64,000 nt of DNA, taken from Chryseobacterium ginsenosidimutans. Lineage in GTDB: Bacteria; Bacteroidota; Bacteroidia; Flavobacteriales; Weeksellaceae. Positions 1-64,000 of this stretch are shown piece after piece. Where the stretch lies: NCBI RefSeq assembly GCF_030823405.1, contig NZ_JAUSXC010000001.1, forward strand, positions 2,897,001 to 2,961,000, read 5' to 3'. Numbering within the stretch: position 1 is the stretch's first letter; the number at the start of each line of letters is the position of its first letter. The translations under genes and the position numbers were made by a program. The notes under the pieces are model-generated. The model saw nothing but the letters and a program-made list of their open reading frames with translations. It ran no database searches and was not told the DNA's origin.

Positions 1-244
1 TCGGGTCTGCAAAACATTTGAATTGTTTGAGAACCATTTTTTTAATTCCTGTGAGTTCATGAAGTACTCTTTCTGCAGCATCATCCACATCTTCATCGCT
101 AAAAATCAAACTTCCGGGAAGCTTTATCTGTCTTTCTGAATCAAGGTGACGTTCTACCAATAAAATATTTAATCTGTTTTCATGATCAAAACCAAAAACG
201 ACGCAATCAACAGAAACATATGTATGTATAAAATTCGGACTCAT
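1..244 (-). CDS. NUDIX-domain protein, probable NrtR-like regulator (N-terminal part)
   Basis: Only the first 81 codons are present and the gene runs off the left edge. The start is the ATG at 244. The N-terminus reads as a NUDIX fold (a VDCVVFGF strand, then ILLVERH), and the segment GSLIFSDEDVDDAAERVL sits where the NUDIX box belongs. That box is degenerate: the first Glu position is Asp and the RE pair reads ER. Bacteroidota NUDIX proteins of this kind usually carry a C-terminal winged helix and act as sugar- or NAD-metabolite-responsive regulators; the degenerate box fits ligand sensing better than hydrolysis (inference). The C-terminal half would settle it but lies outside the window. 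Confidence 0.7.
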   Translation of the reverse strand, partial: MSPNFIHTYVSVDCVVFGFDHENRLNILLVERHLDSERQIKLPGSLIFSDEDVDDAAERVLHELTGIKKMVLKQFKCFADP

Positions 245-906
245 TACAGTGTTAACATTTACGTAACATCACAAATATAAAAATTCATTTGAATAAAAAA
301 AATAAATTCGTGCTATTACCTATATATCAATGATTTACATATCGATTTTTTATGATAACAATTGTATAAAAAAAATGATAAGGTTATCATATAAACAACG
401 GTAACCATTATTATAAAACATGGGTTAACAAATGATTATGTAGCTATATGCAGAAAAAAAACAAAGAAAAATTTTCACAAAATATTATGATAACAAAAGT
501 TAAAATAAATTATTTTTTTTTATTAAAAAGTGTAGAAAACACACTTTTTAATATCAATATACCTCAAAAAAAAGATTTTTTCTTTACCTTTTTTGTATCC
601 CAAGCTTCAAAAAAGTGCTAAAAAATTAATTTTAATGAAAATTAATCGACTTTTCTGCTTTATATATTAAGTATGATTTTTTACGAGATTTGAATCGTTA
701 AAATGTTCATAATTGCAACTGCCCGTAACACCGACTCATTAGCAAAAAGAGCAAAAGAAACTCTTGTTAAATATATGGTACTGAAACTTGAAATAGCCGA
801 CCAAAATGGAAGTTATTAGAAATCGAAACTAGAAAAAAGTCGATGAGACATTATATCATTTTATGAACAATATTTTAAAGCTTTTCACAAGCTATCTTTA
901 ACTATT
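245..906. other. 662-bp AT-rich intergenic stretch
   Basis: No convincing gene of normal size is visible. It lies between the start of the NUDIX gene and the frr terminator. It contains a perfect 12-bp inverted repeat (522-533 and 541-552, 7-nt loop) with no T-run on either strand in a position to terminate, a very AT-rich 44-codon frame (487-621) that runs through this hairpin, and a 38-codon frame at 703-819 listed separately. Confidence 0.5.
703..819 (+). CDS. possible 38-residue small protein
   Basis: An ATG-to-TAG frame of 38 codons with a plausible, mixed amino-acid composition (it begins MFIIATARNTDSL and has a basic KRAK segment near residue 18). I do not recognise a family. A partial -7 box (GAGATTTG) lies just upstream. 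The frame ends 88 bp before the inverted repeat that terminates frr from the other side. It may be chance or a remnant; it is listed because the region is otherwise unexplained. Confidence 0.18.
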   Translation: MFIIATARNTDSLAKRAKETLVKYMVLKLEIADQNGSY

Positions 907-953
907 AAAAATAACAAAAGCGACTTCGAAATGAAGTCGCTTTTGTTATTTTT
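907..953 (-). terminator. Rho-independent terminator of frr (possibly bidirectional)
   Basis: A 21-bp perfect inverted repeat (907-927 and 933-953) with a 5-nt loop. The GC-rich core is GCGACTTC/GAAGTCGC and there are A/T tracts on both flanks, so it can terminate either strand. It begins 12 nt past the frr stop codon. Confidence 0.85.
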
Positions 954-964
954 AAATCTGAAAA

Positions 965-1519
965 TTATACTTTCATAATTTCAGCTTCTTTCACTTTAAG
1001 ATGATCATCACAAGCTTTTACGTGTTTGTCTGTAAGCTCCTGAATCTCTGCTTCTATTCCTTTGATAAGGTCTTCAGAAACACCTTCTAGTCTTTTAAGC
1101 TCTTTCAAACCGTTTTGTCTTGCATTTCTTATAACGATTTTTGTATCTTCAGTTTCTCCTTTAGCCTGTTTTGCCAGATCCTTTCTTCTTTCCTCCGTTA
1201 AAGGCGGAACATTAAGGATGATATTTTCCCCGTTGTTTGAAGGCGCAAAACCTAAATTAGAATTAATAATAGCTTTTTCAATAGCGTTAATCGCCGTTCT
1301 GTCCCAAGGTTGAATAGAGATTGTCATCGCATCCGGTACAGAAACGTTGGCAACCTGATTAAGAGGAGTCGGCGCACCGTAATACTCTACCATAACATCC
1401 TGAACCATGCTCGTAGACGCACGTCCCGCTCTGATTCTTTGAAACGCATGATCCAAGTGCTTAATAGCCGCTTCCATGTCCTGCTTTACAGATTCTACTA
1501 TAAGATCTAATTCTTCCAT
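965..1519 (-). CDS. frr: Ribosome recycling factor
   Basis: RRF works with EF-G to split post-termination ribosomes in the cytoplasm. The 184-residue product has the usual length and the family signature segments RIRAGRAS near residue 26 and VNVPPLTEERRKDLAK (here LNVPPLTEER) near the middle, with the long C-terminal helix. The start was set at the ATG at 1519 (MEELDLIVES); ten further in-frame codons upstream do not resemble the family. It follows pyrH on the same strand with a 128-nt gap, the common pyrH-frr order, and ends in a strong terminator. Confidence 0.96.
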   Translation of the reverse strand: MEELDLIVESVKQDMEAAIKHLDHAFQRIRAGRASTSMVQDVMVEYYGAPTPLNQVANVSVPDAMTISIQPWDRTAINAIEKAIINSNLGFAPSNNGENIILNVPPLTEERRKDLAKQAKGETEDTKIVIRNARQNGLKELKRLEGVSEDLIKGIEAEIQELTDKHVKACDDHLKVKEAEIMKV

Positions 1520-1647
1520 TATATAATAAAAATTTGATAAGTTACACATTTATAAATAATTAGCAATAAATAATGAGTAATAAGTAATTTTAAATCTATG
1601 AATTTCTAATTAAACAAATTCCTAAATTATATTACCTGCTACCTGAA

Positions 1648-2355
1648 TTATAAATCAACTAAAGTACCAACACTTTCTCCGTCTACTATCTTCTCTAAAT
1701 TACCGTCTTTATTCATATCAAAAACAATAATCGGCAATTTGTTTTCATGACTTAGCGTAAACGCTGTCATATCCATCACTTTAAGATTTTTAGCATAAAC
1801 TTCGTCGAAAGATAATGAATTATATTTTACTGCGTTTTCATTTTTTTCCGGGTCGCTGTCGTAGATTCCGTCTACTCTAGTTCCTTTTAAAATTACGTCG
1901 GCATCAATTTCGATTGCTCTTAATGTGGCAGCAGTATCTGTTGTAAAATAAGGGTTTCCTGTTCCCGCTCCGAAGATTACCACTCTTCCTTTTTCAAGAT
2001 GTCTTACCGCTCTTCTTTTGATGAACGGTTCTGCAACTTTGTCCATTTCAATCGCAGACTGCAGTCTTGTTTTCACACCTGCATCTTCCAAAGCACCTTG
2101 TAAAGCCATTCCGTTGATTACTGTTGCAAGCATTCCCATATAATCCCCCTGCACTCTATCCATACCTTTTGCCGCACCTGCTACACCACGGAAAATATTT
2201 CCTCCTCCAATTACAATGGCAACTTCACAGCCTTTTTCCACCACTTTTTTAATCTCAGCTGCGTATTCTTCCAGCCTTTCGGTATCAATACCATACTGTC
2301 TGTTCCCCATTAAGGCTTCACCACTAAGTTTCAGAAGGATTCTCTTATATTTCAT
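1648..2355 (-). CDS. pyrH: UMP kinase
   Basis: Phosphorylates UMP to UDP in pyrimidine nucleotide synthesis. The 235-residue length is typical. Amino-acid-kinase family motifs are visible: LKLSGEAL (residues 8-15), IGGGNIFRG (49-57), [11 protein letters not shown] (131-141) and VDGIYDSDP (161-169). It is the first gene of a pyrH-frr pair. A -7 box on the minus strand (2411-2418) lies about 55 nt upstream of the ATG. Confidence 0.97.
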
Positions 2356-2410
2356 CTTTAATTTTTAATAACTTTTTTAGTTGTACCAATTTCCCCGAAA
2401 TTTGATTTTG

Positions 2411-2418
2411 CAAATATA
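2411..2418 (-). promoter_or_regulatory. -7 promoter box of pyrH-frr
   Basis: Read on the minus strand this is TATATTTG, an exact match to the flavobacterial consensus TAnnTTTG, 55 nt before the pyrH start. No clear TTG element was found at the usual -33 distance. Confidence 0.5.
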
Positions 2419-2593
2419 ATCATTAATGATATTGATTTTATATTATAGATTATAAATTTTAAAAGTGGTATTTTAAGCCATTAATAAAGGGTTATTACAC
2501 AATTACAATAAGACTGTTTCAAACATTAAATCATAAAATGAATATGCCTTTTAACAAAACTTAAATATTTAATGTAAATAATGTAAGAAATAT

Positions 2594-2623
2594 TTTGAAA
2601 AGTACGAAAAAGGGTTATTTTTG
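2594..2623 (+). promoter_or_regulatory. Flavobacterial-type promoter of porQ
   Basis: TTTG (2594-2597), an 18-bp spacer, then TATTTTTG (2616-2623) match the two-part flavobacterial consensus TTTG / TAnnTTTG. The box ends 18 nt before the porQ start, the spacing seen at several other genes of this window. Confidence 0.7.
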
Positions 2624-2641
2624 CATTAATAATAAACTGAA

Positions 2642-3634
2642 TTGAAGAAAATTGTCATTTTTTCATTATTTCTGTCAGGAATTGTTTCTTATGCACAAAC
2701 AGGAACAAACGTTTTCCCGTTTTTAAATCTTCCTGTTTCTGCGAGACAGGCTGCTTTGGGTGGTGATGCAATTTCCATAAGAGATCATGATGTTTCCTTT
2801 GCCATAGCAAACCCGTCTTTGTTGAATAAAGATTCTGATAACCAACTTTCTGTAAACGCAACGGCTTATCTTGCGGACTCTAAATACGGAACCATTGCGT
2901 ATGCCAAAGACTTTGATAATGGTCATATGGCTACGATCAATGCTCGATATATGAGCTATGGAGACATTCCCAGAACAGATGACAGCGGTTTCGAAAACGG
3001 TACATTCAACGCCTCGGATGTCGCCATCGGAGGAGGATATGCCTACCAATTCGAAGAAGATTGGACAATTGGTGGAGGATTAAACTTTATTACTTCAAAA
3101 ATCGACACTTATACCTCTTCTGCCATTTCCGGAAATCTTGGAGTGACCTACTATAATAAGAAAAATAAAGAAACTGCTTCTGTTATAATAAGGAATTTCG
3201 GATATCAGTTCAAAACATTTAACGGAACTAGAGAAAATCTTCCCTTTAGAATAGATTTAGGATATACAAGGATCTTAAAAGCAATTCCTCTTGCGATTAC
3301 TATTACGGCGCATGATTTACAGGAATTCAACATTTCTTCTCAATATAATGTAAACGGACAGGAAGTAAATGTCGGAAGAAAAATTGCCGATCATTTCTCT
3401 GTCGGTGCAGAACTGTTTCCCGAAAAAGGTTTCAATATACGATTGGGCTACAACGTAAAAAGAGGAAACGAACTGGCTGTTGCAGACCAAAGAAATTTCT
3501 CAGGACTTTCTGCAGGATTCGGAATTAAAGTTTCAAGATTCCGTATAGATTATGCGCATGTAAGGTATCATAATGCATCCAATGTCAATCAGATAGGAGT
3601 TTCAATGGATCTTACGAGCCACGCCGGATATTAA
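2642..3634 (+). CDS. porQ: Type IX secretion system protein PorQ
   Basis: PorQ is an outer-membrane protein of the type IX secretion system and belongs to the PorU/V/Q/Z attachment complex. The 330-residue product has a signal peptide (residues 1-19, cleavage after SYAQ) and a body of alternating beta strands like the PorV/PorQ barrel family; PVSARQAALGG near residue 31 is typical. The start is TTG at 2642, because an in-frame stop lies just upstream (2633-2635) and a later start would lose the signal peptide. It is followed by a terminator and then cmk, a neighbourhood often seen in Flavobacteriia. Confidence 0.88.
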   Translation: MKKIVIFSLFLSGIVSYAQTGTNVFPFLNLPVSARQAALGGDAISIRDHDVSFAIANPSLLNKDSDNQLSVNATAYLADSKYGTIAYAKDFDNGHMATINARYMSYGDIPRTDDSGFENGTFNASDVAIGGGYAYQFEEDWTIGGGLNFITSKIDTYTSSAISGNLGVTYYNKKNKETASVIIRNFGYQFKTFNGTRENLPFRIDLGYTRILKAIPLAITITAHDLQEFNISSQYNVNGQEVNVGRKIADHFSVGAELFPEKGFNIRLGYNVKRGNELAVADQRNFSGLSAGFGIKVSRFRIDYAHVRYHNASNVNQIGVSMDLTSHAGY

Positions 3635-3661
3635 TTTAAACTTAAATTTAACACAAAATAT

Positions 3662-3700
3662 AAGAAACCTCAAGAAAAAACCTTGAGGTTTCTTGATTTT
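3662..3700 (+). terminator. Terminator between porQ and cmk
   Basis: A 13-bp stem (3662-3674 with 3682-3694) followed by a T-rich tail at 3697-3700. It lies 28 nt past the porQ stop codon, so cmk needs its own promoter. Confidence 0.8.
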
Positions 3701-3714
3701 TAAGAAAAATTCTT

Positions 3715-3722
3715 GAAATTTG
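3715..3722 (+). promoter_or_regulatory. Candidate -7 box of cmk, very close to the start codon
   Basis: GAAATTTG matches five of the six fixed bases of TAnnTTTG and ends only 4 nt before the cmk ATG. If it is used, the mRNA would be leaderless or nearly so. Confidence 0.4.
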
Positions 3723-3726
3723 CGGT

Positions 3727-4401
3727 ATGAAAAAACCTGTAATTGCCATCGATGGGTACTCGTCTACCGGAAAAAGCTCAATCTCAAAAGTTATTGCCCA
3801 AAAACTTGGACTTATTCATTTGGATACAGGTGCGCTTTACAGAGGAGTGACCTGGTTTGCGCTTCAGAATTGTCTTAACGAAAACGGTTCTATTAATCTT
3901 AACGAATTATTCTCATCTTTTGATCAGATCGAACTTGAGTTTAAAAATGACAACGGAGAATTAATTCTTTTTCTTAATCATATTGATATCTCAAAAGCCA
4001 TTAGAACAAATGAAGTTTCCGATAATGTAAGTCTTGTTGCCAAACAAAAAGAGGTGAGAGATTTTCTACTGCACTCTCAGCGTTCTTTGGCAGAAAAAGG
4101 TGGCATAATAATGGACGGACGTGACATCGGGACAGTAGTTCTGCCAAATGCAGACTATAAATTTTTTTTAACGGCAAGTATTGACGAGCGAACAAAAAGA
4201 CGCTATCATGAGCTTATAAGTCTGGGAATTCAAGCCAATGAACAGCAAGTAAAAGAAAACCTTATAATACGTGATAAGATTGACAGTGAGCGGGAAATAG
4301 CTCCATTGAAGCAGGCTGAAGATGCTACTGTAATTGATAATACCAATCTCACGAAGCAGGAAACCATCGACAGTATTTTATCTTACATCAAAAAGATTTA
4401 A
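3727..4401 (+). CDS. cmk: Cytidylate kinase
   Basis: Phosphorylates CMP and dCMP with ATP. The 224-residue protein has the P-loop GYSSTGKS (residues 10-17), LDTGALYRG (32-40) and GRDIGT (131-136), all hallmarks of CMP kinases. It follows porQ after a terminator and appears to be transcribed separately. The ATG at 3727 is the only start that keeps the nucleotide-binding strand. Confidence 0.96.
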   Translation: MKKPVIAIDGYSSTGKSSISKVIAQKLGLIHLDTGALYRGVTWFALQNCLNENGSINLNELFSSFDQIELEFKNDNGELILFLNHIDISKAIRTNEVSDNVSLVAKQKEVRDFLLHSQRSLAEKGGIIMDGRDIGTVVLPNADYKFFLTASIDERTKRRYHELISLGIQANEQQVKENLIIRDKIDSEREIAPLKQAEDATVIDNTNLTKQETIDSILSYIKKI

Positions 4402-4418
4402 CAATTTTTAATAGGACG

Positions 4419-4451
4419 TTTGCCCCTTTTGGTATATTAATTGTACATTTC
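4419..4451 (+). promoter_or_regulatory. Candidate promoter of the YtxH cassette
   Basis: TTTG (4419-4422), a 21-bp spacer, then TACATTTC (4444-4451), one base off the TAnnTTTG consensus. It leaves a leader of about 40 nt before the ATG at 4498. Confidence 0.45.
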
Positions 4452-4497
4452 AACGCAAGTAAAGACTAATATTTATTAACTATTAAAAAAAACGAAA

Positions 4498-4842
4498 ATG
4501 TCTAAAAAAAACAATACAGCGGGTGTTTTAGCAGGGCTTCTTGCAGGTGCTGCAGCAGGTGTCATCTTAGGAATGCTTTATGCTCCTGAAGAAGGAAAGG
4601 AAACAAGAAAAAAAATTAAAGATAAGGCAAGTGATCTTAAAGATCAGGCTAAAAATAAGTATGGAGAAGTTTCTGAAAAAATGAAAGACCAATATGGGAA
4701 TATCTCTTCTACTTTCAAAGAAACTGCAAGCAGTGTAGCTCATACAGTGAAAGACGGATACGACAAATACAAAGATCAAATCGTTTCTAAAACTGCAGAC
4801 GTTGTAAAAAACGTAGAATCGGAACTGAATGATCTAAAATAA
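4498..4842 (+). CDS. YtxH domain-containing protein
   Basis: A 114-residue protein with one N-terminal membrane segment rich in Gly, Ala and Leu (about residues 8-27), then the YtxH-type motif YAPEEGKETRKK and a long charged helix rich in Lys and Asp that could wrap or coil. YtxH proteins are small envelope-associated stress proteins of unknown biochemical role. A terminator follows, and the next two genes (holin-like and a helical protein) complete a cassette common in Flavobacteriia. Confidence 0.85.
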   Translation: MSKKNNTAGVLAGLLAGAAAGVILGMLYAPEEGKETRKKIKDKASDLKDQAKNKYGEVSEKMKDQYGNISSTFKETASSVAHTVKDGYDKYKDQIVSKTADVVKNVESELNDLK

Positions 4843-4873
4843 TAAAATGATTTATTTTTAGGTAAATTATGAG

Positions 4874-4903
4874 AAGGAACTTTAACTGAAAGTTCCTTTT
4901 TTT
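4874..4903 (+). terminator. Terminator after the ytxH-like gene
   Basis: A 10-bp stem (4874-4883 with 4889-4898), a 5-nt loop and a run of T. It separates the YtxH gene from the two genes downstream, at least partly. Confidence 0.75.
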
Positions 4904-4922
4904 GTAACTTTAAAAAAAAACA

Positions 4923-5231
4923 ATGATTGAAACTATTAAAGAATACGCGACGAAAAGGATAGATCTCCTGAAAATTGAAGCCACAGAAAAGTCTTCTCTC
5001 TCAGCAGGGATCATTGCTTATCTTGTTGTACTGCTCGTTGCCTTTGGTTTTTTCATTATTCTGTTCAACTTTGGAATTGCATTTCTTATCGGAAAAGCGG
5101 TAGGTGATTATTCGTACGGATTTCTGATTGTTGCGGGTTTTTATTTTTTAATAATGATTATTATTATGATATTCAAAAAGAAAATCGTAAATTATGTTGC
5201 AGATCAGGTTATTAAATTTTTAAATCATTAA
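4923..5231 (+). CDS. Holin-superfamily-like membrane protein
   Basis: A 102-residue protein with an amphipathic N-terminal helix (residues 1-25) and two strong membrane segments (about 29-55 and 64-85), ending in a basic helix. This layout matches the phage-holin-like (Holin-X type) proteins that accompany YtxH genes in Flavobacteriia. There is no phage context here, so a role in envelope stress is more likely than lysis (inference). Only 3 nt separate it from the next gene, so the two are co-transcribed. Confidence 0.72.
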   Translation: MIETIKEYATKRIDLLKIEATEKSSLSAGIIAYLVVLLVAFGFFIILFNFGIAFLIGKAVGDYSYGFLIVAGFYFLIMIIIMIFKKKIVNYVADQVIKFLNH

Positions 5232-5234
5232 ACT

Positions 5235-5732
5235 ATGAGCAGAAAGTATGAAAGCTTAGAAGAATTAAGAAGAAAGAAAAAACTGTTGAAACAGGAAATC
5301 GACGGTTTGGAGGATCTTCTTACCTTCAAAAATACGAAAGAAAGTTTAAGTGCATTCACCAATGGTTTAACAGATCAGTATCTGCAGGAAAAAGTAGATG
5401 AAGAAGGTGACGAAAAAGTTTTTCTCAGAAAAGATGTTATTGCAAAACAGATCACATCTGAAATTAAAGATGCTCTGATAAATAAAAATACAGCAATGGG
5501 TATTGCAAGTTCTGCCTTTAAAGGTGATGCTTTTGATATTATTATTAAACTCGGAGTAACAGCTGTTATAGGTAATTATGCAAAGAAAAACATGAGGAGC
5601 TCAAACTGGAAGAAAAAAGCTTTGGGTGCCGCATTGATCTACCTCGCTCCTATTGCACTGAAATTCGTGAGAAAAAAACTTGAAACTTATCAAAAAAATA
5701 AAAGTGTTTCGAGTATGGAACAACTTATATAA
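5235..5732 (+). CDS. Conserved protein of the YtxH/holin cassette, function unknown
   Basis: A 165-residue protein. Residues 1-35 form a charged, Lys/Glu-rich helix that could be a coiled coil; residues 90-155 hold two weakly hydrophobic segments (around FDIIIKLGVTAVIG and ALGAALIYLAPIALKF) that may contact or cross the membrane. I do not recognise an enzyme motif. It starts 3 nt after the holin-like gene and ends in a terminator, so it belongs to that operon. Confidence 0.7.
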   Translation: MSRKYESLEELRRKKKLLKQEIDGLEDLLTFKNTKESLSAFTNGLTDQYLQEKVDEEGDEKVFLRKDVIAKQITSEIKDALINKNTAMGIASSAFKGDAFDIIIKLGVTAVIGNYAKKNMRSSNWKKKALGAALIYLAPIALKFVRKKLETYQKNKSVSSMEQLI

Positions 5733-5736
5733 ATTT

Positions 5737-5767
5737 AAAACCGCTTTTTGAGCGGTTTTTTTATTTT
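5737..5767 (+). terminator. Terminator of the holin-like operon
   Basis: A 9-bp stem, AAAACCGCT (5737-5745) with AGCGGTTTT (5751-5759), followed by a T-rich tail. Confidence 0.85.
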
Positions 5768-5860
5768 AAGTCTGGAAATATTTAGTAATTTTTAATAAAT
5801 ACACTTAAAAACAAGAGTATTAAGATTGTGCTGAAGCTCTTGAAGCATTCATTTTTTATT

Positions 5861-6586
5861 CTATTTTGAAAATAATTGTCCTAAAATAATTCCTGCCGCC
5901 ATAGAAACATTCAGACTTTCCGTAGATTGTGATTTTCCAAATCTAGGGATCATTACACTTTTTTGAAGAAGCTTTTCCGTTTCAGGACGCATTCCGTTTC
6001 CTTCGTTTCCTAGAATTAGATTAATTTTTTCAGGTTTTTTAAAATCATAAATATTTTCCCCATCCATATCGGTTCCTATATTCACGTTTTCTGTTTTTGA
6101 AAGATATTCAACCAGATTTGTATACACAATATTTACTCTCGTAAAGGATCCCATACTTGCCATAATAACCTTTGGATTGTAAAAATCCACGGTATCCTCA
6201 CTACAGATAATCTGCTCGATACCGAACCAGTCTGCAAGCCGGATAATTGTTCCCAGATTCCCGGGATCCTGAATTCCGTCTAAAACTAACTGTATGTTTT
6301 TATCATCCGATTTCTCTTCCGGATTTATATAACAGACTGCCAGAGAATCTTTAGGATTTTGCAGAAAACTAATCTTTTTCAACTCATTTTCAGTAATATG
6401 AGTGATCGGAGCATCCGTGCGGTCCAATTTTTGCGGATCGGTAGAAAATATTTCTTTAATTTTAAACTTAGAATCGGGAAGTTCACAAATGATTTTATTA
6501 CCTTCAACCAAAAACAAATTGTATTTTTGCCTGAACTTCTTTTTATCTAAAGATTGTAAAACTTTTATTGTATGAGCTGTAAGCAT
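5861..6586 (-). CDS. TrmH/SpoU-family RNA 2'-O-methyltransferase
   Basis: Transfers a methyl group from SAM to a ribose 2'-OH of tRNA or rRNA; the exact target cannot be told from sequence. The three SPOUT motifs are present: NLGTIIRLAD (motif 1), LILGNEGNGMRPE (motif 2) and IPRFGKSQSTESLNVSMAAG (motif 3), after an N-terminal substrate-binding domain with FLVEGNK. The start was set at the ATG at 6586 (MLTAHTIKVL, 241 residues); the six extra upstream codons look unrelated. Its 5' end overlaps the 5' end of the divergent tamL gene by 15 bp. Confidence 0.92.
   Translation of the reverse strand: MLTAHTIKVLQSLDKKKFRQKYNLFLVEGNKIICELPDSKFKIKEIFSTDPQKLDRTDAPITHITENELKKISFLQNPKDSLAVCYINPEEKSDDKNIQLVLDGIQDPGNLGTIIRLADWFGIEQIICSEDTVDFYNPKVIMASMGSFTRVNIVYTNLVEYLSKTENVNIGTDMDGENIYDFKKPEKINLILGNEGNGMRPETEKLLQKSVMIPRFGKSQSTESLNVSMAAGIILGQLFSK
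6522..6529 (+). promoter_or_regulatory. -7 box of tamL inside the methyltransferase gene
   Basis: TATTTTTG matches the flavobacterial -7 consensus exactly and lies 42 nt before the tamL start, within the 5' coding part of the opposite gene. Confidence 0.5.
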
Positions 6587-9169
6587 TATAAGAATTCTCC
6601 TCAAAAATATTATAAAATTATATCATTTGCAACATTTGTGGGTCTCCTTTATGCTTGTAGTACCACAAAAAAAGTTCCGGATGGCGAATATCTGCTTGTA
6701 AAAAACAATTTTGAGTTTGAAGATAAGAAGGCTCCTTTCGATAGTGAACTAAAAGGTTATGTACAACAAAAGCCCAATAAAAGGCAATTTCTTTTTATGC
6801 CTTTAAGCTTATGGCTATATAATGCTGCCAATCCAAAATATGATACACTTCTTAATGAATACATGACCTATCCTAATGAATTGAGAGATCAAAAACTAAG
6901 AGATTCTCTTTTTATTAAGTATAATATGAAAAGCAGTGTGGGAAAAAGTCTTTTTTTTGACAGACTGTATCACAGTTGGGGCTCGGCTCCTGTTATTTTG
7001 GATCAGACAAAAACAGAAAAAGGGGCACAATCTGTCAAAAAAAGATTGACGTACCGCGGTTATTGGGATGCTGAAGTTAGATTTAAGCAAGATCTGGATT
7101 CTGCTGCAAAAAAAGCGACGGTAAGTTATTTTGTGACTCATAAAGATCCTACTTACATTAAAGAATATTATTACAATATCACCGATCCTAATGTTAAAAA
7201 TATTTATCAGCAAAAAATTCATGAGAGTTTGATAAGACAAGGGAAAATTCTTGATCAGACGGTTCTGGAAAAAGAAGTTACAAGGATAAATGAACTGATG
7301 AGAGATTACGGTTATTATAAATTTAATAATTTTGGAGACGAAATTTATTTTGTAGCTGATTCTATTAAAAGCAGAAAACAGGTTCCTTTAACCCTTGAAA
7401 TTCACAGAGATTCTTTAGACAGGCCTTATAAAAGATCTACAATAGGAAATATTGATGTAGCCATTGTAGATGAAATGAGAGATTATCCCAATAATACACA
7501 AAAAGACAGTTTAAGAGGTATCAGATTTCATAAATCGGATAGTAAATATGATTCACGTGCCATTTGGAGAACCGTTACTGTGGCCAACAAACAGATTTAT
7601 GATCAGAAAAAATTGGATCTTACAAAAAGGAATATTTTGTCGATGAATAATTTCAGTATTCTTAAATCTAGAGATTCTTTGAGACATGGTGGCGGTACAA
7701 GCCCAAATGACAGCATTGTAGATGTAATGTACATTTTAAAACCACTCCCAAAATATGATCTGAAAGTCGGAATGGATTTAAATTATTCTGAGGTTTTAAA
7801 TTTCGGTATATCACCATCTGTAGATCTTACAACAAGGAATGTTTTTGGTGGAGCTGAAAACCTTTCAACAAGTTTGTCGGGAACTTTCGGGCGTATTGTT
7901 GATCCTAAAAATATAGATAATAGAATCTGGGCATACGAAATATCAGCACAGGCATCCCTTAGTTTTCCAAGATTATTGCTGCCTTTTAATTATTACAAAT
8001 TATTACCCAAAAGATACAGTCCTACATCATCAATTACTCTAGGAGTATCAGATCAGAGTAACATTGGTTTGGGAAGGCTGAATTTCAATACAGGGCTTAA
8101 TTATTTGGCAACGGTAAATGATAAGGTTACCCACAGATTGACTTTATTCAATACACAATTAAGTTTAACAAAGAATAAAGATGCTTATTATGATTATTTC
8201 GTAAATGATGATGCAATCAGACGGGAAATTTTCACAGATTATTTTGCTTCGAACCCTTCGACTGCTCAACAGTTTAGTTCCGGACAGTTAACCATCGATC
8301 AGGTTTCACAAATTATTACTAAAGATACTAAGTACATTCAAGGTCTTAATCAGCAAGGAGCAGACCGATTCACAGCATTTGTCGGGACATTGGTAAATAA
8401 AGACAGACAAACTCAGGATGTATTGATCTCTTCTATGATCTATAATTTTGTTTATAATGAGATTGGCAAAAAAGACTATCCAAACGCATTTTATTTCAAT
8501 GGAAAAGTAGAATTAGCAGGAAATATTTTCAGTATTTTCAATCAGAAAAGAAACGACGGAGGAATCACAACAAGTCCTGAAAGAACGATCTTCGGAGTTT
8601 CTTACGCTCAGTTTGTAAAGTTTGATTTTGATATCAGAAAATATTTTAAATTCAATAATAACACATTGGCTTTACGACAGTTTATTGGTATCGGAATTCC
8701 TTATGGAAACTCTTCTAATATGCCCGTAATCAGATCATATTTTAATGGTGGTCCTAATGATATCAGAGCCTGGATTCCTTTTGGTGGTCTTGGTCCTGCA
8801 GATTCTCAGGTTGACGAAAGGGTTCGTACATATATGACGGATAATTTAAAATTAACTACCAATATCGAGTTCAGGGTTCCTTTCAATGATATGTATGAAG
8901 GGGCACTTTTCACGGATATTGGTAACGTATGGAGTTTGAAAAACTATAATAATGGATATGGTGATGAATTTAAATTTAACAAATTCTTTAAACAGGTCGG
9001 AGTTGGTAGTGGATTTGGATTGAGGGTAAATGTTGCTTACATTAAATTAAGGCTTGATTTGGCATATAAAATATATGAACCCAATAAACCTGAAGGTGAA
9101 AGATGGAGGATAAAAGATTTCCAGCCATTTAAACCTACTTTGAATATTGCATTTGGTTATCCTTTTTAA
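6572..9169 (+). CDS. tamL: BamA/TamA-family outer-membrane lipoprotein (TamL)
   Basis: An Omp85-superfamily protein thought to work with TamB in moving lipids or proteins to the outer membrane. It has 865 residues, with a lipoprotein signal ending LLYAC and Cys29 as the lipidated residue, POTRA-like repeats up to about residue 370 (for example TYRGYWDAEVRF) and a long beta-barrel to the C-terminus, which ends in a barrel-like FGYPF. A lipidated TamA relative is typical of Bacteroidota. The start keeps a positively charged N-region and is the only ATG that gives the lipobox. It overlaps the divergent methyltransferase by 15 bp. Confidence 0.9.
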   Translation: MSCKHYKNSPQKYYKIISFATFVGLLYACSTTKKVPDGEYLLVKNNFEFEDKKAPFDSELKGYVQQKPNKRQFLFMPLSLWLYNAANPKYDTLLNEYMTYPNELRDQKLRDSLFIKYNMKSSVGKSLFFDRLYHSWGSAPVILDQTKTEKGAQSVKKRLTYRGYWDAEVRFKQDLDSAAKKATVSYFVTHKDPTYIKEYYYNITDPNVKNIYQQKIHESLIRQGKILDQTVLEKEVTRINELMRDYGYYKFNNFGDEIYFVADSIKSRKQVPLTLEIHRDSLDRPYKRSTIGNIDVAIVDEMRDYPNNTQKDSLRGIRFHKSDSKYDSRAIWRTVTVANKQIYDQKKLDLTKRNILSMNNFSILKSRDSLRHGGGTSPNDSIVDVMYILKPLPKYDLKVGMDLNYSEVLNFGISPSVDLTTRNVFGGAENLSTSLSGTFGRIVDPKNIDNRIWAYEISAQASLSFPRLLLPFNYYKLLPKRYSPTSSITLGVSDQSNIGLGRLNFNTGLNYLATVNDKVTHRLTLFNTQLSLTKNKDAYYDYFVNDDAIRREIFTDYFASNPSTAQQFSSGQLTIDQVSQIITKDTKYIQGLNQQGADRFTAFVGTLVNKDRQTQDVLISSMIYNFVYNEIGKKDYPNAFYFNGKVELAGNIFSIFNQKRNDGGITTSPERTIFGVSYAQFVKFDFDIRKYFKFNNNTLALRQFIGIGIPYGNSSNMPVIRSYFNGGPNDIRAWIPFGGLGPADSQVDERVRTYMTDNLKLTTNIEFRVPFNDMYEGALFTDIGNVWSLKNYNNGYGDEFKFNKFFKQVGVGSGFGLRVNVAYIKLRLDLAYKIYEPNKPEGERWRIKDFQPFKPTLNIAFGYPF

Positions 9170-9193
9170 AAAATAATATTTTAAACTAATAAT

Positions 9194-9901
9194 ATGAGCA
9201 ATGAGTGGAGAAAATTTTGGGAAAATTATGTAGGAAATGCTGCTGCTAATGAAGAGGATCTTTATGTACAGGTAGGAAAAACATCAAACAGGGCTCCTGT
9301 TACAAAAGAAGTTTTTGAAACCTTTATTAATGATGTTGTGGAAAAATTAGAGTTGAATATTTCTGATACTCTTTTAGAAATGTGCTGTGGAAACGGTCTC
9401 ATTACGCTACGTTTATCCAAAATAGTAAAACACATTTATGCGTTCGATTTTACAGAAACACTTATTGCTGATGCTTTAAAATATAAATCAAGTGATAATA
9501 TTGAATATATTACAGGCAATGCAAAAGAAGATTTTACGAAAATATTTAAATCTGATCTGCCTTTAATACAGAAATTCTTAATTAATGATTCTACTGCCTA
9601 TTTTTCACCTGAAGATATTGAATTGATCATTAAAAGAATATTTACAATTTCTAAAGACTTTAAATTCTACCTTACCAATGTTCCTAATGACGAAAACAAA
9701 TGGAACTTTTACAATACACCTGAAAGAAAGGCTAATTATGAGAAAGCAATCCAATCAGGTGATATTTTTTTAAGTGGAATGGGAAGATGGTGGAAAAAAT
9801 CTGAATTTATAAAAATCGCTGAAAAGTTTAATTTAAAAATTGAAATTTTTGATCAGTCTAATGAATATTCATATCGAATGAGTATCTTATTGTATTCTTA
9901 A
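9194..9901 (+). CDS. Class I SAM-dependent methyltransferase
   Basis: A 235-residue protein with the glycine-rich SAM motif LLEMCCGNGLITLRL (about residues 56-70), unusual in having two Cys where Asp/Gly is common, and an acidic strand end at FDFTET. The substrate is not evident. It starts 24 nt after tamL on the same strand and may be co-transcribed. Its stop overlaps by 4 nt the stop of the convergent gene. Confidence 0.8.
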   Translation: MSNEWRKFWENYVGNAAANEEDLYVQVGKTSNRAPVTKEVFETFINDVVEKLELNISDTLLEMCCGNGLITLRLSKIVKHIYAFDFTETLIADALKYKSSDNIEYITGNAKEDFTKIFKSDLPLIQKFLINDSTAYFSPEDIELIIKRIFTISKDFKFYLTNVPNDENKWNFYNTPERKANYEKAIQSGDIFLSGMGRWWKKSEFIKIAEKFNLKIEIFDQSNEYSYRMSILLYS

Positions 9902-10932
9902 TTTCTATAAAGCGGGAAAAAGTTATTTACAGTTCTCCAGATGTTCATATAAGCTACAAGTTTATTATATTGTTCGATATTGGTGATATGTTTCCAAACT
10001 GAAAACTGAAGCCTGTTTTTAGAAAACCCAGATTTAAATAGATAAAGATTATCATCATCTCTTCCTGCAAAACCACCACCAAGGTGTAGAAACTGCAGAT
10101 TTTTCTTCATTGCAATTATTCTGGCTTCATCCAGAATAAGTTTCATAGGAGCATCTTTTATACTGTCTTCGGCTGTTGTTGCCAAATGGTACTGCATCAC
10201 ATTTCCTACGATTGTAAATATAGCTCCGGCTGTAAACTTACCATTTTGTTCTGCCATTAGCAGAATTACTTCATAATCATCATTATTTAAAAACCCGTGA
10301 AAATAATCTCTATCATAATAATACCTGTCAAATGCGCGGACTTTTTCCATCGTTTTATAATACATTTCTATGAAGTTATCAATATTAGAAGGACTTTTTG
10401 TCTCAATAATAGTGAAATTCCTTTCTCTAAGGTACCTTATTTCATATTTTGTAGATTTCCGATATTGCTTTATTTGAGATTCTAAAGATTGATCCAAATT
10501 TATCACAACCGTTTTATTGATCGCTGCAACTTCACCGAGATCAGAAAAAAAAGTGCTGTAATCACATACAGGATGTAGTCTTGAAAAAACTGAAACCACA
10601 TGATTTTTATTACAAAAATTTGAAAATTCTTGATGAAAAAAAGTAAAATGCTCTTTTGATAATATATTAAATTTTTTATTGGCGATAGGTCCGCAATATC
10701 CATATACCGAAGTGAGATCAAAGTAGCCTGTATCTTCTATGTTTCTTACTTTAAAAGGAAAAGCTATCATCTCATCATTAAACTCCGAAACAAAAAGAAC
10801 CGAAGGAAAGGAACTTTCGAGAGAATGATAAAAGTATGTATGGTAAATATCATAAAAAATGCAGTTTTTAATGACTCTTTCCCACTCCTGCTTATCAGAA
10901 ATTTCAATGGTATAAAAATTTTTAACATTCAT
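9898..10932 (-). CDS. FemAB/GNAT-like acyl or aminoacyl transferase
   Basis: A 344-residue protein. Two GNAT-like halves can be read, and the C-terminal half carries the pattern AGAIFTIVGNVMQYHLAT, typical of the Acetyltransf_6/FemAB-like group, followed by LHLGGG. Relatives add amino acids to peptidoglycan or acylate sugars; the target here is unknown. No signal peptide or membrane segment is seen, so it should act in the cytoplasm. It is convergent with the methyltransferase gene and lies downstream of the SanA-like gene. Confidence 0.75.
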   Translation of the reverse strand: MNVKNFYTIEISDKQEWERVIKNCIFYDIYHTYFYHSLESSFPSVLFVSEFNDEMIAFPFKVRNIEDTGYFDLTSVYGYCGPIANKKFNILSKEHFTFFHQEFSNFCNKNHVVSVFSRLHPVCDYSTFFSDLGEVAAINKTVVINLDQSLESQIKQYRKSTKYEIRYLRERNFTIIETKSPSNIDNFIEMYYKTMEKVRAFDRYYYDRDYFHGFLNNDDYEVILLMAEQNGKFTAGAIFTIVGNVMQYHLATTAEDSIKDAPMKLILDEARIIAMKKNLQFLHLGGGFAGRDDDNLYLFKSGFSKNRLQFSVWKHITNIEQYNKLVAYMNIWRTVNNFFPLYRN

Positions 10933-10965
10933 ATTTGTGTGTAATATAAAAAGAAATTAGGCATT

Positions 10966-11583
10966 TTAGTCCGGCGAAATACCCAAAGCAAAATATACAA
11001 CGGCAACCGTTCTCGCAAGTATTTCCCTGAATTGGTTTCTATAATAACTTTCAGGCTTCGTAACATCCTGAGCATCAAAACCTAAAGCATTCATACTGTT
11101 ATTTCTTGCAAAAAGGAGGGCTCGAAGATTGTGAAATCCTTGTGAAACAATAATTACGTTATCTTTTTTGTAAATATCTTTGCAGCGTAAAATACTTCTA
11201 TAGGTATTAAAACCTTTCGGATCTTCAATAATGATTTCTTCCGGAACACCTTCCTGATAAATAAGATAATTTTTCATGGCAGCAGGTTCGTCATATCCTT
11301 TACTTTTCTCACCGCTTACCAATATTTTTCTGATTTTACCGTGATGATAAAGCAGAGCTGCAGCATCCATTCTTTTTGTAAAATATGGGTTGGATACACC
11401 GGATCTCATTTTTGGTGAAGTTCCCAGAACAAGGGCAATTTCCCGAGGCGGAATTTTAGAAATTTTGGTATAGGTTCTTCCGTCTGTCAATGCAAAAACC
11501 CATGCATTGGCAAGACATATCAATAGAACAGTCATCTCTATTGATATAAATATCAGGTTAAATATGTTTTTTATAATTCTCAA
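10966..11583 (-). CDS. SanA/YdcF-family (DUF218) membrane-anchored protein
   Basis: A 205-residue protein with one N-terminal membrane segment (about residues 8-32) and a DUF218 domain (ALVLGTSPK, LVSGEKS, YDEPAAM, SQGFHNLRAL). E. coli SanA affects envelope permeability to vancomycin; the reaction is unknown. The chosen start is TTG at 11583, which overlaps the stop codon of the upstream reductase (TGA at 11582-11580), suggesting translational coupling. The next ATG would cut into the membrane segment. Confidence 0.82.
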   Translation of the reverse strand: MRIIKNIFNLIFISIEMTVLLICLANAWVFALTDGRTYTKISKIPPREIALVLGTSPKMRSGVSNPYFTKRMDAAALLYHHGKIRKILVSGEKSKGYDEPAAMKNYLIYQEGVPEEIIIEDPKGFNTYRSILRCKDIYKKDNVIIVSQGFHNLRALLFARNNSMNALGFDAQDVTKPESYYRNQFREILARTVAVVYFALGISPD

Positions 11584-12704
11584 CTAAGATCAAAATTAAG
11601 CTTTATTTTTTTGCTTTTTGCAATAGACATACAAGCTAAAATATGCCCTTTTTTCTCTTCTTTTTCCGTTAAATATTCATTTTCAAGCAATTCTACCTCA
11701 CCTTCTTCCAAAACACATTCACAGCTTCCACAAATTCCTGATTTACAGGAATAAGGTACGGGAATTTTTTGAATTAAAAGCTGTTGCAAAATTTTCTCTT
11801 CATTCGTAGGAAGTTCAGTAAAATAGTCTTTTCCAAGCATTTTAAGTTCCACAATAATATTTTCTACCAGTGGAAATTCTTTTTCTACAGGATAAATATC
11901 GTCATTAAATTCTTCAAAAAGTTCAAAATGAATATTTTTCTTTGGAATTCCGTGATGATAACATGCATTGGCAAGAGTTTTAATCATTTCTCCTTTTCCA
12001 CAGATTAAAACATCATCTACAGCATCCCAAATAGTAGATTCTTCATCAGTGTCATCCAAATGAAGAATCTGATTGATAATTAAATTCAATTTTTTTTCAT
12101 CTAGCCTTCCGTAAAAGAAATGATTTGCAGGTTTTTCCTGAGAATAGAAATAGAAAATCTGTAATCTGTCACCATAGATTCTCGCAAGATTATCCAAGGT
12201 GTCCATGTAAATTAAATCCTCCGAACTTTTATTTCCAAAGAATAAAAACAGCCTTGTTCTGGGTTCATTATGAAGAATATTTTTAAAATGGCTTAAAATA
12301 GGTGTTATCCCAATTCCTGCAGCAAAACCTACAATTGTTCTGAACTCGCTTGGTTTTGAAACTAGAGTAAATCTTCCGCTCGGTTCGCTCACAAGCAATT
12401 CATCTCCGACATGATAATTTTTAAATAAATGGAAAGTAGCTCCATGAGCAGAATTTACTTTAATTCCCAACGTTATTTTTTTTTCATGAGGAGCCGATGT
12501 CATTGAATAATCATTAATGACATCTTCATTATTTGATTGAAATTTTAAACTTACAAACTGCCCTGCTTCAAATTTGAAATTTTTTTTCAGATTCTCAGGA
12601 ATCTCAAACTCCAGAGAAAAAGTATTTTTGGTCAGTTCTTCCTTTTTCGTTATTTTTAGCCAGTGAAACTGCGTTAGTTTCCCCTTATAGATTTGTTGTT
12701 CCAT
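11580..12704 (-). CDS. Ferredoxin-type reductase with C-terminal 2Fe-2S domain (PaaE-like)
   Basis: A 374-residue flavoprotein that moves electrons between NAD(P)H, FAD and a plant-type 2Fe-2S centre. In order: an FAD-binding barrel (FEAGQFVSLKF, then DYSMTSAP in place of the usual RxYS), an NAD(P) domain (GIGITPILSHF) and a ferredoxin domain with Cys ligands in the pattern CKSGICGSC followed about 30 residues later by ILAC. Phenylacetate-hydroxylase reductases share this layout, but no paa genes are nearby, so the partner is unknown. The stop overlaps the SanA-like start by 4 nt. Confidence 0.88.
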   Translation of the reverse strand: MEQQIYKGKLTQFHWLKITKKEELTKNTFSLEFEIPENLKKNFKFEAGQFVSLKFQSNNEDVINDYSMTSAPHEKKITLGIKVNSAHGATFHLFKNYHVGDELLVSEPSGRFTLVSKPSEFRTIVGFAAGIGITPILSHFKNILHNEPRTRLFLFFGNKSSEDLIYMDTLDNLARIYGDRLQIFYFYSQEKPANHFFYGRLDEKKLNLIINQILHLDDTDEESTIWDAVDDVLICGKGEMIKTLANACYHHGIPKKNIHFELFEEFNDDIYPVEKEFPLVENIIVELKMLGKDYFTELPTNEEKILQQLLIQKIPVPYSCKSGICGSCECVLEEGEVELLENEYLTEKEEKKGHILACMSIAKSKKIKLNFDLS

Positions 12705-12713
12705 ACTTCAATT

Positions 12714-12721
12714 CAAAAATA
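12714..12721 (-). promoter_or_regulatory. -7 box of the reductase/SanA-like operon
   Basis: On the minus strand this reads TATTTTTG, an exact consensus match, ending 9 nt before the reductase ATG. The leader would be very short. Confidence 0.45.
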
Positions 12722-12735
12722 GATAAAAAATAATT

Positions 12736-13296
12736 ATGAAGAAGATAATTTTATCCACGCTTTTCATTGCTTCTGTTGTCAGCTGCAAAAAAGAAAATCA
12801 GAAAACCGGAGATAATGCTGTCATTACAGATTCAATCTCTACAACGGACAAAAAAGAGCCTGAAGCAGGTAAAATTAGCTTAAAAGAAACTTCACAGCAG
12901 GAATTAGGTAAATATTTTGCAAAAAGTAATGACACCTTATATGTTACCAATTTTTTTGCAACCTGGTGTGGACCGTGTATGCAGGAAATTCCTCATTTTA
13001 AGAATAAAATTCAGGAATTAAACGGAAAGGCTGTAAAATTTACCTTCGTAAACATTTATAATAAACCTGCTTGGGAAACTGAAGTTCCTGTTTTTGCAAA
13101 AGAAAGTGGATTATCAGATAAAATTGTTTTACTTGATGATTCTAAAATCGACCAGAATTTTTTCAAAAATTTTAAAACCTGGAAAGGAAGCGGAATTCCT
13201 TTTACATTCTTTAAAAGAGGTAATAAAACTGACGAAATTGAAGGATCTATGTCCGAAGAAATGCTAAATGAAAAGATCAATTCTTTTTTACAATAA
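12736..13296 (+). CDS. TlpA-like thioredoxin-fold lipoprotein
   Basis: A 186-residue lipoprotein (signal ending ASVVSC, Cys17) with a thioredoxin domain from about residue 50. The redox motif is WCGPC (residues 77-81) and the cis-Pro loop is GSGIPFTFF. It should act as a membrane-tethered disulfide oxidoreductase in the periplasm, perhaps serving cytochrome or metal-protein maturation. It lies 24 nt upstream of an iron/B12-type ABC permease gene on the same strand, so the three genes may form one transcription unit. Confidence 0.88.
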   Translation: MKKIILSTLFIASVVSCKKENQKTGDNAVITDSISTTDKKEPEAGKISLKETSQQELGKYFAKSNDTLYVTNFFATWCGPCMQEIPHFKNKIQELNGKAVKFTFVNIYNKPAWETEVPVFAKESGLSDKIVLLDDSKIDQNFFKNFKTWKGSGIPFTFFKRGNKTDEIEGSMSEEMLNEKINSFLQ

Positions 13297-13320
13297 TATT
13301 ACAGAATTACTCTCTGAATA

Positions 13321-14292
13321 ATGTCTAATAAATTTAAAATCCTGTGTTTATTACTGATAATCGCTATTATTATTACCGCGACAATCAATTTGAATACAGG
13401 ATTTTTAAATTTAAATTTTCAGGATTTTTTTCAGGATTCAGGAAATAGCCAGATTGCAGAAATCCGTGTAAATCGTATTTTGGTTATGCTTTTAGCCGGA
13501 ATTTCGATTCCGACTTCAGGTTTCTTGATGCAGGAATATTTTCAGAATCCTTTAGCCGGGCCCGATATTTTAGGAATTACTTCTGTCGCAAGTCTTTCAG
13601 TAGCTTTTTATATTTTTTTCTCACATAATATTTTTCTTCCGGAATTTTTACAAAATAGCTTTTTAAGTATCTCTGCAATCATTGGCAGTCTGCTTTTGAT
13701 GCTCGTTTTATTATCTATGTCCAATAAATTTCAGGATAAATCTTATTTAATTATTTTTGGTTTTCTGGTATCAGCATTTGCAGGAGCAATTGTCTCATTA
13801 TTACAATTTTATGCTGAAAACCAAAGTCTAAAAAACTATATTTTATGGTCTTTTGGAGCAAATAATATGGTTTCCAGAAATCAGATTTATGTTTTATCAA
13901 TCTTGGTTTTTATAGGATTATTTATTTGTCTTAAAAGTATAAAACCCTTGATCGGAAATTCATTGGGAACTTCTTATGCACAAAGTTTAGGCGTAAATCT
14001 GAATCAATTAAAACTCTTGATAATTGTTACTTCTTCCCTGCTTTCGGCATCTGTTACGGCATTTTTAGGACCTATCTTATTTATAGGAATCATTGTTCCG
14101 CATTTTTGCAGACTGATTTATAATCCGGCAAAACTTTGGCAGCAATGGATTTTAAATATGTTTTTAGGCATGCTAATGATGTTGTTATTTTCAATTGTTG
14201 CCGAAAAAACTCAGGTTCCTTTGAATGTGATAAGCTCTATATTTGGAATTCCAGTAATTTTGATGATGCTTTTGAAACAGAATAAAGTGTGA
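13321..14292 (+). CDS. FecCD/BtuC-family ABC transporter permease
   Basis: A 323-residue polytopic membrane protein of the iron-siderophore/cobalamin permease family. Family landmarks are RVNRILVMLLAGISI near residue 45, FQNPLAGPDILG near residue 79 and FLGPILFIGIIVPHFCR near residue 248. About nine or ten membrane segments are expected. The ATPase gene follows after 40 nt, but no periplasmic binding protein gene is nearby, so the substrate is open (siderophore, heme or B12). Confidence 0.9.
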   Translation: MSNKFKILCLLLIIAIIITATINLNTGFLNLNFQDFFQDSGNSQIAEIRVNRILVMLLAGISIPTSGFLMQEYFQNPLAGPDILGITSVASLSVAFYIFFSHNIFLPEFLQNSFLSISAIIGSLLLMLVLLSMSNKFQDKSYLIIFGFLVSAFAGAIVSLLQFYAENQSLKNYILWSFGANNMVSRNQIYVLSILVFIGLFICLKSIKPLIGNSLGTSYAQSLGVNLNQLKLLIIVTSSLLSASVTAFLGPILFIGIIVPHFCRLIYNPAKLWQQWILNMFLGMLMMLLFSIVAEKTQVPLNVISSIFGIPVILMMLLKQNKV

Positions 14293-14332
14293 TTGGAAAT
14301 TGTGAATTTAATATGAAGAAATAAAAGCTAAA

Positions 14333-15256
14333 ATGCACCTAGAAATAAAACAAGCAAACATCGGTTACAAAAAAAACCTAATTTCAAATGCAAATGCGAC
14401 GTTGAATTTAGGAGATGTATGCTTGCTGATAGGAAATAATGGTGTCGGAAAAACAACTTTAATTAAATCCATTTTACATCAAACTCCTTTATTAAGCGGA
14501 GAAATTTCTATTAATAATAAAAATATAAAAAATCTTTCCGTTAAAGAAATTGCGCAAAATATTGCGGTTGTCTTTTCAAAGTCTATTATTCCTCAGAACT
14601 ATACGGTTGAAGACCTTATTTCACTGGGGAAATATATTTATTATCCCTTTTATTTCGAGTTGAAAAAAGAAGACAGAAAAGAAGTTTCGGATATTATTAC
14701 AGCATTAGATCTGGATCAATATAAAGATACTTTACTGCGAAACCTCTCGGATGGAAATCTTCAGAAAGCTTTTATAGGAAGAGCTTTAACACAGAATTCT
14801 CCTGTTATTATTCTTGATGAACCAACAACACATCTGGACGAAAAAAATAAAATTATTATCCTAAAAACTCTTCGGAAATTAGCCAAAGAACAAAACAAAT
14901 TGATCCTTTTCTCATCTCATGACTGGCGACTGGCAAAGGAATTTGCAGACAAGATTTGGTATGTAAAAGACAATTATTTACATTCCGGAATTGTTGAAGA
15001 TGTTTTGCTTCAGCATGATGAATTAACAAATGCTTCTTTGTTTCAGGTTAATGAAAACTTCGTTGCTCCAAAGATTAACGCACCTGATGTTTATAAGGAA
15101 ATGTTGTACTCATTACTGCAAAAAAATTTCCAAAAGGATCTTTCTTCATTAAACTTTGTATTTCAAGATAAATTTTGGATTATTTATAGCAATTCTTCAA
15201 AATACCAATGCGAATCTTTCGAAGAAATCGTTATTTTAGTGAAAACCATTTGTTAA
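14333..15256 (+). CDS. FecE/BtuD-type ABC transporter ATPase
   Basis: A 307-residue ATPase paired with the permease just upstream. Walker A is GNNGVGKT (34-41), the signature reads LSDGNLQK (138-145, instead of LSGGxxQ), and Walker B is VIILDEP (158-164), with a switch His in SSHDWR. The last 70 residues form an extra C-terminal domain. The substituted signature is a tolerated variant in this family. The gene ends just upstream of the operator/promoter region of the MarR operon. Confidence 0.9.
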   Translation: MHLEIKQANIGYKKNLISNANATLNLGDVCLLIGNNGVGKTTLIKSILHQTPLLSGEISINNKNIKNLSVKEIAQNIAVVFSKSIIPQNYTVEDLISLGKYIYYPFYFELKKEDRKEVSDIITALDLDQYKDTLLRNLSDGNLQKAFIGRALTQNSPVIILDEPTTHLDEKNKIIILKTLRKLAKEQNKLILFSSHDWRLAKEFADKIWYVKDNYLHSGIVEDVLLQHDELTNASLFQVNENFVAPKINAPDVYKEMLYSLLQKNFQKDLSSLNFVFQDKFWIIYSNSSKYQCESFEEIVILVKTIC

Positions 15257-15282
15257 TACTCTATTTTATTTATTAACTCTAT

Positions 15283-15302
15283 ATACTATGCATGCATAGT
15301 AT
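15283..15302. promoter_or_regulatory. Distal MarR operator (20-bp perfect palindrome)
   Basis: ATACTATGCATGCATAGTAT is a perfect 20-bp palindrome. A second near-perfect copy lies 83 bp downstream at the MarR promoter. Paired palindromes before an autoregulated marR gene are the classic arrangement, and no other copy was noticed in the window. Confidence 0.75.
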
Positions 15303-15367
15303 TATGCTACTCATACAATTTAATCGATTAATTATCAATTCATTAACAAATTTTAACGTTAAAAAGT

Positions 15368-15383
15368 ACTATGCATGCATAAT
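15368..15383. promoter_or_regulatory. Proximal MarR operator overlapping the promoter
   Basis: ACTATGCATGCATAAT repeats the core of the distal operator with one mismatch to perfect dyad symmetry. It lies just upstream of the -7 box at 15390-15397, where bound repressor would block RNA polymerase. Confidence 0.75.
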
Positions 15384-15389
15384 ATTTGC

Positions 15390-15397
15390 TACATTTG
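15390..15397 (+). promoter_or_regulatory. -7 box of the marR-beta-oxidation operon
   Basis: TACATTTG matches TAnnTTTG exactly and ends 24 nt before the marR ATG at 15422. Its position also argues against the upstream in-frame start at 15386, which would lie inside the promoter. Confidence 0.6.
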
Positions 15398-15421
15398 AAT
15401 AACACATTCCAATACAAAACG

Positions 15422-15871
15422 ATGGATAATAATAAAGATAAAATAGAAAATGTAGATCTGATTTTGAAACAGACTTGGTTGGCTGTTTCTAAAATGTATA
15501 CAGATCTTGCTCAGGAACACGATTCTACAGCTGTTCAAGCTCTTACTCTTCTAAAAATAGATCCCAAGGAAGGCACAAGAAGTACAAATTTAGGACCTAA
15601 AATGGCCATTGAACCTACTTCTTTAACCAGAATTATCAAACTTCTAGAAGACAACGGATACATCTATAAAGAAAAAACTACTACAGACAAGCGTGAAGTA
15701 ATCATCAAACTTACAGATAAAGGATTGAATTCCAGAAACATGTCTAAAGAAGTTGTTGTAAATTTCAATAAGAAAATTATAGAGAAAATTGCTCCGGAAA
15801 AATTGGAAACTTTTAAAGAAGTTATGTGTGAAATCATGAAAATCGCTACCGATTTAAATAACAGAAAATAA
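15422..15871 (+). CDS. MarR-family regulator of the beta-oxidation operon
   Basis: A 149-residue MarR protein: a winged helix spans about residues 50-105, with the recognition-helix region EPTSLTRIIKLLEDNG and the wing KEKTTTDKREVIIKLT. It is the first gene of an operon with 3-hydroxyacyl-CoA dehydrogenase, thiolase and acyl-CoA dehydrogenase genes (22 nt to the next gene). The two palindromes upstream suggest it represses itself and the operon, probably released by an acyl-CoA (inference). The start was set at 15422, downstream of the -7 box. Confidence 0.9.
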   Translation: MDNNKDKIENVDLILKQTWLAVSKMYTDLAQEHDSTAVQALTLLKIDPKEGTRSTNLGPKMAIEPTSLTRIIKLLEDNGYIYKEKTTTDKREVIIKLTDKGLNSRNMSKEVVVNFNKKIIEKIAPEKLETFKEVMCEIMKIATDLNNRK

Positions 15872-15892
15872 TATAATAAATCAATAAATCAA

Positions 15893-18286
15893 ATGAAAAG
15901 AAGAATCAAACACGTTACAGTTCTTGGTTCAGGAATTATGGGAAGCGGTATTGCGGCGCACTTTGCCAATATTGGTGTAGAAGTTTCGCTTTTGGATATC
16001 GTTCCTTTTGAACTGACTGAAGCAGAGCAGAAAAAAGGTTTGACCAAAGATGACAAAGCGGTAAGAAACAGAATCGCTTCTGAAAACTTTGAAAAACTGA
16101 AAAAAGCAAGTCCGGCACTACTCTATTCTCCAAAATTTGCAGATAGAATCAAGGTTGGAAATTTTGATGATGATTTACCAAAAATAAAAAATACAGACTG
16201 GATTATTGAAGTTGTAGTTGAAAGACTTGACATCAAAAAATCAGTTTACGAAAAAATCGAACAGTTCAGAAAGCCAGGAACTTTAGTTTCTTCAAACACT
16301 TCCGGAATTCCAATTAATATGTTGGTGGAAGGAAGAAGCGATGATTTCAAGCATTATTTTGCAGGAACGCATTTCTTTAATCCTGTGAGATATCTTCCTC
16401 TTTTAGAGATTATTCCTACCAACGATACAGCTCCGGAAATTATTGATTTCTATATGAATTATGGAGCCAAATTCTTAGGGAAAACTACCGTTTTGGCAAA
16501 AGATACGCCTGCATTTATCGCCAACAGAATCGGGGTTTTTTCAATGATGGATTTACTTCATAATGTTCAGAAATTAGGTTTAACCGTTTCTGAAGTTGAT
16601 AAATTGACGGGTCCTGTAATCGGTCGCCCAAAATCTGCAACGTTCAGAACGGCGGATGTTGTCGGTTTGGATACGTTGGTAATGGTGGCAAACGGCGTTC
16701 GCAACAGTGGTGTTGAAGCGAATGATTTCAATGATGTTTTTGCTCTTCCGGATTATATCCAGAAAATGGTTGATAATAAATGGTTGGGTTCAAAAACTGA
16801 GCAAGGTTTTTACAAGAAAGTGAAAAATGCAGATGGAAAATCTGAAATTCACGGATTAAATCTTGATACGTTGGAATACGAACTTCAAGGGAAATCTTCT
16901 TTTGCGACTTTAGAATTAACAAAAAATATTGATAAACCAATTGAGAGATTTAAAGTCTTAATTGGCGGAAAAGATAAAGCCGGAGAACTTTACAGAAAGT
17001 CTTTAGGAGCATTATTCGCTTATGTTTCGCATAAAGTTCCTGAAATTTCTGATGAAGTTTACAAAATCGATGATGCGATGAGAGCTGGTTTCGGTTGGGA
17101 AAACGGGCCGTTTGAAATCTGGGATGCCATTGGTGTTCAAAAGGGTGTTGAATTGGCTAAAGATGCAGGTTACGAAGTCTCAGAATGGGTAAAAAATGTA
17201 GAAACTTTTTATAAAGTTAATGAGGAAGGGCAAAGCATTTTCGTTGATAAAAATTCAGGAGAATACAATAAAATTCCGGGTCAGGATTCTTTCATTATTT
17301 TAGATAATATAAGAAAAAACAAAACGCTTTGGAGTAATTCAGGGGCTTCCATTGAAGATTTAGGCGACGGAATTATCAACTTCGAAATTCGTTCAAAAAT
17401 GAATTCTTTAGGAGGTGAAGTTCTTGACGGATTAAACAGAGCGATTGATTTAGCTGAAAAAGAATATGACGGATTGGTAATCGGAAACCAAGGCACCAAT
17501 TTCTCTGTTGGAGCCAATTTAGCCATGATTTTAATGATGGCTATCGAACAGGATTGGGATGATTTGAATATGGCAATCGCTTATTTCCAAAAATCGATGA
17601 TGAGAGTTCGTTACTCTTCTATTCCTGTCGTTGTTGCTCCTCACGGAATGACGCTTGGTGGTGGTTGCGAAATGACCATGCACGCAGACAGAGTTGTTGC
17701 AGCAGCAGAAACCTATATCGGGTTGGTAGAAACCGGAGTTGGTGTAATTCCCGGCGGTGGTGGAACAAAAGAATTGACCTTAAGAACTTCAAGAGAATTC
17801 CACAGCGATGATGTTAAAAACAACAGACTTCGTGAAGCTTTCATGAATATCGCAATGGGTAAAGTGGCAACTTCCGCTTATGAAGCGTACGACATGGGAA
17901 TTCTTGAAAAAGGAAAAGATATTGTTGCGGTTGATAAAAGAACGCAGATCAAAACAGCAAAAATGCTGGCAATAAGTTTAGCAGAACACGGTTACACTCA
18001 ACCTATCGAACAGAAAGTAAAAGTTTTAGGTAAAGATGCATTAGGAATGTTCTACGTGGGAACCGACCAAATGTTGACAGGTAATTTCATCTCTGCACAC
18101 GACAAAAAAATTGCAGATAAACTAGCGAATGTAATGGTCGGTGGAAATCTTTCTGAACCAACCATCGTAACTGAACAATATTTACTGAATCTTGAGAGAG
18201 AAACATTCTTACAACTTTGTGGTGAGAGAAAAACATTGGAGAGAATTCAATATATGTTACAAAACGGAAAGCCTTTGAGAAATTAA
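15893..18286 (+). CDS. 3-hydroxyacyl-CoA dehydrogenase / enoyl-CoA hydratase fusion
   Basis: A 797-residue bifunctional beta-oxidation enzyme: hydrates enoyl-CoA and oxidises 3-hydroxyacyl-CoA with NAD. The NAD-binding Rossmann motif GSGIMGSG (12-19) opens the dehydrogenase half, with THFFNPVRYLPLLE near residue 160. The crotonase-like half is C-terminal (FSVGANLA near residue 540, then GGGCEM), the reverse of the E. coli FadB order. It is transcribed with marR, the thiolase and the acyl-CoA dehydrogenase. Confidence 0.93.
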   Translation: MKRRIKHVTVLGSGIMGSGIAAHFANIGVEVSLLDIVPFELTEAEQKKGLTKDDKAVRNRIASENFEKLKKASPALLYSPKFADRIKVGNFDDDLPKIKNTDWIIEVVVERLDIKKSVYEKIEQFRKPGTLVSSNTSGIPINMLVEGRSDDFKHYFAGTHFFNPVRYLPLLEIIPTNDTAPEIIDFYMNYGAKFLGKTTVLAKDTPAFIANRIGVFSMMDLLHNVQKLGLTVSEVDKLTGPVIGRPKSATFRTADVVGLDTLVMVANGVRNSGVEANDFNDVFALPDYIQKMVDNKWLGSKTEQGFYKKVKNADGKSEIHGLNLDTLEYELQGKSSFATLELTKNIDKPIERFKVLIGGKDKAGELYRKSLGALFAYVSHKVPEISDEVYKIDDAMRAGFGWENGPFEIWDAIGVQKGVELAKDAGYEVSEWVKNVETFYKVNEEGQSIFVDKNSGEYNKIPGQDSFIILDNIRKNKTLWSNSGASIEDLGDGIINFEIRSKMNSLGGEVLDGLNRAIDLAEKEYDGLVIGNQGTNFSVGANLAMILMMAIEQDWDDLNMAIAYFQKSMMRVRYSSIPVVVAPHGMTLGGGCEMTMHADRVVAAAETYIGLVETGVGVIPGGGGTKELTLRTSREFHSDDVKNNRLREAFMNIAMGKVATSAYEAYDMGILEKGKDIVAVDKRTQIKTAKMLAISLAEHGYTQPIEQKVKVLGKDALGMFYVGTDQMLTGNFISAHDKKIADKLANVMVGGNLSEPTIVTEQYLLNLERETFLQLCGERKTLERIQYMLQNGKPLRN

Positions 18287-18300
18287 CGTTTAAGTTTTGA

Positions 18301-18345
18301 GCCACGAAGTGGCGAAACAACAATAGCATTGGGTAAAACCCGATG
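18301..18345. repeat. Paired small hairpins between operon genes
   Basis: Two short hairpins: GCCAC-GAA-GTGGC (18301-18313) and CATTGGGT-AAA-ACCCGATG (18327-18345, one G-T pair). Neither is followed by a T-run, so they do not look like terminators. They resemble intergenic repeat hairpins of Chryseobacterium genomes, but only one copy is visible here. They could adjust transcript stability inside the operon. Confidence 0.4.
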
Positions 18346-18369
18346 TAAAAGAATAAAAACAAAAATAAA

Positions 18370-19551
18370 ATGTCAAAACAAGCATATATAGTAAAAGGAT
18401 TTAGAACAGCGGTAGGAAAAGCGCCAAAAGGCACCCTTCGTTTTACTCGTCCCGACGTAATGGCGGCAACTGTAATTGAAAAATTAATGGCTGAACTTCC
18501 GCAATTAGACAAAAATAGAATTGATGACCTTATCGTAGGAAATGCAATGCCGGAAGCTGAACAAGGTTTGAATGTTGCCCGTTTAATTTCTCTTATGGGA
18601 TTAAATACAGACAAAGTTCCCGGAGTTACCGTAAACAGATATTGTGCATCTGGAAGTGAGGCAATTGCAATTGCTTCTGCCAAAATTCAGGCAGGAATGG
18701 CAGATTGTATCATTGCAGGAGGTACAGAATCAATGTCTTACATTCCGATGGGTGGTTACAAACCGGTTCCTGAAACGGAAATTGCAAAAACAAATCCCGA
18801 TTATTATTGGGGAATGGGCTACACTGCGGAAGAAGTCGCGAAACAATTTAATATTACAAGAGAAGAACAAGATCAGTTTGCTTTTGAATCTCATCAAAAA
18901 GCTTTAAGAGCAAATGCTGAAGGTAGATTTGCGAATCAGATTGTTTCTCTTCCGGTAGAATATAATTTCTTGGATGAAAATCAGAAAATGCAGACCAAAA
19001 AGTTTGATTTTTCAGTGGATGAAGGTCCAAGAGCAGATACTTCTTTGGCTGGCTTGGCTAAATTGAGACCTGTTTTCTCCAACGGAGGAAGCGTAACAGC
19101 AGGAAACTCTTCTCAAATGAGTGACGGGGCAGCTTTCGTAATTGTGATGAGCGAAGAAATGGTAAAAGAATTAGGACTGGAGCCTGAAGCAAGATTAGTT
19201 GCTTATGCAGCAGCCGGGCTTGAGCCAAGAATTATGGGAATGGGACCGGTTTATGCGATTCCAAAAGCATTAAAACAGGCAGGTTTAGAATTAAAAGACA
19301 TTGATTTGATTGAATTAAATGAAGCTTTCGCTTCTCAATCTGTTGCTATAAAAAAAGAGCTAAACTTAAATCCGGATATTTTAAATGTAAATGGAGGTGC
19401 TATTGCAATGGGACACCCGCTTGGATGTACCGGAACAAAATTAACCGTTCAGCTTCTTGATGAAATGAGAAAACGTGGAAACAAATACGGAATGGTTTCT
19501 ATGTGTGTAGGAACAGGACAAGGAGCCGCTTCAATCTTTGAATTATTATAA
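18370..19551 (+). CDS. Acetyl-CoA C-acyltransferase (thiolase)
   Basis: A 393-residue thiolase that cleaves 3-ketoacyl-CoA or, in reverse, condenses acetyl-CoA. Catalytic residues are visible: Cys92 in NRYCASG, His349 in AMGHPLGCTG and Cys379 in MCVGTGQG. It is the third gene of the MarR-controlled operon, 83 nt after the fusion enzyme. As the only thiolase seen in the window, it could also supply acetoacetyl-CoA to the PHA operon at 34-38 kb (inference). Confidence 0.94.
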   Translation: MSKQAYIVKGFRTAVGKAPKGTLRFTRPDVMAATVIEKLMAELPQLDKNRIDDLIVGNAMPEAEQGLNVARLISLMGLNTDKVPGVTVNRYCASGSEAIAIASAKIQAGMADCIIAGGTESMSYIPMGGYKPVPETEIAKTNPDYYWGMGYTAEEVAKQFNITREEQDQFAFESHQKALRANAEGRFANQIVSLPVEYNFLDENQKMQTKKFDFSVDEGPRADTSLAGLAKLRPVFSNGGSVTAGNSSQMSDGAAFVIVMSEEMVKELGLEPEARLVAYAAAGLEPRIMGMGPVYAIPKALKQAGLELKDIDLIELNEAFASQSVAIKKELNLNPDILNVNGGAIAMGHPLGCTGTKLTVQLLDEMRKRGNKYGMVSMCVGTGQGAASIFELL

Positions 19552-19568
19552 CTAAAATAAAGTATTAA

Positions 19569-21347
19569 ATGGGAAATATATTAAAAGGTGGCGAGTTTCT
19601 GATCAAGGAAATTCCTGCAAACGAAATTTTCAGTCTTGAAGAACTGAGCGAAGAGCAAAAAATGCTTCGCGATTCTGCTAAAGAATTTATTGACAGAGAG
19701 GTTGTTCCGCAACATGACCGTTTTGAGAAAAAAGATTATGCATTGACTGAAGAAACAATGCGCAAATTAGGAGAAATGGGATTGTTAGGAATTACCGTTC
19801 CTGAAGAATATGGTGGTCTTGGAATGGGATTTGTGAGTACGATGTTGGCTTGTGATTACGTTTCAGGAGGAAATGGCTCATTAGCAACAGCTTACGGAGC
19901 GCATACGGGAATAGGAACACTTCCGACCCTTCTTTACGGAAGTGAGGAATTGAAAAAGAAATACCTACCGGATCTGGCTACGGGAACAAAATTCGGAGCC
20001 TATTGTTTGACTGAACCGGATGCTGGTTCTGACGCCAATTCAGGAAAAACAAGAGCCAAATTGTCTGAAGACGGAAAACATTACATCATCAACGGACAGA
20101 AAATGTGGATTTCCAATGCAGGCTTTGCAGATACTTTTACACTATTTGCAAAAATTGATGACGATAAAAATATCACCGGTTTTGTAATCAACCGCTCAGA
20201 ATTGGAGAATCCTGAAAGTTTGACTTTCGGTGAGGAAGAGCATAAATTAGGTATTCGTTCGTCTTCTACCCGTCAGGTTTTCTTCAATGATATGAAAATT
20301 CCTGTTGAGAACATGTTGGGTGAAAGAAATAATGGTTTCAAAATCGCTTTAAATGCATTAAATGTTGGTAGAATTAAGTTAGCTGCTGCCAATCTTGACG
20401 GACAAAGAAGAATTTTAAACCATTCTATTCAATATTCAAACGAAAGAAAGCAGTTTGGCGTTTCTATTTCAACTTTCGGAGCGATCAGAAAGAAAATTGC
20501 AGAAATGTCAACAGGAGTTTTCGTGAGTGAAGCAGGCTCTTACCGTTTAGCAAAAAATGTAGAAGATAAAATTGAAGAATTAATTTCTGGAGGAATGGAT
20601 CATCAACAAGCTGAATTAAAAGGTGTTGAAGAATTTGCAGTAGAAGCTTCTATCCTTAAAGTTTTCGTTTCTGATCTTACTCAAAATACAGCCGATGAAG
20701 GGATCCAGATTTATGGAGGAATGGGATTCTCAGAAGATACCCCAATGGAATCTGCATGGAGAGATGCCAGAATCGGAAGAATCTATGAAGGAACCAATGA
20801 AATAAACAGACTTCTAGCCGTTGGAATGCTGATTAAAAGAGCAATGAAAGGCGAATTAGACTTATTGTCTCCAGCAATGGCAATCAGCAAAGAATTAATG
20901 GGAATTCCGTCATTTGAAGTTCCTGATTATTCTGCATTTATGAGTGAAGAAAAAGCAATTATCGCTAATCTTAAGAAAGTTTTCTTAATGGTTTCCGGTG
21001 CTGCTCTTCAAAAATATATGATGGATATTGAGAAGCAACAACATTTATTATTAAATGCTTCTGAAATTCTTAACCAGATCTACATGGCAGAATCTGCAAT
21101 TTTAAGAGCTGAGAAACACTTCTCTGCTGATTCTGTGGAAGCTGCAATGGCTCAGTTAAACCTTTACAAAGCAATTGATAAAATCATTGCGGCTGCAAAA
21201 GAAGGAATCGTTTCCTTCGCTGAAGGTGACGAACAGAGAATGATGCTTTCTGGATTAAGAAGATTTACGAAATATACAAACACTCCAAATGTTGTAGCAT
21301 TAACCGAAAAAGTGGCTGCACATTATATTGAGAAAGGACATTATTAA
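19569..21347 (+). CDS. Acyl-CoA dehydrogenase, long form
   Basis: Oxidises acyl-CoA to trans-2-enoyl-CoA with FAD. The 592-residue protein has the standard ACAD core (VPEEYGGLGM, CLTEPDAGSDA, WISNAGFAD, then YEGTNEINR near residue 415 at the usual end of the core) plus an extra C-terminal domain of about 170 residues, as in the very-long-chain/ACAD9-like group. It is the last gene of the operon, 17 nt after the thiolase and before a terminator. Confidence 0.94.
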   Translation: MGNILKGGEFLIKEIPANEIFSLEELSEEQKMLRDSAKEFIDREVVPQHDRFEKKDYALTEETMRKLGEMGLLGITVPEEYGGLGMGFVSTMLACDYVSGGNGSLATAYGAHTGIGTLPTLLYGSEELKKKYLPDLATGTKFGAYCLTEPDAGSDANSGKTRAKLSEDGKHYIINGQKMWISNAGFADTFTLFAKIDDDKNITGFVINRSELENPESLTFGEEEHKLGIRSSSTRQVFFNDMKIPVENMLGERNNGFKIALNALNVGRIKLAAANLDGQRRILNHSIQYSNERKQFGVSISTFGAIRKKIAEMSTGVFVSEAGSYRLAKNVEDKIEELISGGMDHQQAELKGVEEFAVEASILKVFVSDLTQNTADEGIQIYGGMGFSEDTPMESAWRDARIGRIYEGTNEINRLLAVGMLIKRAMKGELDLLSPAMAISKELMGIPSFEVPDYSAFMSEEKAIIANLKKVFLMVSGAALQKYMMDIEKQQHLLLNASEILNQIYMAESAILRAEKHFSADSVEAAMAQLNLYKAIDKIIAAAKEGIVSFAEGDEQRMMLSGLRRFTKYTNTPNVVALTEKVAAHYIEKGHY

Positions 21348-21369
21348 TCTTTTTTTCAAATGAAATTTT

Positions 21370-21398
21370 AAAACGTCTCAATTTTTGGGGCGTTTTTT
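21370..21398 (+). terminator. Terminator of the beta-oxidation operon
   Basis: A 10-bp stem (21370-21379 with 21387-21396, including two G-T pairs), a 7-nt loop and a T-run. It lies 22 nt past the acyl-CoA dehydrogenase stop. Confidence 0.75.
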
Positions 21399-21504
21399 AT
21401 TTTCAGATTGAAGTTTATCTCCTGATTAAATCAATCATTAAAAGTATTCAGCAAAATAGTTAAAAAAATTATTATATGATATCATTTTCTATGGGTACAT
21501 TTTT

Positions 21505-21512
21505 TATTTTTG
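21505..21512 (+). promoter_or_regulatory. -7 box of the HD hydrolase gene
   Basis: TATTTTTG matches the -7 consensus exactly and ends 18 nt before the ATG at 21531. It overlaps an in-frame TTG at 21510, which makes that upstream start unlikely. Confidence 0.6.
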
Positions 21513-21530
21513 TATTCTACTTTACATAAA

Positions 21531-21977
21531 ATGACAAAAGACGAAATGCTCCACCGAGCAATCAAAATAGCTGATAAAGCACACAAAGGTCAAACCGACA
21601 AATACCACGCTCCATATATTGCCCACGTAATGCGTGTCATGGAATACGGTAAAACAATGGATGAAAAAATCGTAGGTGTTTTACACGATGTTGTAGAAGA
21701 TCATCCGACAGATTACAGTCTGGATTATTTAAGGGGTGAAGGTTTTCCTGAATATATCATCTTCGCAATAAGCTGTCTTACAAAATTCGATCCTGATGAA
21801 GAATATGATGATTTTGTAAAAAGAACAGAAAGATCTCCTCTTGCCGTTGCCGTAAAACTGAATGATCTCCGTGATAATATGGATTTAAGAAGGGTTAATC
21901 GCGAACTTCTACCCAAAGACATCAAAAGATTTAATAAATATTTAAAGGCATATCATTATTTGATAGATAAATATTAA
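21531..21977 (+). CDS. Stand-alone HD-domain phosphohydrolase (Mesh1/SpoT-hydrolase-like)
   Basis: A 148-residue protein made only of an HD domain. The sequence AHKGQTDKYHAPYIAHV, the metal motif LHDVVEDH and VKLNDLRDN match the hydrolase half of RelA/SpoT enzymes and small Mesh1 proteins, which remove pyrophosphate from ppGpp or act on NADPH. No synthetase domain is present. The start was moved to 21531 because of the promoter position. The M48 protease gene begins 8 nt downstream. Confidence 0.8.
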   Translation: MTKDEMLHRAIKIADKAHKGQTDKYHAPYIAHVMRVMEYGKTMDEKIVGVLHDVVEDHPTDYSLDYLRGEGFPEYIIFAISCLTKFDPDEEYDDFVKRTERSPLAVAVKLNDLRDNMDLRRVNRELLPKDIKRFNKYLKAYHYLIDKY

Positions 21978-21985
21978 GAAAACAT

Positions 21986-24034
21986 ATGACTAATAACCTT
22001 CCTCCTATTTCACCAGCTTACAGATCTAAGCTGACTTCTTCAATTATTTCTATTTCAGTATTTTTTGTAGTATATTTTATATTAATACTCATTTCCCTCC
22101 TGCTTATTTTTTTATTGGGCTACGGAGCTGTAAAAATTATCGCTTTCCATGCTAATTATTTTACTGCTTTGGCTGCATTAGCATTGTTCAGCATTGGTTT
22201 GGTAGTGTTTTATTTCCTTATAAAATTTATTTTCATTAAAAATCATTATAGCAACAGACATTTAATTGAGGTCGATCGATCGCTCCAACCGGAATTATTT
22301 GCCATTATTGATGACATTGTTGCCGAAACAAAAGTTCAGAAACCAGGAAAAGTTTTTCTTTCTCCTGAAGTAAATGCAAGTGTAAGCTATAATTCTCTTT
22401 TCTGGAGTATGTTTTTACCTGTAAAAAAGAACCTTACCGTTGGAATGGGATTGATTAATTCTACAACAGTGGGAGAACTTAAAACTGTTTTGGCTCACGA
22501 ATTCGGACATTTTTCGCAGCGAAGCATGAAAATCGGAGGTTATGTAAGTCAGGCAGAAAAAATAATTTTCGATACTGTTTACAATAACAGGGGTTTTGAA
22601 AACTCAATCAAAAATGGTTCGGGGCATTGGGCGTTTCAGTTTACCGGAATGGTTTCTCTAGGGTTCATAAGTATTTTTCAATATATCTTAAAGATTTTTT
22701 CTGATTTTATATTTAAAAATAATGCTTCATTACGAAGAGAAATGGAGTTTCATGCCGATGCCGTTGCAACTTACGTTACTAATCCTAAAGAACAAACTTC
22801 ATCCTTGTTGAGATTAGATTTGAGTAATGCTGCTTTCAACAGTTCATTTATGTTTTATGCAGATAGCGAGCAAAAGTATTTGCCTGAGAATCTTTTTGAA
22901 AATCAAACCTATTTGATGAAAATTTTCAGCGAAAGAAACAATCATCCATACGAAAACAATCTACCAAAAGTAGATTTGGAAGATTCGACACGATACAATA
23001 AAACGAAAATCGAAATTGAAGATCAATGGTCATTTCATCCGGAAACAGATAAAAGAATTGAAGCAATCTGGAAAAATAAAACCAAAAATATTCCTGAAAA
23101 TAATGAATTGGCAAAGAATATCATTCGTGGTTTTGATGAAATTTGTAAGGCTTTAACGAGTAAATATTTAACCTTATATAATATTAAAAACGTAGGCGAA
23201 GTTGTTGATGATAGCGAAAGATTTTTACAGCTTTATAACGAAAAATATCCTTATCAAAGCATTTATTCGGATTTTAACGGATATTACGAAAGACACAATC
23301 CTGTTTTAAGAAATATTGAGGAATTAATTAATATTGAAAGTCCCGTCGGAAATGATCTTTTTAATGATAAAAAAGTTTCATTAGTTCATGAAAAAGCAGG
23401 TATTGAAAGTGATCTTCATACACTGAATCAACTTGTTGCCAATCCAAAAATTATTAAAACATTTAAATGCAGTGGCAGATTGTATAAAGCAAGTGAAGCT
23501 AAAATTTTAATTCCGAGATTTACAAAAGATTTAGAAAAAATTCAATCTGAAATTACTGCAAATGATAAAAATATTTTCCAGCACTTTTATCAGAAAGCCG
23601 ATGAAAACGATAAAAAAGTTTTAGTTGAAAAATATAAAACATTTGCAAAATTGGATCATAAGTTTGATGTATTTCAGAATTCAATCAATAATTTTATTCC
23701 CCATTTACAATTTATGATGGTGACTTTACCAATTGAAGAAATTCGTAAGCACAGAGCCAATTTACTTAAAAATGAAAAACCTTTTAAAGATATTATAAAG
23801 CATTTTATTGAAGAATCCGGATATAAAAATCTATTATCAACTGAAAACAGTCAATTGCTCAAAGATTTCATCGACTCTGAATATATTTATTTTAACAATG
23901 ATAAATACATTCAAAAAGAAGTGGATGCGGTATTTTCGTTAATTAATAAATATCAAATTATTCTTAACAAAACATATACAGATTATAAAATTCAACTTAT
24001 AGATTTTCAGGTAGATTTGGATAAAGCATCCTAA
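21986..24034 (+). CDS. M48-family membrane metalloprotease
   Basis: A 682-residue protein with two N-terminal membrane segments (about 18-50 and 58-85). Zinc ligands are His171 and His175 of HEFGH, and Glu254 of EMEFHADAVA. A long C-terminal region of about 400 residues, with no recognised motif, has a helical, charged look. The family includes HtpX/Ste24-like proteases acting on membrane proteins. It is probably co-transcribed with the HD hydrolase and is convergent with the DUF2490 gene (4-nt overlap of the ends). Confidence 0.85.
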   Translation: MTNNLPPISPAYRSKLTSSIISISVFFVVYFILILISLLLIFLLGYGAVKIIAFHANYFTALAALALFSIGLVVFYFLIKFIFIKNHYSNRHLIEVDRSLQPELFAIIDDIVAETKVQKPGKVFLSPEVNASVSYNSLFWSMFLPVKKNLTVGMGLINSTTVGELKTVLAHEFGHFSQRSMKIGGYVSQAEKIIFDTVYNNRGFENSIKNGSGHWAFQFTGMVSLGFISIFQYILKIFSDFIFKNNASLRREMEFHADAVATYVTNPKEQTSSLLRLDLSNAAFNSSFMFYADSEQKYLPENLFENQTYLMKIFSERNNHPYENNLPKVDLEDSTRYNKTKIEIEDQWSFHPETDKRIEAIWKNKTKNIPENNELAKNIIRGFDEICKALTSKYLTLYNIKNVGEVVDDSERFLQLYNEKYPYQSIYSDFNGYYERHNPVLRNIEELINIESPVGNDLFNDKKVSLVHEKAGIESDLHTLNQLVANPKIIKTFKCSGRLYKASEAKILIPRFTKDLEKIQSEITANDKNIFQHFYQKADENDKKVLVEKYKTFAKLDHKFDVFQNSINNFIPHLQFMMVTLPIEEIRKHRANLLKNEKPFKDIIKHFIEESGYKNLLSTENSQLLKDFIDSEYIYFNNDKYIQKEVDAVFSLINKYQIILNKTYTDYKIQLIDFQVDLDKAS

Positions 24035-24747
24035 TCCGCACCTGGATAATCATATGTTTTTACAGGATGATTCGTTCTATCAATATTAATATTTAAAGCC
24101 ATATAAAGGAAATGTAAATTTTTGTTTCCTGCCGCTTCAAATTCTCTCTGCCAAAGATATCCTGCTGCAACTCCGAAATGATCGTCGATCTGATAACCAA
24201 AACCTCCATATACTCTGTTTCTTGCGAAAGTAGGTTTCATCGGACTAATAAGGAAAACTTCATCATAAACATTAGCAAAAACGGTCCCTTTTTTCACTTC
24301 TTTTGCATTTAGAGGAACACTTACGTTCAAACGGTAACGGTAGCGCATTCTCTGTGAACTTTTATCAGTCTGAGGTTCATAAAACCAGCTTTTTTCAACA
24401 CGCAAACGGTTTTCAAATTTTACGACACCTTTTTTAACGTCGATTACATCCTGCAACCAAACTCTGAATTCTTCTTTGTTGATGGCATGTTCTTTATACG
24501 TTGCATATCTTCCTAAACCAATAAATGGCTTATGATTTTTCGTAAGATAATATCCTAATCCACCTTTCATTTCATAATAATCGGGGTAAGTAAAATCTTC
24601 AATACTTCTCATTTGCCCTTCTGCATAAAGGAAAAATTTCGGATGAAACTTATAGGTTAAAGTCAGTGCACCGAAGCCGGAAATGTGTTCCTGTGCTTTG
24701 AAAAATGTAATGCTTAAAAGTAAGCTCAAGCTTAAAAACAGTCTCAT
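24031..24747 (-). CDS. DUF2490 outer-membrane protein
   Basis: A 238-residue protein with a signal peptide (residues 1-18, cleavage after FFKAQ) and amphipathic strands ending in a typical DUF2490 pattern (FGVAAGYLWQREFE, then LHFLYMALNIN). The family is predicted to form small outer-membrane barrels with unknown cargo. It lies 74 nt downstream of the TonB receptor gene and could share its transcript. Confidence 0.8.
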   Translation of the reverse strand: MRLFLSLSLLLSITFFKAQEHISGFGALTLTYKFHPKFFLYAEGQMRSIEDFTYPDYYEMKGGLGYYLTKNHKPFIGLGRYATYKEHAINKEEFRVWLQDVIDVKKGVVKFENRLRVEKSWFYEPQTDKSSQRMRYRYRLNVSVPLNAKEVKKGTVFANVYDEVFLISPMKPTFARNRVYGGFGYQIDDHFGVAAGYLWQREFEAAGNKNLHFLYMALNINIDRTNHPVKTYDYPGAD

Positions 24748-24821
24748 CTAAAAAAATTTTTGCAAATGTAAATGAATTAACAATTTCGTAATATTAACTT
24801 TAATTCATCATTCATTAACAT

Positions 24822-26633
24822 TTACTTAATATTAATATTGTAAGAAAACCCAATATGGAACCATCTTTGTGGCATTACAACTCCAAAAGTTTCTGTATAT
24901 GAAGTATTTGTTACATTATTAATTAAAACATAGACCGAAAAGTCTTTTTTAGCAAAACTCAATTTTTCATCCAACAGATTATAGCTGCCATTGTTTAATC
25001 TTTGATTGTATCGATAAACAAGTTCATTGGTGAAATTTTTCAAGAATTTCGTTTCTAATTTTGCAACAAACTGATGCTTCAGATTATCCAAAAGATATCT
25101 TGCGGCAAATTCACCGGCAGAATTTAATTTATTATCCAAATAAGTATATCCAACAGAATATTTTAGCCAATCATTGATTCGGTGATTAAGTTCAAATTCT
25201 ACACCTTTACTGCTTGTATCACCAATATTTTGCGCATACCAGACAGGATCATTCAAAGATACTTTTGTCCAGTCTATGGAATTATGAGAATCTCTCAGAA
25301 AACCACTTACTTTAGCTAAAATGTTTTTGGTTTGATATTGGTATCCTATTTCTGCAGAAACTGCGTTTTCAGGTAATAAATTAGGATTTCCAACCTCAGT
25401 TTTACTTACATAAAAAAGATCTGTAAACGTAGGAACCCGCGAAACTTTAGAAATATTTCCGTAGATTTTATTGTTTTGATTAAAGTTATATCCAACATCT
25501 AAACCGGGATAGAAAAAGTTTCCTTCAGTAGAATAATTTGCCCACGAAATTCCGGGACTTATATTTAATTTTTTGTCGAATAAAGAGAAATGATGCTCAA
25601 AGAAAACCTGCGAAACAAAACGGTTTCTGTCACCCAAATTATTACTTGCCAAAAATTCTTTTCTCAGTTCCACACCAATTCCTGTGGTTCCGAATGCCCA
25701 TTCGTAGCTTGAATTTACTTCTCCACCTACATTATTTCCGATATGCATATTTCTGTAGATCTCAGGCTTTTCTCTATTGTACAGATACATATCCTGTCCT
25801 CTTCTCCAATATACATTAGAATGAATTTTCAGGTTTCCAAACGTTTGCTGATGTGCCAAACTTACCACAGAAGCCTGTGTTTCTTCATATTGATCTACAG
25901 CTTTCGCAGATGAGTAAAACCCGTTTGCACCAAATTTTTTCTCCGAGAAACCAGCCTGCAACCTGATGTCTCCATCTTTTATATTTAATTTACTTTGATA
26001 AAAAACATTTCTGATCTCATAATCCGTATTGTACATATATCCTTGAGATGAATTGGAATTTGCCTGAAGAGAATTTGAAAACTTTTCATTTCCCAGTTGA
26101 GCGTTCAGTCCAAAACCATACGTTTCATAATCTCCGGCTTCTGCACTTATTTTTACTCTTTTTCCGATATGCGTTTTTGTAATGACATTAATTACTCCGG
26201 CATACGCATTTTGTCCGAAACGCCTTGCTCCCGGACCTTTTATAATCTCTATTCTTTCCACATCTTCCAGATCGATCGGCAGATTCATAGAGTTGTGTCC
26301 CGTTTGAGAATCACTCATTCTGATACCGTTTAAAAGCAAAAGTACCTGCTCGGAAGAACTTCCCCGGAAACCAATATCACTTTGCACACCGTTTGCTCCT
26401 CTCCTTCTGATATCCATTCCAGGAACTTGCTGAAGGATTTCGTCAATACTTTTTGCAGGAGAATTAATGATTTCTTCTCTTGTAATAACAGTGATATTTT
26501 GGTTGGCAATTTTATAAGGAATGGAAGTTAGCTTTCCCTGGATCTCAATACTGTCAATATCGGCTGATTTTTCCTGTGCATTTACAAAAAACAATGTTCC
26601 AAGGAAAAAGATACTTCCTACTTTTTTAATCAT
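24822..26633 (-). CDS. TonB-dependent receptor, BtuB-sized
   Basis: A 603-residue outer-membrane receptor with a signal peptide (about residues 1-19), a plug domain (SIDEILQQVPGMDIRRRG, VERIEIIKGPGARRFG, AGVINVITK) and a 22-strand barrel ending in an aromatic-rich C-terminus. The length is close to BtuB and other small vitamin or metal receptors, and much shorter than SusC-type proteins. No cobalamin riboswitch could be seen upstream. The leader instead holds a 16-codon frame and a terminator (26715-26808). Confidence 0.88.
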   Translation of the reverse strand: MIKKVGSIFFLGTLFFVNAQEKSADIDSIEIQGKLTSIPYKIANQNITVITREEIINSPAKSIDEILQQVPGMDIRRRGANGVQSDIGFRGSSSEQVLLLLNGIRMSDSQTGHNSMNLPIDLEDVERIEIIKGPGARRFGQNAYAGVINVITKTHIGKRVKISAEAGDYETYGFGLNAQLGNEKFSNSLQANSNSSQGYMYNTDYEIRNVFYQSKLNIKDGDIRLQAGFSEKKFGANGFYSSAKAVDQYEETQASVVSLAHQQTFGNLKIHSNVYWRRGQDMYLYNREKPEIYRNMHIGNNVGGEVNSSYEWAFGTTGIGVELRKEFLASNNLGDRNRFVSQVFFEHHFSLFDKKLNISPGISWANYSTEGNFFYPGLDVGYNFNQNNKIYGNISKVSRVPTFTDLFYVSKTEVGNPNLLPENAVSAEIGYQYQTKNILAKVSGFLRDSHNSIDWTKVSLNDPVWYAQNIGDTSSKGVEFELNHRINDWLKYSVGYTYLDNKLNSAGEFAARYLLDNLKHQFVAKLETKFLKNFTNELVYRYNQRLNNGSYNLLDEKLSFAKKDFSVYVLINNVTNTSYTETFGVVMPQRWFHIGFSYNINIK

Positions 26634-26714
26634 ATTTATCAGAATTATTCTCAGTTAGTTTCGTGAGCCCAAAAGTAGTAGAGTTCAGGAAGACATACAA
26701 ATGATAGTTGTCAT

Positions 26715-26743
26715 AAAAAAAGATGCAGCTAAAACTGCATCTT
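26715..26743 (-). terminator. Terminator/attenuator in the leader of the TonB receptor gene
   Basis: On the minus strand, a 9-bp stem AAGATGCAG/CTGCATCTT with a 6-nt loop runs directly into a T-run. It lies 82 nt upstream of the receptor ATG and 14 nt after a 16-codon frame, so it can either end a small transcript or attenuate the receptor mRNA. Confidence 0.75.
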
Positions 26744-26757
26744 CCTGGGAGTAATTT

Positions 26758-26808
26758 TTATCTTTTTCTCATTAAATGTGTAACAAGATCTCTGAATAAT
26801 TTTCTCAT
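26758..26808 (-). CDS. Candidate 16-residue leader peptide
   Basis: An ATG-to-TAA frame encodes MRKLFRDLVTHLMRKR, a basic amphipathic 16-residue peptide, immediately before a strong terminator and upstream of the TonB receptor gene. Position and size fit a leader peptide or a small independent peptide gene. A partial -7 box precedes it. Coding is not proven; the frame is supported by its placement rather than by homology. Confidence 0.4.
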   Translation of the reverse strand: MRKLFRDLVTHLMRKR

Positions 26809-27121
26809 TTCTATATTACATATTTATGAATACAATTTTAACAAATTTTAAAATATAAAACAATACTTAAAACTTAAAAAAGCATTAAAATCATAAAATT
26901 TAACATTGAGGATCAATAATATGCAGCGAATAATATCTTTTTACTAATAACTGTTTAAATTTTAATAGTATTAAATTATCATAAATAGTTGTTTTCATTT
27001 TCGAAACAGAAATTGTTTAATTCTTGAGCCTATTTTATGATGTTGTAATAAATAAGATATGAATATTAAAAGCCATAAAATTTCACATCATTTAAATCAT
27101 ATAAAATCCATCAAAAATTCG

Positions 27122-27129
27122 TAATTTTG
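27122..27129 (+). promoter_or_regulatory. -7 box of uvrA
   Basis: TAATTTTG matches TAnnTTTG exactly and ends 17 nt before the uvrA ATG. No SOS-type operator could be recognised. Confidence 0.55.
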
Positions 27130-27146
27130 TTAGTCTTAATTTTACT

Positions 27147-29939
27147 ATGGCTAATACAACAGATATAGATATTAAAAAGCAGATTTTCGTTAAGAATGCG
27201 CATCTTAACAATCTGAAACACATAGATGTTCTTATCCCAAAAAATAAACTGATCGTCATCACAGGAGTTTCCGGAAGCGGAAAATCTTCATTGGCTTTTG
27301 ATACAATTTATGCAGAGGGACAGAGAAGATATGTTGAGAGTTTAAGCTCTTATGCCCGTCAGTTTTTGGGAAAATTAGAAAAACCGAAAATTGATGATAT
27401 TAAAGGTTTGGCGCCTTCCATCGCTATCCAGCAGAAAGTAATTTCTTCGAATCCCCGATCAACGGTGGGAACTTCGACGGAAATTTATGATTATATGAAA
27501 CTTCTTTTTGCAAGAATCGGAAAAACATTTTCTCCGGTTTCGGGTGAGGAAGTGAAAAAAGATTCGGTGACTGATGTAGTGGATTTTATTAAATCTTCCA
27601 AAAAAGATACTTCTTTTTTATTAACCTCTCCATTAGAATATGATGCTGCTAATTTTGGCGAAAACTTAAATGTCTTAAAACTTGCAGGTTTCACGCGATT
27701 GGAAATTAATGGAAATGTTGCAGGAATCGAAGATCTGGAAAGTTTTGGTTTCACTCCGGAAAAAGGAATGGAAATAAATCTGGTGATCGACCGTTTTTCA
27801 TATGAAGAAGATGAAAGTTTTCTTCAACGTCTGGCAGATTCTATTCAGATGGCTTTTTATGAAGGCCGTGGATATTGTTCATTAAAAGATGCTGATACAG
27901 GAAAAACCAAAGAATTTTCTAATAAATTTGAGCTTGACGGAATAGAATTTCTAGAACCCAATGTTCATTTTTTCAGTTTCAATAATCCTTACGGAGCTTG
28001 TCCGACTTGTGAAGGTTACGGAAAAGTGATCGGGATTGATGAAGATTTGGTAATTCCGAACAAAACATTGTCGATTTTCGAAGATGCCGTTGCTTCGTGG
28101 AGAGGAGAAAGTATGAGCGAATGGAAAAAAGATTTCATTAAAAAAGCAAAAGACTTCCCTATTCATAAGCCTTATCATCAATTAACCAAGGAACAGAAAA
28201 AATATCTTTGGAAAGGAGACGGAAAAAGCACCTTTCCTTCAATTGATAATTTCTTCAAAATGCTTGAAGAAAATTTATATAAAATCCAATATCGTGTCAT
28301 GCTTTCCCGTTATCGCGGAAAAACGCTTTGTCCGACTTGTGAGGGTTTAAGACTGCGTGAAGAAACGACTTGGGTGAAAATTGACGGATACAATATACAG
28401 TCGATGATCGAGCTTCCTTTGGATGAACTTTTCCCTTTAATAAATGGTTTAAAATTATCCGAACACGATCAGGAAATAGCTAAAAGATTATTATATGAGA
28501 TCACAACGCGCCTAGAGTTTTTATTAAAAGTAGGTTTAGGATATTTAACATTAAACAGGACCTCAAATACACTTTCGGGTGGTGAAAGCCAGAGGATTAA
28601 CCTGGCAACAAGTTTGGGAAGTTCTTTGGTAGGATCAATTTATATTTTGGATGAGCCGTCGATTGGCCTTCACTCAAGAGATACAGAAAATTTGATAGGG
28701 GTTTTAAAAAACCTTCGTGATCTCGGAAATACGGTAATTGTAGTAGAACATGATGAAGACGTAATGAAAGCCGCAGATTATATTATTGATATCGGTCCGG
28801 AAGCGGGTTATCTTGGTGGCGAACTGGTTTTTGCAGGAGATTATAAAGAATTGAAAAATGCTGATACTTTAACTTCAAAATATCTTACGGGTAGATTAGA
28901 AATTGAAGTTCCGGCAAAACGCAGAAAAGCTAAAGAATGGATCAATATAAGAGGAGCGCGTCAAAATAACCTTAAAAATGTTGATGTGGATGTTCCTTTG
29001 GAAAGTTTAGTAGTGATTTCAGGAGTTTCAGGTAGTGGAAAATCTACTTTAATGAAAGAGATTCTTACAAATGACATCCAAATTCAATTAGGAATGGGAG
29101 GAAAAAAAGGCGATTACGATTCTGTCGATTTTCCTAAGAAACTGATCAAGAACATTGAATTAATTGATCAAAATCCAATCGGGAAATCTTCCCGGTCAAA
29201 CCCTGTAACTTATCTGAAAGCTTATGATGACATCAGAGATTTGTTTTCTAAACAAAAAGTATCAAAAATGATGGGTTACAAGCCAAAACATTTCTCTTTT
29301 AATGTTGATGGCGGAAGATGTGACGAATGTAAAGGTGAAGGTGTAATCAATGTTTCGATGCAGTTTATGGCAGATATCGAACTTGAATGTGAAGTTTGTA
29401 AGGGAACCCGTTTCAAAAACGAAATTCTGGAAGTGAAGTTTGACGAGAAAAACATTTCTGACATTCTTCATATGACCGTTGATGAAGCATTAGAGTTTTT
29501 TAAAGATAATAATGAGGATAAAATTGTAACCAAATTGAGACCTTTACAGGATGTTGGTTTGGGCTATTTACAGTTGGGACAGAGCTCTTCTACTCTTTCC
29601 GGTGGTGAAGCGCAGCGTGTAAAACTGGCTTCGTTCCTTGTAAAAGGTGTAACAACCGATAAAACTTTGTTTATTTTTGATGAACCCTCAACCGGATTGC
29701 ATTTCCATGATATTCAGAAATTATTGAAATCTTTGCAAGCTTTAATTGATCTCGGACATTCTGTAATTGTTATTGAGCATCAACCTGATATTATAAAATG
29801 TGCCGATTACATTATCGACATCGGTCCTGAAGCCGGAAAATATGGTGGAGAAATAGTATTTACGGGAACTCCGGAAGATTTAGCAAAAAACAAAAAATCT
29901 CATACAGCGAAATATATTAAAGAAAAGCTGGAAAATTAA
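27147..29939 (+). CDS. uvrA: UvrABC excinuclease subunit A
   Basis: The DNA-damage recognition ATPase of nucleotide excision repair. The 930-residue protein has two ABC modules with P-loops GVSGSGKSS (N-terminal) and GVSGSGKST (C-terminal), two signatures NTLSGGESQR and STLSGGEAQR, and zinc-binding Cys pairs (CPTCEGYG with CPTCEGLR, and CDECKGEG with CEVCKGTR). Length and order are standard. It is monocistronic, with its own -7 box and a terminator. Confidence 0.97.
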   Translation: MANTTDIDIKKQIFVKNAHLNNLKHIDVLIPKNKLIVITGVSGSGKSSLAFDTIYAEGQRRYVESLSSYARQFLGKLEKPKIDDIKGLAPSIAIQQKVISSNPRSTVGTSTEIYDYMKLLFARIGKTFSPVSGEEVKKDSVTDVVDFIKSSKKDTSFLLTSPLEYDAANFGENLNVLKLAGFTRLEINGNVAGIEDLESFGFTPEKGMEINLVIDRFSYEEDESFLQRLADSIQMAFYEGRGYCSLKDADTGKTKEFSNKFELDGIEFLEPNVHFFSFNNPYGACPTCEGYGKVIGIDEDLVIPNKTLSIFEDAVASWRGESMSEWKKDFIKKAKDFPIHKPYHQLTKEQKKYLWKGDGKSTFPSIDNFFKMLEENLYKIQYRVMLSRYRGKTLCPTCEGLRLREETTWVKIDGYNIQSMIELPLDELFPLINGLKLSEHDQEIAKRLLYEITTRLEFLLKVGLGYLTLNRTSNTLSGGESQRINLATSLGSSLVGSIYILDEPSIGLHSRDTENLIGVLKNLRDLGNTVIVVEHDEDVMKAADYIIDIGPEAGYLGGELVFAGDYKELKNADTLTSKYLTGRLEIEVPAKRRKAKEWINIRGARQNNLKNVDVDVPLESLVVISGVSGSGKSTLMKEILTNDIQIQLGMGGKKGDYDSVDFPKKLIKNIELIDQNPIGKSSRSNPVTYLKAYDDIRDLFSKQKVSKMMGYKPKHFSFNVDGGRCDECKGEGVINVSMQFMADIELECEVCKGTRFKNEILEVKFDEKNISDILHMTVDEALEFFKDNNEDKIVTKLRPLQDVGLGYLQLGQSSSTLSGGEAQRVKLASFLVKGVTTDKTLFIFDEPSTGLHFHDIQKLLKSLQALIDLGHSVIVIEHQPDIIKCADYIIDIGPEAGKYGGEIVFTGTPEDLAKNKKSHTAKYIKEKLEN

Positions 29940-29942
29940 ATT

Positions 29943-29973
29943 AAAGAGAGTCAAAATGGCTCTCTTTTTTTAT
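29943..29973 (+). terminator. Terminator of uvrA
   Basis: A 10-bp stem (29943-29952 with 29958-29967, one G-T pair), a 5-nt loop and a T-run. Confidence 0.85.
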
Positions 29974-29997
29974 TTTTACATTCAAAAAAATTAAATA

Positions 29998-30768
29998 ATG
30001 AAATATAAACTACTTCTTTTTCTCTCCATTATTTTATTCTTGATCAATTGTTCCTGTAAGAAGAATATTAGTCAACATGGTAAATATGAAGTAAAAGTGG
30101 ATACTTTAACGATGTTTGATAAAACAAGAAACCGCAAAGTTCCAATTGCTTTTTTCAGCCCGAAAACTAATAAGAAAATTATCAAACAGCAAGTTGTGAT
30201 TTTCAGTCATGGCTATGGAGCGAATAAAGGCGGAGATTATATGATTTATTCTTATTTAACAAAAGATTTAGCTTTAAGAGGTTATTTTGTTGTAAGTATT
30301 CAGCATGAACTTCCTACTGATGAATTGATTCCAACAGAAGGGAAACCCCAGATTGTAAGAATGCCTTTTTGGGAACGTGGCGCAGAAAATATTCTATTTG
30401 TTTTAAATGAATTGGAAAAGATAAAACCCGAGCTTGATTATAAGCATTTAACCCTAATCGGACATTCGAACGGCGCTGACATGACTGCTCTTTTTGCCAA
30501 TAAGTATCCTAATCTTGTCTATAAAATTATTACTATGGATAACCGAAGAATGTATCTTCCAAGAACTTCTGTTCCTAAAATTTACACTTTACGATCCAAT
30601 GATTATCCTGCTGATGAAGGTGTTTTACCAACTGCTGAAGAACAAAAAAGATTCAATATTACGGTTCAGGCTACCAATATTAACCATGGAAAAATGGACG
30701 ATAAAGGAAATGATACAGAAAAAAATACATTGATTTTCTTTATTGAAAGATATTTAAACGAAAAATAG
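29998..30768 (+). CDS. Alpha/beta-hydrolase lipoprotein
   Basis: A 256-residue secreted hydrolase. The signal ends FLINC, giving Cys18 as the likely lipidated residue. The fold shows SHGYGANKGG near residue 70 (oxyanion loop), the nucleophile elbow GHSNGADM, and a late NHGKM that could hold the catalytic His. Relatives act as acyl or carbohydrate esterases or platelet-activating-factor acetylhydrolase-like enzymes; the substrate is not evident. It has its own terminator-separated position after uvrA. Confidence 0.82.
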   Translation: MKYKLLLFLSIILFLINCSCKKNISQHGKYEVKVDTLTMFDKTRNRKVPIAFFSPKTNKKIIKQQVVIFSHGYGANKGGDYMIYSYLTKDLALRGYFVVSIQHELPTDELIPTEGKPQIVRMPFWERGAENILFVLNELEKIKPELDYKHLTLIGHSNGADMTALFANKYPNLVYKIITMDNRRMYLPRTSVPKIYTLRSNDYPADEGVLPTAEEQKRFNITVQATNINHGKMDDKGNDTEKNTLIFFIERYLNEK

Positions 30769-30827
30769 CGCTTTAAAGTTATCCACAAAAAATTGTTAGT
30801 AACTTGTGAATTTTAACATTTAATTTA

Positions 30828-30857
30828 TTGCAAATAAGAAATTTATTCCTACATTTA
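30828..30857 (+). promoter_or_regulatory. Promoter of a small transcript
   Basis: TTG (30828-30830), a 19-bp spacer and TACATTTA (30850-30857), one base off the TAnnTTTG consensus, 19 nt before a 19-codon frame. Confidence 0.5.
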
Positions 30858-30876
30858 CTATGTAATAAATCTGAAA

Positions 30877-30936
30877 ATGAATTCAATTTTTGCTTTTTTC
30901 AGCTTTGAAATTGCAATTAAATTTATAAAAATTTAA
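30877..30936 (+). CDS. Candidate 19-residue hydrophobic peptide
   Basis: An ATG-to-TAA frame encodes a 19-residue, Phe/Ile-rich peptide (MNSIFAFFSFEIAIKFIKI) that could insert in a membrane. It has its own promoter-like sequence upstream and its stop codon runs straight into a strong terminator, giving a predicted RNA of about 100 nt. It could be a small membrane peptide, a type I toxin-like peptide or simply a small RNA. No antitoxin RNA was identified. Confidence 0.4.
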   Translation: MNSIFAFFSFEIAIKFIKI

Positions 30937-30966
30937 GCACAGCATTGTCGGCTGTGCTTTTTTATT
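30935..30966 (+). terminator. Terminator of the small transcript
   Basis: A 9-bp stem, AAGCACAGC (30935-30943) with GCTGTGCTT (30951-30959), and a T-run. It overlaps the stop codon of the 19-codon frame. Confidence 0.85.
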
Positions 30967-31078
30967 GTTGTCTAATTAAAAAAATGAGATGTATTTATCT
31001 ACTGAATCCGTTCCTAAAGAGCGGATTCTTTCATCTCTTTTTCCTTTAATTATTTCCAAAATTAATAACTTTGAATAA

Positions 31079-31150
31079 GGTCTCATAGTTCAATGGATAG
31101 AATAGAAGTTTCCTAAACTTTAGATCCAAGTTCGATTCTTGGTGAGACCA
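31079..31150 (+). tRNA. tRNA-Arg (anticodon CCT)
   Basis: A 72-nt cloverleaf: acceptor stem GGTCTCA (31079-31085) with TGAGACC (31143-31149), discriminator A31150, the TTCGATT T-loop, and an anticodon loop TTCCTAA with CCT at 31112-31114, which reads AGG. The CCA end is not fully encoded (only CA follows). It marks the left border of the accessory block with the PHA operon. Confidence 0.93.
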
Positions 31151-31330
31151 CATGACAGAAGTTATGGGATTCCTTCAGGAGTTCTATTTTATTTACTTTT
31201 TAATCATTCTTAATCAGTAAAAAAAGAGTACGGATAAAAAAATACAGTAGAAACCTTAATGTTAGCATTGACCTTTTTTATAGTGGAACATCTATTGCTG
31301 ATTTGATTGATAATTTATGATACATCTATT

Positions 31331-32107
31331 ATGAAAATAGCAACATACAATGTCAATGGAATTAATAGCCGCCTGCCGGTCCTTCTGAAATGGTTGCAAA
31401 ACGCAGAGCCTGATATCGTGTGCCTTCAGGAATTAAAGGCACCACAAGAAAAATTTCCGATTGATGAAATTAATAAGGCAGGCTATGAGGCAATATGGCA
31501 CGGACAGAAGCAATGGAACGGAATAGCAATCCTGTCCAAAGGTTTTGAAATGACAGAGGTTCAGCGTTCGCTGCCTGGTAATGAGGATGATAACCAAAGT
31601 CGCTATCTGGAAGTTATCATTGACCAGATAGTGATCTGCTGTCTGTATCTTCCCAATGGAAACCCATATCCGGGACCAAAGTTCGATTATAAAATGGAAT
31701 GGATTAAACATTTTAAAAAGAGAACAAAACAATTGATCGATATGGATCTACCAGCAATACTGATAGGTGATTTTAATATTATTCCTACTGAAAAAGATGT
31801 TTATAAGCCTGAAAGATGGAAAGATGATGCACTCTTTCAACCGGAAGTCAGAAAAGCGTACAGCCAGCTCTTGAAAAACGGGTGGACAGATGCCATCCGT
31901 ACTTTATTTCCTGAAGAAACCATATATACATTTTGGGATTACCTGTACAAAGCCTACGACAGAAATGCAGGAATAAGGCTTGATCACATTTTGCTGAGTC
32001 CCTATTTGAGATCACAACTGATGAGGGGCGGTGTCGATAAAGAAGTCCGCGGCTGGCCAAAAAGCAGTGACCATGCGCCTGTTTGGGTCGAGCTCGATAG
32101 AAAATAA
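31331..32107 (+). CDS. xth: Exodeoxyribonuclease III
   Basis: An AP endonuclease/3'-exonuclease of base excision repair. The 258-residue product has Asn7 in YNVNG, Glu34 in CLQELK, GDFN with Asp147 and Asn149, and the catalytic SDHAP with His248; positions agree closely with E. coli ExoIII. The start was set at the ATG at 31331, since the family begins MKIATYNVNG; eight upstream codons were dropped. It follows the tRNA and may be an additional copy carried by the accessory block (inference). Confidence 0.94.
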   Translation: MKIATYNVNGINSRLPVLLKWLQNAEPDIVCLQELKAPQEKFPIDEINKAGYEAIWHGQKQWNGIAILSKGFEMTEVQRSLPGNEDDNQSRYLEVIIDQIVICCLYLPNGNPYPGPKFDYKMEWIKHFKKRTKQLIDMDLPAILIGDFNIIPTEKDVYKPERWKDDALFQPEVRKAYSQLLKNGWTDAIRTLFPEETIYTFWDYLYKAYDRNAGIRLDHILLSPYLRSQLMRGGVDKEVRGWPKSSDHAPVWVELDRK

Positions 32108-32410
32108 TTAGATTTAAACTTGCTGAAAGGAAAGTGAATTTACAACAAATGAACTTCATCTAGACAATATGATATTTCTTCGGATAATCAAAAAAGCAGT
32201 ACACCTAATGTACTGCTCCTTTTACTATTGGCCAACCATAGAAATGTTCTCTTCTAAAAGGGTTCTCTGCAAATCCAACGATGTACGGATAAGAATTGTT
32301 TAAAAAGTAATCGAAAACATCACCGGATAGCACCCTCTTTTTCTTTAAAAAAAGAAGAGAAATCTTCTGAAGATTGACAACCTAGATATTGTACTGATTT
32401 AGAAAAACAC
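32108..32410. other. Intergenic gap between xth and the cyanophycinase gene
   Basis: This 303-bp gap between convergent genes holds the hairpin at 32195-32217. Nothing else was recognised. Confidence 0.5.
32195..32217 (+). terminator. Terminator after xth
   Basis: A 9-bp stem AGCAGTACA (32195-32203) with TGTACTGCT (32209-32217) and a 5-nt loop, followed by a moderately T-rich tail and preceded by an A-run, so it may serve both convergent transcripts. Confidence 0.6.
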
Positions 32411-33256
32411 TTAATGAGTATTCTGATTGCAGCCTTGTATTTTTCCTGTATTTAGATCTACACTGCAGTTTTCAGTCAGAATGTGAACTGTCAGATTTTC
32501 AGCGTATACAGCAACACCCTTTTTTACGGTCTTTACATTTGTTTGACTGACGTTCTTCGCACTGATCATTACTATCATTCCTGAACCTTTACAAACCGCC
32601 TTATTCTCATCTATCAATAAAGCCGTATCCTCACCAAGACCGACACCATGTATTTGCTGATGAAGCAAAATAGCATGAGCAAGTCTGCCAAACCTGCCAC
32701 GATGAACAAAGTGCGTATCTACAATGAGATCATTAAGAAGACCCAGCCCGGAAGTAAAATCTATATCATTCTCTACCATTGCCTCACCATTCTCTGCCTC
32801 ACAGATAACGATCTCAGGCATACACATAGCCCCTGCACTGGTTCCGGCAATGAGAAAGCCTTTCTCATTCTGATATTTTTCTTTCAGCAAATGCCGAATG
32901 TCTGAATTCCCCAGATATTTACATATCCTGTTTTGGTCACCACCTGTAAAGAAGACTGTTTTTGCTTTCGACAGCCTTTCTAAGTAATGATCTTTAGTGG
33001 TTGATTCATCAATAGTATGTAAAAATCCAAAATTAGTGTAGCCAATCTCAGCAAATGTTTTTTGGTAAGTATCACGCATACTTTCAGGTTCTGAGCTTGC
33101 TGCTGTAATTACTTCTATCCGGTCATCTTTGGATTCTGCCAATAGTTTGAGAATTTCATTGGGTGAAAAATCACGGTTGCTTTCCTTCATTTCAACTTTA
33201 TTATCAGCTCGGTCTTCATTTCCGCCAATAATTAATAGTTTGCCTCTTGGAGTCAT
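32411..33256 (-). CDS. Cyanophycinase (peptidase S51 family)
   Basis: A serine exopeptidase predicted to cut cyanophycin (multi-L-arginyl-poly-L-aspartate) into Asp-Arg dipeptides. The 281-residue product (start at 33256, MTPRGKLLIIGG; the 19 upstream codons do not fit the family) has GGDQ (105-108), the nucleophile GTSAGA with Ser140, DTHFVHRGRFGRL from residue 180 and GLGEDTA further on, all typical of CphB. No signal peptide. No cyanophycin synthetase gene is in the window, so it may act on imported or foreign cyanophycin or on other beta-Asp peptides. Confidence 0.88.
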   Translation of the reverse strand: MTPRGKLLIIGGNEDRADNKVEMKESNRDFSPNEILKLLAESKDDRIEVITAASSEPESMRDTYQKTFAEIGYTNFGFLHTIDESTTKDHYLERLSKAKTVFFTGGDQNRICKYLGNSDIRHLLKEKYQNEKGFLIAGTSAGAMCMPEIVICEAENGEAMVENDIDFTSGLGLLNDLIVDTHFVHRGRFGRLAHAILLHQQIHGVGLGEDTALLIDENKAVCKGSGMIVMISAKNVSQTNVKTVKKGVAVYAENLTVHILTENCSVDLNTGKIQGCNQNTH

Positions 33257-33372
33257 AAAACAATCTTTTTTTTTTATTATATTATTGTACTTTATTAAAA
33301 GCATATCAATCAATGCTTATTTCGAAATTATATCAAAAAAAATAAAAAAATTATGAGGCCAGTCATACCTTT

Positions 33373-34008
33373 TTAAGATTTGGTTTCTGCTATATCAAGT
33401 AACGAATCAGTAAAAATTTTCCATTGAATTTTTGACAGACCGGCTATAGCTAATAATGCTGTAAACATATTTTTAATCTTATTTAAAAAGTGGGTACTTA
33501 GATTTGCAGTTTCATTTCTGCCATATACTGCAACTGTTATTTTTCTTCCGTGTCTGGAAATCATAAATGTTGATGTAGAATGTTTGCTGTAGAAATGCTC
33601 TATACGCTTATGCTTATCATCAGGCTTATAAGAAGGTTTAAAAACGATAAATATATTTTGAGTATCAGCAGAATTCTCAACAGTAAGATCCTGTATTGTA
33701 ACCCAAAAATAAGGAGTGCCGAGATCAGGACATCCTTTGATATTGATTCTGACGAAGTCTCCTTTTTCAGGGTTACGAAAAGCCTGTTTACCTTTACAAT
33801 CAAAAAGTTTAAAATCTGCAAATGTATATTCACTATAAGATGCCCACTCATGGATCCGAAGAAATTTATCTTTAATAATGTCATAAACTTCTAAAGCAAT
33901 ACCGGCCGTCTCAAAGTATTTTATACTTTCAGTATCATGGAACGCACCTTTTCTTTGTTTAGGAACTCCCTGTACGTTTTTAGCTTTTGGAAATATGTAT
34001 CGTAACAT
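33373..34008 (-). CDS. Unrecognised 211-residue protein next to the PHA operon
   Basis: I do not recognise a family. The start was set at the ATG at 34008 (MLRYIFPKAKN); the longer frame to 34212 adds an unconvincing low-complexity N-terminus. The protein is soluble except for a short hydrophobic stretch near the C-terminus (MFTALLAIAGL), which could bind a lipid or granule surface. A central part with FVRINIKGCPDLGTPYFWV looks like a beta-rich domain. It is divergent from phaE, so the two may share the control region; a granule-associated role is only a guess. Confidence 0.65.
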   Translation of the reverse strand: MLRYIFPKAKNVQGVPKQRKGAFHDTESIKYFETAGIALEVYDIIKDKFLRIHEWASYSEYTFADFKLFDCKGKQAFRNPEKGDFVRINIKGCPDLGTPYFWVTIQDLTVENSADTQNIFIVFKPSYKPDDKHKRIEHFYSKHSTSTFMISRHGRKITVAVYGRNETANLSTHFLNKIKNMFTALLAIAGLSKIQWKIFTDSLLDIAETKS

Positions 34009-34248
34009 CAAAAATAAAAACCAAATTAAGATGAATTCCACAGAACATTTATGATGTAAATCAGATATCCTGTCAAAGTCGAAACTGATTAAATAACTAA
34101 ATAAAAACCGTCTAATCTCAAACGGTCTATTCTTAGAGAAACCAATTAGAAGCAGCTTCCCTTTTACAATATTTATACTAATCAACATGGTTTTTAGCAA
34201 ATTATGCCACATATGACCCTTGTCATAATTATTCTTCCTTTGAGCTGA

Positions 34249-34256
34249 TATCTTTG
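34249..34256 (+). promoter_or_regulatory. -7 box of the pha operon
   Basis: TATCTTTG matches TAnnTTTG exactly, 43 nt before the phaE ATG. The intergenic region (34009-34299) separates phaE from the divergent 211-residue gene. A fitting -33 element was not found. Confidence 0.45.
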
Positions 34257-34299
34257 ATTCAAACCTTTTTATATTCTTAAATATTATAAATTAATACAT

Positions 34300-35409
34300 A
34301 TGAAACAGTCTACAATTTTTGACACGTGGTATAGCAATTCCACCGAAATGATGAATAATTGGCACAAAATGACCGAGAAAATCAACACAGACCAAAAGCC
34401 ATTATGGGACGATGCCAGAAATATACAAAAGAAATGGATAGAGGATTTTCAGAAGATGATTCAAAATATGCAGAATCCGTTTATGCCAGGGGGAAAATCA
34501 GGCTTCAGCCAAAATACAATGAAAGATGTTTTTGAGAATATGCTTAACAGCACCGATATGTACATCAGGCTGTATAAGCTATGGCAACCTGTTTTTGACG
34601 CAATGGAAAATAATACTTTCCATCAGCAAGACTTATGGAAACTGATAGACCCTCACAGTTTTAAGGAATTTGTAGACAGGTTTTTTGGCTATGCAGGTTT
34701 TAACCCTATGAAAGATTTTATTGATCGGTCAAACCAGCTCATGAAGCAGTGGTTTGATTCTGCCGGAGACACAGGCAAAGGTTTTTCAAAGATGTTTAAC
34801 AACAATCCTTTTAGCAATTTCTTCGCCAATAGTAATTCAGAAAGCATGTTTAACCTTTACATGGAAATGCTACGAAGCGGTCAGAGAAGCTTTTCCACGT
34901 TTTTTGGCAATGGTTTATTCGGCAGTTCAGACAACTATTTTGATTCCATGGCAGAAATGATGGAAGTATGGACAGAATATGTGTCTAAAGGGAACCAAAT
35001 GCAGGAGATGATCTACAAGGTCAGCACTGCTGCATGGGAAAAAGTAATGGAATCCATAAATGACAAGGTGAAAGATGGTACATCCGTTAATGACTTTAAA
35101 GAGTTCTACAATGAGTGGTCAGCAATAAATGAAAAAGAATTTGTGGAGTTGTTCAATACCGATGAGTATGCAACATTGCAGGCTGATTTAATTAAGCTGA
35201 ATTCCAGACTGAACACGATGTATGAAAAGCAGATAGAAGATTTAATGAAACCCTTTCCTATAGTCCATAAGTCACAATTGGAAGGTCTGTATGAAGTAAA
35301 CCATGAGCTTCGTACAAAGCTTAACAACCTGGAGCGCCTGGTGGAAGAACTCCGGAATACTGTCAGCACAAATACCCAAACGGAAGATAATAAAACTGAA
35401 ACTAACTGA
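34300..35409 (+). CDS. phaE: Class III PHA synthase subunit PhaE
   Basis: A 369-residue protein that partners PhaC in class III polyhydroxyalkanoate synthases. It is rich in Met, Phe, Trp and Asn and mostly helical (DTWYSNSTEMMNNW at the start, PHSFKEFVDRFFGYAGFNP near residue 112), and ends in a predicted coiled coil (about residues 327-355). The identification rests on this composition and on its position directly before phaC, to which it is joined by a TGATG overlap. PhaE subunits are normally of this length. Confidence 0.87.
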   Translation: MKQSTIFDTWYSNSTEMMNNWHKMTEKINTDQKPLWDDARNIQKKWIEDFQKMIQNMQNPFMPGGKSGFSQNTMKDVFENMLNSTDMYIRLYKLWQPVFDAMENNTFHQQDLWKLIDPHSFKEFVDRFFGYAGFNPMKDFIDRSNQLMKQWFDSAGDTGKGFSKMFNNNPFSNFFANSNSESMFNLYMEMLRSGQRSFSTFFGNGLFGSSDNYFDSMAEMMEVWTEYVSKGNQMQEMIYKVSTAAWEKVMESINDKVKDGTSVNDFKEFYNEWSAINEKEFVELFNTDEYATLQADLIKLNSRLNTMYEKQIEDLMKPFPIVHKSQLEGLYEVNHELRTKLNNLERLVEELRNTVSTNTQTEDNKTETN

Positions 35410-36467
35410 TGTACAATTCAATATCATTTAATGTTTTGGAAGAATTTGCAGGGATTTCATCTAACCTTGTGAAAGGATTAGAAAAGCTTAAACAAATCGA
35501 ACCCGTAATGGTTGGGGAAACCCCAAAACATTCGGTATGGAAAAGAGATAAAGTGAAGCTATTTAGATACACAAGAAATACACCTCCAGGCATAAGTACA
35601 CCGATTCTGATAGTGTACGCACTGGTGAACAGGAATGACATGATGGACCTTCAGGAGGATCGAAGCTTTATTCGGAATCTTCAGGCTGACGGAGCTGATA
35701 TTTATATCCTTGATTGGGGATACGCATCACCGGAAGATAAATATTTTACCATGGATGAATATATAAACGGCTATATAAATGATGCTGTTGATGAAATACG
35801 GAAACAGTCAGGTCAGCAAAAGATTACTGTAATGGGAGTATGTCAGGGCGGAACTTTCAGTGTGATATATGCTGCATTACATCCGGAAAAAATAAAAAAT
35901 CTGATCACGCTGGTCACCCCAGTTGATTTTTCTCCTTCCGGAAATATGCTTTCCAGATGGGCAAAAGATCTTGATGTAGATGCATTGGTTGATAGCCATG
36001 GTATTGTACCGGGCGAGTTCCTGAATGCCGGCTTTGAGAAGCTTAAGCCAATGTTGAAAACAAGCAAGTATATATCTATTCTCAACTCGTTAGATCAAGA
36101 AGAGCAGCTTCTTAACTTTCTGCGAATGGAGAAATGGATCGCTGACAGCCCTCATCAGGCAGGAGACTGCTTCAGGCAATTTGTCAAAGATCTGTACCAA
36201 CAAAATAAACTTATAAAAGGAACTTTGGTGGTTGGAGACAAGTGTGTTAACCTGGCGGATATCACCATGCCTTTGCTCAACATCTATGCTGAGCAGGATC
36301 ATCTGGTGCCTCCTCAGGCTTCAATACCGCTTAATGAACTAGTGGGTAGCACCGATAAAAGCGTAATAAATTTTTCAGGAGGACATATAGGGGTCTTTGT
36401 AGGCAGTAAGTCTCAAAAGGAATTGGCCCCGGGTATAGCAGCCTGGCTAAAAGAAAGAGATAACTGA
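35409..36467 (+). CDS. phaC: Class III PHA synthase catalytic subunit PhaC
   Basis: Polymerises (R)-3-hydroxyacyl-CoA into PHA on the granule surface. The 352-residue alpha/beta-hydrolase-fold enzyme has the lipase-like box GVCQGG with Cys145, Asp297 (AEQDHLV) and His326 (SGGHIG). The spacings Cys-Asp 152 and Asp-His 29 agree with the Allochromatium vinosum enzyme (149/302/331). LDWGYASPEDKYFTMDEYI is also typical. The start overlaps the phaE stop by one base, and its own stop overlaps the next gene in the same way. Confidence 0.94.
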   Translation: MYNSISFNVLEEFAGISSNLVKGLEKLKQIEPVMVGETPKHSVWKRDKVKLFRYTRNTPPGISTPILIVYALVNRNDMMDLQEDRSFIRNLQADGADIYILDWGYASPEDKYFTMDEYINGYINDAVDEIRKQSGQQKITVMGVCQGGTFSVIYAALHPEKIKNLITLVTPVDFSPSGNMLSRWAKDLDVDALVDSHGIVPGEFLNAGFEKLKPMLKTSKYISILNSLDQEEQLLNFLRMEKWIADSPHQAGDCFRQFVKDLYQQNKLIKGTLVVGDKCVNLADITMPLLNIYAEQDHLVPPQASIPLNELVGSTDKSVINFSGGHIGVFVGSKSQKELAPGIAAWLKERDN

Positions 36468-37444
36468 TGCTTGAATTTATAAATACTATAAAATATTTTT
36501 GGTTTCCCGGTAGTGGAACTAGCACAAAAATGCCATTATTGGAGAAAGAGCTGGGAGAAAAGATTTCCTATTCTTCAACGATTCGCTTTGTTAAAGTGCA
36601 TGGTGATATTAATATAGCTTATATTGATGATGGTAAAAAAGATGCAGAAGTTTTAGTGTTTATACACGGTATGGGCGGGGCAATCCCTACATGGAGGAAA
36701 AACATCTCATTTCTGAGGACACAATATCGCTGCATCGCAATTGATTTGCCAGGTCATGGATATTCTTCTAAAGATGAATATCCTTTCACAATGGCTTTTT
36801 ACACCGATATCCTATTATCCTTTCTGGGCAAACTGGGACTGCACGATGTGACTCTTATCGGCCATTCAATGGGAGGTCAGATAGCAACTCTAGCTGCTAT
36901 AAAGCAGCAGGATAAGGTGGCTAAACTCATCCTTGTTTCACCTTCGGGGTTTGAGCCTTATACTGCGGTTGAGAAGCAAATGCTGATCAATCTACAGTTG
37001 GGCGTTACAGCGAGTGCACAGGCCTTTACAATGCATAAACTCAATTATTTAATTGGTTTCTGTAACGACCATAAGATGGCTGCTGACATTTTAAAACGCC
37101 TGCCTGTTTTTCAGGAAGAGTCCTATATTTTCGGAAAAGTGATGCTGCGGTCTATGGAAAGTATGTTGCTGGAATCAGTTTATAGGAAACTAAATAAAGT
37201 TACGGTTCCTTGCCTGGTGCTGGCGGGAAAAGACGATAAAGTTAGCCCTTATTCTTATCTGCGTAGTGAAGAATATTATGAGATTGTGAGCAGAAAATCA
37301 CGACAGCTTCAAAAAGGAAGAACCGTCGTCTTTGAGCCCGGATGTCATTTTATTCAATATCAAAGACCCAAAACGTTCAATTCAATTGTAGTGAATTTCC
37401 TACAGGAAAATGATAATAATGATACTGATAAAATTAAACCTTAA
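36467..37444 (+). CDS. Alpha/beta hydrolase in the PHA operon
   Basis: A 325-residue hydrolase translationally coupled to phaC (TGATG). Motifs are FIHGMGG (oxyanion), DLPGHGYS, GHSMGG with Ser134, Asp256 or Asp257 in AGKDDKV, and His294 in PGCHF. No signal peptide is seen, so it should be cytoplasmic. Its place between phaC and phaB suggests an intracellular PHA depolymerase, oligomer hydrolase or acyl-CoA thioesterase. Sequence alone does not choose between these. Confidence 0.85.
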   Translation: MLEFINTIKYFWFPGSGTSTKMPLLEKELGEKISYSSTIRFVKVHGDINIAYIDDGKKDAEVLVFIHGMGGAIPTWRKNISFLRTQYRCIAIDLPGHGYSSKDEYPFTMAFYTDILLSFLGKLGLHDVTLIGHSMGGQIATLAAIKQQDKVAKLILVSPSGFEPYTAVEKQMLINLQLGVTASAQAFTMHKLNYLIGFCNDHKMAADILKRLPVFQEESYIFGKVMLRSMESMLLESVYRKLNKVTVPCLVLAGKDDKVSPYSYLRSEEYYEIVSRKSRQLQKGRTVVFEPGCHFIQYQRPKTFNSIVVNFLQENDNNDTDKIKP

Positions 37445-37447
37445 GTC

Positions 37448-38188
37448 ATGGAGAGAAAAAAAGTTGCTTTAATAACAGGAAGTACAGGAGGTATTGGTAC
37501 AGCGTTATGTAAAAGGCTGAACCAGGAAGGCTATATTGTAGTTGGAAACTCACGATGTAATGATAAAGCTCTGGCTACAAAAAATGCGCTAAAGCTTCAG
37601 GGATGTAATATTCATATGGTTCAGGGCGATGTATCAGACTTTGAATCAGTAGCAAGGATGATTAAAAGTATTGAAAGAGATATTGGGCCAATTGATATAC
37701 TAATCAACAACGCCGGGATTACCAGGGATGCCCGATTTACCAAAATGAACAAAGAAGATTGGGATGAAGTGATGAATATCAATCTGACAGGTGTGTTCAA
37801 CTGTACACGACAAGTTATTGACAGTATGATAGAGCGTGGTTATGGAAGGATTATCAATATATCTTCAGTAAATGGTCAGAAAGGTCAGTTCGGGCAAACC
37901 AACTATTCTGCAGCCAAAGCAGGACTTCATGGTTTTACTAAATCATTAGCTCTTGAAGTCGCAAAACATGGGATTACAGTCAACACTATTTCTCCGGGAT
38001 ACATTGGGACCGAGATGGTAATGGCAGTGCCTGAAAAATTGCGGGAGCAGATAGTTGCACAAATTCCTGTCGGCAGGCTGGGTCATATCGAAGAAGTAGC
38101 CGAGGCAGTCGTATATCTCATATCCGACCAGAGTAGCTTTATGACAGGCTCTAACCTTAGCATTAATGGTGGGCAGCATATGTATTAG
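37448..38188 (+). CDS. phaB: Acetoacetyl-CoA reductase PhaB (SDR family)
   Basis: Reduces acetoacetyl-CoA to (R)-3-hydroxybutyryl-CoA, normally with NADPH. The 246-residue SDR has the cofactor motif TGSTGGIG (10-17), NNAG (87-90), Ser139/140, Tyr153 and Lys157 (YSAAK), and PhaB-like segments GITRDARFTKM and NTISPGYIGTEMV. FabG is the main alternative, but the operon context with phaEC favours PhaB. It starts 3 nt after the hydrolase gene and ends the operon. Confidence 0.9.
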   Translation: MERKKVALITGSTGGIGTALCKRLNQEGYIVVGNSRCNDKALATKNALKLQGCNIHMVQGDVSDFESVARMIKSIERDIGPIDILINNAGITRDARFTKMNKEDWDEVMNINLTGVFNCTRQVIDSMIERGYGRIINISSVNGQKGQFGQTNYSAAKAGLHGFTKSLALEVAKHGITVNTISPGYIGTEMVMAVPEKLREQIVAQIPVGRLGHIEEVAEAVVYLISDQSSFMTGSNLSINGGQHMY

Positions 38189-38785
38189 AAAGATTCAAGA
38201 TTTGCTTAGCTCTGTTTTTTTGACAATTTCCTGTAGAAAAAATTCAATAAAATATTCTGCATTTTGAAGATTTTATAATATTTTTCTTACATATAGTTGC
38301 ACGGACTACAAAGTCCTAAACATTGTGAGCTTGAAAAATTCAATTAGTATTTCTTCTTGTTTAAAAACAACTTTAAATTCAAACAAAATAAACCCTCGTA
38401 AATTTGTGAGGGTTTATTATCAGCTTTTTTATTAAATATGGTATTCTCTTTTACAAAGTCTATATCTGTGGAATTTGCAACTAACTAATCTACATTGGAT
38501 CCATCCACTAGATCAACTTCGGCTTTTTCTCTTTTGACAATAATCTCTCTTATCTTGGTAAAAAATCGGAAATTCTATAATAAATAACAAACTATTCAAC
38601 TGTTCTTTACTGCTTTGATCCGGAATATAGAGAAGCTTTAAAGGAAAGATTTTGTAACGATTATTGATTCATAAAATTATTTTAGAATAATCTTAAACAT
38701 GCACAACCTTAAAAATTACGATACATAGAATTGTCAACTAAAAATAACCTTTCAATTGATTTTATTGCTGTCACTTTTTATAAAA
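38189..38785. other. 597-bp gap after the PHA operon
   Basis: AT-rich, with no convincing frame. It contains the terminator at 38387-38418 and nothing else I can identify. It is the right border of the accessory block; no copy of the tRNA-Arg 3' end was found in it. Confidence 0.5.
38387..38418. terminator. Terminator after phaB (possibly bidirectional)
   Basis: An 11-bp perfect stem, AATAAACCCTC (38387-38397) with GAGGGTTTATT (38408-38418), and a 10-nt loop. It lies 198 nt downstream of phaB. Confidence 0.7.
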
Positions 38786-39412
38786 TTAATTTGTTAGCGC
38801 TATATATTGATAAAGAAACTTTTGATTTTCTGCTTCATCAACTAAGAAATTGGCCACATCAAATCTTGATATCTTTCCCACATTCATTCCTTTCTGAAGT
38901 CCGGATATTACTTTATAAGATGAGGTTGCGCCTCCGTTGGTAAGCATTCCTGGTCTTATGATTTCCCATTTTAAATTACTTTTGGTGATCAGTTCTTCCA
39001 TTTCCGTTTTATTGATGTATTGATCTTTCAGAAATAATGATATGACCGTTCGCATAAAAAAACTTAGATAATTTTTACTTTCTCCCGCCCCAAAACCGGT
39101 GATGACCAAAATAGGTGAAGAAAAATTAAGTTCATCAGTAACATTGATGAGGGTTTTGGCAATATCAGAAAAAAGAGTTGTTGCTTTTTTATTTTTTGTT
39201 CCAACAGTTATCAAAACCGCATCATTACCTTCTATTGCTTTTTTTAAGTCAGTTGGTGAGGTTGCACTTCCATTTATTTTAATGAGATTGGGATGGTCTG
39301 TAATATGATTCGTGTTTGTAGACAATGCCGTTACTTTATATCCTTTTTCTAGGGCTTGATGTACACATTCTAATCCAATTCCCGCTCCGGCTCCTATGAT
39401 AGCTATATTCAT
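38786..39412 (-). CDS. NAD(P)-binding protein (NmrA/atypical SDR-like)
   Basis: A 208-residue Rossmann-fold protein. The cofactor motif IIGAGAGIGLE opens the protein when the start is set at the ATG at 39412; the longer frame adds 31 unrelated codons. Further fold elements are NGSATSPTDLKKAIEGNDAV and LKWEIIRPGML. Relatives act as isomerases, reductases or redox sensors. It starts one base after the stop of the inositol-phosphatase-like gene, so the two are coupled. Confidence 0.82.
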   Translation of the reverse strand: MNIAIIGAGAGIGLECVHQALEKGYKVTALSTNTNHITDHPNLIKINGSATSPTDLKKAIEGNDAVLITVGTKNKKATTLFSDIAKTLINVTDELNFSSPILVITGFGAGESKNYLSFFMRTVISLFLKDQYINKTEMEELITKSNLKWEIIRPGMLTNGGATSSYKVISGLQKGMNVGKISRFDVANFLVDEAENQKFLYQYIALTN

Positions 39413-39413
39413 T

Positions 39414-40220
39414 TTATTTTGTGGATTTAATTTGCAAATATTTTTCAGTAATACTTTTTTGTGCGACCAAAAGGCTTTCACTTCCCCATTTCCAAGGTTT
39501 ACCATCGGTTGTTAAAATTGCAGCTCCTGCTTCTCTGGCTATAAGTAATCCAGCGATCCAATTAAATGTATCGAGATCATCCTGGACAAACAGGTCAATT
39601 CTTCCGGCACCTACATAAGCCAATTGCAATCCGTGAGGACCATAGTTTCTTACAATTCCGAAATTATCCAATAGTTTAGTAACCGTGGAACCAATTTTTT
39701 TATTCAAATCAATATTGGATTTGTCCTGATGACCATACTCGAAAACACTCAGCATTACTGCTAAATCGGTTTTATGACTTATTTTTAATTCTTTACCATT
39801 CATAAAAGCGCCTTCACCATCTTTAGCCCAAAACATTTCGTTAGCCAACGGATCATAAATAACAGAGAAAAAAGGTTTTCCATCATAAATAAGGGCTAGA
39901 TTGATCGTCCATCCCGGAATATGCTGAAGATATTGTATGGCGCCATCCATTGCATCGCACAGCCAATATGCGTGTTGCCCGGCGGGATTTCTTTGTGAAT
40001 CGGTATTGAACTCGTCGCCAATATGCCAAGGAATATTTGGAAATTCAGGAAATAAATCTTCTTTCAAAGAAGTCAGACACAAGATATCGATATCTTCTAA
40101 TTGTCTTAAAAGTTCATCCATACTTTGTGGTATGGCATTTTGTTTATAGTTTTTTAAAAAGACATCTCCCACTTTTCTTACTGCGTCAAGTACGATGGGA
40201 ATATTGATTTCGTTTTGCAT
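39414..40220 (-). CDS. Inositol monophosphatase-family protein, variant active site
   Basis: A 268-residue protein of the Mg-dependent sugar phosphatase fold. The usual DPLDGT motif reads DAMDGA, and the late WDxAAG motif reads FNWIAG, so an Asp metal ligand appears to be Asn. The second half keeps the LIAREAGAAI pattern. Activity may be changed or lost, or the substrate may differ; similar variants exist in other bacteria. It lies 60 nt downstream of the AraC-type gene and one base upstream of the NAD(P)-binding gene, suggesting one operon. Confidence 0.8.
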   Translation of the reverse strand: MQNEINIPIVLDAVRKVGDVFLKNYKQNAIPQSMDELLRQLEDIDILCLTSLKEDLFPEFPNIPWHIGDEFNTDSQRNPAGQHAYWLCDAMDGAIQYLQHIPGWTINLALIYDGKPFFSVIYDPLANEMFWAKDGEGAFMNGKELKISHKTDLAVMLSVFEYGHQDKSNIDLNKKIGSTVTKLLDNFGIVRNYGPHGLQLAYVGAGRIDLFVQDDLDTFNWIAGLLIAREAGAAILTTDGKPWKWGSESLLVAQKSITEKYLQIKSTK

Positions 40221-40280
40221 TTCAATTATTGTATTAATTACAATGCAAATCTACTTACAGGATTGCCGTTAATGATAGTT

Positions 40281-41198
40281 TCAATAAAGGGAAGAATAGT
40301 CTTGATCACGGAATTTCTTCCGAAATTCGAGAGGAGTAAGTTTTGTTATTTTTTTAAACAGTTTTCCAAAATAAACAGGCTCATCGTAACCTACTTCATA
40401 AGCAATTTCTTTAACTGTTTGTTCTGTAAAATAAAGCAATCTTTTGGCTTCCATAATCGATGCTTCCTGGATATGAGTGGAAACCGGACTTCCTGTTAAT
40501 GATTTCACAGTGTCATTTAAATGAGCGGTAGAGATAGAAAGTGCAGAAGCATATTGTGCGGGCTGCTTCCAGATTTTGAAATGTTCTTTAATAAGTTTTA
40601 TGAAGTTTTCCTTAATGATAATACTTCGGTTTTCTTTCTCTTTTATGGTGGGCAAATTGGCAACCAATTCCCCTCCAATTAAACTCAAAAGTCCATTTAA
40701 TAAAGAATTAATGCTTTTTTGAAGATATTGATTGCTTTTTTGTAATTGTACTTTTTCAATTAAACCCATTAGGATAATGATTTGCTGAAAAAAAACAGAT
40801 TCTTGCTGTAGTAAAAAAGGATTATCAAATTTATTTTCTAAAAGCTGCAGCACTTCTTTATTGAGCAGTGAACTATCAAAGCTTATCATCCATCCTTTTG
40901 GATCTTTTACTTCTATGACATAATGTACGGCTTCCGGAAATACACAAACTAATGCAGGAGCAGTAAACTCAATGATTTCAAAATCAATACTTAACCTAAA
41001 TTCACCTTTTACGGCTAACATCAATTGACAGTGATTATCACGGTGTGGTTTTGAAACATCATGTTCTTCAGCTTCCTGATTTTCCATATTGACAATTAAA
41101 ATTCCTGCCTTTGCTTGCGGCGAAAGTTGAAATTGTTTAATACTATGTTTTTTATTTTTCAAGATTGATAAATGTAGAACTATCTTTACTAATTGCAA
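40281..41198 (-). CDS. AraC-family transcriptional regulator
   Basis: A 305-residue regulator: an N-terminal cupin-like sensing domain (HRDNHCQLMLAVKGEF, then FTAPALVCVFPEAVHY) and a C-terminal pair of helix-turn-helix motifs (YASALSISTAHLNDTVKSLTG and VKEIAYEVGYDEPVYFGKLFKK). It probably controls the two genes downstream on the same strand (inference). The ligand is unknown. Confidence 0.88.
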   Translation of the reverse strand: MQLVKIVLHLSILKNKKHSIKQFQLSPQAKAGILIVNMENQEAEEHDVSKPHRDNHCQLMLAVKGEFRLSIDFEIIEFTAPALVCVFPEAVHYVIEVKDPKGWMISFDSSLLNKEVLQLLENKFDNPFLLQQESVFFQQIIILMGLIEKVQLQKSNQYLQKSINSLLNGLLSLIGGELVANLPTIKEKENRSIIIKENFIKLIKEHFKIWKQPAQYASALSISTAHLNDTVKSLTGSPVSTHIQEASIMEAKRLLYFTEQTVKEIAYEVGYDEPVYFGKLFKKITKLTPLEFRKKFRDQDYSSLY

Positions 41199-41370
41199 AA
41201 TGGATAATAGAAAATCTCAAATTTTAGTAAAAATTATATAGATGCTGATACAATAATGGAATGAGAATATCACTAACTATTAATCATATACTCCTAGCGG
41301 AAATTGTAAATGTATCAAAACAAAAAACCGAATCTTTAAAAAGAAAATACTAAATATTCCGTTTAATTCT

Positions 41371-41378
41371 TAAATTTG
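41371..41378 (+). promoter_or_regulatory. -7 box directly before a lipoprotein gene
   Basis: TAAATTTG matches the consensus exactly and ends 4 nt before the ATG at 41383, the same close spacing as at cmk. A leaderless transcript is likely if this box is used. Confidence 0.45.
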
Positions 41379-41382
41379 GTCA

Positions 41383-41826
41383 ATGCAAAAGAATCTTTAT
41401 CTCATCATTATATTATTTTCTCTTACCAGTTGCTATACTTACCAGGTGAAAAAACCAGTGAATCCAGCAACCGACAATAAGAAAAAGGGTGAAGCAGTTG
41501 TTAATAATGCTTCCACAGCTGAATCCAAAAACGTGAACTCACAACAAACGCCTATTCCGATCAATATTCAAGAGAAACTTGCACCTAATAAAAATTTTAA
41601 AATCAACGCTGAAGGTAAGTCTTATAAAATAATAGTTGACAGGTGGGAAGGCGACAGTCTGGTTGCACACCCGACTCATAATCCTAAAAAAATTCTGAAA
41701 TTCCATAAGAACCAGATCAATGGCGAGAAAATTGCGGAAAAACGCTTTTCACAACCCATAGCTGATATTATCACTATTACTGCTTATGCCGGAATTGGTG
41801 TTTTAATCTGGTCTCTTGTACGCTAA
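41383..41826 (+). CDS. Small lipoprotein, function unknown
   Basis: A 147-residue lipoprotein (signal ending SLTSC, Cys17), followed by a Lys/Asn/Ala-rich linker to about residue 60, a small beta-rich domain with NAEGKSYKIIVDRWEGDSLV, and a C-terminal membrane-like segment (ADIITITAYAGIGVLIWSL). I do not recognise a named family. The start cannot be moved downstream without losing the lipoprotein signal. Confidence 0.7.
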   Translation: MQKNLYLIIILFSLTSCYTYQVKKPVNPATDNKKKGEAVVNNASTAESKNVNSQQTPIPINIQEKLAPNKNFKINAEGKSYKIIVDRWEGDSLVAHPTHNPKKILKFHKNQINGEKIAEKRFSQPIADIITITAYAGIGVLIWSLVR

Positions 41827-42016
41827 TTTTTAACTTTTGTAGTAATTATAGAAATATTTTATTCTTAAAAATTCATAATCACCTTAGTGTAAAGCAATAC
41901 ATTTTAGTCTATCTTTTTTCTTAACCTCTCAATATTATCCCTTTATATTGTTTATTTGTGTATATTGGATAGATCTTTTTTAGTAAAAACATTTTAAAAC
42001 CAAACACCATATTTTT

Positions 42017-42193
42017 ATGAAAAATCTAAAAAACCTATCACACAAGTTCACAAAAAGAGAACTGAAAAAAATTTTTGGAGGAAATGGTCCTATTTTATCC
42101 CATCCGATGTGTACACCAATACAATGCGAGAATCTTGAGACCAGATGTGACCGTCTTAATAGCTGTCCTCCACTCTACCCTGAGCCAATTTAA
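42017..42193 (+). CDS. Double-glycine leader peptide (bacteriocin-like), 58 residues
   Basis: A small gene with leader MKNLKNLSHKFTKRELKKIF ending in Gly21-Gly22, the pattern recognised by peptidase-containing ABC exporters. The predicted mature part (residues 23-58) has four Cys at 32, 37, 44 and 50, which could form two disulfides, and is Pro-rich at its end. Chryseobacterium genomes carry many such short GG-leader peptides. No exporter or modifying enzyme is nearby, so any export machinery is encoded elsewhere. An AT-rich leader precedes it; no confident promoter was found. Confidence 0.72.
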   Translation: MKNLKNLSHKFTKRELKKIFGGNGPILSHPMCTPIQCENLETRCDRLNSCPPLYPEPI

Positions 42194-42354
42194 CATACAA
42201 TACTGTTTAACGGAGAAATGTATCGCCGCAAAATAATAACCTTATGAGCGGGTGTTTTTATGCAATAAACCGGAAGTATGCCACTGATTTAAGTTAAGAC
42301 AATAAGGAAAAGAGAGCCAAAATGTTGAAAATCAGCATGCTGAGAGGTATTCTC

Positions 42355-43215
42355 TCATGCGCTTCTCATTTCACCAATTTCTTTTACTAATTTCGGGTGC
42401 AAGGTCTGCAGATCAGTTCCGCCTTTTGGTTCACGGTTCATCTGCCGTTCCGGGCTGTCATAATGATGATGCGGATAGAGTTCGTCAACCATATCTCTTA
42501 TTTCTGATTCATCTTCATTATCATGATTTTCTGAATAGGCTTCATCAGACACATACAGAAGCCCTTCTGCCCAACAATCGCCAATATTAAAGCTGTATTT
42601 TCCATTGACAAAGGATTGAATATCATGTTGAATATCCTCAAAAAATTCTTTTCCTTTTAACAAAAGCCAGCATCGGAAATAAATAAATCCGTCGTCAGAA
42701 AGGTAATTATTAAAAACATAAATTCCGTTTTCCAGCCTAAATTCACATTCAAGAATAATGGAAAGTTCAGCAATTTCTGCGGTATACAAGGCACTTAGTT
42801 TTTCCTGAAGAGTTTTTTCAAAAAGAATAAGTCTTTCCTTCCCAAATTTAGAAAGGTACGCTGTGAGATTTTCCAAATGTTCTTCCACATCATATTCGCT
42901 CCAATGGGCTTTTTTTTGTTTATTGGATTTTTCAATGGCCTCCCAGAAATAGATATCAGCTTTTTCATTTTCTGAAAGTTCTTTTTTCTGTGGAATTTCA
43001 TCATTTTCCGGAATTTCGGTATATCCTTTTTTAATCTTTTGATTGATGAGTTTTTCAGACTCGCATATACATCCTTTTTCATCGGTAAATTCTTTGACTG
43101 TTTCCCGGCCTTTTGTTCCGGTTTTACCAAATATTATTTTTTGGGTGATTCCCTTGTATTCTATATTCCAAAATTTATCTGAGAGTTCATTTTGATTGAT
43201 AAAGTGCCTTTTCAT
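42355..43215 (-). CDS. WGR- and DUF4240-domain protein
   Basis: A 286-residue protein. Residues 1-70 read as a WGR domain (NQNELSDKFWNIEYKG, FGKTGTKGRETVKEF, a Lys-rich IKKGY). From about residue 85 a DUF4240-like region follows (FWEAIEKSNK, LYTAEIAELSIILE, FIYFRCWLLLKGK). WGR domains bind nucleic-acid ends in PARP-like proteins; in bacteria they occur in small stress- or phage-related proteins. Function is unknown. Confidence 0.8.
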   Translation of the reverse strand: MKRHFINQNELSDKFWNIEYKGITQKIIFGKTGTKGRETVKEFTDEKGCICESEKLINQKIKKGYTEIPENDEIPQKKELSENEKADIYFWEAIEKSNKQKKAHWSEYDVEEHLENLTAYLSKFGKERLILFEKTLQEKLSALYTAEIAELSIILECEFRLENGIYVFNNYLSDDGFIYFRCWLLLKGKEFFEDIQHDIQSFVNGKYSFNIGDCWAEGLLYVSDEAYSENHDNEDESEIRDMVDELYPHHHYDSPERQMNREPKGGTDLQTLHPKLVKEIGEMRSA

Positions 43216-43394
43216 AAAGTAAATAAAATGTGATGGATGTTTTCAGGGAATTAAACTACAAAAAAATAAAGAATCGGTCTGCCTTCACGAAAATTATTTA
43301 TAGCAAAGCCGTAACTTTTAATTTGAAAACCTCCGAAGTCAATACCTCCAAAAAACAAAATATTTCTATATATAGAGATTTATTTTAACGTAGA

Positions 43395-45039
<1,645 letters not shown>

Positions 45040-46032
45040 ATGAAATTATATTCAGTATCAGAAATCAATACCTTACTACAGGGATGTATCATAGGCAATA
45101 CTTCGTATTCCGTATCTTCTCCGGAACAAATAGAACGTGCCGATAATAATCAAATTACATTTATTGGAAGTAAAAAATACGAGAAACTTTGGGCAGGAAG
45201 TAAAGCGTCAATAGCTGTTGTCAATAATGATATCTCTATTAATCCCGGGGAAAACAGGGCTTTCATAAAAGTTAATAATGCCGACCTTGCCATGTGTCAG
45301 CTTCTGGAATTGTTCGCGCCTATGTATCCGCAATTTGACATAGATATTCACCCTTCTGCATCGGTTCACCCTACCGCTATTGTTGGTCAGGGTACCCGAA
45401 TTGGTGCAGGTAGTTACATTGGGCCTAAGGTAGAATTAGGAGACAACGTCACTATTTACCCTAATGCCACCATTTTAGATCACAGCACCATCGGTACAAG
45501 CAGTACTGTATGGAGTGGTGTTGTGATCAGAGAAAACTGCCATATTGGTAAAAACACCATATTACACCCCAATGCTACGATCGGCGCTGATGGTTTCGGG
45601 TTTAGGCCGTGCCAAGAAAGAGGACTGGCAAAAATTCCGCAGATTGGTAATGTTATCATTGGAGACTGGGTAGAAATTGGTGCCGGTGCTTGTGTTGACC
45701 GTGGTAAATTCAGTTCTACCATTGTTGGTGATGGGTGTAAGATCGATAATCTTGTGCAAATTGGCCACAACAGCATATTAGGCAAGTTTTGTATTATGGC
45801 AGGCAATAGCGGGCTTGCTGGTAGTGTTACTCTTGGTAATGGAGTTATTATTGGCGGAGGTGCCTCTATTAAAGACCATACTACTATTGGTGATGGAGCT
45901 ATTATAGGCGCAGGATCTGGTGTGGCGGGCGATGTACCAGCAGGTAAAACCTATCTTGGCTACCCGGCTGCCGAAGCTCGTACTACCCTAAAACAATGGG
46001 CTTCTCTTAAAAAACTGGCTGCAAATAGTTAA
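45040..46032 (+). CDS. lpxD: UDP-3-O-acylglucosamine N-acyltransferase
   Basis: Adds the second acyl chain during lipid A synthesis, using acyl-ACP. The 330-residue protein has the LpxD N-terminal domain (FIGSKKYEKLW), many left-handed beta-helix hexapeptide repeats from about residue 104 (IHPSASVHPTAIVG, IGAGSYIGP, IGADGFGFRP) and the catalytic His243 in LVQIGHNS. The gene is isolated from lpxC and lpxA, and its wording looks less AT-rich than its neighbours, so it may be a second copy or acquired (inference). Confidence 0.92.
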   Translation: MKLYSVSEINTLLQGCIIGNTSYSVSSPEQIERADNNQITFIGSKKYEKLWAGSKASIAVVNNDISINPGENRAFIKVNNADLAMCQLLELFAPMYPQFDIDIHPSASVHPTAIVGQGTRIGAGSYIGPKVELGDNVTIYPNATILDHSTIGTSSTVWSGVVIRENCHIGKNTILHPNATIGADGFGFRPCQERGLAKIPQIGNVIIGDWVEIGAGACVDRGKFSSTIVGDGCKIDNLVQIGHNSILGKFCIMAGNSGLAGSVTLGNGVIIGGGASIKDHTTIGDGAIIGAGSGVAGDVPAGKTYLGYPAAEARTTLKQWASLKKLAANS

Positions 46033-46321
46033 TTTTGACAAACCTTTAGATACTTTAACCTGAAAGGTTGAAAAATGATCCAAGGATAGGCAAGTAAGTA
46101 TTATAGATGAGTAAATATATCAGAGAAATGACATTACATTAATCACTTAAAAATGATTTATTGTAATTTTTAATAGCTAAATACAAGTATTTTCCAGATA
46201 TTATTTTTTGGCTAAAAGCACTATTTTTATTAAATGATTTAATAAATTAGCTAAGATAAAGACTTTTGCATGCGCTGAAGTTTAAAATAATTTTATCTTC
46301 CTTATATTATATCAATAATAA

Positions 46322-47215
46322 ATGGCAAATAATCATAAATCAATTTACAGTGCACTTGCCGCTAATCTGCTAATAGCTTTAACAAAGTTTATTGCGGGTG
46401 CCTTTACCAATAGCTCTTCTATGATCTCTGAAGGTATTCATTCAACAGTTGATACCACTAACCAGCTGTTGCTGCTCTATGGATTGAAAAGGAGTAAGAA
46501 AGCAGCAGATGAATCTCATCCTTTTGGATATGGCAAGGAACTCTATTTCTGGTCTTTTGTCGTTTCTATTTTGATATTTGGTCTCGGTGGCGCTCTGTCT
46601 GTTTACCAGGGAATTTCACACATTCTGGAACCGGAATTGATGAAAGATCCGTTTTGGAACTATATTGTATTATCGCTTTCCCTTATTTTCGAGGGAACTT
46701 CCCTGTTTATCGCAGTAAAAGAATTTAATAAAACCCGAAACGGAATGAAATGGTGGGATGCGATCATCAAAAGTAAAGATCCCGCAAGCTTTCTTGTTGT
46801 TTTTGAAGATGGCGCGGCAGTAGCCGGTCTGATTGTTGTAATGATATTGATGGGGATCAGCCATTCATTTCAAATTCCGGAATTAGACGGACTCGCATCG
46901 GTAATTGTAGGATTGATACTTGTTTTTGTTTCTTTTATCCTCGCCAGAGAAAGCAGGAGCTTATTGATGGGAGAAGGAATAGCCCGCGAAACAAGAGAAA
47001 AAATTGCAAAATTAGCTGAAAAAGATGCTGCTGTGGTCAGAACAAAAAGTATACTGTCTACTTACCAATCACCCGAGGAAGTAGTATTGATGCTCATTAT
47101 AGATTTTGAAGACCATCTTGATACAGAAGAGATCACTGAAGCCATACAACGCATTCGTGAAAATATAAAAAATGAATTTCCACTAGTACGGTTTGTTATT
47201 ATACAGCCAGAATAA
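46322..47215 (+). CDS. Cation diffusion facilitator transporter
   Basis: A 297-residue metal/proton antiporter for efflux of divalent cations (Zn, Fe, Mn or Cd; specificity not assigned). The family pattern EGIHSTVDTTNQ (His and Asp of the transport site) and HPFGYGKELYFW is clear, with about six membrane segments and a C-terminal cytoplasmic domain (VEEVVLMLIIDFEDHLD in part) from about residue 205. It is transcribed alone. Confidence 0.92.
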   Translation: MANNHKSIYSALAANLLIALTKFIAGAFTNSSSMISEGIHSTVDTTNQLLLLYGLKRSKKAADESHPFGYGKELYFWSFVVSILIFGLGGALSVYQGISHILEPELMKDPFWNYIVLSLSLIFEGTSLFIAVKEFNKTRNGMKWWDAIIKSKDPASFLVVFEDGAAVAGLIVVMILMGISHSFQIPELDGLASVIVGLILVFVSFILARESRSLLMGEGIARETREKIAKLAEKDAAVVRTKSILSTYQSPEEVVLMLIIDFEDHLDTEEITEAIQRIRENIKNEFPLVRFVIIQPE

Positions 47216-47279
47216 ATAAAATAAAACCCAATTAGAGATTTTTTTAAGCAATATTATGTAACGGTTTGTGTAAAAATTT

Positions 47280-47837
47280 TCAAAATACTTTTAGTTTTAA
47301 ATCAGGATATTTTAAGATCAAAAGTTCTAAAGTTTGAGATGTTTCCTTAACGAAGTAGCTTGATAATGGTGCAAAGCCTCGTTGTACCCCACTTTTATAT
47401 CTCATCCAATCATTATAGTAATCCTTAAAGATACATCCTAAATATTTGATGTAAAAAAATATAGAATGAGGTTTTGCGAGAATATAAAGATCTGAATTGT
47501 CACTCAACGTCAGCCGAATGGTAGTTATTTTCCATTTAGAGATTATAGAATCAGGATATATGTTTTCAGTTTCTATTATGAGGATTTGGGAAGGTTGTAT
47601 TTCAATACCATTAAAGAGGATTATGTCTGTTAGAACCAGTTTATTAAGATTTGTCCCAAACTTTCGAAAAATAATAGCTGTATCGATCAGCCAGATTATA
47701 ATAAGAATTATCCCTCCAAGCCACAGAAAAGCTTGTAATTTATCCTTTGAGAAAATGCTACAGATGATTCCACAAAAAACTGCCATGGGAAGAATAGTAT
47801 ACCATAACCTGTCAAAATAATTCCCACTAATTCTCAT
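47280..47837 (-). CDS. Membrane protein of unknown function
   Basis: A 185-residue protein with two N-terminal membrane segments (about residues 11-27 and 32-53) and a soluble C-terminal part. No family was recognised. It is the last of three minus-strand genes (49252 to 47280) with gaps of 67 and 19 nt, so it is probably co-transcribed with the lipoprotein gene upstream. Confidence 0.6.
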   Translation of the reverse strand: MRISGNYFDRLWYTILPMAVFCGIICSIFSKDKLQAFLWLGGIILIIIWLIDTAIIFRKFGTNLNKLVLTDIILFNGIEIQPSQILIIETENIYPDSIISKWKITTIRLTLSDNSDLYILAKPHSIFFYIKYLGCIFKDYYNDWMRYKSGVQRGFAPLSSYFVKETSQTLELLILKYPDLKLKVF

Positions 47838-47856
47838 ACTATTTTTATCTATAGTT

Positions 47857-48543
47857 TTATTTTACATAATCTTTCAGGTAAAATGAATCTTTGCCATCGT
47901 CTTTTTCCTTTTCATCCACAAAATTTCTATACGTGTATGTTTTTCCTTTATGTTCGGGTTTGTTTTTCTCCTGAAGATAATCTCCATAATATTGAAAGCC
48001 TCCTGAAATAAAATAGTTATTCAGCAGTTGATCTCCGTTAGCAACAACATACAAATTACAGGATTTAAATTTCTCATCGTTATATTTTCCTGTATTATTG
48101 GTCTCGAATAGGTAAAGCTTATTGCCCCTATTCCATACCCTGTACGAAAATTCCGAATCTCTGTAATAAAAATCGGTCTTTCCTACTTTCTTTTCCAACA
48201 GCTTCTCAAATTCTTCCGCTTTTGAGGTTGTTTTTATTTCAAGCCTGTAGGCATTCACCTTATTTGTTGTCCTGTTCTCGTAAAAAGAAACATAATTAGT
48301 GGATAATATGGAGTTATCCTGCTTGTCAAGAGTTCCTGAAAAAGAGAATCCAGAGAATTGCAGCAAGGCAGGATCGGTACTGTTATAAACAATAATACCT
48401 GAGAGATCACTGTTTTTACTGAGTTCATATTTTTTCTCAATGACCGATATGTCTATCGGAAAGGATAACTTATCAAGGTCAAAACTATTTGTTTGACAAG
48501 ACATCAACAACGGAAAAATAAGTAACATCATGATACTTTTCAT
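47857..48543 (-). CDS. Lipoprotein of unknown function
   Basis: A 228-residue lipoprotein with a signal ending PLLMSC (Cys16) and a soluble domain rich in Tyr, Asn and Lys (DFYYRDSEFSYRVWNRG). No family was recognised. It lies 19 nt upstream of the membrane-protein gene and 67 nt downstream of the FG-GAP-like gene, forming a small cluster of envelope proteins. Confidence 0.65.
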   Translation of the reverse strand: MKSIMMLLIFPLLMSCQTNSFDLDKLSFPIDISVIEKKYELSKNSDLSGIIVYNSTDPALLQFSGFSFSGTLDKQDNSILSTNYVSFYENRTTNKVNAYRLEIKTTSKAEEFEKLLEKKVGKTDFYYRDSEFSYRVWNRGNKLYLFETNNTGKYNDEKFKSCNLYVVANGDQLLNNYFISGGFQYYGDYLQEKNKPEHKGKTYTYRNFVDEKEKDDGKDSFYLKDYVK

Positions 48544-48610
48544 TGTATATTTTACTTTGGTTTAGCAACGGTTATGAAAGATTTCCAACTCTATATTGCA
48601 AGTCGGATTC

Positions 48611-49252
48611 TTAATATAATTCTTTATCAGAAAATTTGAAATCCTGGATTTTAGGCAATGGTCTTATTAAAACTCTTTTTTTTCTTACTTTCAATGCTTT
48701 GGCTGAACCCAATGTTTCATCAGTTTCGGTTCTGATTCCTGTAACTAAGTCAAATTTAGTTTCGGTAAATATTGTATTTTCATCGGTATAACCTTTGGTT
48801 GCATTATTAGTGAGCTTATTTACATAAATTAATTCAAAATTACCATTTTGATATTTGAAATCGTACGTAATATTCCCGCTTTTAATTTCACTCCACATTT
48901 TTAAAACCCCTTCTTCAATAAAGAAATTGGGAATTTGATATCCATTAAACTTTCCTTGGTTTTCAACGGGATATTGCGGTTCAATTATTTTAGTTGAAGA
49001 TACGGCCAAAGTTAATTTCCCGTTGGGTTGGGATAGGAAAATTTGCAATCTTAATGGTCTTGTTTCGTCAACTGTATCCATTTTTACCGTTATTTCATCC
49101 ATTTTGCCGTCATTATTTAAGTCCCCTTTTTCTTCCCTAACCTGATAGGTATAATTGTCTTTACTATTAATCTTTTGGGCAAATAAGTTCATTGGCACTG
49201 AAATTAAAATGAATATAAAGTAGAGGTAAATGTTGTTCATCATTGTATCCAT
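48611..49252 (-). CDS. Secreted protein with a calcium-loop-like motif
   Basis: A 213-residue protein. The start at 49252 gives a good signal peptide (MNLFAQ cleavage near residue 25); ATGs at 49243 and 49240 are also possible, while the longer frame to 49321 begins with an unconvincing segment. The motif GDLNNDGKMDEITV resembles FG-GAP/EF-hand-like DxDxDG calcium loops found in surface proteins. The rest is not recognised. Confidence 0.65.
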   Translation of the reverse strand: MDTMMNNIYLYFIFILISVPMNLFAQKINSKDNYTYQVREEKGDLNNDGKMDEITVKMDTVDETRPLRLQIFLSQPNGKLTLAVSSTKIIEPQYPVENQGKFNGYQIPNFFIEEGVLKMWSEIKSGNITYDFKYQNGNFELIYVNKLTNNATKGYTDENTIFTETKFDLVTGIRTETDETLGSAKALKVRKKRVLIRPLPKIQDFKFSDKELY

Positions 49253-49409
49253 TATTTTTGTTTTTTTGGCTATAATCAACGAAGTTAGAATATATTGCAC
49301 TAATCCAACTAATGTACACATTTAATAAATACATTTAGCTGGATTTGTTCAAAAAGTATTGCTAATGGAATCTTTTAAGCTGAAAATAAAAAATGAATTA
49401 TTAAAATTA

Positions 49410-50060
49410 TTAATCTTTCCAAGGTGAATGCAAGATACAATCACAGAAATTCTTGCGTTGGAAATTCGGAATCATGTACGCACAAACATCTGCTTTGATA
49501 TTACCAAAAGTAGTTTCTGTTTTATGCTCAAAGCCGCTAAAAAAGGTTGGAATAATATTTTCCTTGAAATTATTACGGGAAAATGCATCCAAAATCTGGT
49601 TTCTGTTTTCATCAGTAAGGTATTCATACCCCTCACCCATTACATCTAAACCTACACCTGAATACATTAACGCAACTTCCGGTTCTTTATGCTCTGCTAT
49701 ACCGATTGTAGTATGCAGTGCGATAGTATCCCAAACTAATTGTAGAGATTCTTTAGGTAATCCATGGCTTTTAAGGAAGTCACGTGCAGCATTTGCACCA
49801 TCAATCTCGAAGCGAAGATCGGGACTACTGTAGTTTTTTGTTAATCCCAAATCATGAAAAACGGATGCTACATATAATAGTTCTATATCGTATGTAAGCT
49901 TTCTTCTTTGTCCGTTTAAAGCCGAAAAAAGAAATACACGTAAAGAATGATTGTAGATAAATTCCGTTCCGTGTTCTATCAGAAGCTCTGTAGCCTGTTG
50001 AGCAATAGTACTGTCGGGAATATTTATTCCTGCTACTTTTTTTAACATCTGTATTGACAT
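49410..50060 (-). CDS. HD-domain hydrolase, cyanamide-hydratase type
   Basis: A 216-residue protein with the start set at the ATG at 50060 (MSIQMLKKVAG). HD-domain ligands are visible in NHSLRVFLFSAL, VFHDLGLTKNY and HTTIGIAEHKEPEVAL, with FEIDGANAARDFL between them. This pattern is that of the cyanamide hydratase/DDI2-like HD group, whose members hydrate cyanamide or act on related nitrogen compounds; the actual substrate is unknown. It lies 103 nt downstream of an AraC-type gene on the same strand. Confidence 0.82.
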   Translation of the reverse strand: MSIQMLKKVAGINIPDSTIAQQATELLIEHGTEFIYNHSLRVFLFSALNGQRRKLTYDIELLYVASVFHDLGLTKNYSSPDLRFEIDGANAARDFLKSHGLPKESLQLVWDTIALHTTIGIAEHKEPEVALMYSGVGLDVMGEGYEYLTDENRNQILDAFSRNNFKENIIPTFFSGFEHKTETTFGNIKADVCAYMIPNFQRKNFCDCILHSPWKD

Positions 50061-50163
50061 AACTTTTATTTTTTTTTCAAAGATATGACTGTCATATCGT
50101 CTCAGGAATGCCAAATTCCGTAAAATACATGTCAATAATTACAAACAAGTGGGAAATATAATA

Positions 50164-51021
50164 TTAAACTCCTATCGCTAAAAAAAGCTTCCTATATTCG
50201 TGGGGTGATATTTTAGCGTTCTTCTTGAAAAAATGACTAAACTGATCAGCAGTTTCAAAATTCAGTTCAAAAGCAATTTCTTTTACTGGATCTGAGCTAA
50301 ACTGCAAACATCTTTTAGCCTCTGCCATAACCCATGCATTGATTAGTTCCTTCGCTCCACTATTGCTGCAGCGTTTTGATAGATCCGTTAATTTTCGGGC
50401 AGTAATACCAAGAAGCCCTGCGTACATCTTTACTTCGCGCGAAGTTTTATGATGCTTGCTAATTAATTCTAAAAACTTTACATATAATTCATTTTCATAG
50501 CGATTATCTTTTTTTGCTAAAGAATCATTTACATTGGCTATTTTTATCATAATAATCTTAAGATAAGCTGCCATAACATCTATTTTGTTAATATATTCTT
50601 CTCTTTTAAATTCTTCTGTTAAAAATTTAAAAACAGGAATAAGTTCTGTATAATCTTTATCAATCAGAGGAATTATTTGATTTGCAGAAGCATTATTAAA
50701 CAGAACCGCTTTACAATTATTTGCACTTGCCGGAGCCTTTTCCCAAAAGCAGTCGCCAAAACTCAGTTCATAACCTGTAAATCTTACATTCTCCTTAAAA
50801 TGTATTAGCTGACCTTTTGCCATTAAAAAAAGCTTCGATGATGAAATTTTAAAAATATTGTCATCAATTTTCACTTGACCAACTCCGGAATCAATCAATA
50901 ATATACGGTTATAAATAAGACGATACGTTGATGACCGTTTGTATTCCTTATCTGTGAAAAACTGAATAGAAAAGGAATCCTTAATCTCTTTTTCTATAAC
51001 TAAATTTGGGACTAATTGCAT
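50164..51021 (-). CDS. AraC-family transcriptional regulator
   Basis: A 285-residue regulator with an N-terminal sensing domain and C-terminal helix-turn-helix pair (AGLLGITARKLTDLSKRC, then VKEIAFELNFETADQFSHFFKK, and the end SPHEYRKL). It probably controls the HD hydrolase gene downstream on the same strand (inference). Confidence 0.87.
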   Translation of the reverse strand: MQLVPNLVIEKEIKDSFSIQFFTDKEYKRSSTYRLIYNRILLIDSGVGQVKIDDNIFKISSSKLFLMAKGQLIHFKENVRFTGYELSFGDCFWEKAPASANNCKAVLFNNASANQIIPLIDKDYTELIPVFKFLTEEFKREEYINKIDVMAAYLKIIMIKIANVNDSLAKKDNRYENELYVKFLELISKHHKTSREVKMYAGLLGITARKLTDLSKRCSNSGAKELINAWVMAEAKRCLQFSSDPVKEIAFELNFETADQFSHFFKKNAKISPHEYRKLFLAIGV

Positions 51022-51365
51022 GATTTCTATCGCTTGCTGGCTAATCTACGCCAAAACAGTCCTTTTATTTACAAATTTTTTATTGTTTTTATAAATGACC
51101 ATGATAAAATTTCAGTTGAGAACCTGTAACTGTTTTTGAGACAAAATTTATTCTCTTTGCCACACTTTTTCAGTTATATATTGCGAAAAAACGGAATATT
51201 ATACAGATCAACTTTGCAAATTATAGCTATTGGGAGTAGTTATTATGAGTTTACTTTCAATATATTTATAGTAAATAAACGCCCATAAATTATAGACATT
51301 TATGGGCGCTTCTAATAAACTTATTAATGCATATTGGCTGGTGAAATCAAAATATAGAAAAAGAG
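51022..51365. other. Intergenic region between AraC and manganese catalase genes
   Basis: This 344-bp region holds the terminator of the catalase gene (51280-51308) and presumably the AraC promoter. No gene is visible. Confidence 0.5.
51280..51308 (-). terminator. Terminator of the manganese catalase gene
   Basis: An 11-bp stem, CGCCCATAAAT (51280-51290) with ATTTATGGGCG (51298-51308), and a 7-nt loop. On the minus strand it is followed by a T-rich stretch, 58 nt after the catalase stop. Confidence 0.75.
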
Positions 51366-52319
51366 TTATTCCTTTTTATCTCCTTTAATTGCAATATTCT
51401 GACCAACTTTTCCTCCTGATTCCTTGAATTCAGTGAAGGCATCCGCTAATGCTTGCAATTCTGGATCCAGACCCGGTGCAAATTCCTCGGGACGCTCGGG
51501 CGCCTGTGGACTTAAAAAAGATTCACGGGGTTCTTTAAGTGTTGTAAGTTGTGTGCCGTCATTAAAAGGTGATGGACCGCTGAAAATCTGTTCCATCATA
51601 GATCCGTCTAAACGGAAAGTGTACTGCTCTCTGTGCAGACCCAGATCCAATAACCTTTTTACTTCAGGAAACTGTGAAGAATCAAATTTCGGTACAGGTA
51701 AAATTTTACCCCAATCTACACCTAGTTTTTCTAAAGCTTTTGCAAAAGCAGCCTGGTGAGCTTCATCCCGGACGATCAGAAAAGCAACGGTTGCACGCAA
51801 AGTTTTATTGCTGCTCATTTGATAAATTCTGCTTTTTTGAATTCTTCCGGTAGCTTCCAGCACAAGATTGTCCATTAAATCAAGCACGAGGTTTCCGTGA
51901 TTGTGTACATAACTGCCACTCCACGGATTTCCGGCAGCATCCACTGGTAGTGCTGATTGGGCACCAATAATGTAATGATGTGGGTTTTGTTGCTCCTTTG
52001 CCATGTCAAGGGCAGCACCTCCATCTTTACTAGGTGCTTCATATTTGTCTCCCTGATATCTGGGAGAGCCATCTAAGAGCTGAGAAATAGTTTTGGTGAT
52101 CAGCTCTACGTGTGAAATTTCCTCAATACCTACTCCCTGAATTAAATCCATGTAAGGCGTGGCATTGCCCCGGAAGTTAAAACTTTGGAAGAGAAACTGC
52201 ATCATTGTTCGCATTTCGCCAAACTGACCACCTAATCCTTCCTGCAAGGCATTAGCAGCTGATGGATCCGGTTCGTCAGGCACAATTGGGTTGATAAGAT
52301 TTTGTGAATGGTAAAACAT
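51366..52319 (-). CDS. Manganese catalase
   Basis: Breaks down hydrogen peroxide with a di-manganese centre in a ferritin-like four-helix bundle. The 317-residue protein has the metal-binding motifs GIEEISHVELI and RDEAHQAAFAKAL (two ExxH pairs) and the family opening GGQFGEMRTMMQFLFQSF. The C-terminal tail is Pro- and Glu-rich. It follows a DUF2383 gene and a 77-residue gene on the same strand; all three look like stress genes. Confidence 0.92.
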   Translation of the reverse strand: MFYHSQNLINPIVPDEPDPSAANALQEGLGGQFGEMRTMMQFLFQSFNFRGNATPYMDLIQGVGIEEISHVELITKTISQLLDGSPRYQGDKYEAPSKDGGAALDMAKEQQNPHHYIIGAQSALPVDAAGNPWSGSYVHNHGNLVLDLMDNLVLEATGRIQKSRIYQMSSNKTLRATVAFLIVRDEAHQAAFAKALEKLGVDWGKILPVPKFDSSQFPEVKRLLDLGLHREQYTFRLDGSMMEQIFSGPSPFNDGTQLTTLKEPRESFLSPQAPERPEEFAPGLDPELQALADAFTEFKESGGKVGQNIAIKGDKKE

Positions 52320-52706
52320 ATTTTTAAATTTTTGGTGTTAATGTTAAACCATCGAATTTTATGCCAATAAACTGAAATTAAGCACCTAAAAAGCTGAAAA
52401 TTAACACCTTATGATTCAAATCACAAACAATGAATTTATTAAAATTTGTAAGTTGATCAATGGTCGTTAAGCTTTAATTCTTTACTAACAAATAGCATAA
52501 AGATAATTGAATTGCTAAGGCTGAGAAGAACAGTCAACGAATATCAAACTAGCCCAACTGCCGTCCGTAGGTCAAGAATCATATCAATAAAATTTAATCT
52601 ATTGATCTGTGCTATTTTATCATTGAAAACGGAGTGATAATCAACTTAAAATAAAAAAATCCTAAAAACTTTCGTTTGTAGGAGTCTGCTAAATTATAAC
52701 TATAAA
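52320..52706. other. 387-bp regulatory gap upstream of manganese catalase
   Basis: No gene. It contains a 9-bp inverted repeat, GGTGTTAAT (52334-52342) and ATTAACACC (52400-52408), separated by 57 nt, starting 15 nt before the catalase start. It may hold an operator for a stress regulator. Confidence 0.45.
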
Positions 52707-53159
52707 TTAATCTGTGTTTCTTTCCAGATTTTCAAATTTACTGTAAGATGATTTTAAATGCTCCAGTTGATCCGCAACAACAACTGTGCTTTGGGGACAT
52801 AAGTTACCTTTTTGTAATGCTTCTTGATATGCATCGATCGCCGCTTTTTCACCGAAAACCACATTTTCTAATGTAGATTCTGCATGATCTCCAGTAAATG
52901 AATTTTTAATATCAATCCATGTTCTATGTAATGCTCCTGCTGTAGTTGTACTATCATCAGGGTTTCCTCCTCTCTCTGTAATGAGTCTGATCAACTCAGA
53001 CTTCATATTCTGAGATTCCCTCACCATTTGATCATAATCATTTTTTAGAGGTGTATAAATATCCCATACTTTGTCTTCTACTTTACTGAATCCCTGAATT
53101 CGGTCATTCGTAATGTTCAATAAATCATTTAACGTTGATACTGTTTTACTGTTATCCAT
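52707..53159 (-). CDS. DUF2383 (PA2169-like) four-helix-bundle protein
   Basis: A 150-residue helical protein. The segments STLNDLLNITNDRIQGFSKVED and FGEKAAIDAYQEAL are typical of the DUF2383/PA2169 group, ferritin-like bundles often expressed under oxidative or stationary stress. It precedes the manganese catalase gene on the same strand, which supports a stress role. Confidence 0.82.
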   Translation of the reverse strand: MDNSKTVSTLNDLLNITNDRIQGFSKVEDKVWDIYTPLKNDYDQMVRESQNMKSELIRLITERGGNPDDSTTTAGALHRTWIDIKNSFTGDHAESTLENVVFGEKAAIDAYQEALQKGNLCPQSTVVVADQLEHLKSSYSKFENLERNTD

Positions 53160-53347
53160 AATAAATATTTTAAATTGGTGTAATTAATTATTTACAAGAG
53201 CCATCCCATTGAGCATCAGATTGCAGACTAAGGTTTTTTTGAGTAGAAGCCTAACTTTTAATTTCTTAAGTGTAAGGATTCCCATGAAATTTACATATAT
53301 ACTAAATGACTAAATTCAACCTGCATCATCATCATTTACTTATACGC

Positions 53348-53581
53348 CTAATATTTTATGTTAAAGACGAGACGTCCATCAAAAGGAGTACTCCAGTAAA
53401 TAAATACTTGATCTTTATATCTGGTTATTTCTGCCTGTACAACCGAATACTGCCCATCGGCTAATAATTCTTCTACAAGCAAATCAGATCCGATGCCTAT
53501 GTCGCTTTTTTTAAATTCTAAACGACATCTTTCATCATCAGTCCTTACAAAGTCTTCTTTTTTAAAAATCTGATATTCCAT
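53348..53581 (-). CDS. Small protein of unknown function (77 residues)
   Basis: A 77-residue protein with predicted beta strands (EYQIFKKEDFVR, YSVVQAEITRYKDQVFIYW) and no signal peptide. It is not recognised. It heads the group of three minus-strand genes that ends with manganese catalase, with a 188-nt gap to the DUF2383 gene. The composition looks like a real protein. Confidence 0.55.
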   Translation of the reverse strand: MEYQIFKKEDFVRTDDERCRLEFKKSDIGIGSDLLVEELLADGQYSVVQAEITRYKDQVFIYWSTPFDGRLVFNIKY

Positions 53582-53968
53582 ATAATTATATTAGCAGCGG
53601 TTTTAGACGTTATTTAATGGGAATACAATTTACGGTATATAATAAGTTGGTTTTATGATTCAGAACATATTGAATCTTTACATGGAATCTTTGATATTAC
53701 TATTTTTTTTATGCATTGATTGAAAATTAAACCAAAACCCAAAAAATGCAAAGCTTACTGGAAAGCCAAATAAGTAAAAGTGAGGTAAGGAGAAACACCA
53801 AAAATATTCTCTCATTTAAGAAAAATAAAGAAGTATAAGATATTCTTTGTCAAATATTTCAGTTTGCAAAAACTTAAACACCAGAATAATGATGATTATG
53901 ACGTTTAAACAGTAACAATATTCCGTTATTTTAACTGGAAACAAGACGATATAGCAATAGGAAACAGC
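53582..53968. other. 387-bp gap between small gene and DUF2141 gene
   Basis: No clear gene. A 30-codon plus-strand frame (53746-53838) has reasonable composition but no supporting signals. The region otherwise holds AT-rich sequence that should include the promoter of the minus-strand 77-residue gene. Confidence 0.4.
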
Positions 53969-54394
53969 TTAATTCCCAATCAAAGCAATAGTAGCTTTGG
54001 TAGATTGGTTGACAGCAATTTTAACATCATCAAATTTGGGAGTGGAAAGTTTGGGCCTGTAATTTTTGGAAAAGCCAAATCCTTCGGTTGGATAACCGAT
54101 CATATTTCGGTCGCATTTCCCATTGTTATTAACATCTTGGTAAACCGCAACAGCATATTCTCCGACAGGCAGATTTTTGAATGTGTAACTTACTTTATTT
54201 CCTGCTGCCTTCACTTTGGCATTGGCAATGGCAGCACCTTCCTTCAGAAATCCTACCTTTTTATTGTAAAGACCAAGATATACCGATCCTTTATCAACCA
54301 CAAGATCAGACACTTCAACCGTGAAATTATGTTGTGCAAAAAGAGTTGTATTGATGGTGGTAAAGATGATCATCCCTATTATTTTCTGTAACAT
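53969..54394 (-). CDS. DUF2141 secreted protein
   Basis: A 141-residue protein with a signal peptide (TTLFAQ, about residue 21) and the DUF2141 pattern: an early beta-rich part (GSVYLGLYNKKVGF), the conserved YQDVNNNGKCDRN and GYPTEGFGFSKN. It is probably periplasmic or outer-membrane-linked; function unknown. It begins 17 nt after the stop of the epimerase-like gene, so they form an operon. Confidence 0.87.
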   Translation of the reverse strand: MLQKIIGMIIFTTINTTLFAQHNFTVEVSDLVVDKGSVYLGLYNKKVGFLKEGAAIANAKVKAAGNKVSYTFKNLPVGEYAVAVYQDVNNNGKCDRNMIGYPTEGFGFSKNYRPKLSTPKFDDVKIAVNQSTKATIALIGN

Positions 54395-54411
54395 ATATTC
54401 TTTTTTTTAGT

Positions 54412-55476
54412 TTACTTATAAGCTGGTTCAACAATTTTCTTTTCATCCTTGTTGAAAAAATGATCTATTTCCGATTCATTTCCGTTCCAGTAAGCTCGGT
54501 AAGGCTCCGATTGTGAAAGCAGCCAACGTTTAATAAAGTTTCTGAAGAGAAAGGTTATTTTTTTCTGAAAAGGATGAATTTGTTGATGAACCATCTCGAA
54601 ATAATCGGCTAAACTCTGTCGACGAAAACGGATGATTTTCTCCAGTTGGTCACCGTCAAAAAGTATTCCACAATGAAAGTTCTTCTCTGCAAAAGCTTTT
54701 TCCGGAAAATTTGCGTCGCCAAGTCCAAATGCATCAAACATTTTTTCAAGGAAGGAACGGTACGAAATAACGCAGTCTTCTCCTCCACCTAAGTTAAAAA
54801 TTCTGTTTTCAAGCTGGGATTGAAAACCAATTGCATTGGCAAAAGCCCGTCCGGTATCTTCCGGTGTACAGATTTCCATTGGCGTATCGAGTGGCATATG
54901 AAACATTAGTTTAGAGATTTTATGGTTACCCATAATCGCTGCCAGACGAAAAACAGACCAAGATAAGTTGGACTGCAGGATCGCCTTCTCACATAACACT
55001 TTGGTTTCACCATATTGATCACCAATACTTGGTTTCAATGGGTCAGTCACAGAAATTTCCGGGCTGCAAATGCGATCACCATAGACAGAAATACTGGAGC
55101 TGAACAGCAAATAACATTGAGGTGAGTTCTTTTGCAAAGCATGAATGAGATTTTCTGTTCCTTTTACATTGACACGATAAGCTAATTCGGGATTTATATC
55201 AGCAAGCGGCGGTATGATTGCCGCCAAATGAATGGCAACATCCTTATTCCGGCTTACTTTTTCCACCTCTGAAACGTTACTGATATCACCATATACAATC
55301 TCAACTCGACTTTGAAAAAGGGATAATTTCTTAACTGATTTTCGAGTTTTTACATCAAAAACAGTAATTTCATAATGGGGATTTTTCACAAGATGCTTTA
55401 ACGTTTCAAAACCTACCGTTCCCGATGCACCGATGAGAAGAATTCTTTTTTTTGTATCAACTGTAATATTTTTCAT
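54412..55476 (-). CDS. NAD-dependent epimerase/dehydratase-family protein
   Basis: A 354-residue extended SDR protein. GASGTVGFETL (cofactor loop), HLAAIIPPLAD, SSSISVYGDR and YGETK with the catalytic Tyr and Lys identify the family. The long C-terminal part is not typical of sugar epimerases, so the substrate is open. It is divergent from a TetR-type gene, which probably represses it together with the DUF2141 gene downstream (inference). Confidence 0.85.
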   Translation of the reverse strand: MKNITVDTKKRILLIGASGTVGFETLKHLVKNPHYEITVFDVKTRKSVKKLSLFQSRVEIVYGDISNVSEVEKVSRNKDVAIHLAAIIPPLADINPELAYRVNVKGTENLIHALQKNSPQCYLLFSSSISVYGDRICSPEISVTDPLKPSIGDQYGETKVLCEKAILQSNLSWSVFRLAAIMGNHKISKLMFHMPLDTPMEICTPEDTGRAFANAIGFQSQLENRIFNLGGGEDCVISYRSFLEKMFDAFGLGDANFPEKAFAEKNFHCGILFDGDQLEKIIRFRRQSLADYFEMVHQQIHPFQKKITFLFRNFIKRWLLSQSEPYRAYWNGNESEIDHFFNKDEKKIVEPAYK

Positions 55477-55691
55477 TGTTTTAGATTAAAAATGATTTGT
55501 TTATTAAGTCATTATTTGCATCTAATAAAGTTTAAATTTGTTATACAATTTGTTCATTATATAACTTTATGCTTTATAAAGATCGTATGGTAAAGCTAGT
55601 AACCGGAAATAGAATTACTGTTTCAAAAATGATCAATTCTGTACGATAAGGAGCGAAAGTGAGTGATTTTGTAGCGTAAGTAAAAAAAATT

Positions 55692-56243
55692 ATGATGGAT
55701 TTAAGAAAAGACCGAAGAGTACAATATACTAAAAAAGTATTACGAGAGGCATTGTTTGATCTATTGAACGACAAAGAATTGAGCCAAATTACTATAACTG
55801 AATTATGTAAAACAGCGGATGTCAATAGAAATTCATTTTATCGACACTACACGATTCCGCTGGATATCTTGCTGGAACTGGAAGAAGATGTTTTTGAAAA
55901 ACTATCGGCTGTATTACGTAAAAGCTATAAAATGGATGAGGTGATCTTGCTTAGCTGCCAACTGTTGGAAAATGACAAAGAGATGAGCAAAATAGTTTTC
56001 ACAAAAGGTGATGGAAGCGGAATTTTATCCCGTATTCTGACCAGTGTCCGAAATCATTTTCCGGTAGAAAACCAAATCGAACTGACCCCGGAAACACAAC
56101 CTTTTGTAGAAATGGCTTACCAATTTGGTGAAAAAGGAAGCATTGCCGTGATCAAAAATTGGGTCGAAAATGATTTTGTTCTCCCTGCCGAAAATGTCGC
56201 ACAAATGATTAGTTATTTAGTCAATAAGCTTAATAAATTGTAG
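55692..56243 (+). CDS. TetR-family transcriptional regulator
   Basis: A 183-residue regulator with an N-terminal helix-turn-helix (ITITELCKTADVNRNSFYRHY) and a helical sensor domain. The first residue could be either of the two ATGs at 55692 and 55695. It is transcribed away from the epimerase/DUF2141 operon, and its operator probably lies in the 215-bp region between the starts; no clear palindrome was found there. Confidence 0.87.
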   Translation: MMDLRKDRRVQYTKKVLREALFDLLNDKELSQITITELCKTADVNRNSFYRHYTIPLDILLELEEDVFEKLSAVLRKSYKMDEVILLSCQLLENDKEMSKIVFTKGDGSGILSRILTSVRNHFPVENQIELTPETQPFVEMAYQFGEKGSIAVIKNWVENDFVLPAENVAQMISYLVNKLNKL

Positions 56244-56392
56244 GAATCTCTTTTTGAGTAATATTGCATTTTATGAAGATTGTACATCCTCAATTATTGT
56301 AACGACAATAATATTTTAATTCATCAGAAGTTTATTAACGTTAAGAATAAATAAAAAAGTATTAAATCTAACAGCAAACAAACAATAATTAA

Positions 56393-57151
56393 ATGAACAC
56401 ATTTAAAGACAATTTTTCAAAGCAAGCAGAGGTTTATTTAAAATTCAGACCGACATATCCACAAGAATTATTTGAGTTTTTGAGCAGCCTAACTTCGGAA
56501 CAAAAATTAGCTTGGGACTGCGGAACAGGAAATGGACAATCAGCCGTGAAGTTAGCTGATTACTACGAAAAAGTTTACGCAACAGATCCAAGTGTAGAGC
56601 AAATAAAAAATGCTATTCATCACGACAGAGTAACTTATAAAGTTGAAAATGCTGAAACTCCCAGTTCACTTGAAGACAATTCTGTTGACTTAATAACAGT
56701 TGCACAGGCAATTCATTGGTTTGACTTTGATAAATTTTACACTCAAGTAAGGAGAGTTTCAAAACCGAACGGAATAATTGCTGTTTGGGCCTATGGGACA
56801 CCAACAATCAACGAAGAATTGAATAATATCATCAAAGACTTTCACGACAATATTGTAGGTGAATTTTGGCTTCCCGAAAACAAATTAATAGACATGGAAT
56901 ATTCAACAATACCATTTCCATTTCAAGAACTTAAAACGCCAGAGTTTTTTATTAGAAAGCAAGTAACTCTTTCCGAAACATTAGGTCATTTAAGAAGTTG
57001 GTCAGCAACTCAAAAATACATTGACAAGTATGACATCAATCCTATTGATACATTATCAAAAAAAATGCAAGAATATTGGAAAGACACCGACAATCAAAAA
57101 GAAATGACTTGGAAAATAATTTTGAAAGTTGGGAAAATTGTCAGCCGCTAA
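56393..57151 (+). CDS. Class I SAM-dependent methyltransferase
   Basis: A 252-residue protein with the Methyltransf_11 pattern: WDCGTGNGQSAVKLADYY (SAM loop), YATDPSVEQI and DLITVAQAIHWFDFDKFY. It is similar in layout to small-molecule or lipid methyltransferases of unknown substrate. It stands alone, with a 79-nt gap to the SMI1-like gene downstream. Confidence 0.87.
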   Translation: MNTFKDNFSKQAEVYLKFRPTYPQELFEFLSSLTSEQKLAWDCGTGNGQSAVKLADYYEKVYATDPSVEQIKNAIHHDRVTYKVENAETPSSLEDNSVDLITVAQAIHWFDFDKFYTQVRRVSKPNGIIAVWAYGTPTINEELNNIIKDFHDNIVGEFWLPENKLIDMEYSTIPFPFQELKTPEFFIRKQVTLSETLGHLRSWSATQKYIDKYDINPIDTLSKKMQEYWKDTDNQKEMTWKIILKVGKIVSR

Positions 57152-57230
57152 CAATAGCCTTGTTTTGAGAGGATGACCTGCAAACTTGAAGGTTCGTGCT
57201 TCAATAAATCAAAACTTTTAACTAGAAAAA

Positions 57231-57833
57231 ATGGAATTAGTAAAAGAATATTTATCAGGACTAAAAAAGGCATATTTCGATAATAATGCGAAAGAAACCT
57301 GGGAACATTTTGAAAAAATAAAACACGGGGCTGCAAAAGAGGATATTGAAAAGATAAAAAGTATATATCCGGAAGTTCCCAAAAATTTTGTAACTCTGCT
57401 TGAATTTGTTGACGGAACTTATTGGAGAGAATATAACGAAGAAGAAATTGCCTTGTATTTTCTCGGCTCTGATGTCAATGAATATCCATACTATCTTTTG
57501 TCTTCAAGAGAAATCATAGAAAATCAGAATCAGGCAAGTGAATACTATTCAGATTATATTGAGAGAAAATATGATGAAGTTGAAATAGACGAAAAAATCA
57601 CAGATAAATCAGAGTCTCTACAATGGCTTCATTTTTCAGACTGTATGAATAATGGAGGAACTTCGCAACTATTCATAGATTTCAGCCCTTCTGAAAAAGG
57701 GAAAAAAGGTCAGATAATAAGATTTTTGCACGACCCTGATGAATTCTCTGTCATAGCAGACAGTTTTGACGATTATCTGAAAAGTCTTATTGATAATGAA
57801 TACAACTTTATTAACGAAGACATTTTGGAGTAG
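57231..57833 (+). CDS. SMI1/KNR4-family protein
   Basis: A 200-residue protein of the SMI1/KNR4 superfamily. The N-terminal pattern EVPKNFVTLLEFVDGTYWRE and the C-terminal FSVIADSFDDYLKSLI are typical. Many bacterial members are immunity proteins for polymorphic toxins, but no toxin gene is adjacent here, so this is an orphan or a regulatory relative. Confidence 0.82.
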   Translation: MELVKEYLSGLKKAYFDNNAKETWEHFEKIKHGAAKEDIEKIKSIYPEVPKNFVTLLEFVDGTYWREYNEEEIALYFLGSDVNEYPYYLLSSREIIENQNQASEYYSDYIERKYDEVEIDEKITDKSESLQWLHFSDCMNNGGTSQLFIDFSPSEKGKKGQIIRFLHDPDEFSVIADSFDDYLKSLIDNEYNFINEDILE

Positions 57834-57981
57834 ATATGAATGGTTAACTGAGTATTATGCCTTTTGTTTAATTTTTCAGCGTCTACACATTATACAAGGT
57901 AGCTGTAATTTTACACGAATAGGTAACATAAGATGGCCAACTAAAAAGAGATATTGTGCAGAGTAATATCGTTCCAACATT

Positions 57982-58803
57982 TTAATTAGTTTTCGGAATC
58001 TTCATCACATTTATAAAATCCTCCCGCATTACCTTAGTCATGTGTTTTGCGGTAGTTGTGCTCGGCCAGAGGAAACGGGCACCGACAGCCGAGTAACCCC
58101 CTGCATTACTGCAGCTGAAGTACACGAAACCTGATCCTCCGCCAGCTTCATCACTCAGATTACACATCACTTCATATTTGTTTTGATAAACATTCGGGTT
58201 ATAATTATTGAAGTCAATTGTTTCACCATTCCATGCAACTTTATTTGCTTTCCATAATCTGAACATGGAGATAGCGGCCTCTCTATGCTCCTCGACATAC
58301 GCAGATATATCCGGTGTCAGATCAGGTTCTATATTCAGAATTTTACAGATATCCTCGTAGCTATTTATTTCCGATTTGAAACTAATTACCCTTAGCTTTG
58401 ATGATTCGTTTTTATTATTTTCAGGTATTTTCATGACATTAACAAAATCCTTCTGCATCACCTTAGTCATGTGTTTTGCTATAGTAATGCTTGGCCAAAG
58501 GAGACGGGCACCAACATGGGTACTGTTGCTGACAAAGCGGTAGGTAAAGTACATGAAACCTGAATCTGGATCAACTTCATCACCCAGGTCATACAAAATT
58601 TCATATTTCGCCTGATCATTGTTATTAAAATCAATCATTTCGCCATTCCATGCAGCCTTATTTGCATTCCACAGTCTGAATAGGGAAACAGCAGCCTTTT
58701 GATCTTCTTCATCATAGGCAGATACATCTGGCTTCAGATCAGGGTTTATGTTCAGAATTTTACAGATATCTTCGTAACTATTCACTTCCGATTCGAAATT
58801 CAT
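57982..58803 (-). CDS. Protein with two tandem copies of one domain (mobile-element-type hypothetical)
   Basis: A 273-residue protein built from two closely similar units: residues 3-130 and 142-271, joined by a short linker. Both begin SYEDICKILNI and carry FRLWxANKxAWNGExIDFNN and VGARxLWPS, then xAKHMTKVM and VMKIP. Single units of this kind occur as small hypothetical proteins in Bacteroidota phages and mobile elements. The close similarity points to a recent duplication. Function unknown. Confidence 0.72.
   Translation of the reverse strand: MNFESEVNSYEDICKILNINPDLKPDVSAYDEEDQKAAVSLFRLWNANKAAWNGEMIDFNNNDQAKYEILYDLGDEVDPDSGFMYFTYRFVSNSTHVGARLLWPSITIAKHMTKVMQKDFVNVMKIPENNKNESSKLRVISFKSEINSYEDICKILNIEPDLTPDISAYVEEHREAAISMFRLWKANKVAWNGETIDFNNYNPNVYQNKYEVMCNLSDEAGGGSGFVYFSCSNAGGYSAVGARFLWPSTTTAKHMTKVMREDFINVMKIPKTN
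57991..58797. repeat. Direct repeat inside the tandem-domain gene
   Basis: Two imperfect direct repeats of about 390 bp (57991-58380 and 58414-58797), in phase with the coding frame. DNA such as ACCTTAGTCATGTGTTTTGC occurs in both. Confidence 0.75.
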
Positions 58804-59063
58804 TTTTATTGGCTTAATGGTTAAGTAGTCTGTTTCTTTTTATTACCTTTTGTAGAGTTTTATCTTAACAAACCAAAGATAATTACTTTTGTGTATTATC
58901 CATTTCTTGGAAACAAGTTATTAATAATCTGAAAATCCATCAAGCAAATTGAATACACAATAGTTCTAAATGAAGCCGTTAAAATTATTTTGTTATAAAC
59001 AGCTTAGAGTCAAACCAAAACTATTTAATAATTACAGTATTATTGCTCACAATATGAAATATA

Positions 59064-59978
59064 TCAATTAAACAACTGTCTGTAACCTAAAGGTGTTGTA
59101 TTTGTTTTCTTTTTAAATAATTTATTAAAAGACTGGGAATGCTCAAAACCTAATTGGTAAGCTACTTCTGATACAGATAAGCTCGTTGTTGTAAGATATT
59201 CTTTTGCTTTCTCAATGAGTTTTTCATGAATATGCTGTTGTGCATTTTGCCCGGTGAGATTTCGGAGCATATCGCTTAAATAATGTGATGACACATTCAG
59301 TGATGATGCCAGAAAATCAACTGTCGGAAGCCCTTTTGTCAATGTTTCCTGCTTATTAAAATAGTTTTCTAAAAGATGATCCAAGTTAAAAAGCAGATCA
59401 TGGTTAACCGCTTTTCGGGTGATGAACTGTCTTTTGTAAAAACGATTGCTGTAATTCAGCAAAACTTCGATATATGAAATGATCACATCCTGGCTTATTT
59501 CATCGATTGCGGTATTCAGTTCATCAATAATATTGTTCAACAAACCGACAATTAAGTTTTTTTCTTTTTCGGATAGATGTAAGGCCTCATTTGTATCATA
59601 AGAAAAGAACCCGTATTTCTTAATATTTTTAGCTAAAGGATAGTTTATCAAAAAGTCAGGATGAATAAATAAAGTATATCCTGAGTATTCTGCTTTCTCA
59701 TCGGTAGTTATCAACTGATTCGGAGCTGTAAACATCATTCCGCCTTCATTAAAATCATAATACCCTTGTCCGTAACCTATTTTTCCGTTTTGCGAGAATT
59801 TGTAGGAAACCTTGTAAAAGCCCATCGTAAAGCTTCTACTGAGATCGTGTTTATCAATATTCATCTTCGTATTATCCACTAAACTTATCAGCGGATGAAG
59901 CGGTTTCGGAACCTGTAAAATAGTATGTAATTCCGAAATTGACGAAATTTTCAATGGAGAATTATCTTTCTTTTCCAT
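59064..59978 (-). CDS. AraC-family transcriptional regulator
   Basis: A 304-residue regulator with an N-terminal cupin-like part (FSQNGKIGYGQGYYDFN, MFTAPNQL) and a C-terminal helix-turn-helix pair (LASSLNVSSHYLSDMLRNLTG, then VSEVAYQLGFEHSQSFNKLFKK). It lies just downstream of the SDR gene on the same strand, 143 nt away; it may control that gene (inference). Confidence 0.88.
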   Translation of the reverse strand: MEKKDNSPLKISSISELHTILQVPKPLHPLISLVDNTKMNIDKHDLSRSFTMGFYKVSYKFSQNGKIGYGQGYYDFNEGGMMFTAPNQLITTDEKAEYSGYTLFIHPDFLINYPLAKNIKKYGFFSYDTNEALHLSEKEKNLIVGLLNNIIDELNTAIDEISQDVIISYIEVLLNYSNRFYKRQFITRKAVNHDLLFNLDHLLENYFNKQETLTKGLPTVDFLASSLNVSSHYLSDMLRNLTGQNAQQHIHEKLIEKAKEYLTTTSLSVSEVAYQLGFEHSQSFNKLFKKKTNTTPLGYRQLFN

Positions 59979-60043
59979 GATTTAAAGTTATGAATTTGAA
60001 TTGAGATTAGCGTTCGGATAATAAGTTATTGTTATTGTTGCGG

Positions 60044-60101
60044 CTTTGAGATTCGAGTTTTTCAATTAAATTCTAATTTAACTTATACCCGAATCTCAAA
60101 G
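60044..60101. repeat. Inverted repeat between SDR and AraC genes
   Basis: A 12-bp perfect inverted repeat, CTTTGAGATTCG (60044-60055) and CGAATCTCAAAG (60090-60101), with a 34-nt loop and further flanking complementarity (GTTG/CAAC). No T-run follows, so it may be regulatory or a decayed intergenic repeat rather than a terminator. Confidence 0.45.
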
Positions 60102-60121
60102 TCTCACAACGAGAAATTATC

Positions 60122-60919
60122 CTAAATAAACTGTTTCCCAAATTGCTCTCTGAAAGCTTCCGCACCAATTTCCAAACGCTGTGCATACAAAGCTTTTGCA
60201 TCTTCACCCGCAATATATCTAAGTTGTTTTTTGCCGTCTGTTGCAGCTTCATAAACCACATCTGCAATAAGTTCCGGCTCAGAAGCGTGTTGCATCATAT
60301 TCTCTGTGTTCGAGAACATTGTATTCACCAAATCTGCATATTCCGGCTGATTTCCTGTGTCTAATGAACGACCGATAAAATCAGTTTTAATTCCGCCCGG
60401 AGAAACGGTTTTAATGTCTATTCCTAATGTGTTTAATTCAAAAGCCAAACTTTCACTCCATCCTTCCAGAGCCCATTTTGTAGCGTGATAAATTGAACTG
60501 ATAGGGAAAGTCAGCAATCCGCCAATGGAAGTCGTTGAAATGAACATACCCTGTTTCTTTTCTCTGAAATAAGGAATAAAAGCTTGCGTAACACGAATAA
60601 CACCTAACAGGTTAGTGGTAATCTGCTTCACGATCTGATCGTCTGTCAGAGATTCCAAAGGGCCGATTAATCCGTACCCTGCATTGTTAAAAACCAAATC
60701 AATATCGCTGATTTCCAATGCTTTTTTTGTTGTAGATTTAATCTGTTCAATATTGGTAACATCTAAGGGAAGAAGTGTAACATTATCTAAATGAATAAGT
60801 TCTGTTTCAGCTTCCGGATTTCTCATTGTTGCGATGACATTCCACCCTTTGCTTTGAAATAATTTAGCTGTTGCTTTTCCTAATCCTGCAGAAGTACCTG
60901 TTATGAAAATTGTTTTCAT
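60122..60919 (-). CDS. SDR-family oxidoreductase
   Basis: A 265-residue short-chain dehydrogenase. The start at 60919 (MKTIFITGTSAGLG) gives the cofactor motif at the N-terminus; the 47 upstream codons do not fit. NNAG, the Ser in STTSIGG and YHATK (Tyr and Lys) form the active site. The substrate is unknown. It pairs with the AraC gene downstream. Confidence 0.88.
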   Translation of the reverse strand: MKTIFITGTSAGLGKATAKLFQSKGWNVIATMRNPEAETELIHLDNVTLLPLDVTNIEQIKSTTKKALEISDIDLVFNNAGYGLIGPLESLTDDQIVKQITTNLLGVIRVTQAFIPYFREKKQGMFISTTSIGGLLTFPISSIYHATKWALEGWSESLAFELNTLGIDIKTVSPGGIKTDFIGRSLDTGNQPEYADLVNTMFSNTENMMQHASEPELIADVVYEAATDGKKQLRYIAGEDAKALYAQRLEIGAEAFREQFGKQFI

Positions 60920-61274
60920 TTTTTTATTATTTTTAAAATTGATAGGACAAAGGTCTGCACTTAAGAAAAGATTAAAGTTGCCAAAACGGATATTGATGTA
61001 GCCAAAACGGAATTGCCTGAAAATCCATCTAAAAATGATAAAATTAATGTCGATAATCAATTATAAGTAAAATAAAACATCAAAAAACCGGCAAGTCATA
61101 ATTGCCGGTTTAGAAAAAACAAAAATTGATATGGATATGATTAGATATATGTTTTCTCTAGTTTAATTATTTTTTGTTGATACAAATTTATATTTATTTA
61201 GAATTAATAAAAATAATAATCTACTGATATTTATCACTTTTGAAGAATCTATAAAAATTTAGTACAGTCTTTTC
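60920..61274. other. Gap between endonuclease V-like gene and SDR gene
   Basis: This 355-bp region holds the terminator at 61085-61111 and the presumed SDR promoter. No gene is visible. Confidence 0.5.
61085..61111 (-). terminator. Terminator after the endonuclease V-like gene
   Basis: A 10-bp stem, AAACCGGCAA (61085-61094) with TTGCCGGTTT (61102-61111), and a 7-nt loop. On the minus strand the stem runs into a T-run. Confidence 0.85.
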
Positions 61275-61745
61275 TTACAATAATTCAACCCTAGTAAGTT
61301 GATCAAGCTTTTTTAAAAGTATCGGAACCCTGAAATCACCATGCATCTGCTCCACTTTTTGTTTTATATCATCTACATTTGCTCCTTTTACTGTTAAAAA
61401 CAATGGCGTTCTACTTTCGCCACGAAAGACTTCTCTTCGCTGCAAATCAGGTGCATTGAAACCGTTTTTTGCGATTCCGATAATTGGAAATTTCTGATCC
61501 AAAGCTTCATAAAGATATCCTCCCAAACCAATTTTGCCGTCATTATTTAACGTAACATAACCGTCAACAATGATAACATCTCCATCTTTTAATTCAATTT
61601 GTTTTAATAAACTTAAAATGCAAGGCAACTCTCTTTTATAAAAGGCCCCACTTTCATAATCTGAAGTGATTTCAGTTTTTTCCATAAAAGTTTCAATTTC
61701 ATTTTCAGAAGTCCAATCTTCAAAAGTAATACAGATGGTTTGCAT
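61275..61745 (-). CDS. Short endonuclease V-family protein
   Basis: A 156-residue protein, about two-thirds of the usual length of endonuclease V (about 220), which cuts DNA or RNA next to inosine. The parts KRELP (with the family Glu), IIVDGYV (family Asp) and GIAKNGF with TVKGANVDD match. The N-terminal part that carries the first catalytic Asp in the family is short and does not align well, so activity may be changed. The start at 61745 (MQTICITFEDW) is more likely than 61775. Confidence 0.75.
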   Translation of the reverse strand: MQTICITFEDWTSENEIETFMEKTEITSDYESGAFYKRELPCILSLLKQIELKDGDVIIVDGYVTLNNDGKIGLGGYLYEALDQKFPIIGIAKNGFNAPDLQRREVFRGESRTPLFLTVKGANVDDIKQKVEQMHGDFRVPILLKKLDQLTRVELL

Positions 61746-61787
61746 AATCTTCAAAATAATAGGTATCAAAGGCACAAATCATATCAT

Positions 61788-62156
61788 CTACTTATTAAAA
61801 AACTCCCCGAAATGCCACAAAATGCCACAAGGATCGTGTACAAAATATTCTTTTCCCCACTCCATTCTTCTGATGGGTGTTAATCTTACGTTTTCATATT
61901 TCTCAGTAAGGTTTAACTTTAAAAGCTCCTCCCAAGAATCATCTGTATTTTCAACTTCAATAAAAATCATCGTATTATCGACCCAGTCTTTTATATAAGC
62001 ATCCTGTAAATAAAATCCGATTTCATCCCATCTGAACAAAGATAATTTTGGTTCTAAAATTATTTCTTCAAAGCCAAGATCCTTATAAAAATTTCTGCTG
62101 ATTTCGAAATTTTCAGAACCTATAAATGGACGGATTGATTTAATTTTTTGTTTCAT
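61788..62156 (-). CDS. Glyoxalase/VOC-family protein
   Basis: A 122-residue protein with the VOC fold: SIRPFIGSENFEISRNFYKDLGF, the middle FYLQDAY and MIFIEVEN, and a final strand YFVHDPCGILWHFGE with likely metal-binding residues. It resembles bleomycin-resistance/glyoxalase-like proteins; substrate unknown. Its start overlaps the end of the GNAT gene by 17 nt, so both are co-transcribed. Confidence 0.85.
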   Translation of the reverse strand: MKQKIKSIRPFIGSENFEISRNFYKDLGFEEIILEPKLSLFRWDEIGFYLQDAYIKDWVDNTMIFIEVENTDDSWEELLKLNLTEKYENVRLTPIRRMEWGKEYFVHDPCGILWHFGEFFNK

Positions 62157-62595
62157 AATTGCTATTTTTCCAGTTATTGTAAGTCATTTCAAATTTTATT
62201 TCACCTTTTCCGTGAGTTCCGATTTGTTTCCAGCCAGATTTCCTGTAAAAAATTTCTGCTCTTGTATTGGGAGAAGTTCCGAGCCAGACATTTTCCTGTG
62301 TTTGATCAAAATACCAATCAAGCATAATGTTGTGTAACTTTCTTCCAATACCTTGTTTTTCAAAATCGGGATGTAAAAATAATGCCCAAATATTATTTTC
62401 CATTAAATCAACAATAGAAAAACCAACAATCTTGTCATTAACTTCACAAATCCAGCCTTTTCCTCTGTTAAAAAGAAATTCTTCACAATCCTTATCTGTT
62501 ACGAGATTTGGATCTGATAAAGTATTTTCTTTGACAGAATTCCTTACTATTTGAATTTGAGAAATATCTTTTAACTGAGCCTCACGAATAATCAT
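62140..62595 (-). CDS. GNAT-family N-acetyltransferase
   Basis: A 151-residue acetyltransferase with the acetyl-CoA loop FLHPDFEKQGIGRKL and a typical C-terminal part. The acceptor is unknown. It is the first of two overlapping minus-strand genes (with the VOC protein). Confidence 0.87.
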   Translation of the reverse strand: MIIREAQLKDISQIQIVRNSVKENTLSDPNLVTDKDCEEFLFNRGKGWICEVNDKIVGFSIVDLMENNIWALFLHPDFEKQGIGRKLHNIMLDWYFDQTQENVWLGTSPNTRAEIFYRKSGWKQIGTHGKGEIKFEMTYNNWKNSNYETKN

Positions 62596-62659
62596 TTAAA
62601 ATAATACTTTAATTAAAACCCATAAACATCTGTCTATTAAATATTTATTAGTTTATAAA

Positions 62660-63703
62660 TTATTTTTTATCGACTACAATTCTTTCCGGTCTGTTTGCTA
62701 TTTCCCATGCAGTTGTAAAAACAAGCTGCGCTCTTTTTGCTAACAGATTATAATCTATTTTTTCTACATCATCCGTTGGTTTATGATAATCTTCATGAAT
62801 TCCATCAAAGAAAAATGCAACAGGAATGTTATGTTTAGCAAAATTGTAATGATCTGATCTGTAATACAGTCTCTCTGTGTCATTAGGATCATCATATCTA
62901 TAATTCAATTCTAAATTATTTGTTCTCTTATTGGCTGTTTCATTAATTACTTTTAATTGTGAGCTTAACATTTCAGAACCAATAACATAAACATATTGTT
63001 TACCTCTGTTTTCAGGATCATCCCGGCCAATCATATCAATATTTAAATCCACCACAGTATTTGCCAATGGAAAAACAGGATTGTCGGTATAATATTCAGA
63101 ACCAAATAATCCGTGTTCTTCGCCGGTTACATGAAGAAATAAGATCGATCTTTTTGGGCCTTTTCCTGCTTTTTTAGCACTTTGAAAGGCTTTTGCGATT
63201 TCCATTACAGCAACCGTACCGCTTCCGTCATCGTCTGCACCGTTGTAAACAACCCCATTTCTTGTCCCAACATGGTCGTAATGCCCGGAAATAACCACAA
63301 TTTCTTCAGGCTTTTCAGATCCTTCGATAAAGGCAAGAATATTTTCAGAATCAGGAAGATTTCCACCGCCTCTTTTTTTCATAAAGTCTGCCGGAACCTT
63401 CTGATAATAAGAACCCAGAGCTTTTGGAAAAGAAATTCCTAAATTTTTATAATAATTAACCATATATACTCCAGCCTTCTTTTGTCCCGGGCTTCCTGTA
63501 TCTCTTCCTTCCATTTCATCAGAAGCAATTACATATAAGTTTTTCTTTAGATCATCTGCACTAATCTCCTTATAAGCAGAAACAAACGCTTTATCACCCT
63601 TTACACCGGACGAAGTTGAAGATGCCGCATCAGTAGAAATTTTTGCTGTTCCACAACTTACCAATACAGCAATTGAAAATAGTGGAATAAATAGTTTTTT
63701 CAT
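62660..63703 (-). CDS. M28-family metallopeptidase lipoprotein
   Basis: A 347-residue secreted aminopeptidase-like enzyme with a lipoprotein signal ending AVLVSC (Cys17). Zinc ligands can be read at His141 (SGHYDHVG), Asp157/158 (NGADDDGSG), Glu195/196 (TGEEHGLFG), the Asp in NIDMIGRD and the His in RSDHYNF. It should act in the periplasm or on the cell surface. It has the standard layout of flavobacterial M28 lipoproteins. Confidence 0.92.
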   Translation of the reverse strand: MKKLFIPLFSIAVLVSCGTAKISTDAASSTSSGVKGDKAFVSAYKEISADDLKKNLYVIASDEMEGRDTGSPGQKKAGVYMVNYYKNLGISFPKALGSYYQKVPADFMKKRGGGNLPDSENILAFIEGSEKPEEIVVISGHYDHVGTRNGVVYNGADDDGSGTVAVMEIAKAFQSAKKAGKGPKRSILFLHVTGEEHGLFGSEYYTDNPVFPLANTVVDLNIDMIGRDDPENRGKQYVYVIGSEMLSSQLKVINETANKRTNNLELNYRYDDPNDTERLYYRSDHYNFAKHNIPVAFFFDGIHEDYHKPTDDVEKIDYNLLAKRAQLVFTTAWEIANRPERIVVDKK

Positions 63704-63766
63704 TATAAAATAATTTGCTTAAAAATAATAAAAATTATTTAATCCGTAACGAATGGCTAATTTTCC

Positions 63767-63774
63767 TATATTTG
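63767..63774 (+). promoter_or_regulatory. -7 box of the right-edge gene
   Basis: TATATTTG matches the consensus exactly and ends 17 nt before the ATG at 63792. Confidence 0.55.
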
Positions 63775-63791
63775 ATATAAACGCAAAATAT

Positions 63792-64000
63792 ATGCAGAAA
63801 GTTTACGGATTTACTCATTACTCATTCTTTACGGAAATGTCGGAACTTGCTTCAAAACATAACAGTTTTGATCTTTCTTTAGGTTTGGCAGATTTTGATA
63901 TTGATGTGCGCCTAAAAGACTTTTTAAAAGAAGCAGCTGGTCATAACAGTCATAATTATGAGCCACTTGCCGGAAATCCTTTATTGATTGAAAGCGTTAT
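63792..64000 (+). CDS. PLP-dependent class I/II aminotransferase (N-terminal part)
   Basis: The first 69 codons of a gene that runs off the right edge. The opening with SFFTEMSELASKHN, DLSLGLADFD and HNYEPLAGNPLL is typical of class I/II aminotransferases, close to methionine or kynurenine aminotransferases that share the GxxDF and YxxxxGxxxL patterns. The catalytic Lys lies outside the window, so specificity is not assigned. Confidence 0.8.
   Translation, partial: MQKVYGFTHYSFFTEMSELASKHNSFDLSLGLADFDIDVRLKDFLKEAAGHNSHNYEPLAGNPLLIESV

Follow-up and report, generated by a model that had tools for sequence, protein, structure and literature searches.

The window, a 64,000-nucleotide stretch of the Chryseobacterium ginsenosidimutans genome, contains four intact open reading frames on the + strand in the order phaE, phaC, alpha/beta hydrolase, phaB. 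The first, phaE (34300..35409), encodes the 369-aa partner subunit of a class III PHA synthase, and phaC (35409..36467) encodes its 352-aa catalytic subunit. These are followed by the gene for a serine hydrolase resembling PHB depolymerases (36467..37444) and by phaB (37448..38188), which encodes an acetoacetyl-CoA reductase. As an earlier note on this DNA had described, the four genes are tightly coupled, with TGATG overlaps at 35407-35411 (phaE/phaC) and 36465-36469 (phaC/hydrolase) and a 3-nt gap between the hydrolase gene and phaB. Its description of the operon as complete is too strong, because the operon lacks a thiolase gene (phaA); four thiolases scoring above cut-off are encoded elsewhere in the genome. 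No gene of the operon matched a phasin model. An inverted repeat, AATAAACCCTCGTAAA/TTTGTGAGGGTTTATT (38387..38418; repeat I24), lies between phaB and a convergent SDR gene and could be a terminator, a suggestion only because the terminator scan did not include it. Sites in the scan for sigma-70 promoters and terminators were no more numerous than in shuffled sequences, and the scan was therefore left unused.

A class III synthase and its reductase

PhaC scores 461.3 bits against the class III model TIGR01836 (cut-off 365.3), compared to 131.4 and 50.8 against the class I and class II models, far under their cut-offs. Its catalytic triad, Cys145/Asp297/His326, is invariant in all 91 aligned PhaC rows, the window row included. 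These residues had been proposed to lie at the spacing of the Allochromatium enzyme, for which the relevant passages of PMC6403647 give Cys149/Asp302/His331. The Asp-to-His distance is indeed 29 residues in both proteins, but the Cys-to-Asp distance is one residue shorter in the window PhaC (152 compared to 153). PhaE, whose gene adjoins phaC, scores 71.6 bits against PF09712 (cut-off 25.7) and 48.3 against the stricter TIGR01834, under its cut-off of 154.95; all 13 PhaE rows scanned match TIGR01834 at E <= 0.001, which is an E-value threshold and not the curated cut-off. PhaB exceeds the cut-off of the acetoacetyl-CoA reductase model TIGR01829 (365.9 bits; cut-off 302.1) and falls under that of the narrower equivalog NF042966 (214.8; cut-off 436). 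What the sequences themselves establish is family membership, intact triads, gene coupling, distribution, the tree and the portable block; activity, the polymer, the substrate of the hydrolase and the donor are inferred.

In the Allochromatium cluster, phaA, phaB and phaP are found nearby. The window operon shares with the class III operons of Allochromatium vinosum, as far as PMC6403647 describes them in the passages concerned, a two-subunit synthase with PhaE and a Cys/Asp/His triad. It differs from that type in its gene order, in the lack of phaA, in the presence of a serine hydrolase gene within the operon and in a PhaE that scores under the NCBIfam cut-off. The enzymes of the operon are of a known kind; its probable mobility is the interesting part.

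Distribution and relatives of PhaC

A class III PhaC above cut-off was found in 1 of 173 genomes of the genus, namely the window's own, in 1 of 296 genomes of a family draw that overlaps the genus, in 8 of 395 genomes of a phylum draw and in 2 of 48 Dyadobacter genomes. The genus, family and phylum counts refer to class III PhaC, with the best few first-look candidates scored per genome. We base the distribution on these four counts because the 80 named loci are only the best of a longer list of PhaC matches. The earlier note had regarded a PhaC present in most Chryseobacterium genomes as evidence against its proposal of lateral gain, and the genus count is the opposite of that pattern. Its alternative suggestion was an overlooked lineage. 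The presence of phaC in the genus had not gone entirely unremarked: passages of PMC9003127 cite UniProt phaC entries for Chryseobacterium and, from these, count the whole genus as potential PHA accumulators. For microbial ecology, the 172 of 173 genomes without a class III PhaC above cut-off call for caution with the genus-wide label in those passages.

In a tree of 65 PhaC rows, the window protein is sister to two Dyadobacter PhaCs (support 100/99), and together they are nested among Bacteroidota rows in a group with support 98/90. This tree was obtained after 27 of 92 rows, near neighbours of kept rows in a quick tree, had been removed by hand; the quick tree, with 91 rows and one Dyadobacter row, agrees with it. 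Seven rows from genomes of the same phylum fall outside the Bacteroidota group of the 65-row tree. The position of PhaC within that group, together with the eight holders in the phylum draw, is what would be expected if the operon were an old possession of the family, inherited vertically and lost by nearly every other lineage. We consider this very unlikely, as it requires very many losses: no class III PhaC above cut-off was found in the remaining 172 genomes from the genus or in the remaining 295 from the family draw, and the one other holder from the class in the phylum draw, genome G335, has a PhaC of a different subgroup.

Since the closest relatives are other Bacteroidota, no transfer from Proteobacteria is needed; the lateral gain proposed earlier is supported, whereas a proteobacterial source is superfluous. 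PhaCs of 54-58% identity do occur, among the matches listed, in Nitrosomonadales, Gallionellaceae and Nitrospirae MAGs, which might point to direct transfer from Proteobacteria or Nitrospirota. However, those rows form a separate group in the tree, at odds with the placement of the window PhaC beside Dyadobacter and within Bacteroidota, and we regard such a transfer as highly improbable; a proteobacterial origin is rejected by the 65-row tree. Also among the matches listed is a 57% identical PhaC on a 10.5-kb stretch of a MAG labelled "Chryseobacterium gleum". Its PhaC groups with those of MAGs labelled Chitinophaga and Flavobacteriia, and for this reason we take the label to be probably wrong.

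Two further sources were considered and rejected. Plasmid records matching PhaC at E 1e-60 numbered 55, all with less than 60% identity and 32 of them from Rhizobium. Three pattern matches were obtained in viral contigs, none of which encodes a relative.

A portable block in a variable region

The same four genes, in the same order and with the same tight coupling, are present in Dyadobacter sp. CY323 (locus L021) and in a second Dyadobacter genome (G719, locus L124). This gene order was seen in none of the 79 other named loci (L022-L100), which belong to the best 80 and some of which are incomplete. The Dyadobacter cassettes thus share with the window operon gene set, order, coupling and a sister PhaC, but differ in sequence, with identities of 40% for PhaE, 66% for PhaC, 45-47% for the hydrolase and 70% for PhaB (to both copies), and in their flanks, which are unrelated in each of the three genomes. 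The two Dyadobacter loci are alike only over a 3.93-kb block of 74.6% DNA identity; neither DNA nor ORF comparison of the 18 and 20 kb examined gave a match between their flanks. UvrA, our single yardstick, is 57-58% identical to Dyadobacter, below PhaC and PhaB and above PhaE and the hydrolase. A PhaC identity of 66% implies an old common ancestor of the cassettes, so the donor is presumably missing from the sampled genomes, and Dyadobacter may itself have received the cassette as well.

The operon lies in a region that varies among relatives. A tRNA-Arg gene (CCT; 31079..31151, +), predicted with ARAGORN, marks the left edge; of the uvrA stretches of 11 relatives, 8 contain the same tRNA. 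The right edge, identified by comparison with relatives, is an M28 peptidase gene (62660..63703, - strand), found beyond uvrA in the same orientation in 6 of the 11 stretches and not found within approximately 20 kb in the other 5. These marks are 31.5 kb apart in the window, compared to 9.9-11.6 kb in the four relatives that have both; in two relatives without the tRNA-Arg, an esterase gene or uvrA lies 4.4 and 5.2 kb from the M28 gene. The stretch thus shows one feature of genomic islands at tRNAs, variable content between a tRNA and a conserved gene. A Pfam scan of proteins from this region, covering part of the ORFs, detected no integrase, and a repeat search of 30700-42300 revealed no bounding repeat; a 15-nt, 87% repeat of an internal tRNA piece at 31674-31688 is likely a chance match.

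To the right of the operon lies an SDR-IMPase-AraC block, which we compared in stretches from nine relatives. Five of these contain no further window gene except weak SDR or AraC family matches, and four (G134, G018, G086 and G090) hold one other window piece, a cyanophycinase gene in the case of G018. In G018 the block and the cyanophycinase gene, the two units that flank the operon in the window, keep their order and orientation, and the 5 kb that separate them hold unrelated genes in place of the operon, an arrangement seen in one of the nine block-carrying stretches. An exact empty site was not found in the relatives' stretches, where the operon's neighbours are themselves variable.

Third-position G+C of the operon genes ranges from 0.353 to 0.457, compared to 0.274 (sd 0.028) in 18 window genes picked by hand before 31 kb; the highest value, that of phaE, corresponds to a z of 6.5. 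Raised values are also seen in other genes of the insert. A composition above that of the 18 other genes could reflect assembly error or contamination, but the operon lies in a single contig of 4,296,724 bases (99.89% complete, 0.24% contamination), and uvrA and the M28 gene, one on either side within 25 kb of it, match genus relatives. We therefore give artefact almost no credence. Based on the tree, third-position G+C, the variability of the site and the portability of the four genes as a unit, we consider it highly probable that a class III PHA operon, most likely for poly-3-hydroxybutyrate, was gained laterally from another Bacteroidota as a four-gene block and settled in the variable region beside tRNA-Arg. 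It offers a self-contained example of how one sampled species may have acquired the trait of storing a polymer.

The hydrolase and predicted polymer turnover

The hydrolase scores 102.7 bits against PF00561 (cut-off 25.8), and its triad, Ser134/Asp257/His294, is invariant in 12 of 12 aligned rows. More specific naming was unsuccessful: its best NCBIfam matches are generic, and it scores under the cut-off of all 25 models listed. The score against the depolymerase model TIGR02240 is likewise under its cut-off (39.3; cut-off 250.6). With the intracellular short-chain-length PHA depolymerase model NF050089 and the PHB depolymerases 8ynv and 8ynw it shares a Ser/Asp/His triad and a profile match, the latter two being the best PDB matches of its family profile, with the best stretch in the first half of the profile (positions 8-146 of 292). 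It differs in scoring 70.3 against the NF050089 cut-off of 300, and when the window hydrolase is used alone, 8ynv ranks 14th among PDB matches. Because the family profile matches PHB depolymerases best, a make-and-break cassette, combining synthesis and depolymerisation, is plausible.

We infer the following route. Acetoacetyl-CoA would be supplied by a housekeeping thiolase and reduced by PhaB to (R)-3-hydroxybutyryl-CoA, which the PhaE-PhaC complex is predicted to polymerise via the Cys145 thiol. At times of carbon demand, the serine hydrolase of the operon would probably attack the polymer or its oligomers. Alternatively, the intact genes may not serve PHA storage: they could be silent, or yield a different polyester or short oligomers, while the hydrolase cleaves chains or thioesters. 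The sub-threshold NCBIfam scores of PhaE and the hydrolase are compatible with this possibility, as are the false Nile red signals that are frequent in Bacteroidota, according to passages of PMC7464897. Nevertheless, four intact, tightly coupled frames, invariant catalytic residues and a PhaB above its subfamily cut-off make it unlikely.

Beyond storage in this one species, a portable 3.9-kb make-and-break PHA cassette, in which a dedicated depolymerase from a new family accompanies the synthase pair and the reductase, could be circulating among Bacteroidota, a proposal that we put forward tentatively and regard as rather less than an even chance. If true, 3.9 kb would make a PHA accumulator of a non-producer wherever a thiolase exists. 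Of the 79 other loci among the best 80 for PhaC, 9 encode a hydrolase of the same family close to phaC, downstream within 2.4 kb in eight and upstream in one. Given its link to phaC, the hydrolase is a specific candidate for a Bacteroidota PHB depolymerase, and its family is set apart by a clear score gap (112-157 bits compared to at most 51).

A class III PHA operon in an unusual host

The four open reading frames of the earlier note, phaE (34300-35409), phaC (35409-36467), an alpha/beta hydrolase gene (36467-37444) and phaB (37448-38188), are all present where it placed them; TGATG overlaps join the first three genes, and 3 nt separate the hydrolase gene from phaB. PhaC scores above the class III model TIGR01836 (461.3 bits, cut-off 365.3), PhaB above TIGR01829 (365.9, cut-off 302.1), and PhaE above PF09712 (71.6, cut-off 25.7) and below the TIGR01834 cut-off (48.3, cut-off 154.95). 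All 91 aligned PhaC rows keep Cys145, Asp297 and His326. The proposed likeness to the Allochromatium triad, given as Cys149, Asp302 and His331 in an excerpt of PMC6403647, extends to the residues and not to the Cys-Asp interval, which is one residue shorter here. Judged by sequence, the class III PHA operon is genuine and intact. Systems of this kind are known, but the host is unusual, and the sole fresh element is the recurrent hydrolase partner.

In line with the rarity that the earlier note presumed for this group, a class III PhaC scores above the cut-off in 1 of 173 genomes of the genus, plausibly the Chryseobacterium of that note; the one is the window's own. Some match at E 0.001 occurs in 157 of the 173, all but the window's own below the cut-off; these weaker matches are probably ordinary alpha/beta hydrolases. 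A family draw of 296 genomes from 33 genera, which overlaps the genus set, yielded one genome in one genus, and a phylum draw 8 of 395 (4 of 170 genera). These counts are per genome, with one genome for each species and scores for the best few first-look candidates. Excerpts of published work report class III PhaC in 13 Bacteroidetes genomes, with more horizontal transfer presumed for this class (PMC8312272), few or no PHA synthase genes in the majority of seaweed-degrading Bacteroidetes, with two PhaC genes found in Flavobacteriaceae (PMC9676036), Chryseobacterium phaC entries in UniProt (PMC9003127), and 27% of polar Bacteroidetes isolates scored PHA-positive, with a caution about false positives (PMC7464897).

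Relatives of the operon in Dyadobacter

Among the best 80 loci of a named-genome scan, the closest PhaC is that of Dyadobacter sp. CY323 (66% identity), followed by Bacteroidia and Bacteroidetes MAGs from 62% downward; MAGs of Nitrospirae, Gallionellaceae and Nitrosomonadales reach 54-58%. In a tree built from 65 rows after 27 of 92 had been removed, two Dyadobacter PhaCs are sister to the window PhaC (100/99), nested in a group (98/90) that contains all rows titled Bacteroidota and also two loci (L038, L069) titled with another phylum or none; seven genome rows of the same phylum lie outside it. A quick tree from 91 rows, among them a single Dyadobacter sequence, recovered both the sister relation (100) and the group (94). 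The PhaC of a record titled Chryseobacterium gleum MAG (L060) clusters with MAGs labelled Chitinophaga and Flavobacteriia, and its species label looks wrong.

PhaC occurs in 2 of 48 Dyadobacter genomes. Among the listed loci L021 to L100, some of them incomplete, the full phaE-phaC-hydrolase-phaB order was found at the CY323 locus (L021) alone; the second Dyadobacter genome has it as well. The four genes and their order match those of the window, at protein identities of 40-70%: PhaC (66%) and PhaB (70%) exceed UvrA (57-58%), whereas PhaE (40%) and the hydrolase (45-47%) fall below it. The titles and abstract openings of the literature searched, mostly outside subscription papers, contained no description of this cassette.

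Between the two Dyadobacter loci, one DNA stretch matches (3,933 columns, 74.6%), from 48 bases upstream of phaE to the end of phaB; no further DNA match was found in the 18 and 20 kb compared, nor any match between flanking ORFs at E 1e-6. The window shares no genes with either Dyadobacter flank except weak ATPase and SDR family matches. The block therefore occupies three unrelated places, which looks like the picture expected of a transferred unit, although rearrangement within Dyadobacter could account for the differing places of that pair. Lateral gain, one of two options in the earlier note, is the most likely origin of the operon.

A variable site between tRNA-Arg and an M28 peptidase

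In relatives, an esterase gene and tRNA-Arg come after uvrA, and a variable stretch then leads to an M28 peptidase gene. In 11 relatives' stretches the tRNA is present in eight, the M28 gene in six and both in four; neither phaC nor phaE was seen in any of the 11. From tRNA-Arg (31079-31151, +) to the M28 gene (62660-63703, -), the window spans about 31.5 kb, compared to 9.9-11.6 kb in the four relatives with both; its mixed genes there include those for a manganese catalase and a DUF2383 protein. In two relatives without the tRNA, the distance to the M28 gene is 4.4 kb (measured from the esterase) and 5.2 kb (measured from uvrA). The insert is a mosaic: a unit of SDR, inositol-monophosphatase-like and AraC genes (38771-41215; 75-87% DNA identity in nine other genus genomes) and an exonuclease gene (31331-32107) both sit elsewhere in relatives. 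In one genus relative (G018; locus L140, 8876-17043), the AraC-IMPase-SDR block lies 5 kb from a cyanophycinase gene whose product has 61% identity to that of the window; order and orientation are those of the window, with unrelated genes in the operon's place. This single case is suggestive of one site filled differently.

GC3 is 0.457 in phaE, 0.385 in phaC, 0.353 in the hydrolase gene and 0.356 in phaB, against 0.274 (sd 0.028) in 18 genes picked by hand from the first 31 kb of the window; it is also raised in several other insert genes. Directly before the operon is a 279-aa ORF (33373-34212, -) that matches nothing in Pfam or NCBIfam at E 0.001; several relatives share a segment of it (33740-33969) at 66-69% on the DNA level.

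Hydrolase, thiolases and a possible second polymer

Ser134, Asp257 and His294 of the operon hydrolase are invariant in 12 of 12 aligned sequences. Its family profile ranked two PHB depolymerases first in the PDB, 8ynv (125.9 bits) and 8ynw (123.0), ahead of the next entry at 115.9, with the best stretch confined to the first half; but the window protein alone placed 8ynv 14th, and the depolymerase models scored under their cut-offs on it. The chances that it is depolymerase-like are thus about even.

Acetoacetyl-CoA could be supplied by the genome's four thiolases over the cut-off. One of the four is encoded in the window (18370-19551) and has fadB-like and acyl-CoA-dehydrogenase-like neighbours. 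One ORF from phaE lies a cyanophycinase gene (32411-33256, -; TIGR02069, 181.1 bits against 126.6), and two cyanophycin synthetases, at genome positions 2562423-2565011 and 2099313-2101583, likewise score above the cut-off. The bacterium may thus make two storage polymers.
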